Shown here: one piece after another, positions 1-64,000 of the stretch
Layout of the letters: every line of letters begins with the position of its first letter
How positions within the stretch are numbered: the first letter of the stretch is position 1
DNA from: Candidatus Bathyarchaeota archaeon
Lineage (GTDB): Archaea > Thermoproteota > Bathyarchaeia > Bathyarchaeales > Bathycorpusculaceae
DNA: 64,000 nucleotides
Reading direction: 5' to 3'
NCBI GenBank assembly: GCA_026014735.1
Contig: JAOZHT010000002.1
Coordinates: forward strand, 1 to 64,000
Notes under the pieces: model-generated
What the model was told of the DNA's origin: nothing
Seen by the model: only the letters and a program-made list of their open reading frames with translations
The model's database searches: none
Translations under genes and position numbers: made by a program

Positions 1-80
1 GGTATCGCGGCTTGCCGCGCCCTTCTTCGGCTCTCAAGCCGAGCCATCCTCCAGACAGCGTGGCATGTTACGGGCCAATG
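1..80 (-). rRNA. 23S ribosomal RNA, 5' end (partial, runs off left edge)
   Basis: Read on the minus strand, the first ~50 bases give the conserved opening of large-subunit rRNA: GGATGGCTCGG, then a hairpin CGGCT-TGAG-AGCCG, then GAAGAAGGGCG and GCGATA. These correspond to the segments GGAUGCC, GAUGAAGGACG and GCGAUA near the 5' end of E. coli 23S rRNA. The mature 5' end cannot be fixed exactly. I place it near base 80, about 25-35 bases before the GGATGG element. The rest of the gene lies outside the window to the left. No 16S gene lies upstream (to the right) of it in this window. Confidence 0.85.
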
Positions 81-735
81 GTAGTGTCTGTTTGGCGTTT
101 AGTGAAACACATATGTTTCAAATTAAGTGTTTTGGCGTCGTTGTATATGTTTGTCCTGTGCATGGTGTCATTTTAAGCGTCCAGTATGGATACGCCCATT
201 CACCGCTTCACCCCCCATCGTTTTCTGGTGGGGAGCTGCATCTTTTTTTGTTGTGTAACCCATGTTACTGGGATTGCATTAGAAGCGTCAACGGTTAATA
301 TAAGTCTATCGTTGCGGTTTGGCTATGTTGGTCGTCGGTGCTTTGTCTGGTTACGTTGCGCTTCTATCTCTCTCGCACCTGCATTTTCAGGTAGCGAGCC
401 CAACTAATGGGGAAACAACTCTACCGCAAACCCTCATAAAAAGATGTCGCATCATCTGGAACAACCTTGAAGGTTTTTGTTCCACATAGAACCAGGGGTT
501 TTTGGGGTAATTGACACTTTTCTAGGGGCTTATGATGGCATCCGCCGAGTTTTTCTTGATCTACATTGCCGCTGGGCGCATTATGTTCAGATAAGCCAAG
601 GGGCGACCGCACGTCCACTTTTCTGCGGGCGGGCGGATGCGTTGGCGGCATGGATAGGATTTAGGCTATAAAACCCGCCGAGGGGTCCTTCGGAAAGGTA
701 AAATGTAACGGTACCTATGGTTATTTGGGAATTGC
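81..735. other. Leader/intergenic region between 23S rRNA and histidine kinase
   Basis: About 650 bases without a convincing gene. It should hold the 23S promoter and precursor leader on the minus strand and the kinase promoter on the plus strand. AT-rich TATA-like stretches occur around 110-155 (for example catatg and tatatg steps). Short open frames on both strands have no recognisable protein character. I see no tRNA or 16S rRNA here. Confidence 0.5.
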
Positions 736-2622
736 ATGAGGTTAAGAAGCCAATTCTTAATCGCCATCGCCGTTTTTGGCTTGTTCACCGCGTTCACTGC
801 TTCTTCGATTTTTTCCATAGACCTAACGCTAGTTAACCTTCACAGCCAAGGAGAAATCGCCTCTGACATCGAAAGCGCCGCAAAAGAATTGGGTTATGTC
901 TACGCCAACTATTTACTGTATCAAGGGAACCTTTCCATTTGGCAGGCAAATGTTCTGCTGCTCTACACTGACCTTTGCGCCTTAAATGACACTTACCCGC
1001 AGAGCCAAACGTTAGCGGACAGGATGATGACGGAGTTAACGACAGTGAATGCAACGTTTAACGCTTACGTGGCGGCTTCCCCGGAAAACAATGTTCCAAC
1101 GGAGCAACCCCCAAGTGCCCTAAACATGAGCATCCTCGGAAGCCAATGGAGCGAGATGGATGGGCAAATTCAAGGGTTAATTTCAGAATCCAGGCAGCTT
1201 ACATTAACCGTTGACCAGCAGATTAGCCAAACCTACCAAACCAACAGGATGTTAAACGTCAGTTTAGTGGCTTTGTTCATCGCGTTTTTTCTCTTGACGT
1301 ATTTTTTGGTTTTTAGACGCATCCTGCCCCCGATAGCTATGCTTCAGAAAAAAACCAAGGACATCAACCACAAAGAGCCAAAGGAACTCAAACAGAAAAG
1401 CGGCAACAACGAAATCACTGAGTTATTCGCTGAATTCGACGAAGTGCTCGGCAGCCTCATAACGGCCACTGCGTCTAAGCAGCAGCTGGAGAAAGAAGTA
1501 TCTGAACGCAAAAAAGCCGAGGAGGCGCTTCGTGAGGCGCAGACCCAGCTCAAAGAGCACGCGGATAATTTAGAGAAAATGGTGGCGGAGCGCACCAGAA
1601 AAATCCGTGAAAGCGAGCAGAGCTACAGGGAGTTGTATGAGAGTTTCGGTGAGGGCTTTATTGCCACGGATTGGGAACTAAATGTTATTCACTGGAACAA
1701 AGCCGCTGAGAGAGTAACCACGGTGGAGGCGAAGGATGCGTTGGGAAAAAAAATCTACGAGGTGCTGCCTGAGATGCAGTCGGTGGATGTTACCCCCTAT
1801 TATTCTGCCCTGCAGGATAGGCAATCCGCCCGCTTTATGATGAATACAAAAAGCAGGGAGACCGGTAAGGACGCGATTTTTGAGATTTCCACTTATCCCT
1901 CTACCCTTGGGATACTCATCATCGTTGAGGACAAAACTGAGGAGGAACAGAACAAGCGGCTTTTGGCGATTGGGCAAACCGCAAGCATGGTGGGCCATGA
2001 TATCCGTAATCCATTGCAGTCCATCGAGGGCGACTTGTACCTGATACGGATGGAGCTTGGGAGTCATCCGGAATGCCGGGGGCTTGAAGGCGTCGAGGAG
2101 AGCCTGGAGAAGATCGAGGAGAACGTTTTCTACATCAACAAGATAGTTAGCGATTTGCAGGATTACACAAGACCCCTCGCGCCCCAGCATATCCCGGTGA
2201 ACATCAATGATTTGCTGAGGGCTGTCCTGTCAGCTATCCAGATACCAAAAAATGTAGAGGCCCAGCTGGAAACAGAGGAGATTGTTTTTCTCACTGACCC
2301 CGCGTACCTCAAAAGAATACTCAACAACCTAGTTAACAATGCCCTGCAAGCGATGCCGGAGGGCGGAAAACTGACGCTTCAGGCAAAGGCGACAGCTAAC
2401 CATTTACAGATAAGTGTGGCAGACACAGGCATGGGCATCCCGGAGCAGGCAAGACAAAAACTCTTCACGCCCCTCTTCACCACCAAATCCAAAGGGCAAG
2501 GACTCGGGCTGGCAGTGGTAAAGCGCCTAGTGAACGGCCTAAACGGGGAAATAACCTACGAGACAGAGGAGGGAGCAGGCACCCGGTTCTTCATAGAATT
2601 ACCGCTAAAAAAAGGGCACTAA
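736..2622 (+). CDS. Membrane PAS-domain sensor histidine kinase
   Basis: 628 aa. It senses an unknown signal and autophosphorylates a histidine to drive a phosphorelay; it sits in the membrane. There is an N-terminal membrane segment (residues ~5-30), an extracytoplasmic region of ~140 residues, a second membrane segment (~175-195), a HAMP/coiled-coil linker (~200-295), a PAS domain (~300-400) and a kinase core. The H-box has His421 in GHDIRNP, the N-box starts at Asn530 (NNLVNNA), the G1 box is DTGMGI from 563 and the G2 box is GQGLGLA from 587. No response regulator lies next to it, so it is an orphan here. It starts at ATG 736 with no strong ribosome-binding site. The family assignment is firm; the signal is unknown. 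Confidence 0.93.
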   Translation: MRLRSQFLIAIAVFGLFTAFTASSIFSIDLTLVNLHSQGEIASDIESAAKELGYVYANYLLYQGNLSIWQANVLLLYTDLCALNDTYPQSQTLADRMMTELTTVNATFNAYVAASPENNVPTEQPPSALNMSILGSQWSEMDGQIQGLISESRQLTLTVDQQISQTYQTNRMLNVSLVALFIAFFLLTYFLVFRRILPPIAMLQKKTKDINHKEPKELKQKSGNNEITELFAEFDEVLGSLITATASKQQLEKEVSERKKAEEALREAQTQLKEHADNLEKMVAERTRKIRESEQSYRELYESFGEGFIATDWELNVIHWNKAAERVTTVEAKDALGKKIYEVLPEMQSVDVTPYYSALQDRQSARFMMNTKSRETGKDAIFEISTYPSTLGILIIVEDKTEEEQNKRLLAIGQTASMVGHDIRNPLQSIEGDLYLIRMELGSHPECRGLEGVEESLEKIEENVFYINKIVSDLQDYTRPLAPQHIPVNINDLLRAVLSAIQIPKNVEAQLETEEIVFLTDPAYLKRILNNLVNNALQAMPEGGKLTLQAKATANHLQISVADTGMGIPEQARQKLFTPLFTTKSKGQGLGLAVVKRLVNGLNGEITYETEEGAGTRFFIELPLKKGH

Positions 2623-2734
2623 GGCGATTTGACTGTATCAAGCCAGCCGTCGCATACAAACACGGGCTAAAATGCAGCGCCACCATAACCCACAACTCCA
2701 CATATCCCCCTTTTACAGCAGTAACTTTTATTTG

Positions 2735-2747
2735 CTTAAAGTTTTAT
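2735..2747 (+). promoter_or_regulatory. Likely TATA box of tRNA-Thr
   Basis: An AT-rich element (CTTAAAGTTTTAT) lies about 30-40 bases before the tRNA 5' end, the usual spacing of an archaeal TATA box from a tRNA start with a short leader. It was judged by eye only. Confidence 0.45.
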
Positions 2748-2775
2748 GATGTGTGTGTTCTGGGCAACATCGGGC

Positions 2776-2849
2776 GCCTCGATAGCTCAGCCCAGTAGAG
2801 CGGCTGCCTTGTAAGCAGCAGGCCGCGGGAGCAAGGCCCGCTCGAGGCT
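2776..2849 (+). tRNA. tRNA-Thr (anticodon TGT) with non-canonical T-loop
   Basis: A full cloverleaf folds. The acceptor stem GCCTCGA pairs with TCGAGGC, the D-stem GCTC with GAGC, the anticodon stem GCTGC with GCAGC around loop CTTGTAA (anticodon TGT at 2810-2812), and the T-stem GCGGG with CCCGC. Base 73 is T, as in archaeal tRNA-Thr. There is no intron and no encoded CCA. The T-loop reads AGCAAGG instead of TTCRANN, and the D-loop has AG where G18-G19 are expected. C56, A57 and A58 are kept. It is either a genuine unusual tRNA or one that has begun to decay. Confidence 0.88.
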
Positions 2850-3030
2850 CTCAAAAAAAAACTTCTATCAGGATTATGCAGACAAAGCAGAACCAGACAG
2901 CCATCAGGCAACGAACCTATTTACCGTACTGTTCTCGAGAGATCATTTATTTTGAGAAAAAAACGCAGCGTTTTTAAAAGGCATCATCGGTTGGTCACCT
3001 TCACAGGGATTGCTGATAAAAGTTTTATAG

Positions 3031-3041
3031 TTCTTAAATAA
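3031..3041 (+). promoter_or_regulatory. Likely TATA box of the DNA methyltransferase gene
   Basis: The TTCTTAAATAA element is centred ~3037. It would start transcription near 3062, leaving a short leader that carries the strong Shine-Dalgarno GGAGGGAGGA at 3071-3080 before ATG 3085. Confidence 0.5.
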
Positions 3042-3084
3042 CTTCTGACAATGTAAAACAGTTTACATGGGGAGGGAGGACAAA

Positions 3085-4314
3085 ATGGGACAATTAAAAA
3101 TCCTTTCGGAAGTCGATATAGACCTTCACAATCTTACAGAATGGAACTTTAATGGTTATAACACACAGTATTCAACCCATGGGATACACACCTGGCTGGC
3201 AGCCATGAACCCTCCCCTTGCTCGCAAGATAATTAAGCTCACAAAGCCTAAACGACTTCTCGACCCTTTTTGTGGTGGCGGCGCCGTCTTAGTTGAAGGC
3301 ATGCTTAATCACTTTGAGTCAACGGGTGTGGACATTAACCCGTTGGCGTCTATTATCTCAAGGGCAAAAACAACACCAATTGAAAAAAACCATCTCGAAT
3401 GCCAAAAAAATGAAATTATTCATTATGTGATAAATCACCCAAATGACTACATTGAATTCCCAAGAAATTCAATGATCCACTTTTGGTACAAACCGTATAT
3501 GCTAAAGCCTTTGAGTGCGTTAGCCAATTTTATTAACAGCATTAAATATGATAAATTGAGAAACTTCTATCAATGCGTTTTATCCGCTACTGCAAGGGAT
3601 GTTTCGCTAACTTATAGGAATGAAATTCGGTTACGTAAACTTGAGCCCCAAGAACTGGACCGTTTTACGCCCGATGTAATTGACTGTTTTACTGCAAGAG
3701 CAAATTATAGTATCGAGCGTGTCTCAGAGTTAGAGAAGAATTCAATCGTCAAAGTAATTCCAGCAAACACTGCAAAGATGCTTCCATTTCAGGACGACGA
3801 ATTTACAACCATAATTTGCTCGCCACCCTACGGCGACGAAAGGAATGGCGTACCTTACTTCCAGTTTTCTCGAAATATGTTGTTCTGGTTAAAGGTGTCT
3901 AGAGAGGAAATACTTGCGTTTAAGGAGCAGACGTTAGGTTGGGTCGGTAAGAGAAAAGACTTTCGTTGTCCTGATTCACCAACACTGAAGGGATTAATTG
4001 AAAAAGTTAAGCATAACAAACGGACTGAGATGGAAGCGATTGCTTTTTATAGCGATTATTACCATGCCCTCCAGAACATGGCAAGAGTAACCTCGGATAA
4101 AATAGCCATTGTCATTGGTCAAAGAGTCCTTTTGAATAACGTTTTTGATAATGCAAGGATAACAACAGAATTATTCTCCAACATGGGCATAAAACTGGAT
4201 GCTTGCTATAGCCGAAAGTTGCCAAGTAAAAGGTTACCAAAGATGCGAGAATACGGAGCAGCAATAGATACAGAGAGCATTCTTATCTATGATTTGAAAA
4301 ATAAGAAGCTCTAG
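3085..4314 (+). CDS. DNA methyltransferase of a restriction-modification system
   Basis: 409 aa from ATG 3085. An ATG at 3067 is in frame, but the Shine-Dalgarno sequence lies after it, 5 bases before 3085. The AdoMet motif I is DPFCGGG at residues ~60-66, and the catalytic motif IV is SPPYGD at ~246-251. SPPY is usual for N4-cytosine (sometimes N6-adenine) amino-methyltransferases. The order motif I, long insert, motif IV places the target-recognition region in the middle. The gene is clearly more AT-rich than the housekeeping genes and faces a restriction-enzyme-like gene with which it shares a CTAG stop. A TRM11-like RNA methyltransferase was considered, but the convergent neighbour favours DNA modification protecting against its partner. 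Confidence 0.8.
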   Translation: MGQLKILSEVDIDLHNLTEWNFNGYNTQYSTHGIHTWLAAMNPPLARKIIKLTKPKRLLDPFCGGGAVLVEGMLNHFESTGVDINPLASIISRAKTTPIEKNHLECQKNEIIHYVINHPNDYIEFPRNSMIHFWYKPYMLKPLSALANFINSIKYDKLRNFYQCVLSATARDVSLTYRNEIRLRKLEPQELDRFTPDVIDCFTARANYSIERVSELEKNSIVKVIPANTAKMLPFQDDEFTTIICSPPYGDERNGVPYFQFSRNMLFWLKVSREEILAFKEQTLGWVGKRKDFRCPDSPTLKGLIEKVKHNKRTEMEAIAFYSDYYHALQNMARVTSDKIAIVIGQRVLLNNVFDNARITTELFSNMGIKLDACYSRKLPSKRLPKMREYGAAIDTESILIYDLKNKKL

Positions 4315-5210
4315 CCAGATTCTATCCATTTCTTTATTATCTCTTGGGCATCACTTACTTCTTCACAGGCTATTATTTCATCAACCGCTTTTCGAGGCTT
4401 TGCATGGACATCAACAATAGAATCAATAGATGGATTTGTATAGACAATTTTATCTTGTGAAGACAATGGCTTGTGGACAAGCCCGTAATATTTAGTATCG
4501 AACGTAATATCCCAGAACCGCATCTGAAGGTGGGAAATAATTGCTTTAACTAAACTTCCCTCATATACGATAAGATACCGTCGATCAGGTTTTAGTTCAT
4601 TCTTAACTGAAAGACCGAATTTAAGCGAGTTGTATGGACATGTTTCCTTAACAAATTCGTACATTTTTTCAATTTTTCTGATAAAATCTAGTGTAGGCTT
4701 CACCGTTGCAGTGTCTATTAGGTTGGCTATATTTTCATTTATTCCGCCTATACACAGCAAATCAGGGTTTGGCAGAGTCATTTTGATGCCAACCTTCTTC
4801 AAGGATCTGAATAAACCTTCATCGAGCACTATCTTTGCTCGATTGTCAAAAATATCCCACCATTGAATTCTGCTTGCGGGAGGAAATTTTAAGACAGCAA
4901 TTTTCATAGCGCTCAAATTATTATGCTCAACTGAAGCGTTCCAAGAAATCACTGCTATAGCGGTCTCAAACCAAGCACCCCTTAGATTTCGTAAGGATTG
5001 GTCACTTGGTGGTTGTTTTGATGGGTATAGTGTCTTACACGCATAAGTAACTCGCTGTATAATCCCTTCTAATAGGTCGTCAAAGCTTCCGGTTAGCTCA
5101 TGATCCTTGAAGTAACAACAAAATGGCTCATTGTGTCTTGCTTCAATCTTCGACTTGCTATTGAGAATAATGCACGGATTGTCACATTTTTTACAGTCTA
5201 AATTGGTCAT
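4311..5210 (-). CDS. Putative type II restriction endonuclease, Cfr10I/Bse634I-like
   Basis: 299 aa. I see a PD-(D/E)XK-like active site in the arrangement known for Cfr10I/Bse634I: NPD with Asp150, then SVK with Lys203, then Glu217 exactly 14 residues after the lysine, and an N-terminal helix acid, Glu82 in RGAWFE. In Cfr10I the residues are Asp134, Lys190, Glu204 and Glu71. A Cys-rich N-terminus (C6, C9, C13, C31, C32) may bind zinc and is extra. It is convergent with the methyltransferase, overlapping it in the tetranucleotide CTAG. It likely cleaves unmodified foreign DNA at the site its partner methylates; the site is unknown. The family assignment rests on motif spacing only. Confidence 0.6.
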   Translation of the reverse strand: MTNLDCKKCDNPCIILNSKSKIEARHNEPFCCYFKDHELTGSFDDLLEGIIQRVTYACKTLYPSKQPPSDQSLRNLRGAWFETAIAVISWNASVEHNNLSAMKIAVLKFPPASRIQWWDIFDNRAKIVLDEGLFRSLKKVGIKMTLPNPDLLCIGGINENIANLIDTATVKPTLDFIRKIEKMYEFVKETCPYNSLKFGLSVKNELKPDRRYLIVYEGSLVKAIISHLQMRFWDITFDTKYYGLVHKPLSSQDKIVYTNPSIDSIVDVHAKPRKAVDEIIACEEVSDAQEIIKKWIESG

Positions 5211-5395
5211 TGCCGATCATCAACTCGAATTATTCTTAGTGATTGTAATTTGAGAAGAGGAAGTTTCAGTCCTCGCTTGAATAATGAAAAGAAAGCTGAA
5301 ACGTTCAATAGCCTCTTTGGCAAGATTAACCCTAACTCCCTTGTTTTTTATTGTAATAGAACAATTTAATTCTTTACACGAAAAATAGGTTACAA

Positions 5396-5734
5396 CTACA
5401 ATTTTTTGGTTGTTTTGATCTCTCCATGAGATCTGATGAAATAATCAAAGTATTCAGTAATTATTTTGTGCCTGGCTTCAATAGCGGCTCGACCAACAGC
5501 TGCCTGTAATATATTCGTTTGGAAGTCTAGTAATTCATGATACTCAGGGTGATAATCAAGCCCACGAGCTGCTTCATATGAGAGTTTGTCTAAAAAGCGA
5601 ATATAAAATGTTTTAAACGCCGGAAGCTGGTTTACTTTCCCTTTTTCTATTAGTTGCTCAACGAAAAGGTATGCAGAAACAATCACTGCTCTGTTCCTAA
5701 ACTCGCCTACCTCTTCACCGAATATTTCGTTCAT
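5396..5734 (-). CDS. Hypothetical protein, possibly C-terminal remnant of a DUF262-type protein
   Basis: 112 aa, AT-rich, downstream of nothing obvious and next to the restriction-modification pair. The predicted helical sequence with FRNRA, LDFQT and AAxxxAIExRH patterns recalls the C-terminal end of DUF262-family proteins as I remember them, which would make this a truncated copy. The comparison was not tested. It has no membrane segment or signal peptide. It could equally be a small intact gene of the restriction island. Confidence 0.45.
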   Translation of the reverse strand: MNEIFGEEVGEFRNRAVIVSAYLFVEQLIEKGKVNQLPAFKTFYIRFLDKLSYEAARGLDYHPEYHELLDFQTNILQAAVGRAAIEARHKIITEYFDYFIRSHGEIKTTKKL

Positions 5735-5770
5735 TAAATCCGAAGTTTTGTTATTCTCTATATTTCGTGA

Positions 5771-5927
5771 TTATTTTTCACTTAGGTCAGCATATTCTTT
5801 GAAGAAAGCTGTCAATTCTTCATAACGAGCGCTATAGAATGTGCTGTTAGGCTTGTTCCTGTTAAACGAATCGTGTGCTTTTCGCCAACATGTTTGGTTT
5901 CTATTTGGTGGTTCTTTTGTTGTTTCC
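5771..5927 (-). pseudogene. Possible C-terminal coding remnant
   Basis: One minus-strand frame stays open for ~51 codons up to a TAA at 5771-5773. It has coding-like composition (for example the segments FYSARYEEL and FFKEYADLSEK) but no start codon, and a TAG lies just upstream. This looks like the tail of a lost gene at the edge of the AT-rich restriction island. The parent family is unknown. Confidence 0.25.
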
Positions 5928-6205
5928 TATAGGGGGAGGGGAGGTAGGTGGTAGAGCAACAAGGCCCAGGGCTCCTTTTGTCTGCAGGCTTGTGGCATGA
6001 ACGCCTAGCTGCTTTCAAAATTTGTCTGCAGTTGCATGGATTCTGCGTTGGGTAACCAGCAAGTGCCTGCTTTTGTTTGGTTGTGTTGTGTGGTTGTTGA
6101 GCCTATTTATAAGGGGGGTAAGAGAAAAAATCGCACGTGTCAGAGGCTGTTTGGTGCTGATTACAAAAATGAAAGTTTGTTCTGGGGAAATGGGTGGTTT
6201 GGGGT
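5928..6205. other. Intergenic stretch without recognised features
   Basis: G/T-rich plus strand with G-runs around 5931-5950. I see no RNA gene or convincing coding frame here. Confidence 0.4.
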
Positions 6206-6454
6206 TTAGGTTTCTGGTTCTTCTTCGTCGCCTTTTGCCGCCAGCTTCGCCTTGATGGCTTTGGTGTCGGTGATTATGAGTTTGTATTTGCGGGCTTGGG
6301 TGGAGACGATTTCGTTTTCGAAGAGTTTTTTGAGTGATCGGAACACTTTTTTGGTTGTTTCGCCGGTTTTGTCGGCGAGTTCTTGGAGAGACAACTCTTT
6401 GCCTTCGGTTTGCAGTGCCGCGACAACTTTTTCGTCGGTTTTGTTTAGTTTCAT
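6206..6454 (-). CDS. Small winged-helix DNA-binding protein
   Basis: 82 aa. The N-terminal ~65 residues have the pattern of an archaeal winged helix: helix 1 (DEKVVAALQ), a helix-turn-helix with LSLQELADKTGETTKKVFRSLKKL, then a wing (IVSTQARKYKLIITD), followed by a Lys/Glu-rich tail. It is likely a transcription regulator or chromatin-associated protein; the targets are unknown. It is a single gene with its own flanking spacers of several hundred bases. The start at ATG 6454 has only a weak upstream GATGAAAG. Confidence 0.75.
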   Translation of the reverse strand: MKLNKTDEKVVAALQTEGKELSLQELADKTGETTKKVFRSLKKLFENEIVSTQARKYKLIITDTKAIKAKLAAKGDEEEPET

Positions 6455-6899
6455 CTTTCATCAAACCCTCTAATGTGAATGGTGTTTAGTTTCATTATGT
6501 GGGCAGTTGGCTTTTTGTATTTTGCGGTAGCCAACGGATGGCAGCTAAAAATCCACGTGTTTAGCTGCAGGATCGGGATGGCGCAGCAGCAGCTGGGTAG
6601 CTGCGTTGACCGCTGATTATTCTGTATAGCAATGAACACATAGAAGGCTCAGCAGTCAACGGCTCTTAAGGCATGTGGTTTGCGGCATTCAACAAACCCT
6701 TGTGGCTACTGGTTTGTGTGCTCCATTTGCCCTTGCAGAAAACGCTGAAATCGCAGCATCCACATGGACCCTTAACGCCGATTTCGCAGCAAGCATCCGA
6801 ATTTTGCTCTTCCATCCCCGCTTCTTCCTTACCTCAAAGTGTAGGCTGTAGGAATATAAGCGGAGTTTCCAACAGCGAGATATATCGAAAAACGCAATG
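6455..6899. other. Intergenic region without recognised gene
   Basis: About 445 bases between two small DNA-binding protein genes. Short frames on both strands look non-coding. It contains several GCAGCTG/TAGCTGC words around 6540-6605 that could pair into hairpins, so a small RNA cannot be excluded. Confidence 0.35.
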
Positions 6900-7112
6900 T
6901 TACTCAGGTTTGGCTTCGTCGCCGCTTTTGGCGGCACCCTTCTTTTCCGGCGCCACCTTGAGGCCATGGTACTCGTACATGATGCGAAGTGCATCGCGTA
7001 TGGCTTCGTTGCGGCTGTTGTAGACGCCTTTATCGATAAGGGTGTTTAGCAGGTCCAGGTAGCGTTTGGTTAAGCGGATCGTGATGCGTTCCCGTTTGTT
7101 TCCATCAGACAT
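6900..7112 (-). CDS. Ribbon-helix-helix (CopG-like) regulator
   Basis: 70 aa from ATG 7112. The upstream GTG at 7121 is less likely, because GGTGA sits 5 bases before the ATG. The fold signature is a basic beta strand ERITIRLTKRYLDLL followed by two helices, with SRNEAIRDALRIMYEY typical of CopG/NikR-like DNA-binding domains, then a charged tail. Such proteins bind operators as dimers. It has no toxin-like partner beside it. It is the first of several RHH genes in the window. Confidence 0.8.
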   Translation of the reverse strand: MSDGNKRERITIRLTKRYLDLLNTLIDKGVYNSRNEAIRDALRIMYEYHGLKVAPEKKGAAKSGDEAKPE

Positions 7113-7247
7113 TTGGGTCACCGTTTAGTGTACAGAAGTGCACGTTTGCAGCGCATATAAGTGCTTGTCAGACAAACAGGCACTGTATATCAGCCAAAAC
7201 ATGACCAAACAACCAACTGCAAGACAACATTAAAAACCATTCGGCAG

Positions 7248-7865
7248 CTAAGCGCCCAATCGACCCAAAAGCACACGGTAACCGCTTTCCCGAGCCAAAA
7301 CCATGCAGTTACCAAACGCCGCCACGAAGGCTTCGGGAAGAACTTTGGCGCCGATTTTGCTGCGGATAACCATCTCAAAAACGCCATCCGCCGCCAAAAC
7401 CGCTGGAGCACCCGCGATGATGGCTTTAACGGTATCCATCCCTGCGCTCACCGGGGGATTGGAGAGAACAGCGTTGAAGCGCAGGTCACTGACGGGTTCA
7501 TAGAGAAAACCGCAGCGAACCTGGGCATTGACGATTCTGTTGGCACCCAAGTTCTGCTTTGCCAACCTTACCGCACGCATATTCACGTCGGTGAGGACAA
7601 CCTGCAGACGAGGATTCAAAGCCGCCGCCGCAATGCCCACTGCGCCATAACCGCAGCCGATGTCCAGCACGGTGCCCTCCGCTGGCAACTCCATGGCTTC
7701 GATGAGAACCCGTGTGCCCAAATCCACCCGCTTCTTAGAAAAAACACTCGACGAAGTCAAAAACTCAAAGCTGCGACCCCGCAAAGATGCGTGAACGATG
7801 CCGAATCGGTCCGTGCATTTAGGCTCAGCGGAAAAGTAATGCTCAGAACTATTTTTCTTGCTCAT
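7248..7865 (-). CDS. RsmC-like class I SAM methyltransferase
   Basis: 205 aa. The AdoMet-binding motif is VLDIGCGYGAVGI at ~65-77, with an acidic residue ending strand 2 (LTDVN) and a catalytic SNPPVSAG motif at ~134-141. The NPPhhxG pattern marks amino-methyltransferases acting on RNA or protein and matches the archaeal RsmC-like group represented by MJ0882. The gene overlaps the end of cbf5 by 17 bases in the same direction, so it is probably translationally coupled to an RNA-modification gene. That context supports an RNA (rRNA or tRNA guanine-N2) target, but the substrate is not proven. Confidence 0.8.
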   Translation of the reverse strand: MSKKNSSEHYFSAEPKCTDRFGIVHASLRGRSFEFLTSSSVFSKKRVDLGTRVLIEAMELPAEGTVLDIGCGYGAVGIAAAALNPRLQVVLTDVNMRAVRLAKQNLGANRIVNAQVRCGFLYEPVSDLRFNAVLSNPPVSAGMDTVKAIIAGAPAVLAADGVFEMVIRSKIGAKVLPEAFVAAFGNCMVLARESGYRVLLGRLGA

Positions 7866-8871
7866 CGCCGCCCCCGCTCTTCCAAACCTTGGGGTAAACG
7901 TTACGGGGCATCAGCACCCTTGCCAGCGTCGCCACGGTGCCATAGCGCAGATCCAGCATCTCCTGAGTGGAAACCTGCGCGCGGCCAAGCGCCACCGCCT
8001 CGCCCTTAAGCGTAAAAATCGCCACGATGTTACTTTTGTCAACGCCGCTATCCACCTGCAAAACGCCTGGTGCAGTGAGGTTGGCTCCGTGGCAGAGCGC
8101 ATCTACCGCTGAATCCCGCACGACGATTCTGGGCAGATGCATCAGGGCGTTTTCCATGGGCTCGATGAATTTACACAGGTAACTTTGGTCTTTGGTGCGT
8201 TCGTACTCGCCAAACCAGTAGGCGACATCGTGGAGGGTAACGAATTTGCTGCCGGTTTCAGTGAAGGGTCCCGCGCGGGTTCTGCGCAGCTCCTGCATGT
8301 GGCCGCCAACGCCCAGGATTTCTCCGATGTCATAGCAGAGCTTGCGGATGTAGGTTCCGCCTTCGCAGCCGACCCTAAAGAGCACGTTGCGTCCCTCGCG
8401 TTCGATGTAGTCGATGTAGTAGATGCGACGTGTACGCAGCGCACGCTTAACCGAACTACGCAGGGGAGGACGCTGATAAATTTCGTCCTCAAAAAGCGTG
8501 AGCACATGCTTGATGCTGGGTTCATCCACCTCGCCGTGGAGTTTAAGCACACAAACATATTCTTTGCCGCTGTAGAGCAGCGCCTGCACCATCTTGGTGG
8601 CTTCCTCCAGCGTAACCGGCAAGACACCGGTGACTTTAGGGTCCAGGGTGCCGCCGTGTCCGATGACGTCGATTTTGAGGATTTTTTTGGTCCACGCCGC
8701 AACCTCGTGGCTGGTGGGTCCTGCGGGTTTGTCGAGGTTTATGGTGCCGAATTTGATGTATTGCTTGGCGGGGCGTTCGCTGGGTTTGCAGCCGTATTTT
8801 GGGTCGGTGGTGTCTTGGGCTCGGGTTTGCAGTTCCCGTTTGGTTTCCCACGGCGGAGTGGTTCTGGGCAT
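7849..8871 (-). CDS. cbf5: Archaeal tRNA/rRNA pseudouridine synthase Cbf5 (TruB family)
   Basis: 340 aa, normal length for archaeal Cbf5. It converts uridine to pseudouridine as the catalytic subunit of H/ACA ribonucleoproteins and can modify tRNA U55. Motifs: LDKPAGPTSHEV near 48-60, the catalytic GHGGTLDPKVTG with Asp77, KEYVCVLKLHG, and RVGCEGGTYIRKLC near ~170; the C-terminal ~85 residues form a PUA RNA-binding domain. It lies 62 bases after L14e, a classic archaeal neighbour, and overlaps the methyltransferase downstream. GGAG stands ~14 bases before ATG 8871. Confidence 0.97.
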   Translation of the reverse strand: MPRTTPPWETKRELQTRAQDTTDPKYGCKPSERPAKQYIKFGTINLDKPAGPTSHEVAAWTKKILKIDVIGHGGTLDPKVTGVLPVTLEEATKMVQALLYSGKEYVCVLKLHGEVDEPSIKHVLTLFEDEIYQRPPLRSSVKRALRTRRIYYIDYIEREGRNVLFRVGCEGGTYIRKLCYDIGEILGVGGHMQELRRTRAGPFTETGSKFVTLHDVAYWFGEYERTKDQSYLCKFIEPMENALMHLPRIVVRDSAVDALCHGANLTAPGVLQVDSGVDKSNIVAIFTLKGEAVALGRAQVSTQEMLDLRYGTVATLARVLMPRNVYPKVWKSGGGDEQEK

Positions 8872-8933
8872 ACTCTATGATAGTCTCCTAACAGGGGAAG
8901 AAAAAGAAATGCGAGGTATTAAAGCTTAAAAGT

Positions 8934-9209
8934 TTAGCAGCAGCAGTCAGAGGTCATTTCGGCGAGTTTACCTTCAGCTTCAAGGGCCGAGGTGACTTCC
9001 TCGTCTGATGCGCCCCGTTTAACCTCGACTTTATCGTCTAGGGGCATAAGGTGGTTGATGTTGACGCGTCTGCGTTTAACGCCTGTGACTTTCTTGGGCC
9101 CCGTGACCAACACGAAGCTCTTATCCATCATGTCGACGACGATGCATTTGCTGCAGCATTCGCGTCCAGCTTGCTTGATGCAGATTCGACCGACTTCAAT
9201 AGCGGGCAT
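8934..9209 (-). CDS. rpl14e: 50S ribosomal protein L14e
   Basis: 91 aa from ATG 9209, preceded by GGAG (TTAGGAGACACAAAT). A longer frame from 9239 lacks support. The KOW-type SH3 barrel is visible as MPAIEVGRICIKQAGRE, then CIVVDMMDKSFVLVTGP and the RRRVNINHLMP motif typical of archaeal L14e. It is a large-subunit protein and heads the L14e-cbf5-methyltransferase operon. It is unusual that the last residues are DCCC, giving a cysteine-rich tail that I do not know from other L14e proteins. Confidence 0.93.
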   Translation of the reverse strand: MPAIEVGRICIKQAGRECCSKCIVVDMMDKSFVLVTGPKKVTGVKRRRVNINHLMPLDDKVEVKRGASDEEVTSALEAEGKLAEMTSDCCC

Positions 9210-9751
9210 ATTTGTGTCTCCTAAAAAACTGTACTGCAAGCGGTCAATATAAGTATAGCAGCAGTTCAGGGTCGAAAAGGCGCTTTGCCACCGCTTTTGC
9301 GCTGTTGCTCTGCCACCTCTATCCCCCCTCTATTTATACTAAGGCAAACGCAGAAACCCCCATCATAAGTGGTAGGCATCCATTGATTTGGCAGCTGCGT
9401 AGCTGAGCATCCATGGGGTTCTAACTGGGTTTATTGGGCAGATGCCCTAGGACACGCAGAGTAACCGCCAGCTTTGGACGTCTGCTGCTCAGCCAAGACC
9501 TCCCTCCCCTTATTTGAAGGCGGAAAAACGGCGGCTTCCAACACCTGCAAAACGGGAAAATATGCGTCTCAATGGTCTACCTCCCCCTTGACGCCTGTGC
9601 CTTTTATGATTTTTTGGCATTTTCATGCAGCTTTTCCCCTAACATCCGTTTTGCCCCACAGAAGACCCCGCAGACGGGCCATCAGACGGGCCCACAGAAG
9701 GTACAACACAGCATATCAACAAACCCCACCTAATATGGTAACGTGATTAAA
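9210..9751. other. Intergenic region with a possible coding remnant
   Basis: About 540 bases with no intact gene that I can support. From ~9640 to 9741 a plus frame reads a Pro/Gly-rich stretch (EDPADGP, SDGPTEGTTQ) ending in TAA. It resembles the small frame upstream of the tail-fibre gene at 11083-11193 and may be its decayed copy. The rest (9210-9640) shows no recognised feature. Confidence 0.35.
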
Positions 9752-9931
9752 ATGAGCCAAACCCCCCAAAAACCACTCGAACCCACCCCCATCATGGCGC
9801 AGATAAGCATGCTGAACCTGCGCATCAGCGACATGATGACCCAACTCAACAGCACCCTAAAAATGCTGATTGAAGAAAACCAAACCCTAAAACAGGCTGC
9901 AGAGCAAAAAGAGAAAACAGGCAAACCCTAA
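9752..9931 (+). CDS. Small coiled-coil protein, paralogue of the one at 14067
   Basis: 59 aa from ATG 9752; GTG 9743 is an alternative start. Helical throughout, with a heptad-like stretch IMAQISMLNLRISDMMTQLN followed by LKMLIEENQTLKQ. Function unknown. It is closely similar to the 55-aa protein at 14067-14234: the core MLNLRI(S/N)DMMTQLN and the EEN.(T/S)LKQ segment are shared. That copy is translationally coupled to a tail-fibre-like gene, so a role as a trimerising accessory or chaperone-like partner is possible but is an inference. An RHH-like gene follows 57 bases later. Confidence 0.6.
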   Translation: MSQTPQKPLEPTPIMAQISMLNLRISDMMTQLNSTLKMLIEENQTLKQAAEQKEKTGKP

Positions 9932-9988
9932 TGAAGCCTGCCGCACAAAAAATAACCCAACCTTTCTTTCACCTGGAGGAACCTAGGC

Positions 9989-10186
9989 GTGGCTAAAAAA
10001 GTCATAGCAAAAGTGGTGCTTAGCAAAGAACAAAAAGAAATCCTAACCGCACTATCAAACAAGCTAGGCACCAGCGACAGCGAAACAATGCGCATAGCAC
10101 TCATGGACTACGCCAAAGAAGTAAACCTCATAAACGAACCCCTACAAAGAAAAAAACCCCAAAACAAACAACCCACCAAAGAATAA
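9989..10186 (+). CDS. Small RHH-like protein
   Basis: 65 aa, starting at GTG 9989 with GGAGGA 8 bases upstream. A basic beta strand KVIAKVVLSKEQKEIL is followed by two predicted helices (LSNKLGTSDSETMRIALMDYAKEV), the plan of ribbon-helix-helix DNA-binding domains, then a Lys/Gln-rich tail. It is likely a DNA-binding regulator, perhaps of the accessory patch it sits in. Confidence 0.6.
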   Translation: MAKKVIAKVVLSKEQKEILTALSNKLGTSDSETMRIALMDYAKEVNLINEPLQRKKPQNKQPTKE

Positions 10187-10194
10187 AGCGGCGC

Positions 10195-11037
10195 CTAACC
10201 ACGCCTACGCAAAGACACAACCACCAAAACCAACAACACCACAACCGCACCAAGCAACACTATGACAGCTATGCCTACCCAATCCAGACCAAACAACACC
10301 GAGGTGCCAACGTTAGGCTCCAGAGGCGTCTGCGTGGGAGATTGCGGCGAATCAGACGGGTCTACAGTAACAGACGAAGGAGCGGGCATAGGCGCTGTAT
10401 CAGTAATCGTTAAAGTTTGGGTGCCACTCCAGCCACTTGTCTCACCAGTAAAAACATAAGGGAACCCACCGTTTTCAAAAACACGGTGAACGTACCCTAT
10501 CATCGCCTCAACTTGAACATCTATTTGGGCCCCAACAGTATATGATGACTGCCAACCGTTAATATATAACTTCAACCCTTCTGAGGATGAGTATTCTCCA
10601 CCAATTATAGAAAACACTGATTCAGAGCCCGAATTACTGCGCAGATAACCATCTGAAGGATAAGAGACCTCAGTCCAATCTTGCTCAAAATGACCCTTCC
10701 AACGAATATTATAGAGGTAATTGACATTCCAAGTATTACCGGAATCGTCCTGTATAGTAAATGAGGTGAAAGGTTCATTTTGTATTCTTACTTCAATTGC
10801 TCTGGCTTCAACATACACGGATTCGGGAATTACCGTTTTTCCAGTGTAAGGGTCAATAGTCGGAGTTGGAGACGTGTCATAGGATGTATCGATGAAGTTA
10901 ACTGTGAATTGAGGAACAGAGGGTTTAGGTATAGTCGTTGATCCAGTCGTTTCAGTAGTTATTAGACTTAAAAGTGTTATGATGAGACAGAGGGAAAGGA
11001 TAAGGATAAGACATTTATACACATGTCTAATGTTCAT
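10195..11037 (-). CDS. Secreted membrane-anchored protein, unknown function
   Basis: 280 aa. There is an N-terminal hydrophobic signal/anchor (CLILILSLCLIITLLSLI, residues ~9-26), an extracellular beta-rich domain of ~170 residues with Trp and aromatic residues, and a Pro/Ser/Thr-rich stalk (~205-240) followed by a C-terminal membrane segment (AVIVLLGAVVVLLVLVVVSL) ending in Arg residues. This is the usual design of archaeal cell-surface proteins. I do not recognise the domain. It lies convergent to the RHH gene, ending 8 bases from it, and points away from the tail-fibre locus. Confidence 0.7.
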   Translation of the reverse strand: MNIRHVYKCLILILSLCLIITLLSLITTETTGSTTIPKPSVPQFTVNFIDTSYDTSPTPTIDPYTGKTVIPESVYVEARAIEVRIQNEPFTSFTIQDDSGNTWNVNYLYNIRWKGHFEQDWTEVSYPSDGYLRSNSGSESVFSIIGGEYSSSEGLKLYINGWQSSYTVGAQIDVQVEAMIGYVHRVFENGGFPYVFTGETSGWSGTQTLTITDTAPMPAPSSVTVDPSDSPQSPTQTPLEPNVGTSVLFGLDWVGIAVIVLLGAVVVLLVLVVVSLRRRG

Positions 11038-11082
11038 TGGAGAGCTTATAATGTTTTACATAAAATAAATTATGCAACATTT

Positions 11083-11193
11083 TTGGCGCAAGACCCCACA
11101 GGAGACCCAACAAGCGGGCCTTTACTAGGTCCAACCGGGAGTACAATTCAACTTTTCAGTTTATTCGGCATTAAAGTAATCGAAGGAACATAA
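11083..11193 (+). CDS. Possible 36-aa Gly/Pro-rich protein upstream of the tail-fibre gene
   Basis: The frame runs from TTG 11083 to TAA 11191-11193 and encodes repeats like DPTGDPTSGP and GPTGSTIQ followed by a hydrophobic end (LFSLFGIKVIEG). The stop lies one base before the ATG of the next tiny ORF. The frame is open further upstream to ~11020, but TTG 11083 is the only plausible start. A TATA-like TTATAATG lies at ~11046-11053. A similar Pro/Gly pattern occurs at 9640-9741. Coding status is uncertain. Confidence 0.3.
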   Translation: MAQDPTGDPTSGPLLGPTGSTIQLFSLFGIKVIEGT

Positions 11194-11194
11194 A

Positions 11195-11272
11195 ATGAAA
11201 ACAACAAAATTTCAGTTATTTCGAGTTAAGATGACCAACCAAAAAGACAATAACTGCTTTTGGAGGGTGTAA
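11195..11272 (+). CDS. Possible 25-aa leader ORF of the tail-fibre gene
   Basis: ATG 11195 to TAA 11270-11272, with AAGGA 8-12 bases upstream. Its end overlaps the GGAGGG ribosome-binding site of the next gene, whose TTG start is 2 bases after the stop. Such an arrangement would couple translation. The peptide is basic with no known motif. It could also be a chance frame. Confidence 0.3.
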   Translation: MKTTKFQLFRVKMTNQKDNNCFWRV

Positions 11273-11274
11273 AA

Positions 11275-14070
11275 TTGACAGATATTTATGCGCCAAAAAT
11301 AACACATACCGACCTAGTTAATGCTATATGGCACTTTGTAGGTGAGACATGGGCACCGGGAATAGTATTCCCAACAGGACATACTCTTCCCGATAATGCA
11401 ATTGCACATAATAATGACTTCTTCCTTCTGCTTGACAATTATACAGCGATTCTTTACAGACATAATGGCGATGGAACGAGCGGACAGTGGGTTAGTCTAG
11501 AAACAGCCGGCGGAGCCATCGTATATGACATCTATGGAACAGACATACCAATCAATGATATCGGAGTCAATTTGCAGATTTACAACCGGTACACTGCCGG
11601 TGAAGTTTATCAAAAACTAAACGGTTGTTGGCGATTAATAGGTCTAAATCAAGCGGGCCTACCGCTTGGATCACAACCGTTAACTTTTACCGACGTTTCT
11701 GATCCAAATAATCCAGTATCAGCACGATTAGGGCTAGTTTTAGTCGATGGATTCTCGCCTATATTGGCAACTGATCAAGGTTTGGTTGTGAAGAAGGATA
11801 TTTCAGCGGGTGGATTCGTAGCTGCAAACCAAGGCTTGATAGCATTAGGTTATGGAATGAAGAATCGATTGGATCCTCCAGGAATTTGGTTAACAAAAAG
11901 TGACGACACCACCAGCTATAACTATAACATGGACACCTGCTACATTCGAAGAAATCAATATAGCGTTATTCTAGACCCAGAACACCGCAATAGCCCACCA
12001 GATAATCCAGCATATCTTCAATGTTATTATAACAATAGCGATGGTCATATCAAACGGTGGCAATACATAGGCACAACACCACAATGGGTTGATATGGGAC
12101 CATTCGTTCCTAATTTGCCAATACAACTTTATGATCAGGGACACTTAGCTTGCCATGACCTTCATGCAGCCAACGTTTATCCGCAAGTTACGCAAACAGG
12201 CGGATTAGGCGAACCACAACATGTATGGCTTGGCGCTTGCATTCAAACAGTGTACACCGAATCAATTAAGCACCTTAATGGTACTGACTGGGATTTTGGC
12301 AGTGACACATGGAACGGCGGCACAATCACCGGTAATATCGTTATCCAAAAAACGAATCCGATTCTACAGCTTGCTAATACAAGCAGCAACCCTGAAATAT
12401 GGTTTAACTCTGGAAGCGAACTATGCAAGGTATATGGTAACGCATCTGAGCATAGTTTGAGGGTGCAGACCCCTGTGGGTGGAGGATTGATTGTTGAGCA
12501 AGCATTATCAGCTAATTCATTGTCGGTCTCTACTAACTTAGGCGTAAACGGAACAATAACGGCAGGCTATATTGGTGAAGGCGTTGCTATTCAAGGATGG
12601 ACCACTTTTCTTACGAATCCGGCATTCGATTATCTTATCCACGCAAACAAAAGATTAACCGTAACCACATCCAATGGCGCAGATACTTCAGGCTGCTTCA
12701 ACGGCGAAGAATGGGGATATTGGCTAATTTCCCCAGATAGATTGCCAGCGACGATGGAGATAGATTTAGGTTGCTCACAATACTGGTTTGGCGGTTTCTA
12801 CCTTAGAGGCGACTGGGGAAGCGCTGGTTATCCGGTCAGTTATAAGCTTGAATACCTTAACCTTTCAGACGTATGGACTCAAATAATAGACGAAACCAAT
12901 AATACCGTATCACGAAAGATCATAAAGTCATTTTGCGACGCAAAAAAACTTAGACTAACCATAAGACAAGGGTCCTACCCCGACGGAACAGCACACATAA
13001 AGTTCTCTGCATATAACTATCTGTCTCCAAGAGACAAAGGCTATCTTAATATCACAGGTGGAACAGTATACGGTCAAATTTCTCTTCCGTTAACTGGTTC
13101 GAGCGGTGGCTTAGAAATTGGAGGAGACGTGCAAATTTACCGCAGTGATAGCGATGTTCTGTATACACCAGATAATTTCACGCTAAATGGATCATTGACA
13201 CTCGATAACAATGCAAGATGGATAGGCCTCCGTAACGGCGCATCAAGGCTATTTTCAAATGCTGACGGCGTTCTTCAGGTCCAAAGTGCCTCAGGAGCAT
13301 TAGGAACGCTTGATGTAAGTAACCTATTCGCAGACCACCTAAACAGCGCAACCAACCAAGGAATATACATCATGGACACCCTCAAGCCGTATGGAACCTC
13401 AATCAATATCTCCGGCAGAGTAGATTGCGATAATGTAATCCACGGAGGGGGAGGTAATGGAGACGCATTTCTGGTGGGCGACGATTGCTATCTCAGTGAC
13501 ATTAATGTAGCAAACGCAATAAGCTTACAAGGTGCCCAAAACCGAGGTAATGCACGACTATACTTGGGGTCAGGCAACGACGTATACATAGAACGCGGTA
13601 GCACAAACACTCTCTACGCATACCAAAACATTGAACCAGGCGCAGGCAGCAACACAGGCTACTTAGGCGAGGGCGGCCGCTACTGGTATGGAGTAATATC
13701 CAGATATGTTTACTACAAGACCTTAAGCCAATTCGATGCATACGACGACCTAAGCATAGTTAAACTATGGGGCGAAAAAGACCAAACGCTATCCCTAACC
13801 TACGACACAACCAAACTTGCGCCTCCAACAGATGACCCCTTTAAAATAATCAAAGGCAACAAAGAAAGCGCTGAAACCGATGAATTCTTCGACGCAGGAA
13901 AAGTCAGCGGCTTCCTCATGGGCTGCGCCAAAGCGCTGGCCAAAAAACAGGACGAATACAGTGCAACCCTGCTTGAACTCTTGAACGAGAAAGAACGCTT
14001 AAGTCAAGAAATCGATAATTTACGCCTCCAACTCCAGAAAATCACCTCTCAAGGAGGTGCAAGTGCATGA
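11275..14070 (+). CDS. Tail-fibre/adhesin-like protein with discoidin-like region and C-terminal trimerisation end
   Basis: 931 aa from TTG 11275, which has GGAGGGTG 6 bases upstream (the longer frame from 11260 would start before that site). The sequence is rich in Gly, Asn and Thr with short beta repeats. An F5/8-type-C (discoidin)-like stretch lies at about residues 470-590, repeat text NTGYLGEGGRYWYG appears near 800, and a C-terminal helical/coiled-coil end (FLMGCAKALAKKQ ... LLNEKERLSQEIDNL) recalls the intramolecular-chaperone end of phage tail fibres. I see no catalytic Ser of S74 peptidases. It has no signal peptide. More AT-rich than its surroundings. It is likely a virion or tailocin-type fibre, or a surface adhesin. 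Confidence 0.65.
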   Translation: MTDIYAPKITHTDLVNAIWHFVGETWAPGIVFPTGHTLPDNAIAHNNDFFLLLDNYTAILYRHNGDGTSGQWVSLETAGGAIVYDIYGTDIPINDIGVNLQIYNRYTAGEVYQKLNGCWRLIGLNQAGLPLGSQPLTFTDVSDPNNPVSARLGLVLVDGFSPILATDQGLVVKKDISAGGFVAANQGLIALGYGMKNRLDPPGIWLTKSDDTTSYNYNMDTCYIRRNQYSVILDPEHRNSPPDNPAYLQCYYNNSDGHIKRWQYIGTTPQWVDMGPFVPNLPIQLYDQGHLACHDLHAANVYPQVTQTGGLGEPQHVWLGACIQTVYTESIKHLNGTDWDFGSDTWNGGTITGNIVIQKTNPILQLANTSSNPEIWFNSGSELCKVYGNASEHSLRVQTPVGGGLIVEQALSANSLSVSTNLGVNGTITAGYIGEGVAIQGWTTFLTNPAFDYLIHANKRLTVTTSNGADTSGCFNGEEWGYWLISPDRLPATMEIDLGCSQYWFGGFYLRGDWGSAGYPVSYKLEYLNLSDVWTQIIDETNNTVSRKIIKSFCDAKKLRLTIRQGSYPDGTAHIKFSAYNYLSPRDKGYLNITGGTVYGQISLPLTGSSGGLEIGGDVQIYRSDSDVLYTPDNFTLNGSLTLDNNARWIGLRNGASRLFSNADGVLQVQSASGALGTLDVSNLFADHLNSATNQGIYIMDTLKPYGTSINISGRVDCDNVIHGGGGNGDAFLVGDDCYLSDINVANAISLQGAQNRGNARLYLGSGNDVYIERGSTNTLYAYQNIEPGAGSNTGYLGEGGRYWYGVISRYVYYKTLSQFDAYDDLSIVKLWGEKDQTLSLTYDTTKLAPPTDDPFKIIKGNKESAETDEFFDAGKVSGFLMGCAKALAKKQDEYSATLLELLNEKERLSQEIDNLRLQLQKITSQGGASA
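14051..14059 (+). promoter_or_regulatory. Strong Shine-Dalgarno AAGGAGGTG of the coiled-coil gene
   Basis: A near-perfect ribosome-binding site lies inside the end of the fibre gene, 7 bases before ATG 14067. It fixes the start of a 55-aa gene that would otherwise be overlooked. Confidence 0.8.
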
Positions 14071-14234
14071 TGTCCTCCGAAGCCTCACCAGTCATGCAGC
14101 AAATCGGCATGCTTAACCTGCGCATAAACGACATGATGACCCAACTAAACGCCGTCCTCAAAGCGTTAACGGAAGAAAACACCTCTCTAAAACAGGAAAA
14201 CGCCGCATTAAAAGCCCAAGAAAGCAAGTCCTAA
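14067..14234 (+). CDS. Small coiled-coil protein coupled to the fibre gene
   Basis: 55 aa. Its ATG overlaps the stop of the fibre gene (ATGA, 14067-14070), so the two are translationally coupled; a second ATG at 14070 could also serve. The core MLNLRINDMMTQLN and the EENTSLKQENAALK heptads are shared with the 59-aa protein at 9752. It is wholly helical with no signal peptide. It may assist folding or trimerisation of the fibre or cap its coiled coil, as small accessory genes behind phage fibre genes often do; this is inferred from position only. Confidence 0.7.
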   Translation: MMSSEASPVMQQIGMLNLRINDMMTQLNAVLKALTEENTSLKQENAALKAQESKS

Positions 14235-14362
14235 AACTTGCCTTCCCCTATTTTTATTCCCTCTTTTGTCGGTGGATTAGTTCCCAAACGTTTTAAAACT
14301 TAGCTGCCCCAATAGGTTGACTACACAGCAGTGGTATTGATTTGACGTTAAACTACCATTAT

Positions 14363-15400
14363 ATGCAGTTGCCCCGCGAAGTCATCGTTGGAAAAGGCAC
14401 CCTGCAGCGCATACCCGAAGTGGTAAGGCGACTTAACCTTAAGGGCAAAGCGCTGGTGCTCTCCGATGCGCAGTGCTATGAACTCGCGGGCAAAACCGTC
14501 TCGGGTTTCCTTGAGGAGGCGGGGTTAACTGCAGACTTCATTTTAGTTAAATCCATGACGGTGGACGACTTAATCATCGTTGAGCAGCAGCTAAAAGAGC
14601 AGAAGCCCCGGGTGCTCTTCGGAGTCGGCGGCGGAACCATCATCGACGCAGCCAAACTCAGCAGCGCCAGCGTCAACGTCCCCTTCGTCAGCGTCCCCAC
14701 CACGGTGAGCCACGACGGCATCGCCAGCCCCCTCGCCTCGATTAAAGGCTCCGATAAACCCTACTCTATCCTCGCGCAGGCGCCGATGGCGATCATCGCG
14801 GACACAGAAATCATCTCCAAGGCACCCTGGCGCTTTGTCGTCAGCGGCTGCGGAGACGTCATCAGCAAATTCACCGCCGTCAAAGATTGGAAACTCGCGC
14901 ACACCGAAAAAGGCGAGTACTATGGCGGCTACGCAGCCAGCCTCGCGTTGATGAGCGCCAAACTCGTGACGGAAAGCGCGGATTTGATTGTGCAGCATCA
15001 GGATGAGGGCTTGCGGGTGCTGCTTGAGGCGCTGATTAGCTGCGGCGTCGCCATGAGCATCGCGGGCAGCAGCCGACCATGCAGCGGCTCAGAGCATCTT
15101 TTCAGCCACGCCCTGGACCTGGTGAATTCGCATCATGCCATGCATGGCGAGCAATGCGGCGTCGGCTCCATCTTAACCTCTTTTCTGCATGGGTCAAACT
15201 GGCAGAAAATCAAGGCCACCCTCAAACAGATAGGCGCCCCCACCACCGCCAAGGAACTAGGCGTCACAGACGCAGACGTCGTTAAGGCGCTGCAGTCATC
15301 CACCGCCATCCGCCCCGAACGCTACACCATACTGCATAAACTTAACCTCAACTACGACGCATGCGAAACCGTGGCGCGGGCAACAGGCATAATCGGCTAG
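14363..15400 (+). CDS. egsA: sn-Glycerol-1-phosphate dehydrogenase
   Basis: 345 aa from ATG 14363; an in-frame TTG at 14342 would add seven residues, and neither has a clear ribosome-binding site. The enzyme reduces dihydroxyacetone phosphate with NAD(P)H to sn-glycerol-1-phosphate, the first committed step of archaeal membrane lipids. Motifs: the dinucleotide-binding GVGGGTIIDAAK; PTTVSHDGIASPLAS; Zn2+/active-site GCGDVISKFTAVKDW, with Asp; and the metal-binding histidines in GSEHLFSHALD and HHAMHGEQCG. Cytosolic. It is convergent with the VOC gene, both ending within CTAG. Confidence 0.97.
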   Translation: MQLPREVIVGKGTLQRIPEVVRRLNLKGKALVLSDAQCYELAGKTVSGFLEEAGLTADFILVKSMTVDDLIIVEQQLKEQKPRVLFGVGGGTIIDAAKLSSASVNVPFVSVPTTVSHDGIASPLASIKGSDKPYSILAQAPMAIIADTEIISKAPWRFVVSGCGDVISKFTAVKDWKLAHTEKGEYYGGYAASLALMSAKLVTESADLIVQHQDEGLRVLLEALISCGVAMSIAGSSRPCSGSEHLFSHALDLVNSHHAMHGEQCGVGSILTSFLHGSNWQKIKATLKQIGAPTTAKELGVTDADVVKALQSSTAIRPERYTILHKLNLNYDACETVARATGIIG

Positions 15401-15780
15401 GGACACATGGGCTGAAGCAGCGCGAACTGGTTACCTTCAGGGTCCTCCGCCGCAGCTATCCAGCCCACTTCAGGAACCTCCTGTTTAGGCTGGGTGACTT
15501 TGCCGCCTAACTTGACGATTACCTCGAGGAACTCGCTGAGGTTTTCGACGGAGATGTAGTTTATGGGTTTGCTGTTGGGGAGCTGCCGCCGGTACATGCC
15601 GCCGTTTACGCCCGGATGCATCAGCATGCCCTTCTCGTCGGTGGGCACGGTTTGGATAACCCAGTATTCGATGGGGCCTTCGGCGGGGATGATTTTCCAG
15701 CCGAAAACCTGCTCGTAAAAAGCTTTGAGTTTCTCTACGTTGTCCGCTGGGATTTCAAAATGGATTACGGTATGGTCCAT
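15397..15780 (-). CDS. VOC-family (glyoxalase-like) protein
   Basis: 127 aa. A single vicinal-oxygen-chelate unit: N-terminal HFEIPADNVEKLKAFYEQVFGWKI and C-terminal GWIAAAEDPEGNQFALLQ, both characteristic of the YciA-less 'glyoxalase/bleomycin resistance' superfamily. His7 and the C-terminal Glu positions suit a metal site formed in a dimer. The substrate is unknown; members range from lactoylglutathione lyase to antibiotic-binding proteins. It ends inside the same CTAG as the G1P dehydrogenase on the other strand. Confidence 0.85.
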   Translation of the reverse strand: MDHTVIHFEIPADNVEKLKAFYEQVFGWKIIPAEGPIEYWVIQTVPTDEKGMLMHPGVNGGMYRRQLPNSKPINYISVENLSEFLEVIVKLGGKVTQPKQEVPEVGWIAAAEDPEGNQFALLQPMCP

Positions 15781-15907
15781 CTTTTGGTTTCACCTCCAGA
15801 CACACCCATCTGTTAACTGTAGAAATGCACCATGGACTATGGAGAAACTGCAGATTTAAATTTTTTGAAAACAAAACTGGACGTTAAAAAGGAAAGGGGT
15901 TGAAAGC

Positions 15908-16738
15908 TTATTCTTTAGCTTCAGGTTTTGCCTTGGAAGCCTTTTTGGCTTTAGGCTTTTCTTCCGCCGCGGGGACTTCCGCTGGCGCTTGCTTCTTTTC
16001 CTCAACTGGAGCGGATTCTGCTGGAGCTGCGGGGGCGGCTGCTTCGGGCTTGGGCTCGTACTTGAAGGTTTCAACGAATTTGGTCTCTGCCATATCGGGG
16101 AAGAACCGTTGGATATCCATGGATATGCCGCGTTTTGCGATCTGGATGCCTTCCACGTAGAAGGTGTCCTCGGGCATTTCGATGCTTAGGTTCTTGGCTT
16201 TCACAGTCACCTTGAATTTGTCCTCTTCCACCACTGGAACACGGCGGTGAATCAACGCTGCAATCCTCTGGGTTTCCTCGTCGATTTTTTTGTTAACGGT
16301 TAAATCGTAGATGAGGGTTCTGCCTGCCAACGCGGGGTTGAAGTCGAGTAGAACTCTGCCTGCGCCGATGGAGCGTATGGTGGCGTTTTTGCCTTGGAAT
16401 TCGATGCGTGCGCCAACGACGGGGTTGATTTGTTTTGCGAACAACTGCTTTATGGGGACGCGGCGGATTTTCTCGGGGTCACGTGGACCGAAAGCTTTGT
16501 CAGATGGGATTTCGACGGTTTCGGCTTTGCCGACTTCCGCGGAGAGAAGTGCATCGTCGAGGGCTTTAAGAACCCAGCCTTCGCCGACTACGACGAGTTT
16601 TGGCTCGTAGATTTCTCCTTCTTTGTGAAGGTGCTCTTTTTTTGCTACTTCATCTTTTGTTGTGTCGAAAACTTCGTTTGTTTCTTTAACTTTGGCTACA
16701 TAATCGATTAGTATGAAATCTCCTTTTTGTAGGGCCAT
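15908..16738 (-). CDS. FKBP-type peptidyl-prolyl isomerase, long archaeal form
   Basis: 276 aa. It catalyses cis-trans isomerisation of proline bonds and acts as a chaperone. The N-terminus GDFILIDYVAKVKETNEVFDTT and VVGEGWVLKALDDALLSAEVGKAETVEIPSDKAFGPRDP are the SlyD-type FKBP domain, followed by the insert-in-flap segment VGARIEFQGKNATIRSIGAGRVLLDFNPALAGRTLIYDLTV. Residues ~155-215 form the C-terminal domain of archaeal long FKBPs. The last ~55 residues are a low-complexity Ala/Pro/Lys/Glu tail, reminiscent of nucleic-acid- or ribosome-binding extensions. Single gene, cytosolic. Confidence 0.93.
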   Translation of the reverse strand: MALQKGDFILIDYVAKVKETNEVFDTTKDEVAKKEHLHKEGEIYEPKLVVVGEGWVLKALDDALLSAEVGKAETVEIPSDKAFGPRDPEKIRRVPIKQLFAKQINPVVGARIEFQGKNATIRSIGAGRVLLDFNPALAGRTLIYDLTVNKKIDEETQRIAALIHRRVPVVEEDKFKVTVKAKNLSIEMPEDTFYVEGIQIAKRGISMDIQRFFPDMAETKFVETFKYEPKPEAAAPAAPAESAPVEEKKQAPAEVPAAEEKPKAKKASKAKPEAKE

Positions 16739-16942
16739 CTTGAATCATCCTTTGACTTATCGGGGAAGTGTAGAGTTTCAAACGCGCATAAAAACTTTGT
16801 CCAGCCAAAAAAAGCTAAACATACACTTACAATTCCATGAAGGGGGCAAAATGGAATTTAAGGCTTTTCTTCAGTTCCAACTGCCCCAACAGCAGCAAAG
16901 AAGCCCGACAGATGAGCAGCCGCATGTTTTTTTGTGTGCTCT

Positions 16943-17119
16943 TTATGGTGTGCAGGCTTCGCTTATGCTGCGGATTTCATAGTGGTTAAAGAGTCGCCGC
17001 AGGGCATCTTTGACGACTTCACCTTGGCTTTCGTAGAGTCCATCGTTGATTAGTTGCTCCATGCCCGCCACGTAGGGCGCCGCCATGGTTACTTTCAGCT
17101 GTTTCTTTTTGTTTACCAT
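16943..17119 (-). CDS. 58-aa ribbon-helix-helix protein
   Basis: A short gene from ATG 17119 (GGGAG 4-8 bases upstream) to TAA 16943. The sequence runs KKKQLKVTMAAPYVAGMEQLI, then NDGLYESQGEVVKDALRRLFNHYEI: a basic strand and two helices with the 'GxYxSxxEVVRDALR' pattern typical of ParD/CopG-type RHH DNA-binding proteins. It is likely a dimeric transcription repressor or antitoxin-like protein. No toxin gene is visible beside it. Confidence 0.75.
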   Translation of the reverse strand: MVNKKKQLKVTMAAPYVAGMEQLINDGLYESQGEVVKDALRRLFNHYEIRSISEACTP

Positions 17120-17216
17120 ATACTCCCAACTCCCGTTGAAAATGCAGTATCAAGAATCTGCATATTTAACGTTAATTTCAATTCTGATTTAGACCAGAAA
17201 TCAGCACCTAAACACG

Positions 17217-17936
17217 TCACTGCCGCGCCACCCCAGCCTCCGCCACCTCAAACCGCGAATCACTCCGCATCAGACGCCCCCCACGCAACACAAAATCCGC
17301 CGAAGCCCCCGCCAGCGGCTCATAAAGATCCGTAGTCGTCAAAACCACCGCCACCCCCTCCTCACGATTCACCCTACATAGCATAGAAAGCACCAGCAGA
17401 GCGTTCTCATCATCCAAACTCGACGTGGGCTCATCAGCAAGCAGCAAACTGGGGCGGTTAACCAGCGCCCGCACCACCGCCACTCGCTGCCGCTCCCCGC
17501 CGCTGAGCTCAGAGGGGAACCGCTCCCCCAGCCCGGCCAGCCCAAAGTAGCCCAGAAGCTCCATCGCCCGCGACAACCGAGCAACCTTCTTTACGCCGGC
17601 CAGCGCCATCGGCAACTCCACGTTCTCCAGCACCGAAAGCGTGGGCAGCAGGTTGAAGAACTGGAACACCAAGCCGATGTGGTGCAGCCGCAGGTTCGCT
17701 CGTTGGCTGTCATTGAGGGTTGAGGCGTCTTTGCCGAAGATCTGCATGGTTCCAGCGGTGGGGGCTTCGAGGAGCGCGATGGTTTTGAAGAGGTTGGTTT
17801 TGCCTGCGCCTGATTTTCCCCTTATGCAAACGAATTCTCCGGGGCTAACGGTTAAGTTCAGGTTTTTGAGTACGGGGGTTGCGCCGTAGGTTTTGGATAT
17901 GTTTGTCAGTTGCACGGTGGGTTTAGGGGTTTGCAT
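17217..17936 (-). CDS. ABC transporter ATP-binding protein (LolD/MacB type)
   Basis: 239 aa. The nucleotide-binding subunit that powers the two FtsX-like permeases upstream. Walker A is GKSGAGKTN, where Asn follows the Thr, a slight departure from GKST. The Q-loop is FQFFNLLPTLSVLENVELP, the signature LSGGERQR, Walker B LLLADEPTSSLD, and the H-loop is degenerate (TTTDLYEP instead of a His), which may lower turnover. Its start overlaps the end of the membrane-protein gene by 14 bases. Last gene of the minus-strand operon 22852-17217. Confidence 0.92.
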   Translation of the reverse strand: MQTPKPTVQLTNISKTYGATPVLKNLNLTVSPGEFVCIRGKSGAGKTNLFKTIALLEAPTAGTMQIFGKDASTLNDSQRANLRLHHIGLVFQFFNLLPTLSVLENVELPMALAGVKKVARLSRAMELLGYFGLAGLGERFPSELSGGERQRVAVVRALVNRPSLLLADEPTSSLDDENALLVLSMLCRVNREEGVAVVLTTTDLYEPLAGASADFVLRGGRLMRSDSRFEVAEAGVARQ

Positions 17937-19536
17937 AGATTGTTACCTCGCTGTTAACGTAAACGCAGTTGTAGTTCGCCAGCTTATCGGTCCAGTTTGC
18001 GGGGAGCGCGGCGGGGCTGCCGTCATAGAGCACATAGCCGTTGCGGTACATCTGACCATATACGAAAAGAAGCTGCGGCGCGGAAGCGTTCTCGCCCAAA
18101 AACCGGTAGCCCCCCATTATGTCGACGCCGCATTCGAAGTAGTCGCTTAAGAGATAGTGGATTTTGGAGTCGCCTGCCACGGTCTGGTTAGCCACGGATG
18201 CCGCAGTCCAGTCGGCTGCATGGTACTCGCTGGGTGAGTAACGCCAGAAGTAGCCGAAGTAGGGCTCCTCAAGCGCCACCGCCGCATAGACGCTAAAGCA
18301 GCCAAGCACCGCCATGAAAGCCACAAGCACAACAGCAAAAGCCACCCAAAGGCGCCTCTGCATTTTCCGATTGCCCACCAGCTGCCAAAGCCCCAGCGCA
18401 GCCAGAATAAGAAACGGCGGCAGAATGAAGTTGATGGAGCGGTAAACAAAGCCATAGCCACCTAGGGCGTTAGAGAAGAGCGCCCAGATGCCAAAAGCCG
18501 CAACCGCCGCCACCCAGAAAAACGGCGCCAACAGAAAACTCTGGCGACGCCGCAGCTCCCTAAACCCGTAGATGACAAGGGGCAGTCCCAGCAGGGTGGG
18601 GAGGGCATAGAGGAGGTAGCGGAGGGGCAGGGTGGGCGCACTGGGCAAGATGGGGATTTGGGTGGTTAAAAGCACAAGCAACGCCAGCATCAGCGTCCAC
18701 CCCCCGCAGTAGAGGGCGGTTTTTAGGGCTGTGAAGGGTTTGGCGGCGTAGCAGAGGTAGATGATTAGGGATGCAAGGAGGACTTCGTAGGCGCCCACTG
18801 AGAGTAAATCGCTAAGGGTTATGGTGAAGTTAAGTGCTGGGTAGGCGAAGAGGGCAAAGTACAGTGAGTTGGCGCCTGCAAAGGCGGCTAGGTAGAGCAG
18901 GTTTGACTGGGGTGAATTCGCCTTATCACTGAGGCCTTTTTTGGTGATGAAGGATGCCGCAGTTAAACCCGACAGGATGGCGACGGCTAAAAAAGCTGTA
19001 AAATGATGAGTCAACACCAACACCAACGAAAGCACCAGGAAAAGACCCAGCGATTTAGCATTGTGCTTTTGTAGAAAAACAAAAATTAAGCAGAGGTAGA
19101 GGGGGCTGGCGAAGGTTTCTTTGGTGACGCCCGCCGTGAAGAGGGCATAAGGGAAGACAGTGGCTAACAGGAAAGCCGCAGCCAGAGAAGCCGCGGTGCT
19201 GCCCGTGAGTTTTTTGACGATTAAATAAAAAAGGGGAACCGCCAAAGCCGCAGCCAAAGGCACCGCATAAGCCATCGCCGACGCCGCGGGCAACGCCGAC
19301 AGCTCCGAGAGCACGGCGCCGAAAAGCTGGACGGCGGGCCAATAGTTGTTGTAGCCATCAAATACGCCGCTGGTAAGGGACACAGGCGTGTTCTGACTTA
19401 GCAGTTCAGTGTTGCGGATAAGCGGCCAAGCGTCCACCGAAAAGGGCATGCCGCTGATGAGGGCGGGGTAGAGCCGCACAGTCACCGCTACGGATATTGC
19501 CAACAATAGCAGGGAGAGGGCGAGGGCTTTTTTCAT
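17923..19536 (-). CDS. Polytopic GT-C/GT39-like membrane protein in the ABC operon
   Basis: 537 aa with about a dozen hydrophobic segments. The first loop after TM1 has an acidic FSVDAWPLIRN motif and the C-terminus (~430-537) is a soluble domain, the plan of lipid-linked-sugar glycosyltransferases (GT-C fold, dolichyl-phosphate mannosyltransferase-like). It may transfer a sugar from a polyprenyl phosphate on the outer face. It is embedded between FtsX-like permease and ATPase genes with 4- and 14-base overlaps, which is not a usual member of a LolCDE/MacB-like system. Function is inferred from topology only. Confidence 0.65.
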   Translation of the reverse strand: MKKALALSLLLLAISVAVTVRLYPALISGMPFSVDAWPLIRNTELLSQNTPVSLTSGVFDGYNNYWPAVQLFGAVLSELSALPAASAMAYAVPLAAALAVPLFYLIVKKLTGSTAASLAAAFLLATVFPYALFTAGVTKETFASPLYLCLIFVFLQKHNAKSLGLFLVLSLVLVLTHHFTAFLAVAILSGLTAASFITKKGLSDKANSPQSNLLYLAAFAGANSLYFALFAYPALNFTITLSDLLSVGAYEVLLASLIIYLCYAAKPFTALKTALYCGGWTLMLALLVLLTTQIPILPSAPTLPLRYLLYALPTLLGLPLVIYGFRELRRRQSFLLAPFFWVAAVAAFGIWALFSNALGGYGFVYRSINFILPPFLILAALGLWQLVGNRKMQRRLWVAFAVVLVAFMAVLGCFSVYAAVALEEPYFGYFWRYSPSEYHAADWTAASVANQTVAGDSKIHYLLSDYFECGVDIMGGYRFLGENASAPQLLFVYGQMYRNGYVLYDGSPAALPANWTDKLANYNCVYVNSEVTIYANP

Positions 19537-20741
19537 GGTTTTAGCTCCATGCGGGCAACGGTGAGGGCGCTAAGCAGCGAGAGGAGCCCAAAGTTGGCGG
19601 CGACGACCAGCGGGTCAAGTTGGAAGCTGATGGCGTGGGAAAGCACCTGCAAGTAGCCGAGCCGCTGAAAAACGTTGATGAACCCAGCGCTTAAGATGGC
19701 GCCCAGAAAAGAAGCCGCCAGCGCCCAAGCTACCATCCGAGCCGCCAAATCCGCCTTCATTGCGCAAGCGGAAACCCCGATGGAGCGCATAACCTCAATG
19801 TCGCCTGTATGCTGCTTCACAAACAAGGCTACGGCGCAGGCAGCGGTTCCGCAGGCAAAAAGCAGCACCACCACCGAAAGCACCAGCAGCGTGTCCTTTG
19901 TTACGCCGTAGCGACCAAGGTAGCCTTGCATGAACTGCTGTGAATCCTCGACGCCTATCAAAGATATGTTAATGTTGGCGTGGGCAAGCGGCAGCAGAGC
20001 CTCAAGGTCCCGCCTGAGTTGACTTTTGGGTGTCGGAGAAGGCGAGGATGAATCGGAGGGGGAGGAGACGGGGGCGGTTTGGTTGCTGATTTGCTGGTAG
20101 ATGCGGGCGGCGCTGGTTTGGGCAGAGTCGATTTTTACGCGCAGCAGGCTGGCGTCGCTGTAGCCTAAGCCGCGGAGCCACTGGGCAATGTAGAGCGGCG
20201 CCAACGCTTCATCGTTAAGCGCAGAGGCAGATTCGAAGATGCCGCTAACCTGCAAAGTCACGTATCGCTGGGAGAGAACCCCCAAAACCAAGAAATCATC
20301 GCCTACATTTAGGTCCAGCCGCTGCGCTAAGCCTTCGCCGACTATAACGGAGTTGGCGTCGGTTAAGTTGAGGGCTTGACCTTCACGGATGGCGATGGAG
20401 TTGAGTTTGGCGAGTTCCTCGGGCAGCACGCCGCGGACGAAGACGGATTGCCCATTGATCATGGCGGGCGCTAGGACTTCGGGGCTCACGGCGACCACAC
20501 CATTAACTTGAGCTGCTGTGTCAGCTAATTCGAGTGGAACCACGCCGGTGAAGGGGGTGCTGCCTGCTTTGCTGTAGATGGCTACCACGTCGGCGTCTTC
20601 GCCTACATAGCTTGAGAAGCCATCGTAGAAGCCTAGAAAGCTGTAGGCTGTGACCGAGAAAAGCGTGGAAACCAACGTGAAAACCACAATTAAAGCGGCG
20701 ACGCGTTTGGTGCGTAGATAACGGAAACGCAGCAGATTCAC
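19533..20741 (-). CDS. FtsX/MacB-like ABC permease (second copy)
   Basis: 402 aa. One N-terminal membrane segment (~15-37), a large extracytoplasmic MacB-PCD-like domain (residues ~38-280, with GVVPLELADTAAQVNGVVAVSPEVLAP), and three C-terminal membrane segments (~285-400) containing the FtsX-type region with VMRSIGVSACAMKADL. A Ser/Pro-rich insert at ~225-245 looks like a flexible loop. It pairs with the upstream permease to form a heterodimer and with the LolD-like ATPase. Both gene junctions are ATGA overlaps. Confidence 0.88.
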   Translation of the reverse strand: MNLLRFRYLRTKRVAALIVVFTLVSTLFSVTAYSFLGFYDGFSSYVGEDADVVAIYSKAGSTPFTGVVPLELADTAAQVNGVVAVSPEVLAPAMINGQSVFVRGVLPEELAKLNSIAIREGQALNLTDANSVIVGEGLAQRLDLNVGDDFLVLGVLSQRYVTLQVSGIFESASALNDEALAPLYIAQWLRGLGYSDASLLRVKIDSAQTSAARIYQQISNQTAPVSSPSDSSSPSPTPKSQLRRDLEALLPLAHANINISLIGVEDSQQFMQGYLGRYGVTKDTLLVLSVVVLLFACGTAACAVALFVKQHTGDIEVMRSIGVSACAMKADLAARMVAWALAASFLGAILSAGFINVFQRLGYLQVLSHAISFQLDPLVVAANFGLLSLLSALTVARMELKP

Positions 20742-21856
20742 GCCTGATTCGCCTCCGACGCCACAAAGCGCCCCCTCAGTGAGGGGTAGAGGCAGCCAGC
20801 GAGGGAGGCAGCGAACGCGAGAATCAGAATCTCCAAAGCTTGACTGCCCTCAAGAAACGGCGCTAATCCGCTGCTGCCCAAGAGCCAACGCGCAAAAGTC
20901 GCCGCCGCCTGCGTGCCCACCACGCCAAGGGAAATTCCTACAAGGCAGCCTACCAAAGCAATAGCCCCTGCATAGCCCAAGATCAGCTGTGTTGTAAGCG
21001 GCTTTTTTGCGCCCAATGTTCCAAGCATGCAGAACTCGTATTTTGCTTCGTTGACGACGCGGGTAGCTATGACGTAGGATGCCGCGGCAACCACCACGTA
21101 CACGGAAACTGACCAAACAGTGATGAAAGCCACCAGCTGGTTGTTGATGTCGGCCGCAAACGCGGCGGTCTGCTGGGTGCACTCGATTTTCAGGTTGGAG
21201 GGCAGCGTCCGGGTTAAGTTGGCTATTCCCGCGGGGTTTTGGGTGGAGAATTCGATGAGGGAAACCGAGCCGGCGCTGGGGGAGAGCTCCTGGAGGGTTG
21301 TAAGCGGCAGGATTAATTCGGTGTCGGTTTGCCCGTTGGCCTGCACAACCCCAACGATGGAGAGGGAGAAGGCTTTGCCGTGGATGGTTAAATTCACCTG
21401 GTCGCCCCTATGGATAGAGGCTGCTTTTGAAAGGATAACCCCTGCCACCGCTTGTGCACCATTTGGACTGGCGGAGCCGTTGACGGCGGCGTTGTGGCGA
21501 CGAAAGAAGGCTTGTGGGTCATCTATGCCTCGCATAGTCACGGGGTAGGAGCCGTCGGCGGTTTGGATGGCCCCGCGGGTTAGGCGATGGCAGGTCAAAT
21601 CGGAAAGGAGTCTACTGCCATTTATCTCTGCGACCACGGCAGCGTCGATTTCGCTTTCACCAAGCCCACCTGAGCCTTCAGTGACTATGTAGGTGTCGCC
21701 TACACTGGCAAGTTGGCTTAGCGCCGAGGTTTGGGAGCTAATGTTGTTTACCAAGCAATTCACCGCAGTCACCAAGGCAACAAGCAACGCGATTGATATG
21801 ATAGCTGACGCTGTTCCTCGCCGGCGAAATAGCATTTTGAAGGCAAGCAACCGCAT
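20738..21856 (-). CDS. FtsX/MacB-like ABC permease (first copy)
   Basis: 372 aa. The same topology as its neighbour: an N-terminal membrane segment (IISIALLVALVTAVNCLV), an extracytoplasmic PCD domain (GDTYIVTEGSGGLGESEID; GVILSKAASIHRGDQVNLTIHGK), then three membrane segments with the FtsX motif EFCMLGTLGAKKPLTTQLI. Such ABC systems do not transport by alternate access but drive mechanical work on or extraction of surface lipoproteins, peptides or cell-wall enzymes. The substrate is unknown. It begins 30 bases after the secreted DUF1616-like gene and overlaps the next permease by 4 bases. Confidence 0.88.
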   Translation of the reverse strand: MRLLAFKMLFRRRGTASAIISIALLVALVTAVNCLVNNISSQTSALSQLASVGDTYIVTEGSGGLGESEIDAAVVAEINGSRLLSDLTCHRLTRGAIQTADGSYPVTMRGIDDPQAFFRRHNAAVNGSASPNGAQAVAGVILSKAASIHRGDQVNLTIHGKAFSLSIVGVVQANGQTDTELILPLTTLQELSPSAGSVSLIEFSTQNPAGIANLTRTLPSNLKIECTQQTAAFAADINNQLVAFITVWSVSVYVVVAAASYVIATRVVNEAKYEFCMLGTLGAKKPLTTQLILGYAGAIALVGCLVGISLGVVGTQAAATFARWLLGSSGLAPFLEGSQALEILILAFAASLAGCLYPSLRGRFVASEANQA

Positions 21857-21886
21857 TTTTCTACCTCAGCAAACATGAATCGGTAG

Positions 21887-22852
21887 CTAAGAGGCAGGTG
21901 AAGTCACGTTCAGCCAGATTTGCCCCCACCGCTGGTGATACTGGAACTGGCTAATAGTTTGGTTGTAAAGCCACAGCTCAAAGATAAGCCGCTGATTAAC
22001 CCCAGGCTCCGTCAAAGTTACTTGGACGGGGTAAGTCCAGGTTTGGTTGACATCAAGCACCTGCCAGTTCTGCTGGAGCACAGAAGCGTTAGCGGGGTTC
22101 ACAGCGGTGTTGTTGTCGCCAAGTTTAACCTGCACCTCATATAGCATGGGCTTCCCCATCTGGTTACCCACGTAAACATATAGGCGGACGGTTTCGCTGG
22201 CAACAACTACCGAAGGATAATCACCCAGCTTCAGGTTCGGTCCCAAAATGCCCAGTTCAGAGAATTCTTCACCCTGCCCCCGCGGCAACAAAACCCCAGA
22301 AACCGCAATAAACGCCACGAGGACGGTGAGGGCTAAAACGGCGGCGCATAATTGCCGAGGCGTAATAACGAGGGCTTTATCGTTTGGCGCCGATCCGGTG
22401 GCTTTTATAAGGTAGTTCCTTCGGAGCTTATACCATATCCGCCAAAACACCCCCGGACCTTTCAGATACGTGATTACCCCAGCCGCCAACAGGCCAGCTA
22501 CAGCCGCCGCGACAACCGCAGGAACTCCAACGGATGCGGATTGCCCAGCGGCCTGTGCCTGGGCGGTTACGTTTTGGGCTATGGCTTGGGCTTGGCTGGT
22601 TAACTGCTGGGCCTGTTGCGGGTTGGTTTCTTCTAGCAGCTGGGCGTGCTGGGTTAGGTTTAGGGCGTTGTTGATTTGCGCGGTCAGTTGAGTGATGTCT
22701 GCGCCTGATTGGTGGGCCGCGAGGATGGCTTGGTATGCAGCGGTTATGTCGACTTCTGCTTCGCTGAGAGTGGGCTGTTGGGCGCTTGCAAGGGCGCAGA
22801 GTGCGACCGCGATTATCAGCCAGCCGCCAACCAGTATCTTTCTGTTTACCAT
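21887..22852 (-). CDS. Membrane protein with C-terminal DUF1616-like extracellular domain
   Basis: 321 aa from ATG 22852; the longer frames upstream (22882, 22975) have no better start. A signal peptide (residues 1-25) is followed by a helical Gln/Ala-rich segment (~25-110, coiled-coil-like), a membrane segment (VVAAAVAGLLAAGVITYL), a second one (AAVLALTVLVAFIAVSGVLL) and a beta domain with FSELGILGPNLKLGDYPSVV that matches the soluble C-terminal half of DUF1616 proteins as I know them. First gene of the ABC operon; divergent from the gene carrying the membrane half of DUF1616. Confidence 0.7.
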   Translation of the reverse strand: MVNRKILVGGWLIIAVALCALASAQQPTLSEAEVDITAAYQAILAAHQSGADITQLTAQINNALNLTQHAQLLEETNPQQAQQLTSQAQAIAQNVTAQAQAAGQSASVGVPAVVAAAVAGLLAAGVITYLKGPGVFWRIWYKLRRNYLIKATGSAPNDKALVITPRQLCAAVLALTVLVAFIAVSGVLLPRGQGEEFSELGILGPNLKLGDYPSVVVASETVRLYVYVGNQMGKPMLYEVQVKLGDNNTAVNPANASVLQQNWQVLDVNQTWTYPVQVTLTEPGVNQRLIFELWLYNQTISQFQYHQRWGQIWLNVTSPAS

Positions 22853-22884
22853 TTGTCTGCCATCCACTATCAACGAATTCATGC

Positions 22885-22903
22885 ATAAGACATATATAAA
22901 AAT
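22885..22903. promoter_or_regulatory. Shared divergent promoter with TATA element
   Basis: The 83-base gap between two divergent operons contains CATAAGACATATATAAAAA. Its TATATAAA lies ~40 bases before ATG 22936 and ~40 bases before ATG 22852, so it could serve either side. Confidence 0.5.
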
Positions 22904-22935
22904 TGATTCGAAAACAAGCCCAGAGGAAAAACCCA

Positions 22936-23517
22936 ATGAGCACCAACCCCCATGAAGCGGTTTTAGCAGCCGCAAAAAATCTGCAGCAACCCACCGTCGA
23001 CGACCTCGTCGAGCACCTTACCGCAAAGGGGCTCAAACAATCTGACGCCATAAAAGCGGTTTATGTGGAATGGAAAAAAGGCACCCTAAACCTCACAGAA
23101 CCTAACCCCCCAAGGAACATAGCGAAGTATTTTTTCAGCCTACAAAACGCGTGGTTCTGGGCAATCACCGCATTGCTCGCCGTCACAGCACTGGCCATCT
23201 TCACGGTTAACAGCTCAACGCTGCTTTACGTCAGGTACGTTTTAGGCGGCGTCTTTGTCCTTTTTCTGCCCGGCTTCATGCTTATTTCAGCGCTCTACCC
23301 CCGCAGCGAAGAACTGGACATGCTTGAGCGGGTGGCCCTCTCGATTGGGCTTAGCCTCGCTCTTGTTCCGCTGGTTGGGTTGGGGCTGAATTATACGCCG
23401 TGGGGCATCAGGCTTGAGCCGATTGTGGCGTCTATGGCTTTGCTGGTGGAGGCGCTGGCGTTGGCTACGGTGACGCGTAAGTTTCGGTATCATATGCTGG
23501 GGTTAGTCGGTAGCTGA
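22936..23517 (+). CDS. DUF1616 membrane domain protein with N-terminal helical domain
   Basis: 193 aa from ATG 22936 (GAGG ~14 bases before). Residues 1-55 resemble a small winged-helix or helical domain (AAKNLQQPTVDDLVEHLTAKGLKQSDAI). Then come four to five membrane segments with RYVLGGVFVLFLPGFMLISALYPRSEELDMLERVALSIGLSLALVPL, the signature of DUF1616. The usual C-terminal soluble domain is missing; a similar domain sits in the divergent gene at 21887-22852. Function unknown; first gene on this side before the MoxR operon. Confidence 0.8.
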   Translation: MSTNPHEAVLAAAKNLQQPTVDDLVEHLTAKGLKQSDAIKAVYVEWKKGTLNLTEPNPPRNIAKYFFSLQNAWFWAITALLAVTALAIFTVNSSTLLYVRYVLGGVFVLFLPGFMLISALYPRSEELDMLERVALSIGLSLALVPLVGLGLNYTPWGIRLEPIVASMALLVEALALATVTRKFRYHMLGLVGS

Positions 23518-23530
23518 TTTTTTGATGAAG

Positions 23531-23540
23531 ACTTATTAAA
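23531..23540 (+). promoter_or_regulatory. TATA box for an apparently leaderless transcript
   Basis: ACTTATTAAA is centred ~28 bases before ATG 23565, the spacing at which an archaeal transcript begins at the start codon itself. No Shine-Dalgarno sequence is present. It would drive the MoxR-DUF58 operon. Confidence 0.55.
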
Positions 23541-23564
23541 TCCTATGCTAATTTGACTTTAACT

Positions 23565-24338
23565 ATGTCAGACAAATGTCCACCAAAAAACCGCCAAAGA
23601 AGAACTGTATTACATGCCTCGTTCGCAGGCATGCTCACGCTAACAGGCATCCTTCTTTGCCTGCTTGCAGCCATCATACTGAACTCAACCCCCTTCACGG
23701 CGCTAGGCATTTCCACAATCATCCTCGGCGCAGTCGCTTTCGCTATCGAGAAAGGGCAACCAAAAATTCCGCCGCAAGCCAGCGCAATCCTGCTCCAGTC
23801 AGGCATCGAAAACATCTCAGCGCTGGTTGAAGAGCTAGGGCTGAAAACCAAAGCCATCTACCTGCCCATGTCGATAACGGGAGATAAACCAAAAGCCCTT
23901 ATCCCGCTTGACTCCCAAATCGAGCTAGACAAAAAAACAATGCCTAGACGCCTCATCGTCAAGTACGGTTCAAGACCCCAAGACATCGGCTTGCTGGTTA
24001 TCACACCGGGCTCCGCTGCCGGCGGGTATGTTGAATCCAAGGCGGATGCTACAGCCGGGGACTTGGAGGCGGCGGTCTCCAATGTTTTAGCGGGCACTAT
24101 GGCGTTGGCTGATGGTGTAAGAGTAAGCATGGATAACGTGGCAGTGCTATTGGAGGTATTGAATCCGAGGCTTGAGAATCAAAACATGTGGATTTACGGC
24201 TGTATAGGCAGCCCCATAGCCTCCATAGCTGCATCCATCATTGCGCAGGCTCTCGATAAGCCCGTTACTATCGAAGCAGAAAAAGCAAACCGCAGCAAGC
24301 TGATCGTGGAACTGAAAGTTTTGGAGAGAAAACCTTGA
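23565..24338 (+). CDS. Membrane-anchored protein of the MoxR operon, unknown function
   Basis: 257 aa from ATG 23565 (leaderless start suggested by the TATA box). Two membrane segments (~18-60) precede a soluble cytoplasmic domain: LLQSGIENISALVEELGLKTKAIYLP, then LLVITPGSAAGGYV and a C-terminal part ending in IIAQALDKPVTIE. Similar proteins are found in archaeal MoxR/DUF58 clusters, but no function is known to me. First gene of a run of six that overlap or abut: its TGA overlaps the TTG start of the next gene. Confidence 0.7.
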   Translation: MSDKCPPKNRQRRTVLHASFAGMLTLTGILLCLLAAIILNSTPFTALGISTIILGAVAFAIEKGQPKIPPQASAILLQSGIENISALVEELGLKTKAIYLPMSITGDKPKALIPLDSQIELDKKTMPRRLIVKYGSRPQDIGLLVITPGSAAGGYVESKADATAGDLEAAVSNVLAGTMALADGVRVSMDNVAVLLEVLNPRLENQNMWIYGCIGSPIASIAASIIAQALDKPVTIEAEKANRSKLIVELKVLERKP

Positions 24339-24598
24339 GGACCCCGCACAGATACCTGCTTTCGCTAGCCGCAACCTACGCCGTAACCACTTTCCTGTTA
24401 GCATTCTACAGCGCCACCAGCCTGGACCTGTATGCTTCAGTCTTCATCGTCGAATACTTCATCCTTACCCTGCTGCACACGCCGCTCAGCGCGAAAACCC
24501 AAAAATTCACCAACCTTATCGGCTACGTGCTCTTCGCTGTCTTTCTGCTGATTGCTGGCATAAAAATCATGGAGATTTTGGGTGCAAACGTCTTATGA
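24335..24598 (+). CDS. Small membrane protein
   Basis: 87 aa, starting at TTG 24335 within the end of the preceding gene. Three predicted membrane segments (LLSLAATYAVTTFLLAF; VFIVEYFILTLLH; IGYVLFAVFLLIAGIKIM) and few charges. No known family. Its stop overlaps the next start (ATGA at 24595-24598), so it belongs to the MoxR operon, presumably as a membrane component. Confidence 0.65.
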   Translation: MRTPHRYLLSLAATYAVTTFLLAFYSATSLDLYASVFIVEYFILTLLHTPLSAKTQKFTNLIGYVLFAVFLLIAGIKIMEILGANVL

Positions 24599-26553
24599 AA
24601 ACCCAAGCCGTACTCCTCGCACTTCTGATGCTAACCAGCATTTTCGGAGCCTGCCTACCCATAGAAGCCCAGCCTACCCTCACGCCACATGAAGACCCCA
24701 CCGCCACCAAGAGCAGCATAGACGCTTACTCCTTTCTGATAGAGTATGCAGACATATTTGCACTCATGGCAAACAGGAAGTACCAGAACGCAAGCGACCT
24801 AAGTGAGCAGCTAAGCCACATAACCGTTCCCCCGGACCTAAGCTACATCATCAGCCGCTACAACCAACTCACCCAGCAACTCATCACTACCCTAAGCGAC
24901 CTGCAAAGGTCACTGGACACTGCCTCTAAGATGCTGGATCAAAACAGGCTCAGCGAAGTAGGACCAGCCCTTGACCGCGCAGGCGTCTTGGTGGCAAAAG
25001 CCCAGATTCTACTCGATGACCTCAAAGACGCAACCGCCATCTTAAGCCAGAAAATCGGCGTTTATGCAGGGGCAGGTCAAAGCAAAATCAGTGAAGCCTA
25101 CAGCCAACTGCAAGCCATGCTGCAGCGGCTTAAAGACCTCATCGACCTCTACCATCAGCTCCTGCAGCGGGCAAACCAAAGAGAACAGGAAATCAGAGCC
25201 CAAAACCTCAAAGCCACCAGCCTAACCCTAGCGCTCAATAGAACCCGATGCTTTGTCGGCGGCACCATAACCGCATCTGGCCACCTAACCGCAGGCGACG
25301 GATTGGGCAGTCGCAGGGTAGAGCTGCTTTTGGATGGAAAACAAGTAACAACAGCCACCACCGGGCAAGACGGCGCCTACTCGGCGGCGATTAAACTCCC
25401 CTACAGGTACGTTGACTCGGTTTCGATCTACGCGCTTTATACCCCGGTGGGCAACGACAAAGAGTCTTACCTAGCGGCGATAAGCTCCACAATCAAAGTT
25501 AAGGTCCTATACTACAAAACCCTCCTAGAGGTCTCCGCGCCCACCGTAGCCTACCCAGGGTTATCGATGACCGTCAGCGGCAAAGTCACAGCTCAAGACG
25601 GCACAGCGCAAAGTGAACGGCAAATCAAGGTTTACCTCGACGGCGCATTAAAAGCGCAGGGAAAAACCAGCCTTAACGGAACATGCAGCATCAAATTCAC
25701 CGTTGACGCATCGGCGAAGCTGGGGAACCACAGTTTAACCGTAACTGCCCAGGCAAGCGGCCTATATGCGCCGGCTGCAGAAACACGAAGCTTCAGAATA
25801 CAGAAAATGGCAACGTATCTCCAATTGGATGCCCCCCAGTTTGTTCTGCTTCCAACGCAAATTCAAGTCACCGGAACCGTAAAATCAGCCACCAAACCCC
25901 TAAGCGGGGCAACAGTGCAGTTGAGTTTCATCAACTTCACAACCGCAGCCAAAACCGCAAGCGACGGAAGCTTCAACATAACGATGGATGCCCCTTTAAA
26001 CACGGCTTTGGCGGGCTACCAAGAACTCACCATCAGTGCCCATCCCTCGGAACCATGGCAAGCGGCTGCCCAATTAAAAGCCAATGTTCTTGCTTTAAAT
26101 TCGGTGAGTACAGGCCTTGCTTTGGCGTCGTCTCTCTCCGTGTTTGCCGTCGCATACATGAAGCTATCGAAAACAGGGAAGAAACAGATGCCCATACTCC
26201 AAGCTAAGGAGGAAAGCAGCATAGAAACGACCCTGCAGAAGGCGCCGACCACAATACCGACTCTGCCCCAGGTTAAGCTCCAAGGAGCAAGAGGAGCAAT
26301 CCTGCAAGCCTACGTTGAAGCCCTCGCCGCCGTCCAGTCAGCAACAGGCGCCACATTAACAATTAACATGACACTACGAGAGTATACCAAGATAACTTGC
26401 CCACGCATTGGAGCTGCCGGCAAACTCTTCGAATCCCTAACCATGCAGGCAGAGAAAAGCCTCTACTCGCCCCACACACCCCAACCAGAAGAGTTGCAGA
26501 GGGCAGAGGAACACAAAGAAGCCATAAGGAGGATCCTAGGTGCTGCCAAGTAA
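24595..26553 (+). CDS. Secreted Ig-repeat protein with C-terminal DUF4129-like domain
   Basis: 652 aa. Signal peptide (1-22); an extracytoplasmic helical/coiled-coil domain (~35-205); three Ig-like or carboxypeptidase-regulatory-like beta repeats (~205-490; segments TLALNRTRCFVGGTITASG, LLEVSAPTVAYPGLSMTVSG, LQLDAPQFVLLPTQIQVTG); a membrane segment (~503-522); and a cytoplasmic C-terminal domain with GARGAILQAYVEALAAV and LREYTK. That last part matches DUF4129, which is regularly linked to MoxR/DUF58/transglutaminase loci. It probably reads or organises the cell surface and couples to MoxR inside. It overlaps both neighbours. Confidence 0.75.
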   Translation: MKTQAVLLALLMLTSIFGACLPIEAQPTLTPHEDPTATKSSIDAYSFLIEYADIFALMANRKYQNASDLSEQLSHITVPPDLSYIISRYNQLTQQLITTLSDLQRSLDTASKMLDQNRLSEVGPALDRAGVLVAKAQILLDDLKDATAILSQKIGVYAGAGQSKISEAYSQLQAMLQRLKDLIDLYHQLLQRANQREQEIRAQNLKATSLTLALNRTRCFVGGTITASGHLTAGDGLGSRRVELLLDGKQVTTATTGQDGAYSAAIKLPYRYVDSVSIYALYTPVGNDKESYLAAISSTIKVKVLYYKTLLEVSAPTVAYPGLSMTVSGKVTAQDGTAQSERQIKVYLDGALKAQGKTSLNGTCSIKFTVDASAKLGNHSLTVTAQASGLYAPAAETRSFRIQKMATYLQLDAPQFVLLPTQIQVTGTVKSATKPLSGATVQLSFINFTTAAKTASDGSFNITMDAPLNTALAGYQELTISAHPSEPWQAAAQLKANVLALNSVSTGLALASSLSVFAVAYMKLSKTGKKQMPILQAKEESSIETTLQKAPTTIPTLPQVKLQGARGAILQAYVEALAAVQSATGATLTINMTLREYTKITCPRIGAAGKLFESLTMQAEKSLYSPHTPQPEELQRAEEHKEAIRRILGAAK

Positions 26554-27430
26554 ACTCCTGATGCTTTCAACACTGCTGATACTGCTTTTGGCATCTGCAA
26601 TCGTGTGGTTTTATCCACCCACCGGAGATTTCCGCTTGGAAAACCCCTTCTGGAATGGGCTGCAAAAATACACCCAGCAAGCCCAAGCCACACCCTTAAC
26701 CTCGCTGACTAATTTGCCCGCCGACCAAAAAGAAACAGCGCTGATCCTGATCCCATACAGCCCCTTCACAGCAGCTGAACTGGCACAAATCCGAAACTAC
26801 GTTACAGAGGGCGGAACCCTCATCCTGCTTGATGATTACGGATACGGAAACCAAGTCTTAACCAGCTTAGATGTTAACATAAAGTTCACTGGGCAACCGC
26901 TGCTTGACCCACTCTTTAACTACCAAAATAAGATGCTGCCAAAAATAACCGACTTAGCTACAACGCCCCTATCGGCAAACGTAAGCAGCATCACCTTCAA
27001 CCACGCAACCGCCCTACAAGTCGAGGACGCCACGATAGCAGCGAAATCCTCTATCTTCAGCTTTCTAGACACAAACGACAACCAAGAACACGGCGAGTCC
27101 GAACCCACAGGACCCTTCCCCATGGTTGCCTACACAAAACTGGAACAGGGCTACGTGGTAGCTGTGGCGGATCCAAGCCTGCTCATCAACAGCATGATAA
27201 ACCTAGACGGCAACCTCCAATTCATCCACAACGCCGCAGCACTCCAAACCAGCAACCCCAAAATCTACATCGACCAAACCCACCTGCCCACCATGCCCAT
27301 CTATGGCGCCAAAACCGTCTTAGCCACCATCTACGGTGCAGCGGCATCTCCACTGGGAACCATCCTTGTATTTGCAGCCCTACTCACAGTCACGTTTTAT
27401 CCAATGTGGAAAAAGGTGAAAAAATCATGA
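26540..27430 (+). CDS. DUF4350-like membrane protein
   Basis: 296 aa, from GTG 26540 inside the end of the preceding gene. An N-terminal membrane anchor (~5-25), an extracytoplasmic domain with LILIPYSPFTAAELAQIRNYVTEGGTLILLDDYGYGNQ, the GATase1-like fold of DUF4350, and a C-terminal membrane segment (~268-290). DUF4350 proteins accompany MoxR and DUF58 in many genomes; biochemical function is unknown. The catalytic Cys of amidotransferases is absent, so it is likely a binding module. Its stop overlaps the start of moxR (ATGA). Confidence 0.78.
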   Translation: MLPSKLLMLSTLLILLLASAIVWFYPPTGDFRLENPFWNGLQKYTQQAQATPLTSLTNLPADQKETALILIPYSPFTAAELAQIRNYVTEGGTLILLDDYGYGNQVLTSLDVNIKFTGQPLLDPLFNYQNKMLPKITDLATTPLSANVSSITFNHATALQVEDATIAAKSSIFSFLDTNDNQEHGESEPTGPFPMVAYTKLEQGYVVAVADPSLLINSMINLDGNLQFIHNAAALQTSNPKIYIDQTHLPTMPIYGAKTVLATIYGAAASPLGTILVFAALLTVTFYPMWKKVKKS

Positions 27431-28383
27431 ATCAAACCCTAACCCAACAAGAAACAAACCTTGAATTGTCCGCAAAAATCCTAAACGAAATCTCAAAAGT
27501 CGTCATCGACAAACAAGACATCCAAGAACTACTCCTAACCGCCCTGCTAAGCGAAGGCCACATCCTAATCGAAGGGCTACCCGGCACAGCTAAAACGCTG
27601 CTGGCAAAAACCTTCGCCCACGTCATCGGCGGACAATTCAAACGCATACAATTCACCCCCGACATGCTCCCCGCAGACGTCACAGGCTTCTACCTCTACA
27701 CCCCAGACGGCAAAACACGTCTAATCGAAGGCCCCCTCTTCACCAACGTCGTCTTATGCGACGAATTAAACCGCACAACCCCCCGCACCCAAGCCGCCCT
27801 CATCGAAGCCATGCAGGAAAAACAAGTCACAATCGAAGGCGAAACACGCATCCTCCCCAAACCATTCATGGTCATCGCCAGCCAGCTGCCCTACGGCTCA
27901 GAAGGCACTTACCCGCTAACTGAGGTGCAGGCAGACCGATTCATGTTCCGCGCCTGGAGCGATTATCTGGGCAAAGAATACGAAGAACAAATACTTGGCA
28001 GAATCGACTACATCGAACAACCCGACATACACCCCATTATCACTCTAGAAGAAATCATGCAGCTCCAGCAAGAAGTAAAAAAGGTTTTTGTCTCAGAAAA
28101 AGTCCGAGACTACATACTATCCTTGGTTGTTCAGTCACGCCAAGACCCCGACGTGCTGACGGGCCCAAGCACAAGAGCCAGCATCGCACTCTTCAAAGGC
28201 GCCCGAGCCAACGCGTATCTATCGGGCAGAGACTACGTCCTCCCAGACGACGTGAAAAAACTAATACACCCAGTCCTAGACCACCGCATCCGAATAAAAC
28301 CCGAAGCCGAAATGGAAGATGTAACAGTAAACACCATCATCGAACGCCTCATCAAAGAGGTCCCAGTACCAAAAATCGATTAA
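27427..28383 (+). CDS. MoxR-family AAA+ ATPase
   Basis: 318 aa from ATG 27427, which overlaps the previous stop and has AGGTGA ~9 bases upstream; the in-frame ATG at 27406 is less likely. Walker A is GLPGTAKT (residues 50-57, the Ala-for-Gly form usual in MoxR), Walker B LCDELNRT, then TPRTQAALIEAMQEKQVT, sensor 1 and arginine finger EVQADRFMFR, and sensor 2 TRASIALFKGARA. A chaperone-like ATPase thought to remodel or activate partner proteins, typically the VWA/DUF58 protein encoded next to it. Confidence 0.95.
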   Translation: MNQTLTQQETNLELSAKILNEISKVVIDKQDIQELLLTALLSEGHILIEGLPGTAKTLLAKTFAHVIGGQFKRIQFTPDMLPADVTGFYLYTPDGKTRLIEGPLFTNVVLCDELNRTTPRTQAALIEAMQEKQVTIEGETRILPKPFMVIASQLPYGSEGTYPLTEVQADRFMFRAWSDYLGKEYEEQILGRIDYIEQPDIHPIITLEEIMQLQQEVKKVFVSEKVRDYILSLVVQSRQDPDVLTGPSTRASIALFKGARANAYLSGRDYVLPDDVKKLIHPVLDHRIRIKPEAEMEDVTVNTIIERLIKEVPVPKID

Positions 28384-28403
28384 TCCACCCAGAGAAACAA
28401 AAC

Positions 28404-29945
28404 ATGCCCACAATTAACCTGAAAACCGCCGCTGCAAAAACCTACCTTATAGCAGTCATCATAGTGGGCATGCTGGTTTCGCCGCTTCCCCAGCTTGCAT
28501 TAGCCATCGCGCTGCTCGCAGTCCAGCTATACATCGCCTACAAGCCCCCGGTCCCCAAAATCAACATGGCGCTAACCTTTGGCACGCTGGTTCTTGCGCC
28601 TCTAACACTGGTGCCGCTTCTGGGCAGCCTTTCAGCATTTCTCATGAGTCCCGCGGTTTACCTGCTAGACAGGAACCTGCGGGAAAATGCGTCAAACCAA
28701 ACCTTCAAAACCACAAAATCCATGCGTACCCCAACGCATACATTAATTGGTCTCACAGCCGCCCTCGGCGCGGTTCTTGTTGCTGCTCTCATACTGCAAA
28801 ATCTGCCCCTCATATTCGCCGGATCCATTCTGCTGATTTACCTGACAGCAGCACTAACAGTCAGCTACCGCAGAATCCCACAAACCCCCCTCAAAGAAAC
28901 CAAAACATGGAACAGAATCCTAGTCGGTGAAACCGAAAACACATCCATCAACATCCAAACGGAAGCGAAACTGCCGCTAACCATCACCATAGCAGCCGCC
29001 CAGCCATGGATACGGCCTAAACCAGAAAAACTCGCCCTGAAGCCAAAGAGCCAAGCGCAGATAGAGGTAACCTACACGCCGCCGCTTGCAGGACCCACAA
29101 AACTCCAGCTTCAAACCATCGCTCTTGACCCATGGGGACTCATGCAGACCAACCAGACACTGCAGCCTGTGGACCTGCATATAATTCCCAGAGCAAAGTA
29201 TGCACGGTGGCTAGCCAAAAAGTACCTTGAGCAAACCGCATCGGGAGCAGGCTCCAGCGGGTCGGCGCCGCCGCCCAGAGCCATCAAGGTAGCTCGAAGC
29301 GGCGTGGAATTCTACGGCAGCCGACTCTACCAGCCCGGCGACCGACTAAAAAATGTGGATTGGAAACATACCCTGATGCTTGATGAGCTGATTGTGAAAG
29401 AATACGCAGGCGCACAGGGTACGCCAACCATAATCGTGGCAGATTTAACCGCCAAGGATGCGCAAAGCGCAGATAAACTCATCTACAACGTCGTTATGGC
29501 TGCGTTAACTGCGGCAACGGAGTCCCTGCCCTCGGGGCTGGCATGCTTTAACCGAAAAGAAGTCCTAGCCGCGACGCCGCCGACGAATCCACGCGAAACC
29601 CTCAAGAAAACCCTACAGATAACACAGAAAATAACTGTGGCTGAGGCACCACAGAAGGTTATGCAGCCAACAGATATCAAGAGACTCAAAAGAACAATAA
29701 AAGGACTCAGCAAAACCGAGACAGAACCCTCAGAGAGGTTCACGGAAATATTAGAGTTCGAAGTTGAAGCACTCCAAAGCGCAACTAAAATGCATCCCGC
29801 AACCGAGGCTCTCAAAAAATGCGTAGAGAGGTCACCTGCACCCACCATGTTAACGGTGGCGTCAACTGGAAGCGGAGATACGGAAGCTTTGACAGTGGCG
29901 CTGGAGATTCTAAAAGCAAAAGGCTACAGCATAGTCACTATCTAA
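28404..29945 (+). CDS. DUF58-domain membrane protein, MoxR partner
   Basis: 513 aa. Four predicted membrane segments in the N-terminal half (~15-50, 55-75, 105-150), a beta domain (~170-265), then the DUF58 signature: GVEFYGSRLYQPGD with Tyr309, NVDWKHT and LIVKEYAG, followed by a VWA-like fold with TIIVADLTAKDAQSADKL, where the MIDAS DxSxS is degenerate. It ends the operon 20 bases after moxR. The C-terminal third is duplicated downstream as two decayed copies. Likely role: a membrane platform for MoxR-driven assembly of surface components; not proven. Confidence 0.9.
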   Translation: MPTINLKTAAAKTYLIAVIIVGMLVSPLPQLALAIALLAVQLYIAYKPPVPKINMALTFGTLVLAPLTLVPLLGSLSAFLMSPAVYLLDRNLRENASNQTFKTTKSMRTPTHTLIGLTAALGAVLVAALILQNLPLIFAGSILLIYLTAALTVSYRRIPQTPLKETKTWNRILVGETENTSINIQTEAKLPLTITIAAAQPWIRPKPEKLALKPKSQAQIEVTYTPPLAGPTKLQLQTIALDPWGLMQTNQTLQPVDLHIIPRAKYARWLAKKYLEQTASGAGSSGSAPPPRAIKVARSGVEFYGSRLYQPGDRLKNVDWKHTLMLDELIVKEYAGAQGTPTIIVADLTAKDAQSADKLIYNVVMAALTAATESLPSGLACFNRKEVLAATPPTNPRETLKKTLQITQKITVAEAPQKVMQPTDIKRLKRTIKGLSKTETEPSERFTEILEFEVEALQSATKMHPATEALKKCVERSPAPTMLTVASTGSGDTEALTVALEILKAKGYSIVTI

Positions 29946-30508
29946 AAGGCGCTCTTTAGCTATCTACCGAGGGGATACGGATACATATACAAAATGCATA
30001 TACGCTTTGCATATTTGGAGCAACGTTTCTGGGTTGCATTAGCAGGCTATAGGGTTTGTATGACAACTAACAATCTTAATAGTGGATGTAGATGGTTTTG
30101 TTAGTTCACTATTTTTCACTTACCGATACACTAGGACCATTTTTTAACCAATAGAAAGTGTGCTTTTTTAGACTGTTTTCTCGCTTTGAAGCCCACTTAA
30201 TCCATGCATTAGAACTCAGTATTTCTGTAATACAAAAAAATGCGGATTCCAACTTTAAAGGAGATATTTTTGTTGCTTTCTTTTTTGGCGAGAGCACTCT
30301 TTTTGAAAAAGTGCCTAAAACAACGTGCAATTGAAATAAGTCTTGCTTTTAAAAAAGATACCAGTTTTTGTTAGTCTGTTAGAAGTAGAACAGCGGATGT
30401 TTTTGTTTTCTGGATGAGCCTGTTTTGAATTGCTTTTTTGGTTTGGCGTTTGTAGCTTTTGTTTGTTGCGTCTGGATTAGTCATTAATCGGTCAGAAAAG
30501 GTTTGGGC
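29946..30508. other. Non-coding spacer after the MoxR operon
   Basis: AT-rich DNA separating the intact DUF58 gene from its first decayed copy. A TGCATATACGCTTTGCATAT element is at 29995-30014. Short open frames have no recognisable protein features. It is probably degraded gene material. Confidence 0.5.
29995..30014. repeat. Inverted-repeat element, copy 1
   Basis: TGCATATACGCTTTGCATAT, flanked by ATGCATAT arms, lies 50 bases after the stop of the intact DUF58 gene. A near-identical element (one base different) lies 56 bases after the stop of the first pseudogene copy, so it belongs to the duplicated unit. It could be a terminator-like or regulatory palindrome. Confidence 0.7.
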
Positions 30509-30763
30509 AACAATAATAAAAGGACTTAGCAAACCCGAGACGAAGCCGTCAGAGAGGTTCACGGTAATATTAGAGTTTGAACACGGAGCTATCCAAACCT
30601 CCGCCAAAACGCACCCAGCAACAGAGGCAATCAACAAAAGCACACAGAAAACCCCGCGTCAGGAATAATAACTGCGGCATCAACAGGAAGCGCAGACGCA
30701 GATGCGCTATCGGTGACGCTGGAGAAACACAAAGAACAAGGCTACATCATAGTAACAATATAA
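30509..30763 (+). pseudogene. Decayed C-terminal copy of the DUF58 gene (copy 2)
   Basis: Matches the last ~255 bases of the intact gene (29693-29945). The words AAAGGACT(C/T)AGCAAA, TCAGAGAGGTTCACGG and AATATTAGAGTT are shared, and the protein end SVTLE..KEQGYIIVTI parallels TVALE..KAKGYSIVTI. An in-frame TAA at ~30667 and a frame change at ~30660 break it, and no N-terminal part or start is present. It ends with the same distance to the palindromic element as the intact gene. Confidence 0.85.
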
Positions 30764-31492
30764 GCTTGCAGGCTAATTGGGCAGCAAGTGTGCGTAATTT
30801 TCTCCAAACAGAACAAGGTGCATATACGGTTTGCATATACAATCGAGCGGGGGTTATCGTAAAACATGGCTTCTTTGGAGATTCTATGATTTTTGCTTTG
30901 TGCCGTTGTGGGCACTAAATTGCTTTTCAGGTTATGTATGTTTGTGGCGATACGCTATTTTTCTTCACTTTCTATGTTAGTTTTTTCGGTTGTCGTTGTT
31001 AGTGTATGTCGGGTTGGTTTTTCGGGGGTTGACTTCTTCAGCGCGTCAACGCATGCTATAAAAACCACCAGTGTTTTCTCTACCGCTATTCTTTTCAGAC
31101 AAAGTTTATTCTGTAACGCAAGCCCTAAACCAAACATCCACCCTTTTCCGTTAGGGCGGTCAAGCTAAACTGTTAGCCTTCGAGAACTTAGTTAAAAGAA
31201 ATGGAGATGCTGATAAGCTAAACCTCACTAAACTGGCTGCCGACGACTGGCAGAACCGATGAAGAATGGATTGTTCATGTATAAACGCATATGGTCGCAG
31301 CACTTCAGGTTAACAAGCGCCATTAACTATTCCCCGATGATTCCAGTTACCGATTTGCTAAGCCGCTATTTTACGGTGAATACGCCAAAGAGAATTATCG
31401 ATAATCACGAAGAAAGCTCTCGAGCGTTAGTAACCTCGGACTTGATGTTGCTATCGAGTATTTGCCGAATGCCTAACGAGTCAAGAAAACCC
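30764..31492. other. Degraded intergenic DNA with a short coding-like remnant
   Basis: About 730 bases between the two DUF58 remnants. A plus frame around 31165-31262 reads FENLVKRNGDADKLNLTKL and ends in TGA at 31260-31262, which looks like a fragment of a former gene of unknown family. I see nothing intact. Confidence 0.4.
30819..30838. repeat. Inverted-repeat element, copy 2
   Basis: TGCATATACGGTTTGCATAT, one base different from the element at 29995-30014 and at nearly the same distance from the stop of its DUF58 copy. Confidence 0.7.
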
Positions 31493-31746
31493 GTCTATGG
31501 CTGCGTTAACTGCAGCAACCGAGTCGCTACCGTCGGGGGGACGGAACCACGCCGACTAACTCAAGGGAACCCTCAAAGCAGCCCTCAAAACAACAGAGAA
31601 AACAACCATAAACCCACAACCAACCAAAACCATCCAGCCCGCACAAATCCAGAAACTCAAAAGAACAATAAAAAGACTCAACACCGAGCAGACCTAAGTT
31701 ATAGGAAAAAACTCAAAGGGAGGGCTGTAGCGTAATCACAGTCTAA
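31493..31746 (+). pseudogene. Decayed C-terminal copy of the DUF58 gene (copy 3)
   Basis: Begins with ATGGCTGCGTTAACTGC(A/G)GCAAC, the same text as 29495 onward in the intact gene, has lost ~25 bases after CCGTCGGGG, then follows the intact gene through CTCAAAAGAACAATAAAA and is truncated again before the final TAATCACAGTCTAA, which matches the intact end. Several in-frame stops are present. It is a different set of deletions from copy 2, so the two copies decayed independently. Confidence 0.8.
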
Positions 31747-31858
31747 AACCAATGTAGGTTGCGTGCTTATGCGAATGAGTGGTAATCCGCCTTTGCGGAA
31801 AATTTGTCCGAAAAGTACGCGCGATATAGGCGATAACAAGTTTTAAAGCCTACAGGTT

Positions 31859-32815
31859 TTAGGGCCCTGCTAATTGAAGATGTTTTAAGTGAGTTAATAT
31901 TTCGTCTTTTCGGGGAAAGCCGCGTGCCCCTACATTAGATACAACCTTTGAAGCGTACCAATTTGCCAAATCTGAGATTAATTCTAAAGAAAGCCTCTTA
32001 CACTCACCATAAATAACAGCGGAAATGAAAGCATCCCCCGCGCCAGTAGTATCAATTGCATCAACCTCGTATGCAGGACTCTTAATAATACGACTTTTTG
32101 TCATCATGACTGACCCTTCACCACCGAGCTTTAAACAAGAAAAATTAGTCCATTGCTGCAATTTCGTTATTATTAGGTCGATATCTCGAGTACCGACTAA
32201 TTCACATGCTTCTTCAAAGTTAAGACACAGAATATCGCTTGATTTGATAAGATTCAAACACAGTGTTTTATTTTGGGCTATAATATTATGAGCCCCTGGA
32301 TCAAAGGCTATCTTGGTTTTCGCTCGTTTTGCAATTTCTATCGCTCTCAAAATAGCTTTTTTTTGGTTTTCCGAAATGATAGAATATCCTACGATATAGA
32401 GATATTTTGATTCCTCTATTAGCTGCTGATTTTTCGTTATTTCATCATCCGTAAGGTTGCTGTTCGCCCCTCTGAAAACTTCGAATGATCTTTCACCATT
32501 GGGCTCAATGAAAGAAATTGCAATGCCAGTTGGAAGACTGTCATCAAATATTAATTTCGATACAACGCTATTTAACTTCAGGTCTGAATCATACATTTCA
32601 CCCAACACATCGTTACCTGCTTTACCTATAAAAGCGGTGGTTAGGCCAAACAGAGACATACCGACCGCAACATTTCCACCGCCCCCATGTGTAATTTTGG
32701 CAAATGCCATTTCCGAAACACCTCCGCGATAAACACAATTCTGCCAAGATGGTTTCTGAGCGATAACGTCAAAGAAAACATCTCCAATAACTGTGCAATC
32801 AAAAAAACGACTCAT
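31859..32815 (-). CDS. PfkB-family sugar/nucleoside kinase
   Basis: 318 aa. Ribokinase fold: N-terminal substrate motif GGGGNVAVGMSLFGLTTAFIGKAGND, and the C-terminal anion-hole/catalytic motif DAIDTTGAGDAFISAVIYGE with the catalytic Asp in GAGD. It phosphorylates a sugar hydroxyl with ATP; the substrate is unknown. Its position as the last gene of the polysaccharide cluster suggests a sugar such as a heptose (the HldE kinase domain is of this family) or fructose, but adenosine-type substrates cannot be excluded. More AT-rich than the housekeeping genes. Confidence 0.88.
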   Translation of the reverse strand: MSRFFDCTVIGDVFFDVIAQKPSWQNCVYRGGVSEMAFAKITHGGGGNVAVGMSLFGLTTAFIGKAGNDVLGEMYDSDLKLNSVVSKLIFDDSLPTGIAISFIEPNGERSFEVFRGANSNLTDDEITKNQQLIEESKYLYIVGYSIISENQKKAILRAIEIAKRAKTKIAFDPGAHNIIAQNKTLCLNLIKSSDILCLNFEEACELVGTRDIDLIITKLQQWTNFSCLKLGGEGSVMMTKSRIIKSPAYEVDAIDTTGAGDAFISAVIYGECKRLSLELISDLANWYASKVVSNVGARGFPRKDEILTHLKHLQLAGP

Positions 32816-32863
32816 AAATAGTCATTCATGGGTATGTAACAACAAAGGAAAGCCACTAAAACG

Positions 32864-33568
32864 TCATTTTTGCCCGTCTATAAAAAGATGCTTTTCAAAT
32901 ACATGTCTGCGTCTTTCGCTAATATGAATGTTAATAAAACCAGCTTTATTCATCATTTCTTCCAGCTCGGCTTTTTTATAATACCTAATGTTTATGGTAT
33001 CGTTTGCTTCTGGTTCTGCTGAAATAGACAATGAGCGATGCTTGATCTTCAGCAATAAGGAAAAAAACCATTTAGGAACGTTCAAACTGGTTATTTGAAA
33101 TCTAAATATCCCCTGTTTTTTTAATACTCTAAAAGCCTCTTGTAAGTAATTGGCTGTCACAGATCTAGGAAGGTGTTGGAAGACAGTATAAGAGACAACC
33201 ATATCAAACTCATTATCTGAAAAAATGCGTAAATCTGACCCATTAGATGTCTGTAGGGATATATTACTAAAACTGGTAAGTCTGGTTTTCCCGAGGGATA
33301 TCATTTCATCTGAAACGTCAACTCCAAAAACCTCATGAAATAGAGGTGCTAAATATGGTTCAAGCCTACCAATACCACATCCTATGTTAAGCAGCTTCAT
33401 TTTTTCAAAGGGAAGATAGGTTAACCCAGAAAGTAACCTCGCAGCATCTTCTTTTCCCGAGTTATCAAAATCGAGAGGATCTGAAGAAGGGCGCACCCAA
33501 TTGATGGCATCTTCTTTCGCACGGTTATTCCAATCCGCACGCATTTTCCCATCCACTTTTTCCATCAT
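32864..33568 (-). CDS. SAM-dependent methyltransferase (glycan cluster)
   Basis: 234 aa from ATG 33568, 9 bases after GGAGG; the longer frame to 33598 would start before that site. Class I fold: motif I MKLLNIGCGIGRLEPYL, motif II VFGVDVSDEM and post-motif FDMVVSYTVFQHL. In surface-glycan clusters such enzymes methylate sugars or lipid-linked intermediates. The acceptor is unknown. Confidence 0.82.
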   Translation of the reverse strand: MMEKVDGKMRADWNNRAKEDAINWVRPSSDPLDFDNSGKEDAARLLSGLTYLPFEKMKLLNIGCGIGRLEPYLAPLFHEVFGVDVSDEMISLGKTRLTSFSNISLQTSNGSDLRIFSDNEFDMVVSYTVFQHLPRSVTANYLQEAFRVLKKQGIFRFQITSLNVPKWFFSLLLKIKHRSLSISAEPEANDTINIRYYKKAELEEMMNKAGFINIHISERRRHVFEKHLFIDGQK

Positions 33569-33715
33569 ATAAAGCAACCTCCACTGACAAATAACCACTC
33601 ATATAGTAGCAGGACTATTAACCGCATCTAACCACCCGCCCCTTTATTAACATTTGCAAAAAAAAAATTTGAAATACCAAATTTGATCATATCCACAACT
33701 AAGGAAAAAAAATTT

Positions 33716-34375
33716 TCAATAGTTACTATCAGCAACAGATTTTTTAACACAAATCATATGGCTAGCCAATTCATTAACTTCAGGAATTAAGGGTTCTATC
33801 AAAAAGAAAGTCAGATTACTAAACGAGTTACATATAGGATGGAAAAAACGAGGAATAAATCGTGACCGCACCTCAATTTCTCCCCTGATGCTACGAAATC
33901 CAAATAATCTTACAACATAATCCAGCTTTTTCATCTCAATGGGACGCCATACACTCTTATGCGCTTGGTTTGGGTTATTATCGATTGGTTCCTGTGAATA
34001 TTCACCAACAGGCATTGCTAGAATTGTAATATTTGTTGAGAGACATTCCAAGTTTTGTATTACACGTAAGCCTTCATTTTTATTCAAGTGTTCCAATACT
34101 TCTGAGCATAAAATTGCATCGAAGCTTTTTCGAGTAAAGGGTAAGAAACGAACGTCACACATAACAAATTCATCATAAGTGTGCTTTGTTTTGCATGTCT
34201 TTAAGTAAGGAAGAAAAATATCAATTCCGACGGAAAAAATATCCCTTTTCTCTGTGAGTGTTCGTATTAGTTTTCCATTTCCACATCCGACATCTAAAAT
34301 AGATTCACCAATCAGGTTCTTTTTTAGAAAATTAAGACCAGTTAGCGGTATATAGCAGCCTATTCGTTCTATCAT
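33716..34375 (-). CDS. SAM-dependent methyltransferase (glycan cluster)
   Basis: 219 aa. Motif I is SILDVGCGNGKLIRTL, followed by GIDIFLPYLK and the motif IV region FDAILCSEVLEHL, the Methyltransf_11 pattern. It starts at ATG 34375, three bases past the end of the glycosyltransferase gene upstream (34379), so the two are one transcription unit. It likely methylates a sugar of the same glycan; the target is not identifiable. Confidence 0.82.
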   Translation of the reverse strand: MIERIGCYIPLTGLNFLKKNLIGESILDVGCGNGKLIRTLTEKRDIFSVGIDIFLPYLKTCKTKHTYDEFVMCDVRFLPFTRKSFDAILCSEVLEHLNKNEGLRVIQNLECLSTNITILAMPVGEYSQEPIDNNPNQAHKSVWRPIEMKKLDYVVRLFGFRSIRGEIEVRSRFIPRFFHPICNSFSNLTFFLIEPLIPEVNELASHMICVKKSVADSNY

Positions 34376-34378
34376 TTT

Positions 34379-35296
34379 TTACCTAATTGTTCTTGGATAC
34401 CTTGCGATCTCTTTAGTAAAGCGATGTAAACAAACGCCAACGAAGCGCCCTATTGACATGCTCGCCCGGAGTACAAAGGATGCTACAGCAATTTTCAAAT
34501 CCTTTGTAGTCACGAGAACACCTAAAGAGAGTACGAAATCGACACCAAACCCTATCGGCGCAACACTCAGTACTTTTTGCCATTGTGAAGGGTATCTTGC
34601 TATATACACGGGCAATGATACGTGCGAATAAATGCCTCGTTTTAAGGCAGAAACGACAGTAATATCGTCAGCATTACTATAAATTTTCAAGTTAGCCCTT
34701 AGAGTACGAGGATTGAAGGCAACAATACGATTCCAAAGATCTAAATCCTCAAAACCTTTCAAGTTCTCATCCCAACCGCCTACAGCGCAGATCAAAGATT
34801 TTCTCATTAACCTCGGCCAATAAATCCAATTATTCCTAAAATATGCAACTTGAGTCCAGGAAGCCTCTTGTGCTCTTGCCCAGATCGAAGATCCTGACCA
34901 GATCTCATCACAGGTTACTGCATCGCAATTAGATTTATTCAAATGATTTCTAAGCTTTTCAATAAACTCTGAAGGCAGCCATTGATCGGCATCAACAATC
35001 AGTATATATTCTGCTGTACTGGCAAATAAACCGATGTTTCTTGCGGCTGGAACTCCCTTTCCATGGTCATATAGATGCGTAACAGGAAACAGGTCAACCA
35101 CTTGGGAGGTGCCATCCGTCGAATGACCATCAACTACAATTATTTGATCGATTCTCTCTTTAAGCAAGCTTTCTAAGCATTTACGAATGGTACCAACCAT
35201 ATTTCGAACGATGACTATGCAGCTTATCGTTGAATGTGCATTAGAGGTTACGCTGTTATCCACCGATTCTATACTCTTATCAGGACTTTCATCCAT
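34379..35296 (-). CDS. Family 2 glycosyltransferase with C-terminal membrane region
   Basis: 305 aa. GT-A fold: SCIVIVRNMVGTIRKCLESLL, IIVVDGHSTDGT, nucleotide-sugar DxD as VDADQWLP, and the acceptor/base region GGWDENLKGFEDLDLWNR with ED. Hydrophobic segments near ~235-280 suggest membrane association. It transfers a sugar from a nucleotide donor to a lipid-linked acceptor in the cytoplasm. Donor unknown. Confidence 0.9.
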   Translation of the reverse strand: MDESPDKSIESVDNSVTSNAHSTISCIVIVRNMVGTIRKCLESLLKERIDQIIVVDGHSTDGTSQVVDLFPVTHLYDHGKGVPAARNIGLFASTAEYILIVDADQWLPSEFIEKLRNHLNKSNCDAVTCDEIWSGSSIWARAQEASWTQVAYFRNNWIYWPRLMRKSLICAVGGWDENLKGFEDLDLWNRIVAFNPRTLRANLKIYSNADDITVVSALKRGIYSHVSLPVYIARYPSQWQKVLSVAPIGFGVDFVLSLGVLVTTKDLKIAVASFVLRASMSIGRFVGVCLHRFTKEIARYPRTIR

Positions 35297-35319
35297 TTTC
35301 TCTTACCCCTTAATGAACT

Positions 35320-36567
35320 CTATTCAATCTTGGTGAGATCCTTACCATCAATGGGCCAAGGGACAGGTAAATCCATCAAAGAGGCTATAGTCGCAAAAAT
35401 GTCCATTGGACTGGCTATATGTTTTATTTTTTTTGGCTTAACTTCTTTTTTTTGGATTATAAACGGTGACCAAAGCCCTTTTGCTTCAGGCATATAACCA
35501 TGCGAGCCATTGGATCGTTCATATCCTTGGTAATAATTTGGCAAAATTAATACACCCGGATTTGCCACCCATATGATTTCACCAAATTTTTGATCAATAG
35601 GAATGGAATATTCTTTCTGATCTTCTGAGTTAATCAACCGACCGTTTTCCATATTTGCTAAAATTTTTATCAAGATAGCGTTAACAGCGTCATTCAATGG
35701 CCAGAATCGGGCAATTGTTGAATCTAAAAAAACGATGAAATCACGACCGTCTTTCAAACCTTGTTTTCCAATTTCCTTTGTAACATCGATTACAGAACTA
35801 ATCGGAACCATACCATGATCAGAAAATATGAAGACATCAGTATCGAAACGCTTACGGTAACTCTCGATAATTTCTTTCACTTCATTATCAACTTTGAGCA
35901 GGCATTTGCTTAGCTCTTGTGAGCAAGGTCCGTATTTATGCCCTATTAAGTCAAGTTCACCTAGCTGGAAAAAGTTGAGGCTGACCTTTTGTATCACCAA
36001 AGCCTCCTTGAAAATTTTATCATCCTTCATGTTAGATTGACTTAATACTCTGTACGGAACTTTGTTTGTTTTAAGAATATCAAACAAAGTTGGCACTGAT
36101 AGTGAGTTCTTAACTATCAAGTCGTAAGAAATAGCTTGTTTAAAGAACTTTAACCTGTTCAGGGGAATATTAATAGCCATTGGGGTTAGTGTTAAATTTA
36201 GTATACGTTCAGTTAATTTGAATATTGAAAACACCGCAGCAGTCCTAATTATACGGGGAAAGGAACGCAAATTGTCTGCACACATATCAATCAACCGATT
36301 AGTGATTGTTAAGGGCCGCGTCCATTTGTATTGTGATTCTTCAGGGTCAAATAAGAATTCAGTCCAAACACCATGCTTTGCCGGATAAACTCCGGTAAAT
36401 ATACTAGCACCTATTCCCTCAAAGGCAAAGAGTGGTTTGTATTGCCCTGTTAGTGATTTTCTAGAAAGCTCATACATAAAAGGAGTCTTATCTTCACTGA
36501 AATAATCAATACTGAGACCATCAACCCATATTACAAGAAGACAATGATTAAATGACTCGGCGGCCAA
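35320..36567 (-). CDS. Type I phosphodiesterase/nucleotide pyrophosphatase-like protein
   Basis: 415 aa of the alkaline-phosphatase superfamily. Metal-binding residues appear as IWVDGLSIDYF (Asp), GIGASIFTGVYPAKHGVW (nucleophile region and His), LGELDLIGHKYGP (Asp, His) and FIFSDHGMVPI (Asp, His). No signal peptide. It would cleave phosphodiester or pyrophosphate bonds. Within a glycan cluster it may release or transfer phospho-groups (for example phosphoglycerol or ethanolamine-phosphate), or trim lipid-linked sugars. The specific substrate is unknown. Confidence 0.82.
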   Translation of the reverse strand: MAAESFNHCLLVIWVDGLSIDYFSEDKTPFMYELSRKSLTGQYKPLFAFEGIGASIFTGVYPAKHGVWTEFLFDPEESQYKWTRPLTITNRLIDMCADNLRSFPRIIRTAAVFSIFKLTERILNLTLTPMAINIPLNRLKFFKQAISYDLIVKNSLSVPTLFDILKTNKVPYRVLSQSNMKDDKIFKEALVIQKVSLNFFQLGELDLIGHKYGPCSQELSKCLLKVDNEVKEIIESYRKRFDTDVFIFSDHGMVPISSVIDVTKEIGKQGLKDGRDFIVFLDSTIARFWPLNDAVNAILIKILANMENGRLINSEDQKEYSIPIDQKFGEIIWVANPGVLILPNYYQGYERSNGSHGYMPEAKGLWSPFIIQKKEVKPKKIKHIASPMDIFATIASLMDLPVPWPIDGKDLTKIE

Positions 36568-36700
36568 TCAATCAATCCCCCGACAAAAAATCTTTCCGCT
36601 AATTGAGCAATAGCTACAGAACAATTGCTTGAATAGATTTGCGTTTAGGGTTCGTCTTTTCGGGACCTTATAAAGGCAAGCAAGCCAGGAGTTATTAAAG

Positions 36701-38422
36701 TTAGTCGTTAGTTTTCAGATTCTGCGCTAAGTTCATCGAACCAGTGGTGTATACAAAATTGACAGCATTGGTTTCAAACCAATCAGCATTAACTGATACT
36801 CTATATGATTTTATTGAACCTTCGTCATATAACGAAGCAACGAACACCCCAGAATCTAAAAGGATTTGATTAAATTGGTAGTAAGTTGCCCTACCGTTTA
36901 GTGTACCATTTGGACTCACTAGATTGAAATAGCTTTCAGAGAGCGCATAATTGTTCAATAACATGCTGGTATAAGAAAGTGAATCCGCTCCAATCAATTG
37001 GTCAGTCGCAGGCATATAATTCGAGATTGATAGAGAGGCCATAATATCTGAATCGGTTATTCGCGCAGTTGCAGCTTGCCTTTCGAGTGAAAGTGAACCA
37101 ACTGGATGATATAATACATCAATTTCATGGGATGGTAACATCATATTCATCGAAAGCATCATAAAAATAAAAATAAAAAACACAATTTTGATTCTTTGTC
37201 TAATCAGGAGTAATACCGAAGTAAGCGATATAATCAGAAAGGGTAATGTATACAACATAAGCCGTTCTAGACCGAGGAGTCTCCCGAAACCCGGTAAATA
37301 CATGACGGCAATAATCAAAGTAATGCTAACACACGCAGCCAATGCCCAAGAAGGAACCCCCTTCTTCGAATGGGAACAACAAGTATAAAGAAGCAATAAA
37401 GCTCCAAGTCCAATTAAGATAAACTGAAGATCAAACCAGCCTGTAACAATTGGGCCACGAGGCGATCCCCCAGCCCAAGCGCCCCATGATGATAGACCAG
37501 CGGAACCCGAAACCCAAGTGCCCAAAAAATTTGAAAATTCGGTTAAATTCCATCCTGTAACATGTACACCAATGTATATAGACCATACAAAAAGCTCGAT
37601 AAGGATAATACTGACTTTTGTAATGGCTTTTTTCCCTAGATGGATGGATTGAGTCTTAAATATTTTTGATATCAAAGGAGAAAGTAAGAATGTGGTCAAA
37701 ATTACGATTGAGAAATACCCAACTGTAAAATGAGAAAAAGCAAGCCCAAGCCCGAACAGCGCCGTTAGTATTATAGATTTTTTGCTACTCATCGCTAAAG
37801 TGAGTATAACCAAGAACAAGAAGATAATTGCAATTGTCGATCTTAAGTTCTGAATGTACTCCTGGAAGAAAAAGAACATAGGAATAAGACCAACCGATAA
37901 GTAAGATATATGGGAAGCCCCAAAGTACTTGATTATCGCAGCCGCAAATATGAGCGGGAGAAAGCTAATTATTATCGGAAATATCCATGAAAAAATTGAG
38001 AAAACAGAAAGCCCAAGAACCTGAGATAAGACAGTTGGAAAGATTGTGGTACTCAAATATGAATTATATGGCAAGAATGTGTTGCTAGGGTCCCATACGG
38101 TTGCTTGGCTTACAGTAAGCGCATTTGCATACTCAAGTGTAGTATCAGAATAAAAAGGGACAGCGAATCGCGTTACTTGCATGAAGATCACAGATAATGA
38201 AAGTATTAATACACAAAAGAAAAAGAAGCGCTCGGAAATCAATTTTCTGAAAATTAACTCGATTGCCAAGAGAATACCAGCTGACTGCGCCGCTACCCCA
38301 AATAACAATACAAATATTGCTATTGGTTGATCAAGCCGTATACTTAGTAAATATATGTGTGTTGAAATTGCCCCAATTAAGAGACAAAATAACGAAGCAG
38401 CTTTCAGACTGGTTTTCTTCAT
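36701..38422 (-). CDS. Polytopic membrane protein, GT-C-like, glycan cluster
   Basis: 573 aa with ~12 hydrophobic segments (residues ~5-450) and a C-terminal soluble domain (~450-573). The loop after TM3 contains PFYSDTTLEYANAL with Asp, positioned like the acidic catalytic motif of GT-C glycosyltransferases. Similar in plan to the 537-aa protein at 17923-19536. It may be a polyprenyl-phosphate-sugar transferase or a polymerase/ligase of surface glycan. No close family is recognised. Confidence 0.65.
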   Translation of the reverse strand: MKKTSLKAASLFCLLIGAISTHIYLLSIRLDQPIAIFVLLFGVAAQSAGILLAIELIFRKLISERFFFFCVLILSLSVIFMQVTRFAVPFYSDTTLEYANALTVSQATVWDPSNTFLPYNSYLSTTIFPTVLSQVLGLSVFSIFSWIFPIIISFLPLIFAAAIIKYFGASHISYLSVGLIPMFFFFQEYIQNLRSTIAIIFLFLVILTLAMSSKKSIILTALFGLGLAFSHFTVGYFSIVILTTFLLSPLISKIFKTQSIHLGKKAITKVSIILIELFVWSIYIGVHVTGWNLTEFSNFLGTWVSGSAGLSSWGAWAGGSPRGPIVTGWFDLQFILIGLGALLLLYTCCSHSKKGVPSWALAACVSITLIIAVMYLPGFGRLLGLERLMLYTLPFLIISLTSVLLLIRQRIKIVFFIFIFMMLSMNMMLPSHEIDVLYHPVGSLSLERQAATARITDSDIMASLSISNYMPATDQLIGADSLSYTSMLLNNYALSESYFNLVSPNGTLNGRATYYQFNQILLDSGVFVASLYDEGSIKSYRVSVNADWFETNAVNFVYTTGSMNLAQNLKTND

Positions 38423-38484
38423 TTAAAGCCAATAGTTCGTCATATTGATTACCAAAAAAAAATTACGAAAATCAATTACGATAC

Positions 38485-39366
38485 TTATGAATTTGCACTT
38501 TGGATAAGACCCTTTAATTGGTACAACCAAATAGCAGGGTGAATGTAAGTAATTGTCGGATCTCTTGTCTTGAAAGCTACAAAAAGGCTTATCGCTGGGG
38601 ACACAAGTATATGTCTCGCTACACTAGACCGTGAAATAGATGGTTTTAAACCAGTTTCTTTTGTTATCATCTTCCAGGCCCCAGCAAGCTGGGAACCATA
38701 AGAATATTGATGCTTAAGCTCATCGCGAAGTCCAGTTCGCAGATGAATAGAAGCAACACTATGATCAACGCGCCACTCAAAACCAGCTTTAGCAATTTTA
38801 AAAGCTAAAACTGTATCGACTCCTGCGTTAACAGACATCTTTGGGAAGCCACCTATTGCTTTAAGTAAGTCAGTGTCGTACATTGTGTTATCCAAATTTT
38901 TGCCTAAGGTAGGAACCGAAGTTTTTTTATTTACAAATTTCGAAGCGAATTGGGGAGAGTGATATACTGAGGAATAATACTTCTCAAACCGCATGAGACC
39001 TACTGGTTTGTTTGGAAATCGAATTCCAGAGGCGACGGCCACTTTTGAATTCTGGAAAGATAAGGGTATTTTTTTCCACCAAACAGGAGATAACAACAGA
39101 TCCTGTTCAAAACTAATAAAAAAATCAGCCGATACATATTCCAAAGCAGTATTGGCACCATCGCTTATGCCCTTTCCTTTATTAGTGATTACATCCCATC
39201 CGTATGCTTCGCCTATAGCTCTCGTATTGTCACTACTCATATCGTCCACTATTAACCGCATACCTACCGAGCTGGCCGGAATAACTTTACCAATCCGTTC
39301 TAAAACTAGAGGAAGTGTTAAAGAGCCATTCTTCGTCCACATTACCAAATCTACGCGAGAGTTCAA
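38485..39366 (-). CDS. Family 2 glycosyltransferase
   Basis: 293 aa. RVDLVMWTKNGSLTLPLVLERIGK opens the GT-A fold, then LIVDDMSSDNTRAI, a degenerate DxD region (FEQDLLLSP, with Gln-Asp replacing Asp-x-Asp) and GVDTVLAFKIAKAGFEW as the acceptor-side motif. No clear transmembrane segment except a weak C-terminal hydrophobic stretch. Likely cytoplasmic sugar transfer in glycan assembly. It overlaps nothing and lies 3 bases from the preceding methyltransferase gene. Confidence 0.85.
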   Translation of the reverse strand: MNSRVDLVMWTKNGSLTLPLVLERIGKVIPASSVGMRLIVDDMSSDNTRAIGEAYGWDVITNKGKGISDGANTALEYVSADFFISFEQDLLLSPVWWKKIPLSFQNSKVAVASGIRFPNKPVGLMRFEKYYSSVYHSPQFASKFVNKKTSVPTLGKNLDNTMYDTDLLKAIGGFPKMSVNAGVDTVLAFKIAKAGFEWRVDHSVASIHLRTGLRDELKHQYSYGSQLAGAWKMITKETGLKPSISRSSVARHILVSPAISLFVAFKTRDPTITYIHPAIWLYQLKGLIQSANS

Positions 39367-39369
39367 TGA

Positions 39370-40137
39370 TCATTCAGCTCTTAAATCAAGATTAGAAGCC
39401 CGAGGGTTCTTACAAATATAAACTGCATATGGAGAACCTCTTGTTTTTACATCTAGAAAGAACCGAAGCAACATCTTTTCAGCATTCTTTTTGCTAATAA
39501 GATACTCGGTTCGTCCATGTAAGCCATACCTTTTTGAAAGAAACGCAATTTTACTAAATTTTTGCTCGATCTTCAAAACAGCATATGCTGCTACATAAAG
39601 TAAGCCGAAAGCAAAACGAGGTCTAAACGCATTTCTCCAATGTTTTAGAGTAAGTAACATCCAACCTTTATTAGTTAGCATGTTCGAGCAGTTTTTGAGG
39701 ATAGGATCCCAATGCTTTTTAGGTAATATGTATAGGACGGCGTAGCAAAACACACCATCGAAATTTGAAGTAGCTTGAATCGGTAAATATCTGGCATCAG
39801 CTCGGATAATATTAATCTTGTTTTTAACGCCATGCTCATTACAATTGGCCGCCAAGCGGTTTATCATTGAAGGACAAACTTCAACAGCAGTTACGGAGCA
39901 ACATTTTTCAGCTATCGAGACGGTGAATCTTCCATAACCAGCCCCTACATCCAGAATATTGCGATTTTTCATATCTACTGACATCAGTTCTTCAAGCTGC
40001 TTTACATCTGCGAATCTTTTACCAGTTTGAGAGGCACCGAGCGTACTGTGGTCATTATTTGATTTATCAGCCGCTAACCGCTCCCAGTGTGAAAATGTGT
40101 CTTCAATTACTTCTCTTTTTATCGCTAAAATAGACAT
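39370..40137 (-). CDS. SAM-dependent methyltransferase (glycan cluster)
   Basis: 255 aa from ATG 40137; GGTGA 6 bases upstream makes this better than the longer frame to 40194. Motif I is NILDVGAGYGRFTVSIAEKC, then VTAVEVCPSM and IRADARYLP, with FDGVFCYAVLYIL as motif IV. Third methyltransferase of the cluster. The start overlaps the tail of the FemAB-like gene upstream. Target unknown. Confidence 0.85.
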   Translation of the reverse strand: MSILAIKREVIEDTFSHWERLAADKSNNDHSTLGASQTGKRFADVKQLEELMSVDMKNRNILDVGAGYGRFTVSIAEKCCSVTAVEVCPSMINRLAANCNEHGVKNKINIIRADARYLPIQATSNFDGVFCYAVLYILPKKHWDPILKNCSNMLTNKGWMLLTLKHWRNAFRPRFAFGLLYVAAYAVLKIEQKFSKIAFLSKRYGLHGRTEYLISKKNAEKMLLRFFLDVKTRGSPYAVYICKNPRASNLDLRAE

Positions 40138-40138
40138 G

Positions 40139-41104
40139 TTATTCACCACTTTCGGAATTTGATAAGGAAGCTTCGCTTTTTTGAAGGCGAACATAACGGT
40201 CGGTAGGAGCAGGGGATAAATCCAGCAATCTACTAAAAAGGCCTTTAAAGGAATAAGCTATATTAAAAATAGGCTTTGGGAATAGTTCCCAAGGTTCTAG
40301 GCAGAGACCCAGTCTACTTAATGCGGCGCCTCGCTGAGTCAATGGAACATAATACCTTCGTTCCGAATGCGGCCTAAAGCCATTATGAATTTTAAATTCA
40401 TCTAAGGATGGCATTATATTCATGTGACCATATACTATAAATCGAAGTTTTCGTTCACAAGCGGCATTTACAATGCAGTCTATTAACAAATTATTGAGTC
40501 CGGGTATTCTCCGTGAAGTTGAAATAAATGTCTGAAATCTAGCCCCTAAAGTACCCACTCTACAACAAAGGAGACCAACCAGTCTTCCGTCCAGATAAGC
40601 GACTGCAATCATTAAAGATTCAGCATCTGCGCCCGCGAAATCCCCGATCGTGTTAGTTTTTGAATAACCAAAATAGGGAGAAAAAATCATACCTTGCCGA
40701 ACAGGAGTCTCATGATAGAGGTTAAAAATGGCTTTGTTGTCATTTTCATTTTTACGACGTATGTGTGTTTCGATACCTAACTGTCTCGCCTTTCGTATCA
40801 AACGCCGTTCGCTCTTTCTCAAATTATTGAACCACATATCATGATTTTCAAGCGTTAGCAGTCCAATCGTTTCTGTTTTAGAATAAAAAGGATAATGCTC
40901 AATGTTATCGAAAAAAGACCGCTGAGGAAAACTAATAACATCAACCTGATCATTAATTTGGCATAGTTTTTCGATTGGATGATCAATATTTAAATATTCA
41001 TCAATCAAACGGCCTTCTGTCAGTAGACCATATCGTGAGATAACAAAAGACTCCTTGTTTGATCTAAATATTTTAGTGGGAGTTAGTTTAAGTTGGTTCT
41101 TCAT
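40139..41104 (-). CDS. FemAB/GNAT-fold acyltransferase-like protein
   Basis: 321 aa. Segments MWFNNLRKSERRLIRKARQLGIE and GDFAGADAESLMIAVAYLDGRLVGLLCCRVGTLGARFQTFIST are typical of the 'peptidoglycan bridge formation' GNAT_acetyltr/FemAB superfamily, which transfers amino acids from tRNA, or acyl groups from CoA. Archaea lack peptidoglycan of the bacterial type, so here it may aminoacylate or acylate a glycan sugar. Such genes recur in capsule clusters. Substrate unknown. Confidence 0.7.
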   Translation of the reverse strand: MKNQLKLTPTKIFRSNKESFVISRYGLLTEGRLIDEYLNIDHPIEKLCQINDQVDVISFPQRSFFDNIEHYPFYSKTETIGLLTLENHDMWFNNLRKSERRLIRKARQLGIETHIRRKNENDNKAIFNLYHETPVRQGMIFSPYFGYSKTNTIGDFAGADAESLMIAVAYLDGRLVGLLCCRVGTLGARFQTFISTSRRIPGLNNLLIDCIVNAACERKLRFIVYGHMNIMPSLDEFKIHNGFRPHSERRYYVPLTQRGAALSRLGLCLEPWELFPKPIFNIAYSFKGLFSRLLDLSPAPTDRYVRLQKSEASLSNSESGE

Positions 41105-41150
41105 AGCCAGATAACATCGGAGTTTTATTGCTAATAATATTACTTGACGG

Positions 41151-42461
41151 TTAGAATGCGGTCTTTTGAATGCGTGAGGGTATACTATACGATAATAAGC
41201 AAAGATTTTTCAAGCCTGTCCAAGCGCACACGGGAGGAATGTTGTGATACTGGTGGGGGTAAATTATTCGCAGAATCTTTGACGCTTGACCAACTGCCTG
41301 CATATCAACCTTTCCTTCCGTATCTATGGCATTTAACAGCAAAGCAGATGTTGCGTACGTCCGAATAATAGGAGGAATTGTAGAAAAAAAAGCGCGAACA
41401 AGTGTTTTTTCTTGGTACATTCTCCAATCTCGGGCATACATTAAATTTAGAATAAGAGAAACTGCAACCATCGTTGTTCGGATTGAGGAAGAAGAGGCAG
41501 GTAAACTCTTCTTCCTGAGCATATAACAGATATATGGCTCAAAATAAAAAAAAGATATAGATCGCAAGTTTTCACTGACTAATTTTGTCATATCAATTAA
41601 ACTGTAAAATTCCTTGTTGATTAGTTTTGATATAATATACTGCATAACAATCATTAGATCTCGACGTGCCCTGAACCACAATAACACACTATCCTTTTCT
41701 TCGTTGAAGTCTAGCGACATCAATTTGAGATTAGTATAATGAAAGACACGTTCTGCCAAATCAGGGATCACTTGTGCCAATTCTGGGAACCAATCACCAT
41801 AGGTCTTGAGAAGGATCTCTGAACGCTTAAGATGCCTCAATTCCAAAACCTTTTTTAGCATAAAAAGAGAAGTGCTAATTGCAATATATACCTTATAACA
41901 TTCGTAATTGAATCTAGCCGCACATTTTACGGAATATTTATTCATGTATTCATAATCAAAATTCTGAATCAACCCCAAAGTGGAAAGGAAGAGCACGTTT
42001 AAGGCCACGCTATTAAAAGGAACGTCATTTTTTTCAATTGAAATCAGAGCTCTCAGATCTTTTCCCCAAATTTTTTTACTCTTGTATTTTAAACCATAAG
42101 TGCTCAAATCAGGATTCAACTTTTTGATATTCGAGGTTTTTATTATTTGAATATCAACGTCAAAAAATGAGTCTTGCGTCTCAACTCCGATTTTGTTACT
42201 TATTCTATTCACCATCGACCGGTATATCGATTTAGAAGGAATCGAATCTGAAAATACGAATAAATCATAATCATTCATTGGAACATAAGTGGTTCCGAAT
42301 TTGTAGACACTCCCTTCTCCGCGACCAAAACCGCCTGATAATAAAATTGAATCGACACTATGCATTGATTTCAATATTTCGTTAACAACTATAGCCATAT
42401 GATTTTCAATAGTTCGGTCAATTTCATCGCTTTTATGAGCGGTATAATTAAAGTCATGCAT
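41151..42461 (-). CDS. Nucleotidyltransferase-fold protein
   Basis: 436 aa. The N-terminal ~110 residues carry the polymerase-beta-type nucleotidyltransferase motif: LLSGGFGRGEGS followed by NDYDLFVFSD (two Asp for metal) and a third acidic residue in FDVDIQII. The C-terminal ~300 residues are helical with unknown fold. It may attach nucleotides to a small molecule, protein or glycan-associated lipid. In glycan clusters its role is unknown. AT-rich composition suggests transfer with the island. Confidence 0.72.
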   Translation of the reverse strand: MHDFNYTAHKSDEIDRTIENHMAIVVNEILKSMHSVDSILLSGGFGRGEGSVYKFGTTYVPMNDYDLFVFSDSIPSKSIYRSMVNRISNKIGVETQDSFFDVDIQIIKTSNIKKLNPDLSTYGLKYKSKKIWGKDLRALISIEKNDVPFNSVALNVLFLSTLGLIQNFDYEYMNKYSVKCAARFNYECYKVYIAISTSLFMLKKVLELRHLKRSEILLKTYGDWFPELAQVIPDLAERVFHYTNLKLMSLDFNEEKDSVLLWFRARRDLMIVMQYIISKLINKEFYSLIDMTKLVSENLRSISFFYFEPYICYMLRKKSLPASSSSIRTTMVAVSLILNLMYARDWRMYQEKTLVRAFFSTIPPIIRTYATSALLLNAIDTEGKVDMQAVGQASKILRIIYPHQYHNIPPVCAWTGLKNLCLLSYSIPSRIQKTAF

Positions 42462-42477
42462 AATTTAACGGACCATG

Positions 42478-43980
42478 TCATGATGAAAAAGAAAAATCGC
42501 TTGCAGCATATTCATGAATATAGCAACCGCCGAATATTTGCACATTTCTGGGATCATTCTCATCAATTTTATCAATCCTACTTCTTGCAGCCCACCACTT
42601 TGCTAGTTCGGAAGGCAATACCACCCAGCAGTCTTTATCTGCCACGAGTTCCTCAAGGAAAATATTATAAAGCGAACTCATTTTTTCCTGACCGAATAAT
42701 TGTTTATCTGGATGAATGATAACGCTGCATAAACCACCTATTGAACGTATATGCTCTCGAACCGAACGCCAAAAAGATAAAAGCTCACAGGGTTTTAACC
42801 CTTGCAGCTTTAATAACTGATGATCTTGAGGCATGGTAACTGGAATCTCAAGTAGACCATCTTGAGTGAACGGATATACAGTGCCAACACCATGATCATG
42901 CCCGGTTGTTCTGCAATGCGCCTCCCAAGCAGGCAAGGACGAATCATACAAATACCCTTCTGCCTTAACGGCCCGAATTATGCTCTGAGAATGTTGTAGT
43001 AATGGCGAGCGGAAACCTGATACGGTACAATTACCTAGTTTCTCGAGCGTTATTTTTGAAACGCGGCAAACCTGTTGTATCTTATGCTCATCAAGAAGTA
43101 TTAATTTTCCATCGTGACGAAAGCCATGGGAGCCTACCTCACACCCCTCCAAGGATAGATTCTGTATTTTGCTTTTTTCTAAGGCGTAACGTCCTGTTGG
43201 TATGTTCCAAGAAGATTTTATTGCATATTTTCTTTCCACGCCTCGAAGTATATCAATTCCCGTGTTAAAGCCTTCGGAGGTATCGACATCATGAGTGATC
43301 GTAAAAGCGTACTTCTTATTGTTCTTCCAAAATTTTGCGGTTTTTATAGGCTTACCTGTTGCAGTAATTATTGATACAAGGAGGAGATAACTTAGACCAT
43401 CAACGGCATTAATTTTAGAAATATATTCTTCAGGATCCAATTTAATCTTTGTAGTCGATTTGAGAAGCAAATCTCCGACTCTGCGAGGAACTAAGGATTG
43501 CAAATTAAGCGCAGTCTGTAACCTAAAAGTATTAGTTGGTTTGAGGTTGATGCCGGCAAAACGTCTATTGATTTCTTCAATAACATCAATACACAAGAGG
43601 TAAATTTTCGAGCCACGTAACCGACAAAGAATAGGATGACCTTTGGCAGAAATCAGAGTGTCTATTGGTCCATCATAACTAAAACTGCCCGACACCTTAA
43701 ACCTAATTTTTGCAGTCTTTTCTACGTTCAGGAGTAACGGAAGGTTAATTTCATTATAGATAAACTTTACACCAATGTTGTCAAGTGTCTTTCGAAAAAC
43801 ATCAGTATTAGAAGGAATACATAAAACTCTATAATCAGACAAATGAAAGGTATTACAGTAAGATATCAACAGATCATATTTATGTTCAGCGCCTTTATCG
43901 CAACTATATGATAGTTTGAAAAGCTCCAGTATTTGGGTGAGCGCAGTAGGATTAGTTTTAGGTACAGATATACGAGTCAT
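42478..43980 (-). CDS. Polysaccharide deacetylase (CE4-like)
   Basis: 500 aa. NodB-like domain at ~220-420: YAFTITHDVDTSEGF supplies the catalytic/metal Asp pair, GCEVGSHGFRHDG supplies the His-x3-His zinc ligands, and SGFRSPLL and LEIPVTMPQD follow. The N-terminal ~210 residues have no family that I recognise. It removes N-acetyl groups from a polymer or lipid-linked sugar. No signal peptide, so it may act in the cytoplasm on precursors, unless the N-terminus directs otherwise. Confidence 0.85.
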   Translation of the reverse strand: MTRISVPKTNPTALTQILELFKLSYSCDKGAEHKYDLLISYCNTFHLSDYRVLCIPSNTDVFRKTLDNIGVKFIYNEINLPLLLNVEKTAKIRFKVSGSFSYDGPIDTLISAKGHPILCRLRGSKIYLLCIDVIEEINRRFAGINLKPTNTFRLQTALNLQSLVPRRVGDLLLKSTTKIKLDPEEYISKINAVDGLSYLLLVSIITATGKPIKTAKFWKNNKKYAFTITHDVDTSEGFNTGIDILRGVERKYAIKSSWNIPTGRYALEKSKIQNLSLEGCEVGSHGFRHDGKLILLDEHKIQQVCRVSKITLEKLGNCTVSGFRSPLLQHSQSIIRAVKAEGYLYDSSLPAWEAHCRTTGHDHGVGTVYPFTQDGLLEIPVTMPQDHQLLKLQGLKPCELLSFWRSVREHIRSIGGLCSVIIHPDKQLFGQEKMSSLYNIFLEELVADKDCWVVLPSELAKWWAARSRIDKIDENDPRNVQIFGGCYIHEYAASDFSFSS

Positions 43981-43984
43981 TAAG

Positions 43985-45013
43985 TCAAGACGTAGGAAAT
44001 TTTGTAGGAATTTCTGTGTTTGTTAGAAAAAACCCTACCATCACAAAGAAAAGAATAAACAATGAAGCCATAACTTGCCGAATAACAATAAATGGCATTT
44101 TAAAAGCTTTGGTGAAAACCGTTATAAATACTTCAGAAAGCACTTCATTTAATATGAGGGCCTCGGTTGATCCTCTGTCCCTTTTTTTTCCCTCTTTTAA
44201 TGATAGCAGTAGTAGCATTTTTCGGGTTCGACCAGCTTCAAAAGCTCTTTGAGCAATAAAGAGCCAAGAGAGCTTGTATTCTTGTACATTATGCCAAACC
44301 TTGCAATGCGAGTTATATACAATAATCTTTCCTGTTTCTGATCGAATTCTCAAAGACAATTCTGTTTCTTCACCGAAAATTTGCCATTGCGCTTTTTCAA
44401 GCCAAAAAGCGCCAAGATTTGGAGAATAACCTTTCACAAGAACAAGAGGATCTCTTCGGAAGGAAGCATTAGGACCATTGACACTTCCCACCTCAAAAAG
44501 AGACTCAAAACTATTCTTTCGCGAACACCCAAATATCCAATCAAACCCTTGCGGAAACCACTCCCAACCTTTTTTTGCCCATAATGGAATCACTTGACCT
44601 GTTGCGGCAACAACCTCATTATCCTCGAAGGAAGCGAGTAAATTCTCTGCCCAATCAGAAAATAAAATTACGTCGTCATCAACAAATGCTATTATATCAC
44701 CTCTGGCTTGAGCCAAGCCAAGATTTCTGGCCTTAGAAGCACCAGCTTTAGATTCTGAGAATATGACTCGGGCATTCGAATATCCTTTTTTTTCTATATA
44801 GTTGCTTATGATATGGAAAAGTTCCTTTGATTGCTCAATAACTAGTATTAGTTCGATGCCTTTAAATGTTTGACATACAAAGCTATCGATAAGCTTCTTA
44901 ATATCACCTGAGCGCCTAATAGTAAAAGAAGGGGCAATTACCGAAAGAAAATGATTGCCAATATTACGTCTAGAAGCCTCAGAGTTAAAAATTAGCGCTG
45001 ACACTTTTTTCAA
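43985..45013 (-). CDS. Family 2 glycosyltransferase with C-terminal membrane anchor
   Basis: 342 aa. VIAPSFTIRRSGDIKKLIDSFVCQ, ELILVIEQS, SKAGASKARNLGLAQARGDIIAFVDDDVILF (the DxD), and FGEETELSLRIRSETG as the catalytic-base region. A C-terminal hydrophobic segment (ASLFILFFVMVGFFL) anchors it. Membrane-associated sugar transferase of the glycan pathway. Donor and linkage unknown. Confidence 0.9.
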   Translation of the reverse strand: MKKVSALIFNSEASRRNIGNHFLSVIAPSFTIRRSGDIKKLIDSFVCQTFKGIELILVIEQSKELFHIISNYIEKKGYSNARVIFSESKAGASKARNLGLAQARGDIIAFVDDDVILFSDWAENLLASFEDNEVVAATGQVIPLWAKKGWEWFPQGFDWIFGCSRKNSFESLFEVGSVNGPNASFRRDPLVLVKGYSPNLGAFWLEKAQWQIFGEETELSLRIRSETGKIIVYNSHCKVWHNVQEYKLSWLFIAQRAFEAGRTRKMLLLLSLKEGKKRDRGSTEALILNEVLSEVFITVFTKAFKMPFIVIRQVMASLFILFFVMVGFFLTNTEIPTKFPTS

Positions 45014-45100
45014 AGATTACCCTTCACAATTCTATTATCAGTCAAATAATTGAAAACAGAAAGGTGTAGTACTGAACAGGCCATTAATATTCGCTGCTTA

Positions 45101-45856
45101 CTATCTATAGTCGACATGATCCATTCTACCGCGAATAACAGCCCAAAAAGAATTATCTCTCCAGACGATCATGTGACTGTAGCCACATTTTCTATCAAAT
45201 TTTTTAGTAACTGGAACTTCCTTAAGTTTACATCCTTTTTTTATGACTTGTGCAAACAAGTAATTTTCCAAGGCATATTTGTCCAAAGAGCTCTGCCATA
45301 AGTTAATACCTTTCACCGATTTAAGACGGAATGCCCTAAAACCATTCGAGGCATCAGTAACAGGGAAACCTGAAACAAGTCTAAAGCCAAGAGTATATAA
45401 TCGGGTTAGAACTGACCTTGATAAAGGCATATTTATGGTTCGCTGACCCGATAAATAACGGGAGCCTTGAACGAATTCGAAATCGCCACTAATCAATGGA
45501 TTTAAAACAGTCGGTAAATCTTTAGGATCATCCTGACTATCCCCAGCCATTATCGCACAGATATCAAAGTTTTTTCCAAGCGCATATTCTATTCCACAGC
45601 GTATAGCTGCACCTACGCCCTTTGAAGAATGAGTATCCAGTACAGTAGCACCAGCACCAAAGGCCTCTTTTCTCGATCCATCTGTAGTACCACTATCAAC
45701 GATCACAAGAACCTCGGTAACAAGACCCTGCCCGTATTTATAAATCCCTGAAACCAATCTGCGGATTCGCTTCTCTTCATTTAGGACGGGCAGAATAACT
45801 GCTACAGTAGGTTTAATTTCACTATTGACTTTAAGCGTGTTTTCCAATCCATTCAT
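45101..45856 (-). CDS. DPM1/DolP-glycosyltransferase-like family 2 enzyme
   Basis: 251 aa. TVAVILPVLNEEKRIRRLVSGI, VLVIVDSGTTDGS, VLDTHSSKGVGAAIRCGIEYA and ICAIMAGDSQDDPKDLP (the DxQDDP motif of polyprenyl-phosphate sugar synthases) mark it as a dolichyl-phosphate mannose/glucose synthase-like enzyme. It would charge the lipid carrier with a sugar used by the GT-C proteins. No long C-terminal membrane domain. It overlaps the aminotransferase gene upstream by 26 bases. Confidence 0.9.
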   Translation of the reverse strand: MNGLENTLKVNSEIKPTVAVILPVLNEEKRIRRLVSGIYKYGQGLVTEVLVIVDSGTTDGSRKEAFGAGATVLDTHSSKGVGAAIRCGIEYALGKNFDICAIMAGDSQDDPKDLPTVLNPLISGDFEFVQGSRYLSGQRTINMPLSRSVLTRLYTLGFRLVSGFPVTDASNGFRAFRLKSVKGINLWQSSLDKYALENYLFAQVIKKGCKLKEVPVTKKFDRKCGYSHMIVWRDNSFWAVIRGRMDHVDYR

Positions 45857-46931
45857 TTATGGCATCACAGACAAACGTAACTTCATCGCTATTGAGTTCA
45901 GCAAACATGGGTAATGAAAGAATTTCTCTCGATACCTGCTCTACAAATTTAAGGTTATCTGCTTGGTTGTCATTATATGCAGGTTGTAAATGTATAGGCG
46001 TTGGATAGTGAATTAATGCTTGTATACCCTTTTTTGATAATGCCTCCTTCAACTCATCTCTCTTCGCCACTCTTATAACATATAAATAATAAACGTGTTT
46101 TACTCCACTAATGCAATACGGCACCTGAATTTGAGGTATTTGACCTAATAAAGTATCGTAAGATTCTGCAATCCGCTTTCTTTCTTCGTTCCATCTATCC
46201 AGATACTTAAGCTTCACCAAGAGAATGGCTGCTTGGATTTCATCCAATCTTGAGGTGTAACCTGGTACTACGTGGCTATTAAGCCCAGATCGTCCGTGGT
46301 TTCTTAACTGTTTTGCTTTGACAGCAATTTCTTCATCATCCGTAGTTATGATTCCAGCATCACCCATAGCCCCTAAGGGCTTAGTTGGAAAGAGACTGAA
46401 ACACCCAGCAGCTCCGATTGAACCAACCTTCTGGCCGTTAAATGTTGACCCATGAGCTTGACTGGCATCTTCGATCACTTTTAAGTCAAATCTTCTGGCA
46501 AAATCGATGACCTTTCCCATATCCGCGGATTGACCATATAAATGAACAGGAATTACAGCTTTGGTTTTACTATTCACCTTGGCAGCTTCGATGTTTATGT
46601 TGAAGGTTTTAGGATCAATATCTACGAAGACTGGACGTGCTCCTGCGTGAGTTACAGCCTCCGCTGTCGCGATAAAAGTATTGGCAGGAACCAGAACTTC
46701 GTCACCTTTTTCTATACCAGCTGCCTTCAATGCAATCAGAATTGCATCGGTCCCATTGGCAACGCCGACTGAAAATTTTGAGCCACAATATTTTGCAAAT
46801 TCTTGTTCAAACCGCTCCATGTTTTTTCCAAGAACAAAAAAGCCTTCGTCAACTACGCGAATAATTTCTTTTTTGATCTCAGCCTCAATCGACCTGTTTT
46901 GCCGTTCGATTGCAATAAGAGGTATTTTCAT
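45831..46931 (-). CDS. DegT/DnrJ/EryC1/StrS aminotransferase
   Basis: 366 aa from ATG 46931, preceded by ATGAGGA; the longer frame to 47030 overlaps the upstream gene without support. PLP-dependent sugar aminotransferase: VGVANGTDAILIAL, HLYGQSADM, EDASQAHGS and the PLP lysine in LFPTKPLGAMGDAG, then NHGRSG. It transfers an amino group from glutamate to a keto-sugar nucleotide. Directly downstream of the acetyltransferase and Gfo/Idh genes, as in the WbpB-WbpD-WbpE route to diacetamido uronic acids. Confidence 0.94.
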   Translation of the reverse strand: MKIPLIAIERQNRSIEAEIKKEIIRVVDEGFFVLGKNMERFEQEFAKYCGSKFSVGVANGTDAILIALKAAGIEKGDEVLVPANTFIATAEAVTHAGARPVFVDIDPKTFNINIEAAKVNSKTKAVIPVHLYGQSADMGKVIDFARRFDLKVIEDASQAHGSTFNGQKVGSIGAAGCFSLFPTKPLGAMGDAGIITTDDEEIAVKAKQLRNHGRSGLNSHVVPGYTSRLDEIQAAILLVKLKYLDRWNEERKRIAESYDTLLGQIPQIQVPYCISGVKHVYYLYVIRVAKRDELKEALSKKGIQALIHYPTPIHLQPAYNDNQADNLKFVEQVSREILSLPMFAELNSDEVTFVCDAINEWIGKHA

Positions 46932-46935
46932 TTCC

Positions 46936-47499
46936 TCATAACCTGTTGCTGTAAGGTTTATCGGTAAGGCCAGTTTTACATCGGAGGTTAAATACTGAAC
47001 CAACCACTCGTGCCGGATTTCCGTATGCAACGGATTGAGGCGGAATGTCTTTGGTTACAACCGAACCTCCACCTATCAGAGAGCATTCACCGATCTTCAC
47101 ATAAGGCATTATAGTTGAGTTACCCCCAATTTGGACATGATCTCCAATAAATGGACCATGCATGCAAGAGCGTGATTCCTTACAACCTGGATGTAAATCG
47201 TTAAGTATTATAACGCCAGGTGCAAGGAACGCATTATTGCAGATAGTTGTGTGCTGACCCACATAACAATTACAGTGAATTTTTACATTGTTGCCTATGG
47301 TAGAACCATAATCGATAACTGCATTGGCCCAAATTCTTACGTTATTACCGATGGTACAATTTTCGCGAATTACTACGTTGTGCCCCGTCTCCAAGTTTAT
47401 CCCGATTCTATTGCCTTCCTCTATAAAAGTACCTTCACGAATTAACCAGCCTCTTTGGTCGGCGGAATATCTTTTCAAGATTTCGGTCATTGAAAACAA
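46936..47499 (-). CDS. Hexapeptide-repeat N-acetyltransferase (WbpD-like)
   Basis: 187 aa (an alternative ATG at 47490). The left-handed parallel beta-helix is shown by successive hexapeptides (IGINLE, VVIREN, VRIWAN, AVIDYG, VKIHCN, VGQHTT and so on). A loop HPGCKESRSCMHGPF and the terminal PPQSVAYGNPARVVG close the fold. Trimeric acetyl-CoA-dependent enzyme that N-acetylates an amino-sugar nucleotide. Its stop lies within the leader of the aminotransferase gene. Strong context for a 2,3-diacetamido sugar. Confidence 0.9.
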   Translation of the reverse strand: MFSMTEILKRYSADQRGWLIREGTFIEEGNRIGINLETGHNVVIRENCTIGNNVRIWANAVIDYGSTIGNNVKIHCNCYVGQHTTICNNAFLAPGVIILNDLHPGCKESRSCMHGPFIGDHVQIGGNSTIMPYVKIGECSLIGGGSVVTKDIPPQSVAYGNPARVVGSVFNLRCKTGLTDKPYSNRL

Positions 47500-47502
47500 G
47501 GC

Positions 47503-48567
47503 TTAATCAACTATTTTTTTCTCCATGCCCTTGTTAGATACAGAGTTCTGGGCTGCTTCAAGCACTCGAACGGTTGATACGCCCTTTTCACCATTTGTGA
47601 TAGGGATAAAGTTATTCCTTATGCAGGAGATGAAATGCGCGCATTCATTTGTTAAAGTGTTATTCGTAGAAATATCATATCCCTGATTCTGAAAAACTAT
47701 TTCTTTGTTTTTGTAGCCGATTTTACTTACCGTTATCTTGGTACTATCCTTGCTTGAAATGTCATCAATGTTTATGATGCCCTCATCACCTGAGATGAAT
47801 ACCCGCCGATTTCTTGAATGATCAAACCAGTTCAAGCTTATGGTGACCAAAACATCGTGTGGAAAGCGTAAATTTATAATCGTAGCGTCGTTTAACTTGT
47901 GTGTGATCTCATCCTGTAGTAAGTATGGACATACCGCTGAAACAGTCAACGGTTCTGTGCCAGTTAAGTAACGAGCAATTGAAATTTGATGAGGCCCCAG
48001 ATCCCATAAAACATCTGAGTAGTTGCCAATTTGTTTACCTGCCCACATGTCAACTGAATTTGTCATCCAAGATTGGATGTATCTAAGTTTCCCAATCTCA
48101 CCATCAGCCAAGATTTTTTTTGCCTTACGGATGGCTTCATTGTAAATGTACGTGTCTCCAACCATAATTAAACGATTTGTTTCCTCACTGGCTTTCACTA
48201 AATCTATGCCTTGCATATAGCTTGTCGTTATCGGTTTTTCAACAAAGACATGTTTTTCTGAATAAAGACATTCTTTGGCTATCTTATAATGGGTAACTGG
48301 AGGAGTGGCAATGTAAACAGCGTCAATGCCTTCGGTTTTCAGCAAATCCTGATAGCTATTGAAAACGGCAATGCTTGGATCCCCGTCAACTACTTTTTTC
48401 AGGATATTTGAATCTATATCACAACAAGCTTTAACTCGTGCTCCGCACTCATCAAAAATCCTTAGCCATTTGAAGCCCCAATGGCCTAGCCCGATTAGCC
48501 CAACGCCAAGTCTATTATTTGTTTTTGTGGATTTTAGATTTTCAGAAATCAAATTTTTACAACACAA
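47503..48567 (-). CDS. Gfo/Idh/MocA-family sugar dehydrogenase (WbpB-like)
   Basis: 354 aa. Rossmann fold GVGLIGLGHWGFKWLRIF, YIATPPVTHYKIAKECLYSEKHVFVEKP with the catalytic Lys in EKP, and WDLGPHQISIARYL with the His. NAD-dependent oxidation of a sugar nucleotide at C3, giving the keto-sugar for the aminotransferase. Immediately before the acetyltransferase and aminotransferase genes. Overlaps the end of the other Gfo/Idh gene by 19 bases. Confidence 0.92.
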   Translation of the reverse strand: MCCKNLISENLKSTKTNNRLGVGLIGLGHWGFKWLRIFDECGARVKACCDIDSNILKKVVDGDPSIAVFNSYQDLLKTEGIDAVYIATPPVTHYKIAKECLYSEKHVFVEKPITTSYMQGIDLVKASEETNRLIMVGDTYIYNEAIRKAKKILADGEIGKLRYIQSWMTNSVDMWAGKQIGNYSDVLWDLGPHQISIARYLTGTEPLTVSAVCPYLLQDEITHKLNDATIINLRFPHDVLVTISLNWFDHSRNRRVFISGDEGIINIDDISSKDSTKITVSKIGYKNKEIVFQNQGYDISTNNTLTNECAHFISCIRNNFIPITNGEKGVSTVRVLEAAQNSVSNKGMEKKIVD

Positions 48568-49562
48568 TTATCGCGTTTTGATTCATACAAAGAATTGACT
48601 AGCCTTAAGGCTTCCAAGCCATCATTACCATTGCCCATTGGTTCCCTCTTTTCTTTGATTGCAGATGTAAACTCTTTCCATTCCTCATGCCAAGAGCGGT
48701 CATCACCGCGGTAATCTATAATTTGCTCAGAGAATGGTTTTGCAAATGACCGCTTACCAAGAATAGCCTTTTCAACACCGTAACTTCCACCTATACCTTC
48801 AGCAATACCATAACCATCTTTACCAAAAACCTCAAAACTAAAAATGTTCCGCCATTGAGTCCAACTAACATGCAATGACGCCACTACATCTTTCTCAGTT
48901 CTTAATAGTGCAAAGGCATTGTCCTCCATGGGCGCTATATCCCAAAATTTGGTAGAAGTAAAACCAACTGCTTGATTAAACCCCCCAGTAAACCAACGGA
49001 ATAAATCTAGCACATGAATACCTTGATCAAGTAATTCTCCACCACCTGCTCTTTCAAAACTGGTACGCCAATCCCGTTCATAATTCGATCGTCCACATGT
49101 TCCATATCTACAGCGTAGAAAAGATAACTCCCCAAGCGTTCCCTCATCAAACCATTCCTTCACTTGGCGTATTGCAGGATGATAACGGTGATTAAATCCG
49201 CATTTCAATAATCTGTCATTCTCTTTTGCTGCCCGTACCATGCTTTTGGCTTCTTCAAGACTTCTAGCTAGGGGCTTTTCACACAGTACATGTTTACCAG
49301 ACTCAAGCGCTCTTATCGTCATTGGTGCATGCAGATAATTTGGTGAACAAACAATCACTACATCTATTATCTTGCAATCAGCAATATGGGTCCAGTCGGG
49401 GGCAACTTCACAATTCATTTCTGTTGCAAGAGCCTTAGCTTTTTTACAATCAACATCAGCAACAAAAATCAAGTTATCGCCGTTAGCTTGGAGGGCTCTG
49501 CCTCTGCGCTGACCTTGAAGGCCACAACCAATTATTCCAACATTAAACGGCCTAATCTTCAC
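48549..49562 (-). CDS. Second Gfo/Idh/MocA-family dehydrogenase
   Basis: 337 aa. NVGIIGCGLQGQRRGRALQANG, VCSPNYLHAPMTIRALESGKHVLCEKPLARS with the EKP lysine, and LLDQGIHVLDLFRWFTGG with the His. Substrate unknown; it could make a second modified sugar or a scyllo-/epi-inositol-like compound. It overlaps the SDR gene by one base at 49562. Composition is closer to the AT-rich downstream genes. Confidence 0.92.
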   Translation of the reverse strand: MKIRPFNVGIIGCGLQGQRRGRALQANGDNLIFVADVDCKKAKALATEMNCEVAPDWTHIADCKIIDVVIVCSPNYLHAPMTIRALESGKHVLCEKPLARSLEEAKSMVRAAKENDRLLKCGFNHRYHPAIRQVKEWFDEGTLGELSFLRCRYGTCGRSNYERDWRTSFERAGGGELLDQGIHVLDLFRWFTGGFNQAVGFTSTKFWDIAPMEDNAFALLRTEKDVVASLHVSWTQWRNIFSFEVFGKDGYGIAEGIGGSYGVEKAILGKRSFAKPFSEQIIDYRGDDRSWHEEWKEFTSAIKEKREPMGNGNDGLEALRLVNSLYESKRDNCVVKI

Positions 49563-50425
49563 TATTTTCCAGCTACCTGAGCAAAGAAAACGTTATCTAT
49601 TCTGCGCAATGTATAAAGATCTGATGCCATTATTGCAGTCAATCTTGCCCCGGTCATTTGTTGCCAATCGTCCCAAACAGCACTAATCAAACGCCCAGTT
49701 AAGCCACATGAAGCATCGGAAGCTAAGAAAACGACGCATTCCGCAGTCACTTCAGTCGGGGATGGCTCATCCTTGTTTTCTTTGGTCCGCTTCGAGACCA
49801 TAAGTTCTTTGTCTCCCGCTTTTAAACCAGCTAAAAGAACTTGTTCGTGTATGCGGCTAAAGACAGCGCCAGGTGCAAGAGCGTTAATTTGGATATTGTA
49901 TTCTTTCATTTCCTCTGCCAGAGTAGCGGTCAAACCTACTACTGCACTTTTGGATGTAGCATAAGCTGAAAAGCGTGGTCGCGGGAATGTTGCTCCGCCA
50001 CCGGAAAAGTTTATGATTTTTCCGCCTCCTTGCTTTATCATGTGGGGTAAAACGTTTTTGCAGCAGAGGAAGGTTCCAATTAAATTGACGTTTATTGCGT
50101 TTATCCATTCATCTGTTTCGTTGTCAATAAACGGGCCGATCGAACCAATAATCCCTGCAGCGTTTACCAAAACGTCGATTCGCCCTAATTTCTGAACAGC
50201 GGTTTTTACCATTAGTGCAACATCATTTTTGTCTGAAACGTCAACATGCAGTGGTATAACTCGTCTACCGAATACCATGGCTTGCTTGGCTGTATCCATG
50301 AATTCGGATTGTGTTCTGGAGGCAACAACTAAATCTGCACCTTCTCGGGCACACATGAGGGCTGTGGCTTTGCCTATACCACGTCCAGCGCCAGTAATAA
50401 CCACAACTTTACCGCTTAAATTCAT
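49562..50425 (-). CDS. Short-chain dehydrogenase/reductase (SDR)
   Basis: 287 aa. Classical SDR: VVITGAGRGIGKAT (cofactor), LVNAAG, and catalytic Ser and YATSK (Tyr and Lys) in SGGGATFPRPRFSAYATSKSAV; the C-terminal LTGRLISAVWDDWQQM follows. It probably reduces or oxidises a sugar or sugar-phosphate in the pathway; C-terminal end deviates from usual. Lies 9 bases after the epimerase gene. Confidence 0.92.
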   Translation of the reverse strand: MNLSGKVVVITGAGRGIGKATALMCAREGADLVVASRTQSEFMDTAKQAMVFGRRVIPLHVDVSDKNDVALMVKTAVQKLGRIDVLVNAAGIIGSIGPFIDNETDEWINAINVNLIGTFLCCKNVLPHMIKQGGGKIINFSGGGATFPRPRFSAYATSKSAVVGLTATLAEEMKEYNIQINALAPGAVFSRIHEQVLLAGLKAGDKELMVSKRTKENKDEPSPTEVTAECVVFLASDASCGLTGRLISAVWDDWQQMTGARLTAIMASDLYTLRRIDNVFFAQVAGK

Positions 50426-50434
50426 AAGAGCACT

Positions 50435-51379
50435 TTATGGGTTCTTTAGATTCTCAAGTGTCCATCGGGTCGTGATAGCGATGGCTTCCTTTGCCGAAAA
50501 CCGGGGTTGCCAACCTAATGCTTTGATTTTATCAATCGAGAGATGGACTACTGGATTATCACCAATCCAGCCTCTTGAACCGCCACTGTACCTGCGATGT
50601 GGCAGTTTTAGTCCCAGTTCTTGTAAAACGATGTCGGTTACTTCGTCAACTTGGATGTTCTCTTCGATTGCTAGATTATACAAGTTTACTTTTCCGCGAG
50701 ATTTATGATAACCTGTGTTTATCCCCTCGATGCAGTCGTCTACGTAGAGGTATTCTTTGCTTTGTTTTCCATCGCCAAGTATCTCTAGCTCGGCGCTGTT
50801 TTTTGTTAGCTTATGTACAAAATCCCAAACTACTCCTCTTCGGCATCGTTCACCTATAACATTTGCGAATCTATAAGCCCAAAACTTTATCGGGGCAAAT
50901 TCTGTGAACGCTTCAGCATATGCTTCACAGGCAAGTTTCGATGCACCATAAAGAGAAGTTTGTGTGGGCATGTAATTTTCGGGTGTAGGTGTCACTGTTG
51001 CTTCTCCATAAATAGCCGATGTTGACGCAAAGACTAGGTCAACAACATTATTTTTGACCATGGCTTCCAGAATGTTCAAGGTACCAATAACATTGTTATC
51101 TAGGTCGGCCTTGTGGTTGTTGAGGCTTGATCGTATGTTGGCATGAGCGGCTAAGTGGAAAACTACATCTTGCCCTTTGAGGCTGCGATATACTACATCT
51201 GCATCTTTTATGTCTCCTCTAACGACTCTTAGTTTCGGGTTTTTCTCGTGTTGCCTTAGGTTCTCCATCGTTCCACATGAGAAGTTGTCTAATACAGTAA
51301 CGTCATAGCCATCTATAATTAACCGATCAACCAGATGACTCCCAATGAAACCCGCTCCTCCAGTAACAATTGCGCGCAT
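50435..51379 (-). CDS. NAD-dependent sugar-nucleotide epimerase/dehydratase
   Basis: 314 aa extended SDR. AIVTGGAGFIGSHLVDRL (NAD), FHLAAHANIRSSL, ASTSAIYGEA and the active-site SLYGASKLACEAY, then YRFANVIGER. UDP-glucose 4-epimerase-like overall. In a heptose cluster it could epimerise or dehydrate the NDP-heptose (as DmhA/HldD-type enzymes do). Substrate not determined. It follows the nucleotidyltransferase with 16 bases in between, on the GC-richer side of the island. Confidence 0.92.
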   Translation of the reverse strand: MRAIVTGGAGFIGSHLVDRLIIDGYDVTVLDNFSCGTMENLRQHEKNPKLRVVRGDIKDADVVYRSLKGQDVVFHLAAHANIRSSLNNHKADLDNNVIGTLNILEAMVKNNVVDLVFASTSAIYGEATVTPTPENYMPTQTSLYGASKLACEAYAEAFTEFAPIKFWAYRFANVIGERCRRGVVWDFVHKLTKNSAELEILGDGKQSKEYLYVDDCIEGINTGYHKSRGKVNLYNLAIEENIQVDEVTDIVLQELGLKLPHRRYSGGSRGWIGDNPVVHLSIDKIKALGWQPRFSAKEAIAITTRWTLENLKNP

Positions 51380-51395
51380 CTTTGCTCTTTTCAGC

Positions 51396-52145
51396 TCACT
51401 CTTTTAATAGATTAGAATTGACGAAATATTCGTCACATGCCCTGTAGGCTTCATGGGTTCCTATATCCCATAAAGGATCGCTTAACATGTAACCGTAAAC
51501 TGGCTCCTTTCGGCAGAGCCATTCAACAAACCGTCCCGGCTGATCCGCCGGCAGCTTGGATGCCAAGTACGTTTTTAGCTGGCGATTTATGCCTTTTTTG
51601 AAGAGGTACACTGCACCGCAGACCATTTTTGTTTTAGGCTCGGCGGGTTTCTCGGTGAACTCTATGATTTTTCCATCTTGCGCCGCTTTTACGGTTGCGC
51701 ATCGTTTGGCGTCTTGGAGACTGGCGACTTCGTAGAGGGCAACGGTGGACTCGTTTTTTGCTCTGAAGGTTTCAAGCATGGTTGCGAGGTTATCGTTGAA
51801 CATGCCGTCGCCTGCTATGACCAGCACGTCCTCGTCGGGCAGCTTCTCAACGATATCTGCCATGGCTTTTATGGCGCCGGGCTTATCGTTTTCGCAGGAG
51901 GAAACATCCGGGAAGAACTCGACGTTTCGGTAGCTTCTAGCGGCTAGCCATCCTTCGAATTGGGGCTGGAAAAGCATGTTGGTGGAGAGGATGATACGGC
52001 TGGGCGGCGGATTGAGCGCCTGAAGTTTCTCCACGATGTAGTCGAGTATGGGTTTACCGGCTATGGGCAGCAGCGCTTTAGGTGTGCCCTGTGTGAGGGG
52101 CCAGAGGCGTTTTGCGTATCCGCCGGCGAGGATTATTGCGTACAC
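51396..52145 (-). CDS. Sugar-phosphate nucleotidyltransferase, HddC-like
   Basis: 249 aa, starting at GTG 52145 directly after the stop of the transaldolase gene. Nucleotidyltransferase signature AIILAGGYAKRLWPLTQGTPKALLPIAGKPILDYIVEKL, metal-binding VIAGDGMFND, and EFTEKPAEP. It joins a sugar-1-phosphate with an NTP. In this gene order (hddA-gmhA-gmhB-...-hddC) the natural substrate is D-glycero-alpha-D-manno-heptose-1-phosphate, giving GDP- or ADP-heptose, but the motif also fits glucose-1-phosphate thymidylyltransferase. Nucleotide specificity not resolved. Confidence 0.85.
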   Translation of the reverse strand: MYAIILAGGYAKRLWPLTQGTPKALLPIAGKPILDYIVEKLQALNPPPSRIILSTNMLFQPQFEGWLAARSYRNVEFFPDVSSCENDKPGAIKAMADIVEKLPDEDVLVIAGDGMFNDNLATMLETFRAKNESTVALYEVASLQDAKRCATVKAAQDGKIIEFTEKPAEPKTKMVCGAVYLFKKGINRQLKTYLASKLPADQPGRFVEWLCRKEPVYGYMLSDPLWDIGTHEAYRACDEYFVNSNLLKE

Positions 52146-52841
52146 TTATGCGATCACTAACTGGATTTTTTGGGCTTCGGTTTTCTTGAATTCAAGCCAG
52201 GCTTGGTCGAATTCTTTGATGGTGTCTTCGGTTTTCTGGTGGAACGGCATCTGCGCCAGCACTTTTGGGGTGATAGTTATGATGTGTGCTCCTGCAGCTG
52301 CCGCCTGGGCGACATCGTCGGGGCTTCGTATGCTTCCCACGATGATTTTGGTTGACAGATTGCTTTCTTCTAGGATGCGTTTGCTGTCCTGAATAACTTT
52401 AACGGGGTCGCTGCCTGCGTCTCGGACTCGGCAGAAAAATATGCTTGCGTAGGTTGCGCCGCTTAGAGCCGCCAGCAATACTTGGTTTGTTGTCATGAGG
52501 CAGGTGACGTTGGTTTTTATGTTTTCTTTATGGAGTTTGCTGGCTAAGACGAGTCCGCGTCCGTTTCCAAACATGGGGATTTTTATGACGATGTTTTTGG
52601 GGTTCCAGCTTGCGTATTCTTTTGCTTCCGCGACCAGCGCTTCGTCGGATTCGCCTGTTTTGGTGACTTCTATGCTTACTGGCGCATCGATGTTGGCGAG
52701 GATTTCTTGGACGCGATCTTGGAAGTTTATTCCCCTCTCGCAGGAGAAGATTTTCTGGTTGGTTGTTACCCCAGAAATCACTCCCCAGGAAAGGAGATCT
52801 TTTATTTCTTTTATGCTTGCTGTATCAAGGAATATTTCCAT
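52146..52841 (-). CDS. Transaldolase / fructose-6-phosphate aldolase-like enzyme
   Basis: 231 aa. MEIFLDTASIKEIKDLLSWGVISGVTTNQKIF opens the small-transaldolase barrel; the Schiff-base lysine is in VIKIPMF and NVTCLMTTNQVLLAALSGATYASIFFCRVRDAG follows. The usual NPxL/TTNP is TTNQ, and phosphate-binding parts look intact. It would move a three-carbon dihydroxyacetone unit, making or using sedoheptulose-7-phosphate. It starts inside the end of gmhB (31-base overlap) and abuts the nucleotidyltransferase gene, so it looks dedicated to heptose supply. Confidence 0.88.
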   Translation of the reverse strand: MEIFLDTASIKEIKDLLSWGVISGVTTNQKIFSCERGINFQDRVQEILANIDAPVSIEVTKTGESDEALVAEAKEYASWNPKNIVIKIPMFGNGRGLVLASKLHKENIKTNVTCLMTTNQVLLAALSGATYASIFFCRVRDAGSDPVKVIQDSKRILEESNLSTKIIVGSIRSPDDVAQAAAAGAHIITITPKVLAQMPFHQKTEDTIKEFDQAWLEFKKTEAQKIQLVIA

Positions 52842-53434
52842 TTTTCTTCCGCTCCTTTTTCTATAATTTTAGATGCTTCTAAGAGGTTCTTAGCTATGTA
52901 ATGCGGTTTAACTGCGAGGCGCTCCATCTCCCGGCAGAGGTCGCATTTGCGTTCCCCCAGCAGGATTGATCTGCATCCTGCGGAGTTGCCTGCCGCTACG
53001 TCGGTTAATCCGTCCCCGATCATGTAGCATTTACTGAGGTCTAAGCCCAAGTCTGCCTTCGCCTGCAGGATTAAGCCTGGACGCGGTTTTCTGCAGTCAC
53101 AAATAACCTTGTACTTGCGCCGTGTAGCGTTGGGATGGTGGAAGCAGTAGTATTCTGCGTCGATGTATGCGCCGCTTTTCTGGAGTAGGTTGCGCATTTT
53201 TTGGCGGATAGACTCAAAGAGGTCAGGGGACATTTTTCCTTTAGCTATGGCGGGTTGATTGGAGACGATGATGACTTTCAAGCCTAATTTGTTGAAGGCT
53301 TTGATTGCTTCGGCGGCGCCGGGTATTAGCTTGAACTGTGAGGGGTTTAGAGGCGAATCTATTAGGCCCAATTCGGGGAAGAAGACGACTTCATTTATGA
53401 CGCCGTCGCGGTCAAGCAAAACTGCGTCGGTCAT
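52811..53434 (-). CDS. gmhB: D-glycero-D-manno-heptose 1,7-bisphosphate phosphatase
   Basis: 207 aa from ATG 53434, which overlaps the stop of the 47-aa gene (ATGA); the ATG at 53440 is the alternative. HAD hydrolase: catalytic AVLLDRDGVINE, then VIIVSNQPAIAKG, a zinc site with YCFHHP and CDCRKPRPG (the Cys-x-His and Cys-x-Cys typical of GmhB), and MIGDGLTDVAAG. It removes the C7 phosphate from heptose-1,7-bisphosphate. Together with hddA and gmhA it gives heptose-1-phosphate. Confidence 0.93.
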   Translation of the reverse strand: MTDAVLLDRDGVINEVVFFPELGLIDSPLNPSQFKLIPGAAEAIKAFNKLGLKVIIVSNQPAIAKGKMSPDLFESIRQKMRNLLQKSGAYIDAEYYCFHHPNATRRKYKVICDCRKPRPGLILQAKADLGLDLSKCYMIGDGLTDVAAGNSAGCRSILLGERKCDLCREMERLAVKPHYIAKNLLEASKIIEKGAEEKWKYSLIQQA

Positions 53435-53574
53435 TCGCATTCTGACTCCATAACTTCGCAGGCTTCGAAAACTGTGGCTTGCAGGCCGGACTTTTGAAGA
53501 TAATCCTTTAAGCGCCTACGGATTTTGCAGGCGTCTTTGTCGGTGCTATCTATCCAGACGATAGTGCGTTTCAT
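53431..53574 (-). CDS. 47-aa protein between gmhA and gmhB, APS-kinase-like without P-loop
   Basis: ATG 53574 overlaps the gmhA stop (ATGA) and its TGA overlaps the gmhB start (ATGA), so it is coupled on both sides and is very likely translated. The order TIVWI...RRRLKDYLQKSGLQATVFEACEV parallels the N-terminus of adenylylsulfate kinases (TIWxTG, P-loop, LxxxLxxxGxxVxVLDGDxV), but the GxxGxGK(S/T) P-loop is replaced by DSTDKDACK, so ATP binding by that motif is lost. Function unknown; it could be a structural or regulatory partner. The resemblance is by eye. Confidence 0.7.
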   Translation of the reverse strand: MKRTIVWIDSTDKDACKIRRRLKDYLQKSGLQATVFEACEVMESECE

Positions 53575-54179
53575 GTTGAGCCGGTTTCGGTTATGGCTTG
53601 ACGTAGGGCAGCACAGAGCAGGTGGGTTAACACAACGTGGAAGCCTTCAACTTGGGGCGTCGAGTTTACGGGGGCAACTATGCAGGCGTCAGCCATCTGT
53701 TTTAGGGCGCCGCCGTCAAAACCCGCAAGCCCAATGACTTTTCCGCCGTTGTTCTGCACGTATTCGGCTGCTTTTAGAATGTTTTGCGACCAGATTCCCG
53801 CTTTGTCTGCTCCTGAGCCGCCGTGTACGCTGATGACTACCAATAGGTCGCCGGAGTTCATTATATTTCTAAGCTGCTCATAGTACACGTTTTCCCAGCC
53901 TAAATCGTTGGTTAACGCCGATACTAGGGGGATATTGTCGTTTAGGCAGATTGCTTTAAAGCGTTGTTTGTCTTCGACTGCGGTGAATTTGGCTAAGTCA
54001 CATGTAAAGTGGGTGGCTGTTGAGGCTGATCCGCCGTTGCCTGCGACGAAGACTTGTTTGCCGTCTTTCCAGGCGTTGTAGAGCAGGGTTAGGGCGAGGT
54101 TGATGTCTTCTTGGCGAATATTTGTTGCAGCCGTTTTCAGCTCGATAAGGTAATCTTTGATGAATTTCTCGGTCTTCAT
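53571..54179 (-). CDS. gmhA: Sedoheptulose-7-phosphate isomerase (SIS domain)
   Basis: 202 aa. SIS fold with VFVAGNGGSASTATHFTCDLAKF (phosphate binding), LNDNIPLVSALTNDLGWENVYYEQL, LVVISVHGGSGADKAG (usual ISTSGNS replaced by ISVHGGSG) and C-terminal TPQVEGFHVVLTHLLCAAL with the catalytic Glu and His. It converts sedoheptulose-7-phosphate into D-glycero-D-manno-heptose-7-phosphate. Nine bases after hddA. Confidence 0.93.
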   Translation of the reverse strand: MKTEKFIKDYLIELKTAATNIRQEDINLALTLLYNAWKDGKQVFVAGNGGSASTATHFTCDLAKFTAVEDKQRFKAICLNDNIPLVSALTNDLGWENVYYEQLRNIMNSGDLLVVISVHGGSGADKAGIWSQNILKAAEYVQNNGGKVIGLAGFDGGALKQMADACIVAPVNSTPQVEGFHVVLTHLLCAALRQAITETGST

Positions 54180-54188
54180 GGTTTTCCC

Positions 54189-55169
54189 TTAGAGGTTCAG
54201 TGAGATTTTGGAGCCGTCGGCTTCGAAGTCAAACGCGATTTCGCGCAGGCCTTCTTTTGCCATGGCTTTTCTCAGGCTGTCGCGTCCGTTTTCGCAATAG
54301 AACATTAAGAAGCCGCCTCCGCCTGCCCCCATGAGTTTGCCGCCTAAAGCGCCGTTTTTGAGGCCAAGCTCATACCATTTATCGATTAATCCTGTTGAGA
54401 TGACTGGGGAAGTTCGTTTTTTTACCAGCCAATGCTCATGCTGCAGTCGCCCGAACTGGTTGATGTCGCCGTTTTCAAGGGCATGCTTGACCTTGTAGCC
54501 GATTGCCTTTACTTCATGCATGGCGTCAAGTTGTGTTCCTTGCTCTTTCACTGCATTGCCCTGGTCTTTTAGGACCGATGATGAACTGCGTTTTATTCCT
54601 GTGTAGAAGAAGACGAGGTTGTTTTCGAGTTCCCGCATGGCTTCATCGGAGATTTTCAGTGAGGAAACGTTGACTTTTCCGTCTTTTGCTATGTCGAGGC
54701 ATACTAAGCCGCCGTATGCGGCAATGAAGGTGTCCTGGTAGCCGCATGGTTCTTTGAGGATATCCATTTGTAGGCGGCAGGCTTCCTCGGCGAGTACTTG
54801 CCGGGAGAGATGCTCGTCTTTGTACATGTGGAGTGCATGCAGCAGCCCCACGGTGAAGCTGCTGGAGGAGCCCAGGCCTGTTTCAGCGGGGACTTCGGCT
54901 ATGGATATGATTTCGAGGTTGCTGCGTAAATCCAGCATTTCCAGGGCTTCCCGGATTACAGGATGCTTGATGCTGCCGATGGGCTCCACGATTTCCGTTA
55001 TGGAGTAGCTGACCCTAACGGGCTCTTCGAAGCGGCGGTTTATGACTAGGTAGATGTATTTGTCGATGGCTGAGGTGACCACGAAGCCGCCGTGTTGGCT
55101 GCAGTAGGCAGGCAGGTCTGTGCCGCCACCGCCTAAGGTTAAGCGCAGGGGGGTTTTGCTAACGATCAA
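54189..55169 (-). CDS. hddA: D-glycero-alpha-D-manno-heptose-7-phosphate kinase (GHMP family)
   Basis: 326 aa. N-terminal SKTPLRLTLGGGGTDLPAYCSQHGG is the hallmark of HddA-type kinases, followed by ATP-binding VPAETGLGSSSSFTVGLLHAL, GYQDTFIAAYGG and C-terminal GALGGKLMGAGGGGFLMFYC. It phosphorylates heptose-7-phosphate at C1. First gene of the minus-strand cluster, whose promoter should lie in the ~160-base gap to the right (55170-55332). Confidence 0.93.
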   Translation of the reverse strand: MIVSKTPLRLTLGGGGTDLPAYCSQHGGFVVTSAIDKYIYLVINRRFEEPVRVSYSITEIVEPIGSIKHPVIREALEMLDLRSNLEIISIAEVPAETGLGSSSSFTVGLLHALHMYKDEHLSRQVLAEEACRLQMDILKEPCGYQDTFIAAYGGLVCLDIAKDGKVNVSSLKISDEAMRELENNLVFFYTGIKRSSSSVLKDQGNAVKEQGTQLDAMHEVKAIGYKVKHALENGDINQFGRLQHEHWLVKKRTSPVISTGLIDKWYELGLKNGALGGKLMGAGGGGFLMFYCENGRDSLRKAMAKEGLREIAFDFEADGSKISLNL

Positions 55170-55332
55170 AGTTGATTCATGAGCTTTCTGTTTAAGGTTA
55201 GATCGCGTCTTCTGAGTGCATTTTGGTTTTGTGGGGTTTCATCACGGTGGAGTTCAAGAGTATAAAGAGGAGTGATTCCGCTCGACCCTTTCACACCTTG
55301 CACTTTTGCGCTTTTTAGAGCTGAAACCATGG

Positions 55333-55800
55333 TTACTTATTTGCCACTTTGAATATGGATAGATTATTCATCTCGATAACGGTGAGGTACCGTATGAAGG
55401 CAACATCGGTTGCCCATTTAGCAGCGTTTTTGTTTCCCCATCCTGAGGCTACAGCACTTACACGTTGTGCTAGAGGGCGCCCGTAGGTTTGCATGCCGTA
55501 GAATAACTGCCCCATTAACCCTTGGAGGCCCCCTATTGCCTTCATTAGTTTTTCAGCCAGGGGCGTAAGGATCTTTAGCAGCAGAGAGCTGTGTACTCTG
55601 TCAACGGTTTGGATGACCGCGTCGATGAATCGTCGTTTATCAAGCGGCAGAACGCGGAACCATGAATTGTTAGCTCGGAGAGCTTTCTGCTTGAGGGTGG
55701 TTAAGAATTTTCTTCCGCCTTTTTTGATGAGTGCAGCCGTATCTTGCTCAATTTCAGGTGTGCTGCTCTTTTTGTCTATAGTATTCGTGAGCACGCGCAT
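55333..55800 (-). CDS. Hypothetical protein, helical
   Basis: 155 aa, basic (Lys/Arg-rich) and mainly helical, with no recognised domain. A moderately hydrophobic stretch at ~85-110 (LLKILTPLAEKLMKAIGGLQGLMGQLFYG) could be amphipathic. Three bases after the cysteine-rich gene, so co-transcribed with it. It lies between the heptose genes and the CorA-like gene. No function can be assigned. Confidence 0.6.
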   Translation of the reverse strand: MRVLTNTIDKKSSTPEIEQDTAALIKKGGRKFLTTLKQKALRANNSWFRVLPLDKRRFIDAVIQTVDRVHSSLLLKILTPLAEKLMKAIGGLQGLMGQLFYGMQTYGRPLAQRVSAVASGWGNKNAAKWATDVAFIRYLTVIEMNNLSIFKVANK

Positions 55801-55803
55801 TAG

Positions 55804-56190
55804 TTAAACCTCGTTAAGCATTGTTTGGGGTTTGCTGTCTTGTCTACCGGTGGCCTTGCTTTTTGGCGGGGTTTTTTGGTTGATTAGCAGTTGATCAAGT
55901 ATTGCAGCACATATCGTTAAGCAGTTTTCACATAAGGTGAAACCATACTTTAGGCAAAGGACTTCTTTGGTTGCTTTGCAGATGTCGCATTCTCCGATTT
56001 TCGTTCCGGCGTAGAGTGGACTTCGGGCGTTGGATGGTTTAGGTTGATAGCTCGGGCAGGCTATGTGTTGGTCGGGGTAATCGCAGGCGTTATTATTTTT
56101 GAGACATCGAAAGGTGTGTTTTTTCTGAAAAACACAGTGTCTATTTGTGGTTTCGTTTTGATGCTGTTGTTTTGAGTCCTGCTGTACCAT
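55804..56190 (-). CDS. Cysteine-rich, probably zinc-binding protein
   Basis: 128 aa. Two cysteine/histidine modules: residues ~19-47 (CVFQKKHTFRC, ACDYPDQHIACP) and ~68-94 (CDICKATKEVLC, TLCENCLTIC). The spacing CxxC...CxxC suits one or two zinc knuckles. GAGG-rich ribosome-binding region lies ~10 bases before ATG 56190. Likely a small regulator or protein-interaction module operating with the following 155-aa gene. No known family recognised. Confidence 0.6.
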   Translation of the reverse strand: MVQQDSKQQHQNETTNRHCVFQKKHTFRCLKNNNACDYPDQHIACPSYQPKPSNARSPLYAGTKIGECDICKATKEVLCLKYGFTLCENCLTICAAILDQLLINQKTPPKSKATGRQDSKPQTMLNEV

Positions 56191-56308
56191 CCACTGTCCT
56201 CTCTCTTGGCAGACAAATGGTGTTTATTTGTCACAGCGAAATATATATGCCTTATCATGGATTAAGAGGATAGCAAAACAAAAAAACAACCGAAAACGCC
56301 CTAACGCG

Positions 56309-57787
56309 CTAAGTTTTAAGCCAACCCAACTTAACAAAACTGTAAGCCGCAAAAGCCATACAAATCGCGATAACAAAGCTTACCTGCCAAAGAAAAGCGC
56401 CATAAGGCACATCCAGCAGGTTCGCGCCGATAACGCCGCTGACAGCCGAGGGGATCACCGAAATGGAGGTCACAACCGCGAGGATTTTAAGAATACGGTT
56501 AGTCTCAAATGACGTTTGGTTAATGTAGAGGTCGATGATGGAGCGTAAATTCTCGATTAAATCATGCGATATCTCGTTAAGGTAGGCGGCGCTGTCCTGC
56601 AGCACATGAAACGCCTCTTCCCCGTCCTCATCGAAGCCGGCTAGAGGAACCTTACGGGATATGATGACGCTTAGCATATCCTTAAAATGCAGCAAATTAG
56701 ACACCACCCGAGAGACCTCTTTGTCAAGTTGGTAGATGCGTTCGAGGAAGTCCTTGGGAAGTTTAGAGCGGGGGGTAGCGCTGATTTTGAGTAATTCAAT
56801 TTCGATTTCTGAGAGCACCGAGCGGTAACCGCTTAGCATGTAATCAAGGAGGCTATAGAGTACGGGAACCGCAAAAGCGTCGATGTCTCGTCGTTGCTTA
56901 AGCGAGGGCAGGATGTTTTCAAGGATAGCCGTGCTGTGCCGAGATACGGTGATGACTTTGGTGCCGTTACATATGGCAATTAAACCCAAACGGGAAATAA
57001 CAAAGTCTTTGCCTGCATGCTCAGGATACTGGATTTTACCCCGCTGCAGAAAAATAAAGGAAGATTTCGCCACGTAATCGATGTGCGGAAAAATGTCGTC
57101 AACCAAGTTGCTTTTAAAATGCAGCTCAGAGACTCCTAGCACTCGACTGAGTTCCAGGAAGCCTTCGTCGGAAACGTGCTGTAGGTCAATCCATTCCTCG
57201 CATGTCGAGTCTGCTAAATGCTCTCTAAACTCGCTCCACGAGAGGGTCTTAGGCTCCAACTCAGAGTCTACTTGGCGGATGAGGGTTTCAGGAAACATTT
57301 CTTTAGATTCTAACGCGATGCTGCCTCCTGCCCGTCTTCCCGCAACTGCTCTGCCGCCCACCGCTATAGCTCGGGGCAGCCTAAGCAGCCGCAACAGAAG
57401 CGAGGGGGAACCGGTTAGGGTGAGTTGGAGCAGGGGCAGGTACTGCACGAAGGGCAAAACAATAATGAGCAAGTCCACTATGTGCCAGGATGATTTGAAG
57501 TGTCTCCAGCGGTCCTCTGCCACATAAAGCTTGGTTAGGTACTCGGCGACAAAGAGCAGGACAATTATCCAGTCGCAGATTTCAAGAAAAACCAGCACTG
57601 AATCGTTGAGCTGGAAGAATATAGGAACCAAAAGCATGGGCACGATAATTAAGGATAAGAAAATCATGAGGCGATCTGAAAAAACCGCGTCCACCATCTC
57701 TCGAAGGTCAGCGCGGGGGTCATTTTGAGGCGCAAAGAGCGAACGCGGCAAGGTTTCGCTTGCAGATTGATTGCGTTGGTTTGGCAT
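56309..57787 (-). CDS. CorA-like cation transporter with N-terminal voltage-sensor-like domain
   Basis: 492 aa. Residues ~36-155 form four membrane segments with voltage-sensor character: S2 FVAEYLTKLYVAEDRW (E82, K86, D92), S3 HIVDLLIIVLP (D105) and S4 SLLLRLLRLPRA (R133, R136, R139 every third residue). There is no pore helix or GYG filter. Residues ~200-400 match the CorA cytoplasmic funnel, followed by two C-terminal membrane segments; the usual GMN after TM1 is GAN (454-456). It probably conducts Mg2+ or a similar ion, possibly gated by voltage. Convergent to nothing; single gene. Confidence 0.85.
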   Translation of the reverse strand: MPNQRNQSASETLPRSLFAPQNDPRADLREMVDAVFSDRLMIFLSLIIVPMLLVPIFFQLNDSVLVFLEICDWIIVLLFVAEYLTKLYVAEDRWRHFKSSWHIVDLLIIVLPFVQYLPLLQLTLTGSPSLLLRLLRLPRAIAVGGRAVAGRRAGGSIALESKEMFPETLIRQVDSELEPKTLSWSEFREHLADSTCEEWIDLQHVSDEGFLELSRVLGVSELHFKSNLVDDIFPHIDYVAKSSFIFLQRGKIQYPEHAGKDFVISRLGLIAICNGTKVITVSRHSTAILENILPSLKQRRDIDAFAVPVLYSLLDYMLSGYRSVLSEIEIELLKISATPRSKLPKDFLERIYQLDKEVSRVVSNLLHFKDMLSVIISRKVPLAGFDEDGEEAFHVLQDSAAYLNEISHDLIENLRSIIDLYINQTSFETNRILKILAVVTSISVIPSAVSGVIGANLLDVPYGAFLWQVSFVIAICMAFAAYSFVKLGWLKT

Positions 57788-57922
57788 TCTATACCAGTAG
57801 GCTCTTACGGTCGGCTGCGCTGATAAACTATTCGCTTTCTAGGCTAACTTTAAAACAAGCCAATGCCCCTTAGGAGGAGGCGACTATGCCCCCGGTTTTG
57901 GGTTATGCGGAGGGCTCATTGG

Positions 57923-59050
57923 TTAGGAACTGTTTTTCTTGCCAGTTTTACCGGCGGCCTCTTTGGGTTTCTGATCCAGTTTTGTAGGCAAGTACTCGTC
58001 CACGATGTAGGTTAACCCGTATCTGCTGAAAGCTTCAAGCTCCGTCTTACGCTTGATCTTTAGGAAAGTTTTGATTTCACGCTGCCACACCGGGTCATTT
58101 TGGTATCTTGGGTCTTTCTGGAGTTCGTAGAGGCGTTTGATGTCTACTTCGTCAAGGGGGTCGGTGGGTAGCTTGTATTCGATGATGTCGCTTGCCCAAA
58201 CTCCACTCCAGACCGCGTCGGGCGTGTTGAGTTCACGCAGGTGCGCGGCGTTGGCGGAGCCGCTGATGATGACTTGGGCGATGTGCATTCCCCAGGGGTC
58301 GCCGTCGGTGAGGATGTAGACGGGGAGGTTGAGTTCGTCGTGGAGGCGGCGTATGAAGCTGCGGGTTTGCCTTGGAGCTTGTCCACCGCAGGAGATAAGC
58401 AGGGATTTGTGTTTGTTGTGGACGTTTTCTTCGATGAATCGGGTGAAGAGGGCGCCTTTCTCGATGGCTATGACTTTGTCGGCGCTGGTTTTAATGAACT
58501 CCGATGAGGTGACTGCGGGGCCGATGAGGACGCCGTCGGGGTGGCTGGTCAGGTTCACGGTTTTGCCTTCGTAGCCTGGTACAGTGTAGCCGATTTCGAG
58601 GTCGCCAAAAATTGCGCTGCGTTCCTCGGGGAAAATGTTAAAGTCCTCCCTTGCGAAGCCGCTGAGGGTCTCAAGGTCTGTGATGATGTTGTTTGATTCC
58701 TGCTGGTCAGAGAAGGTCATCTCGTAAGCTTGCGCGGAGTAGTAGACGTCTCTTAGCGTGCTGGTTTTACGTTGACTCGTCAATTCGTTGCTGAACATTG
58801 CCACCCAGGCTAGCTGCGTGAAGGGTTTGATGTGGCGGATGTTTCGGGCGCTTCTGCCGACGCTTTTTTCGCCCAGAATGTACTGGCGCAGGTGTTCGTC
58901 GTAGGTTATGTTTTCGGTGCTGCGGCTGGGCATGTTAACGGTTGGGAATTGGCCTGCTTCGAGTTGATTGTAGATTTGGCTGCCAAAGCTCTTTAGGCCA
59001 TTGAGGACTTCCTGTTTTCTCTCGGTTATCTTACCCTTCTTCTGCGCCAT
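57923..59050 (-). CDS. top6A: DNA topoisomerase VI subunit A
   Basis: 375 aa from ATG 59050 (AGAAG just upstream; an in-frame GTG at 59062 is the alternative). Spo11-like: the catalytic tyrosine pair lies in LRDVYYSAQ (~residues 103-104 of the shorter form), and the Toprim domain has VIAIEKGALF and YILTDGDPWGMHI with the metal-binding acids. It makes the double-strand break in relaxing and decatenating DNA. A Lys/Gly-rich C-terminal tail is present. Overlaps top6B in one operon. Confidence 0.97.
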   Translation of the reverse strand: MAQKKGKITERKQEVLNGLKSFGSQIYNQLEAGQFPTVNMPSRSTENITYDEHLRQYILGEKSVGRSARNIRHIKPFTQLAWVAMFSNELTSQRKTSTLRDVYYSAQAYEMTFSDQQESNNIITDLETLSGFAREDFNIFPEERSAIFGDLEIGYTVPGYEGKTVNLTSHPDGVLIGPAVTSSEFIKTSADKVIAIEKGALFTRFIEENVHNKHKSLLISCGGQAPRQTRSFIRRLHDELNLPVYILTDGDPWGMHIAQVIISGSANAAHLRELNTPDAVWSGVWASDIIEYKLPTDPLDEVDIKRLYELQKDPRYQNDPVWQREIKTFLKIKRKTELEAFSRYGLTYIVDEYLPTKLDQKPKEAAGKTGKKNSS

Positions 59051-60557
59051 ACTTCTGTACACTCTTCAATAATTTTTCTATGTCAGGTTTTTGGGTTTCC
59101 CCCGCCAGCGTGGTGGAGAACTCGGCGATTTTAGGCAGATACTTGCTGAAGATGCCCAGCCGCTTCTTCTCGTTATGCACGTGTTCCTGCCGCGCGAGGA
59201 AATGCTGAATTTGCCGTGCCACTTCGCGTATGGCGTTGGCTTCTTCCCGTCGGACCTCGGGGCGGTCGGAGATGAATTCTTTGCCCACGGTTTTGTAGGG
59301 CACTTTGGTGCTGCATATGTGCACGACGATGGCGATGGGCATGTCGGGTTGCACCTTGTAGCGGCGCCAATTCATGGCTGAAATAACGCGGTATGATACG
59401 TCGCTGGCTTCGTCGTAGAGCAGCGGGATTTTGTTTGCGAAGCGGTAAATGACAAAGTTGCCCCGTTTAGGCACGCCTCCCCCGTAGGCCATAGCCATCT
59501 CCACGATGAAGGGATGCCCCGCGTAGGTGCTGGGTTTACGCTGATGCACCACAAGATACTCGGGGTTAAGCTCCTTAGCTACACCTGCCTTGAGGAGTTC
59601 TTCACCCAGCGGCGAAAGACAGCTTGCGTCAGGCGGCAAGAAATCCTTGTAGCGCTTAAGATTCTGCATCAACCTGACGATTTCTTCATGAGTGAGCTTT
59701 TTGGGGTTTTTAGCGGGCGGAAGCGCGGCGAATTCAAGGAATTTCTGTGCGGTGATTTCGCCGACGCGGTGGAAATGCTGCCTCAGAAACGTAGACATCG
59801 TGGTGCATTCGGTGATTTGGATGAGCCTCTGCAGCAACTCAACGTCTACGCCGTAGGGGTGCGGCATGGTTTCTTTGGGGGGCTCAGGCATGGCGGTGGT
59901 TGCCCGGGTGAACTTGTAGAGTCTGCCCTTTGGGTCTACGAAGGTGAGGTTGGCGTAGGGGTTAACCATGGCGGTTTGCTTGAAGTACTCGATGATTTTT
60001 GGCATAGCCCGCAGGTAGTCGCCTTCGAGGCTGAATTCGATGATTGTTCCACGCCAGTTGTTCTTGTTGATGAGGACTTTACGGTCCAGAATTATGGGTT
60101 TGTTCCGCTGGATGTCAATCATCAACTTGAAAATGTAAATTTTCTCTTGGCCCGTGCTGGAGGTAACCGTGACTGGCTGATGCGTTGTGATTTGCCCATA
60201 AAGCACCGCCATTTTGCCGCCTAAACCGAAGGTGCCGCGGGCCTGTTTAAGCTTGTATTTGCTGCCGTAGAGAACTTGGCCGAAGGCGGAGGGTATGAAG
60301 CGTGGCGCGATGCCGCTGCCGTTGTCTTCTACGCGTAGCTTGTAAACTTGGGTGTCTTTTGTTGCCTCTGCCTCGAAGGATAAGCGCACGTAAATATCCG
60401 GGGGGATTCTTTCGCTTTCTGCGGCATCTAAGCTGTTTTCGACGGCTTCGCGTATGGCGACGAAGATGCTGCGTGACGGATTTGAGAGGCCGGCGATGTC
60501 GCGGTTGCGGTAGAAAAAGTCAGATGCGCTCATTTCCTCGAATGTTGCTTGTGACAC
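59031..60557 (-). CDS. top6B: DNA topoisomerase VI subunit B
   Basis: 508 aa. GHKL ATPase subunit: N-box IREAVENSLDAAE, G1 VEDNGSGIAPRFIP, G2 ARGTFGLGGKMAVLYGQ, with the transducer domain and switch lysine region after ~220. ATP binding dimerises the enzyme and drives strand passage with subunit A. Typical length for archaea (around 500-530). It starts at ATG 60557, and its 3' end overlaps the start of top6A by ~20 bases. Confidence 0.97.
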   Translation of the reverse strand: MSQATFEEMSASDFFYRNRDIAGLSNPSRSIFVAIREAVENSLDAAESERIPPDIYVRLSFEAEATKDTQVYKLRVEDNGSGIAPRFIPSAFGQVLYGSKYKLKQARGTFGLGGKMAVLYGQITTHQPVTVTSSTGQEKIYIFKLMIDIQRNKPIILDRKVLINKNNWRGTIIEFSLEGDYLRAMPKIIEYFKQTAMVNPYANLTFVDPKGRLYKFTRATTAMPEPPKETMPHPYGVDVELLQRLIQITECTTMSTFLRQHFHRVGEITAQKFLEFAALPPAKNPKKLTHEEIVRLMQNLKRYKDFLPPDASCLSPLGEELLKAGVAKELNPEYLVVHQRKPSTYAGHPFIVEMAMAYGGGVPKRGNFVIYRFANKIPLLYDEASDVSYRVISAMNWRRYKVQPDMPIAIVVHICSTKVPYKTVGKEFISDRPEVRREEANAIREVARQIQHFLARQEHVHNEKKRLGIFSKYLPKIAEFSTTLAGETQKPDIEKLLKSVQKYGAEEG

Positions 60558-60755
60558 TTGCTGCTTACACCACTTTCCCCGTTGCTGATTTTGGTGGTTA
60601 GTATATTTGTTGCTTGTTCTTTAAGTTAACTGCACTCCACCAGAAAATGCCCAGTGACTCCTGGGGCTGCAAACTAAAAGGGCATGGTTGTTTTGCCAAG
60701 AAAATGTTAAAAACCCAGGCGCTGATTGAACAGATACCCCTCGATGGAAAGACAG

Positions 60756-63224
60756 CTATTCCCACCGCTTGAGCACAATCATGACGCCTAAGCAGACAAA
60801 AAACAGCACCACAGCAATCAACACAACCTGAGCAAGCGCATAGGGACCATCTAGGAAGACCTTACGCTGTGTGGGCTCAGGCGTTGGTGTTTCAATCGGG
60901 GTCGGATCCTCTTCCTCAGGAGCCGGAGTGGGTGTTGGCGTCGTCAAGGTAGTTGCTTTCGACGAGGAAGAAGACGATGAGCTGCTGCTGTCCCCTGAAC
61001 TGCCTCCGGGGGCAGGCGAGGGAGTGGGCGTGGGTTCAGTGGCGTTAGTGACCTGTAAAGTTACGATGTTACTGGATGCCTTGGCGTAGGTAACGCTGGT
61101 GAAGGCTTGACCCTCAAAGAAAGCCTGCAGGATATAGGTGCCAGTTTCTGGGGGAGTGAAGATGCCAAGCGTGATGCCTGCGTTGTTGGAGGCGAGGGAT
61201 TGATTTGTAATTGTGCCGTTGGGGTAGGTAACCTGAAGGGTTATGCCCGTGAAGACTTCGCTTGCAGGCGGAGAAGGCGAAACGGTGATGGTGAATGCGG
61301 CGGGCTGGTTGATTACATCGGGGTTAGGGGTGACATCTAAAGTCATGGTTGTGGTTCCGTCGATCACGTTTAAGGGCACTATGTTGCTGGCTGAGGGCAT
61401 ATAGAGAGTGCTGTTGTTGCCTGATTTGAATTGTTGGCTGGGAAAGAAGGCTTGCAGAAGGTAGGTGCCGACTTGGGTGGGAGTGAAGCTGATGGGGGGA
61501 ACTGCGCCGGATCCACTGGAGTTAAAAGGGCCATAGGGGTAGGCGACTGTGCCGTTGGGGCAGGTTATTTGGAGCAAGATGCCGCTGTAGGTGTTTCCGG
61601 CGGGTGGAGTAGGTGTTACTGCCATGTTGATGGTGACTGTTTGGTTAACCATGTCAGGGTTGGGGGTGACAGATAAAGCCAGGGTTGTGTTGACTTCTGT
61701 TGGGGGAACATCGGTGACGTTGAGGTAAACGAGGCTGCTGGCGCTGGGCAAATAGTAGAAGTTGCTGTTGTTGACAACGAAAACTTGGCCAGGCGAGTAT
61801 GTTGCCTGTAGAGTATAGACTCCGATTTCCCTTGGAGTGAAGGATATTGGGGCAACCGCGCCGGTGCTTGTACTGTAGGGGCCCAGGTTAGCAAATGATC
61901 CGTTGGGGTAGCCTATTATCAGATGTATCCCAGTGAAGCTGTAGGTTGCGGGGGGAGCAGGCATATTTATGGTGACTATAACGGAGTTGTTAACTACATC
62001 AGGGTTAGGGTTAACCGCCAAGGAGATGTCGGGTCGAACAACACTTAGGTCTCCGCCCGACCCAAAGGATACAGTGAATGTGAAGTACTTTAGGTCTTTT
62101 TCGATATAATCATGGTATGCGACATGGAGGGCTTTACCGTCTGCGTCGACCCTCAGCGAAGTAAACGCCAGAGGTCCATTCGTATATTCCGCAAGGGAAC
62201 CAGCTAAAAGAAAACTCATCCCCCTAAGCCACGTGGAGTTCGCATACTGAATAGAATATCGAAGCGTATGAGCGGTACTGTTATCGGTGTAGGTGAAGTG
62301 AACGTTGCCTAAGTTATCGACTGCCACCGAGCAGTCCGCGCCCACGTTGCCTGAATCAACAACTTGGATATTCCAGCCTGTAGGGGTAGATTTTGCATAT
62401 TTCAGCTGGCGGTTTGTAGCGTCGTAGTAGGCGATGTAGGCGGTGCCGTTTTTATCCATTGCTAAAGAGGAATACTGCCCCACGTTGGCGGAGGAGTTAT
62501 CTACGGTTTGTATCCGCAGGCCGCCGGTGCGGTTCTGAGATGCAAACTTGAGGTTGCCGTTGGTCACGTCATAGTAGCTTATGTAGGCAGTGCCGTTCGC
62601 AGCTACTTTTAGCGAGGTGAATTGGCCAACGTCCCCCAGTGAATCGATGGTTGTCAGATTCCACTCGCTGCCTGTCCAGCGGGCAAGTTTGAGGTCACAG
62701 GTCTGGGCGCTGTAGTAACTTATGCAGGGGTTACCGTTGGAATCAAGCGCTAAAGAGGAAAAGTTGCCGCTGACATCCACCACCTCAATGTCCCAAGGAT
62801 TCCAAAGGTTGCCGGTCCATTTTGCATACTTCAAAGCATTTTGCCCGTAGAAGCTGATTTGGGGATTATCGTTTGAGTCGAACACCAAGGAGGTGAAAAG
62901 CCCTGTGAAGCCAGGGGAATCTACTGTTTGTATATCCCAGCTTTGGTTGTTCCAGTGGGCGTATTTAACATCCTGATTGACGGCGTCGTAGTAGCTTATA
63001 GCGGGGTTTCCCTGCGAATCCATCGCCAGCGAAGCATAGTAGCCAACGCCATATGTGCTATCCACGGTCTGGTAGCCGGAGGGGCCGGCGGCTTGAGCCC
63101 TAAATAACCACACTGGAGAAGCAAGAACTAAACAGGCCGATAAAACAACGATTGTCTTTATAAGGAACCTTGTATTTTTTGATAAGAAAATTCCACCTGA
63201 GCTTTTCGTCCCCAACGATTTCAT
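60756..63224 (-). CDS. Large secreted beta-repeat protein with C-terminal membrane anchor
   Basis: 822 aa. N-terminal signal/anchor (~20-47). Residues ~50-385 hold six to seven repeats of ~50 residues with SLALDSNGNPCISYY / LKYAKW / W.I.TVD motifs, suggesting a beta-propeller. Residues ~400-735 contain three ~110-residue Ig-like repeats (each opening with L.V.PNPD.V and closing with TYILQAFF.G). A Ser/Pro/Thr-rich linker (~740-795) with a Ser run leads to a C-terminal membrane segment and a short basic tail. A cell-surface adhesin- or sensor-like protein; ligand unknown. Confidence 0.8.
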   Translation of the reverse strand: MKSLGTKSSGGIFLSKNTRFLIKTIVVLSACLVLASPVWLFRAQAAGPSGYQTVDSTYGVGYYASLAMDSQGNPAISYYDAVNQDVKYAHWNNQSWDIQTVDSPGFTGLFTSLVFDSNDNPQISFYGQNALKYAKWTGNLWNPWDIEVVDVSGNFSSLALDSNGNPCISYYSAQTCDLKLARWTGSEWNLTTIDSLGDVGQFTSLKVAANGTAYISYYDVTNGNLKFASQNRTGGLRIQTVDNSSANVGQYSSLAMDKNGTAYIAYYDATNRQLKYAKSTPTGWNIQVVDSGNVGADCSVAVDNLGNVHFTYTDNSTAHTLRYSIQYANSTWLRGMSFLLAGSLAEYTNGPLAFTSLRVDADGKALHVAYHDYIEKDLKYFTFTVSFGSGGDLSVVRPDISLAVNPNPDVVNNSVIVTINMPAPPATYSFTGIHLIIGYPNGSFANLGPYSTSTGAVAPISFTPREIGVYTLQATYSPGQVFVVNNSNFYYLPSASSLVYLNVTDVPPTEVNTTLALSVTPNPDMVNQTVTINMAVTPTPPAGNTYSGILLQITCPNGTVAYPYGPFNSSGSGAVPPISFTPTQVGTYLLQAFFPSQQFKSGNNSTLYMPSASNIVPLNVIDGTTTMTLDVTPNPDVINQPAAFTITVSPSPPASEVFTGITLQVTYPNGTITNQSLASNNAGITLGIFTPPETGTYILQAFFEGQAFTSVTYAKASSNIVTLQVTNATEPTPTPSPAPGGSSGDSSSSSSSSSSKATTLTTPTPTPAPEEEDPTPIETPTPEPTQRKVFLDGPYALAQVVLIAVVLFFVCLGVMIVLKRWE

Positions 63225-63435
63225 GCTTTAAAGCCCAAAAGGCTATGAGCGCTGAGGTGCGTAAAAAGCTTTATTGTCAAAGTTTCTGAACTAAACAGCG
63301 GCGGTTTAGTCAAGTTTTCTTGACAAACCCCAAATCAAGCTTTGTGACTGTGAAGTCGCTATCACATACCGTTAAAAGCAATCTCGGTTTTCTCTGTAAA
63401 AGAAGAGCTAAAACGTCCAAGTCGAGGTTATAAAC

Positions 63436-63708
63436 ATGAGTAAAAATAAAGCCAAAAAAGCCCCCCCATACCTCTATGATGGTCCACCCCTAAGCCAGCA
63501 GGAGAGAGAAGAACAAACAGACGACATCTACGACACGGGCACCCGAGAGGAAATGCTAGATGACGATGAGATAACGGCGGCGGAAGAGGGCTTCATGATT
63601 GGGCACGAACAGGAGCCTCCGGCTAAGAAGGCCACCCGCAGAAACGCCATTAGCCATGACGACAGTATAGCCGACGAGTTAGCGAAAGAGGACGCGGAAG
63701 AAGACTAA
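63436..63708 (+). CDS. Small acidic protein, unknown function
   Basis: 90 aa, ~30% Asp/Glu, with a Lys-rich start (KNKAKKAPPYLYDGPP) and central YDTGTREEMLDDDEITAAEEGFMIGHEQ. No known domain, probably partly disordered. The region DEITAAEEGFMxGHE looks conserved-style, but I cannot name a family. ATG 63436 has no strong ribosome-binding site. Flanked by non-coding gaps on both sides. Confidence 0.6.
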   Translation: MSKNKAKKAPPYLYDGPPLSQQEREEQTDDIYDTGTREEMLDDDEITAAEEGFMIGHEQEPPAKKATRRNAISHDDSIADELAKEDAEED

Positions 63709-63891
63709 ATCAGCCATAGCTAAGTCCTCTTAGAAAGCTCGTGTAGGATACCCTGAAGCAGCGACAAAATAGACGTAATTCAACCGTTTTTCAGGAAAAT
63801 AACCGATTTCTTCAGGGCTGTTACAGAAAAAGCTACCACTAACCATAAAAGGCAGAAAAGAGAATGATGCATTGAGGCAGCACAAAAAATA

Positions 63892-64000
63892 ATGTCAATG
63901 AGAGATCCTGTATGCGGAGCAGTTCTAGACGAGAACACCGCAAAATTTAAAATTTCTTACGAGGGCGAAACCTACCATTTCTGCAGTTTAGTCTGCAAGA
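63892..64000 (+). CDS. YHS-domain protein (N-terminal part, cut by right edge)
   Basis: The frame from ATG 63892 reads MRDPVCGAVLDENTAKFKISYEGETYHFCSLVCK, the YHS/TRASH-like metal-binding pattern DPVCGxxVDExxA...YxGxxYxFCSxxCK, in which the usual Met is Ala. Such domains bind soft metals through Cys residues and occur free or on copper ATPases. The gene continues beyond the window, so other domains are unknown. Confidence 0.75.
   Translation, partial: MSMRDPVCGAVLDENTAKFKISYEGETYHFCSLVCK

Follow-up and report, generated by a model that had tools for sequence, protein, structure and literature searches.

Archaeal proteins joining a voltage-sensor domain to a CorA-type channel unit in a single chain

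Introduction

Known roles of voltage-sensor domains (VSDs) are the driving of P-loop pores, of a phosphatase or of an exchanger, and the conduction of ions by the VSD itself, and VSD-bearing proteins without a pore of their own include Ci-VSP, Hv1, TMEM266 and the sperm Na+/H+ exchanger sNHE. CorA proteins are known for their gating by intracellular Mg2+. A gene from a Candidatus Bathyarchaeota archaeon raises the question of whether these two kinds of control have been brought together in one protein. The gene is located at positions 56309-57787 of the stretch of 64,000 nucleotides that was analysed (hereafter the window), and an original prediction, made by a model from the DNA letters and their translated reading frames, proposed that its product carries S1-S4-like helices ahead of a CorA channel. 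Here we ask whether the fusion is genuine, whether its N-terminal part is a true VSD, and what such a protein might do.

Results

One reading frame encodes a voltage-sensor domain and a CorA unit

The fusion gene (56309..57787) is located on the minus strand, which the original prediction had left unspecified. It is a single open reading frame that starts with ATG, runs uninterrupted from 57787 to 56309 and encodes 492 amino acids; an open frame was looked for on the plus strand of the same interval and none was found. Within residues 36-155, the segment predicted to resemble S1-S4, Pfam Ion_trans (PF00520) matches residues 41-140 with 35.9 bits (E 5.9e-9, cut-off 25). Among solved structures, Nav1.8 (3e-18) and Cav3.2 (5e-13) are matched by a profile built from the VSD only; these values are sums over the channel repeats, of which the single ones listed score ~9-27 bits. 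The Ion_trans match covers positions 11-108 of the 241 in the profile, that is S1-S4 alone, and contains no trace of an S5-P-S6 pore domain, consistent with the predicted lack of a pore in this part of the protein; where a pore domain would stand, residues 153-425 form a linker and the CorA cytosolic domain.

The rest of the protein is CorA, as had been proposed: PF01544 matches residues 199-484 with 105.7 bits (E 3.6e-30, cut-off 27) over nearly the whole model (profile 6-290 of 292). The protein scores 76.5 bits against TIGR00383, the Mg/Co transporter CorA equivalog, below its cut-off of 200.75 bits. Among solved structures, the best relatives of the C-terminal part are M. jannaschii CorA and those of the N-terminal part are Cav and Nav voltage sensors. 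A weak, below cut-off match of TetR_C_10 to residues 347-425 was rejected as helix noise. A search for the fusion in other archaea, as the original prediction had suggested, yielded nine further full-length proteins with the VSD-CorA architecture, and both Pfam domains are matched in all ten proteins.

In each chain, a four-helix VSD that lacks a pore domain thus precedes a complete CorA unit, all encoded on the minus strand. In the alignment of the ten proteins, a conserved cytosolic N-terminal segment (residues 14-37, 57677..57748), with invariant P14, D23, P24, R25 and R29, precedes the VSD (S1-S4, residues 38-152, 57332..57676). A linker (residues 153-196, 57200..57331), partly disordered in the structure model, leads to the CorA part (residues 197-492, 56312..57199), which comprises the cytosolic funnel domain, a long stalk helix and two membrane helices. 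By alignment to CorA, TM1 (residues 430-452, 56432..56500) would line the pore, and GAN (residues 454-456, 56420..56428) occupies the position of the GMN motif; TM2 (residues 466-486, 56330..56392) was placed by alignment and model. These assignments support the predicted six membrane passes per subunit, and the topology is consistent, as both ends of the VSD lie on the cytosolic side and the CorA domain starts there too.

An AlphaFold2 monomer model was generated from a 43-row alignment of fusions, VSDs and CorA proteins from the same phylum and had a mean pLDDT of 87.3; a poor model from an earlier 7-row alignment (pLDDT 58.8) was set aside uninterpreted. The N-terminal helices span residues 38-57, 62-89, 100-114/117-120, 128-134 and 137-155, with S4 broken near P138. 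The model has helices for S1-S4 and gave no sign that the first four helices fail to form a voltage-sensor fold, which the original prediction had named as grounds for dropping the idea. The pLDDT is ~90 in S1-S3, 70 to 82-88 from the S3-S4 loop through S4 and ~50 near residues 151-160. The CorA fold is present, with a stalk/TM1 helix at 387-454 and TM2 at 466-486, and Foldseek matched the model to the CorA structures of T. maritima and M. jannaschii with E-values down to 5e-14. The Foldseek matches listed are CorA chains only, while the VSD helices of the model stand at the expected places with good pLDDT, and the VSD fold is assigned from homology and model confidence.

Charge-transfer residues of the voltage sensor are conserved

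Invariant in all ten VSDs are D72, F79, E82 and K86 in S2 (residues 62-89, 57521..57604), W101, H102 and D105 in the S3 region (residues 100-120, 57428..57490), and R133, P138, R139 and R146 in S4 and its cytosolic end (residues 128-152, 57332..57406), which also includes R151 and R152. The core residues hold across proteins that are as little as 47-48% identical. F79, E82 and D105 match the charge-transfer centre known from voltage sensors, in which an aromatic residue and an acid in S2 are joined by an acid in S3. The arginines predicted to follow at three-residue steps, R133, R136 and R139, align with R2, R3 and R4 of voltage-gated channels from the same archaeal phylum; R136 is kept in nine of the ten fusions and is T in one paralog. 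The R1 position is occupied by L130, and the outer gating charge is therefore absent. Two of the three proposed counter-charges, E82 and D105, stand; D92 is present in the window protein but is D, N or S across the family and was rejected, and the invariant D72 had been overlooked.

Arginine codons at 133, 136, 139 and 146 vary synonymously between species (AGR versus CGN) with Arg retained, and pN is ~0.2 versus a pS of 0.7-0.84 within the genus. Identity across the fusions is 50-74% in the VSD versus 45-70% in the cytosolic part of CorA, which puts the VSD level with the latter or above it, and is lowest, at 21-48%, in the S4-CorA linker. Homology and the conserved charge-transfer centre together support the assignment of the N-terminal part as a true VSD.

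The voltage-sensor-like domains of many TRP channels show no response to voltage in the physiological range, and the chief rival explanation is that the VSD of the fusion is likewise voltage-insensitive in that range and structural, anchoring or stabilizing the pentamer or binding a lipid or partner. The small number of gating charges, the loss of R1, P138 within S4, and the disordered and variable linker are all in keeping with such a role. However, strict conservation of exactly F79, E82, D105, R133 and R139 exceeds what an anchor would need, and we consider a purely structural VSD unlikely, though with a substantial share of the probability.

The G-x-N loop of the CorA part

The original prediction had singled out GAN in place of GMN. 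G454 and N456 are located as predicted and are invariant in the ten fusions, with N430, P446 and much of TM1 conserved alongside them. The middle residue reads A, T, A, M, M, M, Q, M, T and T across the ten, so that six of them, the window protein among them, have GAN, GTN or GQN, and GAN was rejected as a distinctive feature. Stand-alone archaeal CorA proteins in the comparison set mostly have GTN. Permeation through CorA/Mrs2 channels has been reported to require the GMN motif (PMC11919701). GAN is probably a derived, local variant, because GMN is found in the paralog, in the copies from Nitrososphaerales MAGs and in the debris of the gene that a sister species retains.

An improbable alternative is that the fusion, though CorA-like, handles a different cation or has a different role, whether or not its VSD senses voltage. 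Its distance from the CorA equivalog model, the departures from GMN and the presence of a second, stand-alone CorA in the window genome would all fit this reading. The constancy of G and N within the loop argues against it, as does the finding that GTN is common in archaeal CorA, including proteins of a family described below (f29) that reach 227 bits in Pfam CorA.

We regard it as very improbable that the VSD is itself the conduit, carrying an Hv1-like proton current or a gating-pore current, with CorA serving mainly as an assembly platform or as a divalent-ion sensor for the VSD. Proteins consisting of a VSD only are able to conduct, as Hv1 does and as the isolated Shaker VSD reportedly does (PMC5092046); the fusion shares with Hv1 three arginines at three-residue steps, and the variable middle residue of its loop could be read in the same sense. 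Conservation of G454, N456, N430, P446 and much of TM1 suggests, on the contrary, that the CorA pore is under selection.

A rare and patchily distributed lineage with a single origin

The closest fusions to the window protein come from two other species in its genus (68 and 67% identity), one of which also carries the paralog (48%). Further fusions, 55, 53 and 50% identical, are encoded by two Nitrososphaerales MAGs and by a 4.7-kb contig whose MAG bears the label Methanomethylicia, and three more from genomes of the same order as the Nitrososphaerales MAGs are 48-51% identical. The short Methanomethylicia contig may be misbinned, since its genome is the sole one of 23 in that order to bear the gene. 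The genome contig search gave nothing with a single protein as query and three fusions with an alignment as query. Only 6 of 257 genomes of the window's class were matched at all, with fusions in three of those six, and the order of the Nitrososphaerales MAGs has the fusion in 5 of 250 genomes; the fusion is thus rare and patchy. Among 61 genomes related to that of the window, Ion_trans is confined to VSD-CorA fusions. No fusion was found in viral contigs searched with protein and alignment queries, or in plasmids and phages searched by tblastn, in which the two plasmid matches were to CorA only.

When CorA domains are placed in a tree, the ten fusions group as a single clade (support 99/98), which indicates one origin; the nearest stand-alone CorA proteins in the set are from the same class. 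A tree built from the VSD only is weakly supported (77/0) and does not point to a donor channel. With ten intact genes fused at the same place, and nothing found in its favour, the notion that the protein is an artefact of a frameshift (a concern raised by the original prediction), of misassembly or of chance similarity is refuted.

The fusion gene follows top6A in three species of the genus. In two further species only debris of the gene lies beside top6A: the last 45 codons in one (L104 3746-3880), and, in the other (L105 1189-1405), 55-60 N-terminal residues with a stop and the ten C-terminal ones. This debris indicates that the gene is old at the locus and was later lost in these species, and hence dispensable. 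The paralog (L011 1495-2961, G007:C2) has GMN and a threonine in place of R136, and is a natural variant in the number of gating charges.

Neighbouring genes and channel-CorA gene pairs in a separate lineage

Two small minus-strand genes, 55333-55800 and 55804-56190, are located downstream of the fusion gene; neither has a match in Pfam or NCBIfam, and the former has a similar neighbour in another genome (G011, L107 4278-4754). The minus-strand cluster at 51396-55169 resembles one for GDP-heptose synthesis, with GmhA-, HddA-, GmhB- and HddC/nucleotidyltransferase-like genes and a transaldolase/fructose-6-phosphate aldolase, all scoring below equivalog cut-offs.

In the family f29, which belongs to the same phylum, a gene for a voltage-gated channel of 265-267 amino acids (Ion_trans, TTIGYGD filter) stands directly after a CorA gene or overlaps it by a few codons. 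The CorA proteins of these pairs are 540-550 amino acids long, with a GTN loop and ~200-250 extra N-terminal residues containing several membrane helices; this extension did not match the VSD profile. Pairs occur in about ten genomes (L097 227-1861 and 1834-2631; L100 2738-4384 and 1877-2680; also L074-L085). Being a separate lineage, f29 represents an independent link between the two functions, such that the phylum associates a voltage-gated channel with CorA in two ways, through adjacent genes and through gene fusion.

Discussion

The explanation that we favour, and to which we give an even chance, is a pentameric CorA-type cation channel with voltage sensors at its periphery, one per subunit, that modulate its opening. 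Five chains would assemble as in CorA, TM1 lining the pore and the five VSDs standing at the rim of the membrane part. S4 would move with the membrane potential, carrying about three gating charges past the F79/E82/D105 centre, and this movement would shift the open-closed balance of the CorA funnel, adding to or replacing regulation by divalent ions inside the cell. Such control could plausibly serve to limit or time the potential-driven entry of Mg2+, or another divalent ion, as the membrane potential changes.

Several lines of evidence count for modulation of the channel by its VSDs: both domains share one reading frame here and in all relatives, the VSD core is invariant and conserved overall, the arginines keep the R2-R4 register despite codon changes, the fusions form a single clade, Ion_trans is restricted to them among the 61 related genomes, the model has VSD helices together with a CorA fold, and channel-CorA gene pairs exist in f29. 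Counting against it are the variable linker, the missing R1, the break in S4 near P138, the paralog without R136, the dispensability of the gene and the unreached TIGR00383 cut-off. Coupling between S4 and CorA is its weakest point. Since the linker is the least conserved part and has a pLDDT of ~50 near residues 151-160, rigid pulling by S4 is unlikely; coupling, if real, would more likely proceed via lateral contacts in the membrane or via the conserved N-terminal segment (P14, D23-P24-R25, R29) than via a stiff S4-CorA rod.

It is possible, though somewhat short of an even chance, that the VSD controls the CorA pore, making the protein a voltage-gated, pentameric, non-P-loop divalent-cation channel with a pore unrelated to the known tetrameric pores gated by VSDs. 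If so, an unrelated class of channel would join the effectors of VSDs, coupling the VSD to an unrelated channel fold, and the question of VSD modularity becomes testable in a new scaffold. CorA would gain a second, electrical control beside intracellular Mg2+, and the fusion would stand as one of the few archaeal examples of voltage-dependent regulation beyond K+/Na+-type channels. No report of a VSD-CorA protein was found in the non-subscription papers searched. CorA proteins go unmentioned in a review of VSDs (PMC13095418), the sole match to these letters being "corals".

Compared with the CorA/Mrs2/Alr1 proteins (PF01544; M. jannaschii 4cy4/4ev6, T. maritima 2iub), the fusion has the same cytosolic alpha/beta domain, long stalk helix and two C-terminal TM helices, and shares by sequence the G-x-N loop, N430, P461 and the terminal W489-L490. 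It differs in its added N-terminal four-helix VSD, in having GAN rather than GMN in the window protein, and in remaining below the TIGR00383 cut-off. With voltage-gated cation channels (PF00520; Nav1.8, Cav3.2 and archaeal channels of the same phylum) it shares S1-S4 with F79, E82, K86, W101 and D105 and arginines at R2-R4; unlike them, it is without S5-P-S6, has L130 at R1 and P138 within S4, and carries a CorA unit. The nearest parallels in design are Ci-VSP, Hv1, TMEM266 and sNHE, which likewise have a VSD without its own pore that is joined to, or itself acts as, a different effector (PMC10651576, PMC13095418). Those proteins are eukaryotic, and their VSDs act on a phosphatase or an exchanger or are themselves the effector, whereas in the archaeal fusion the effector would be a CorA-type channel.
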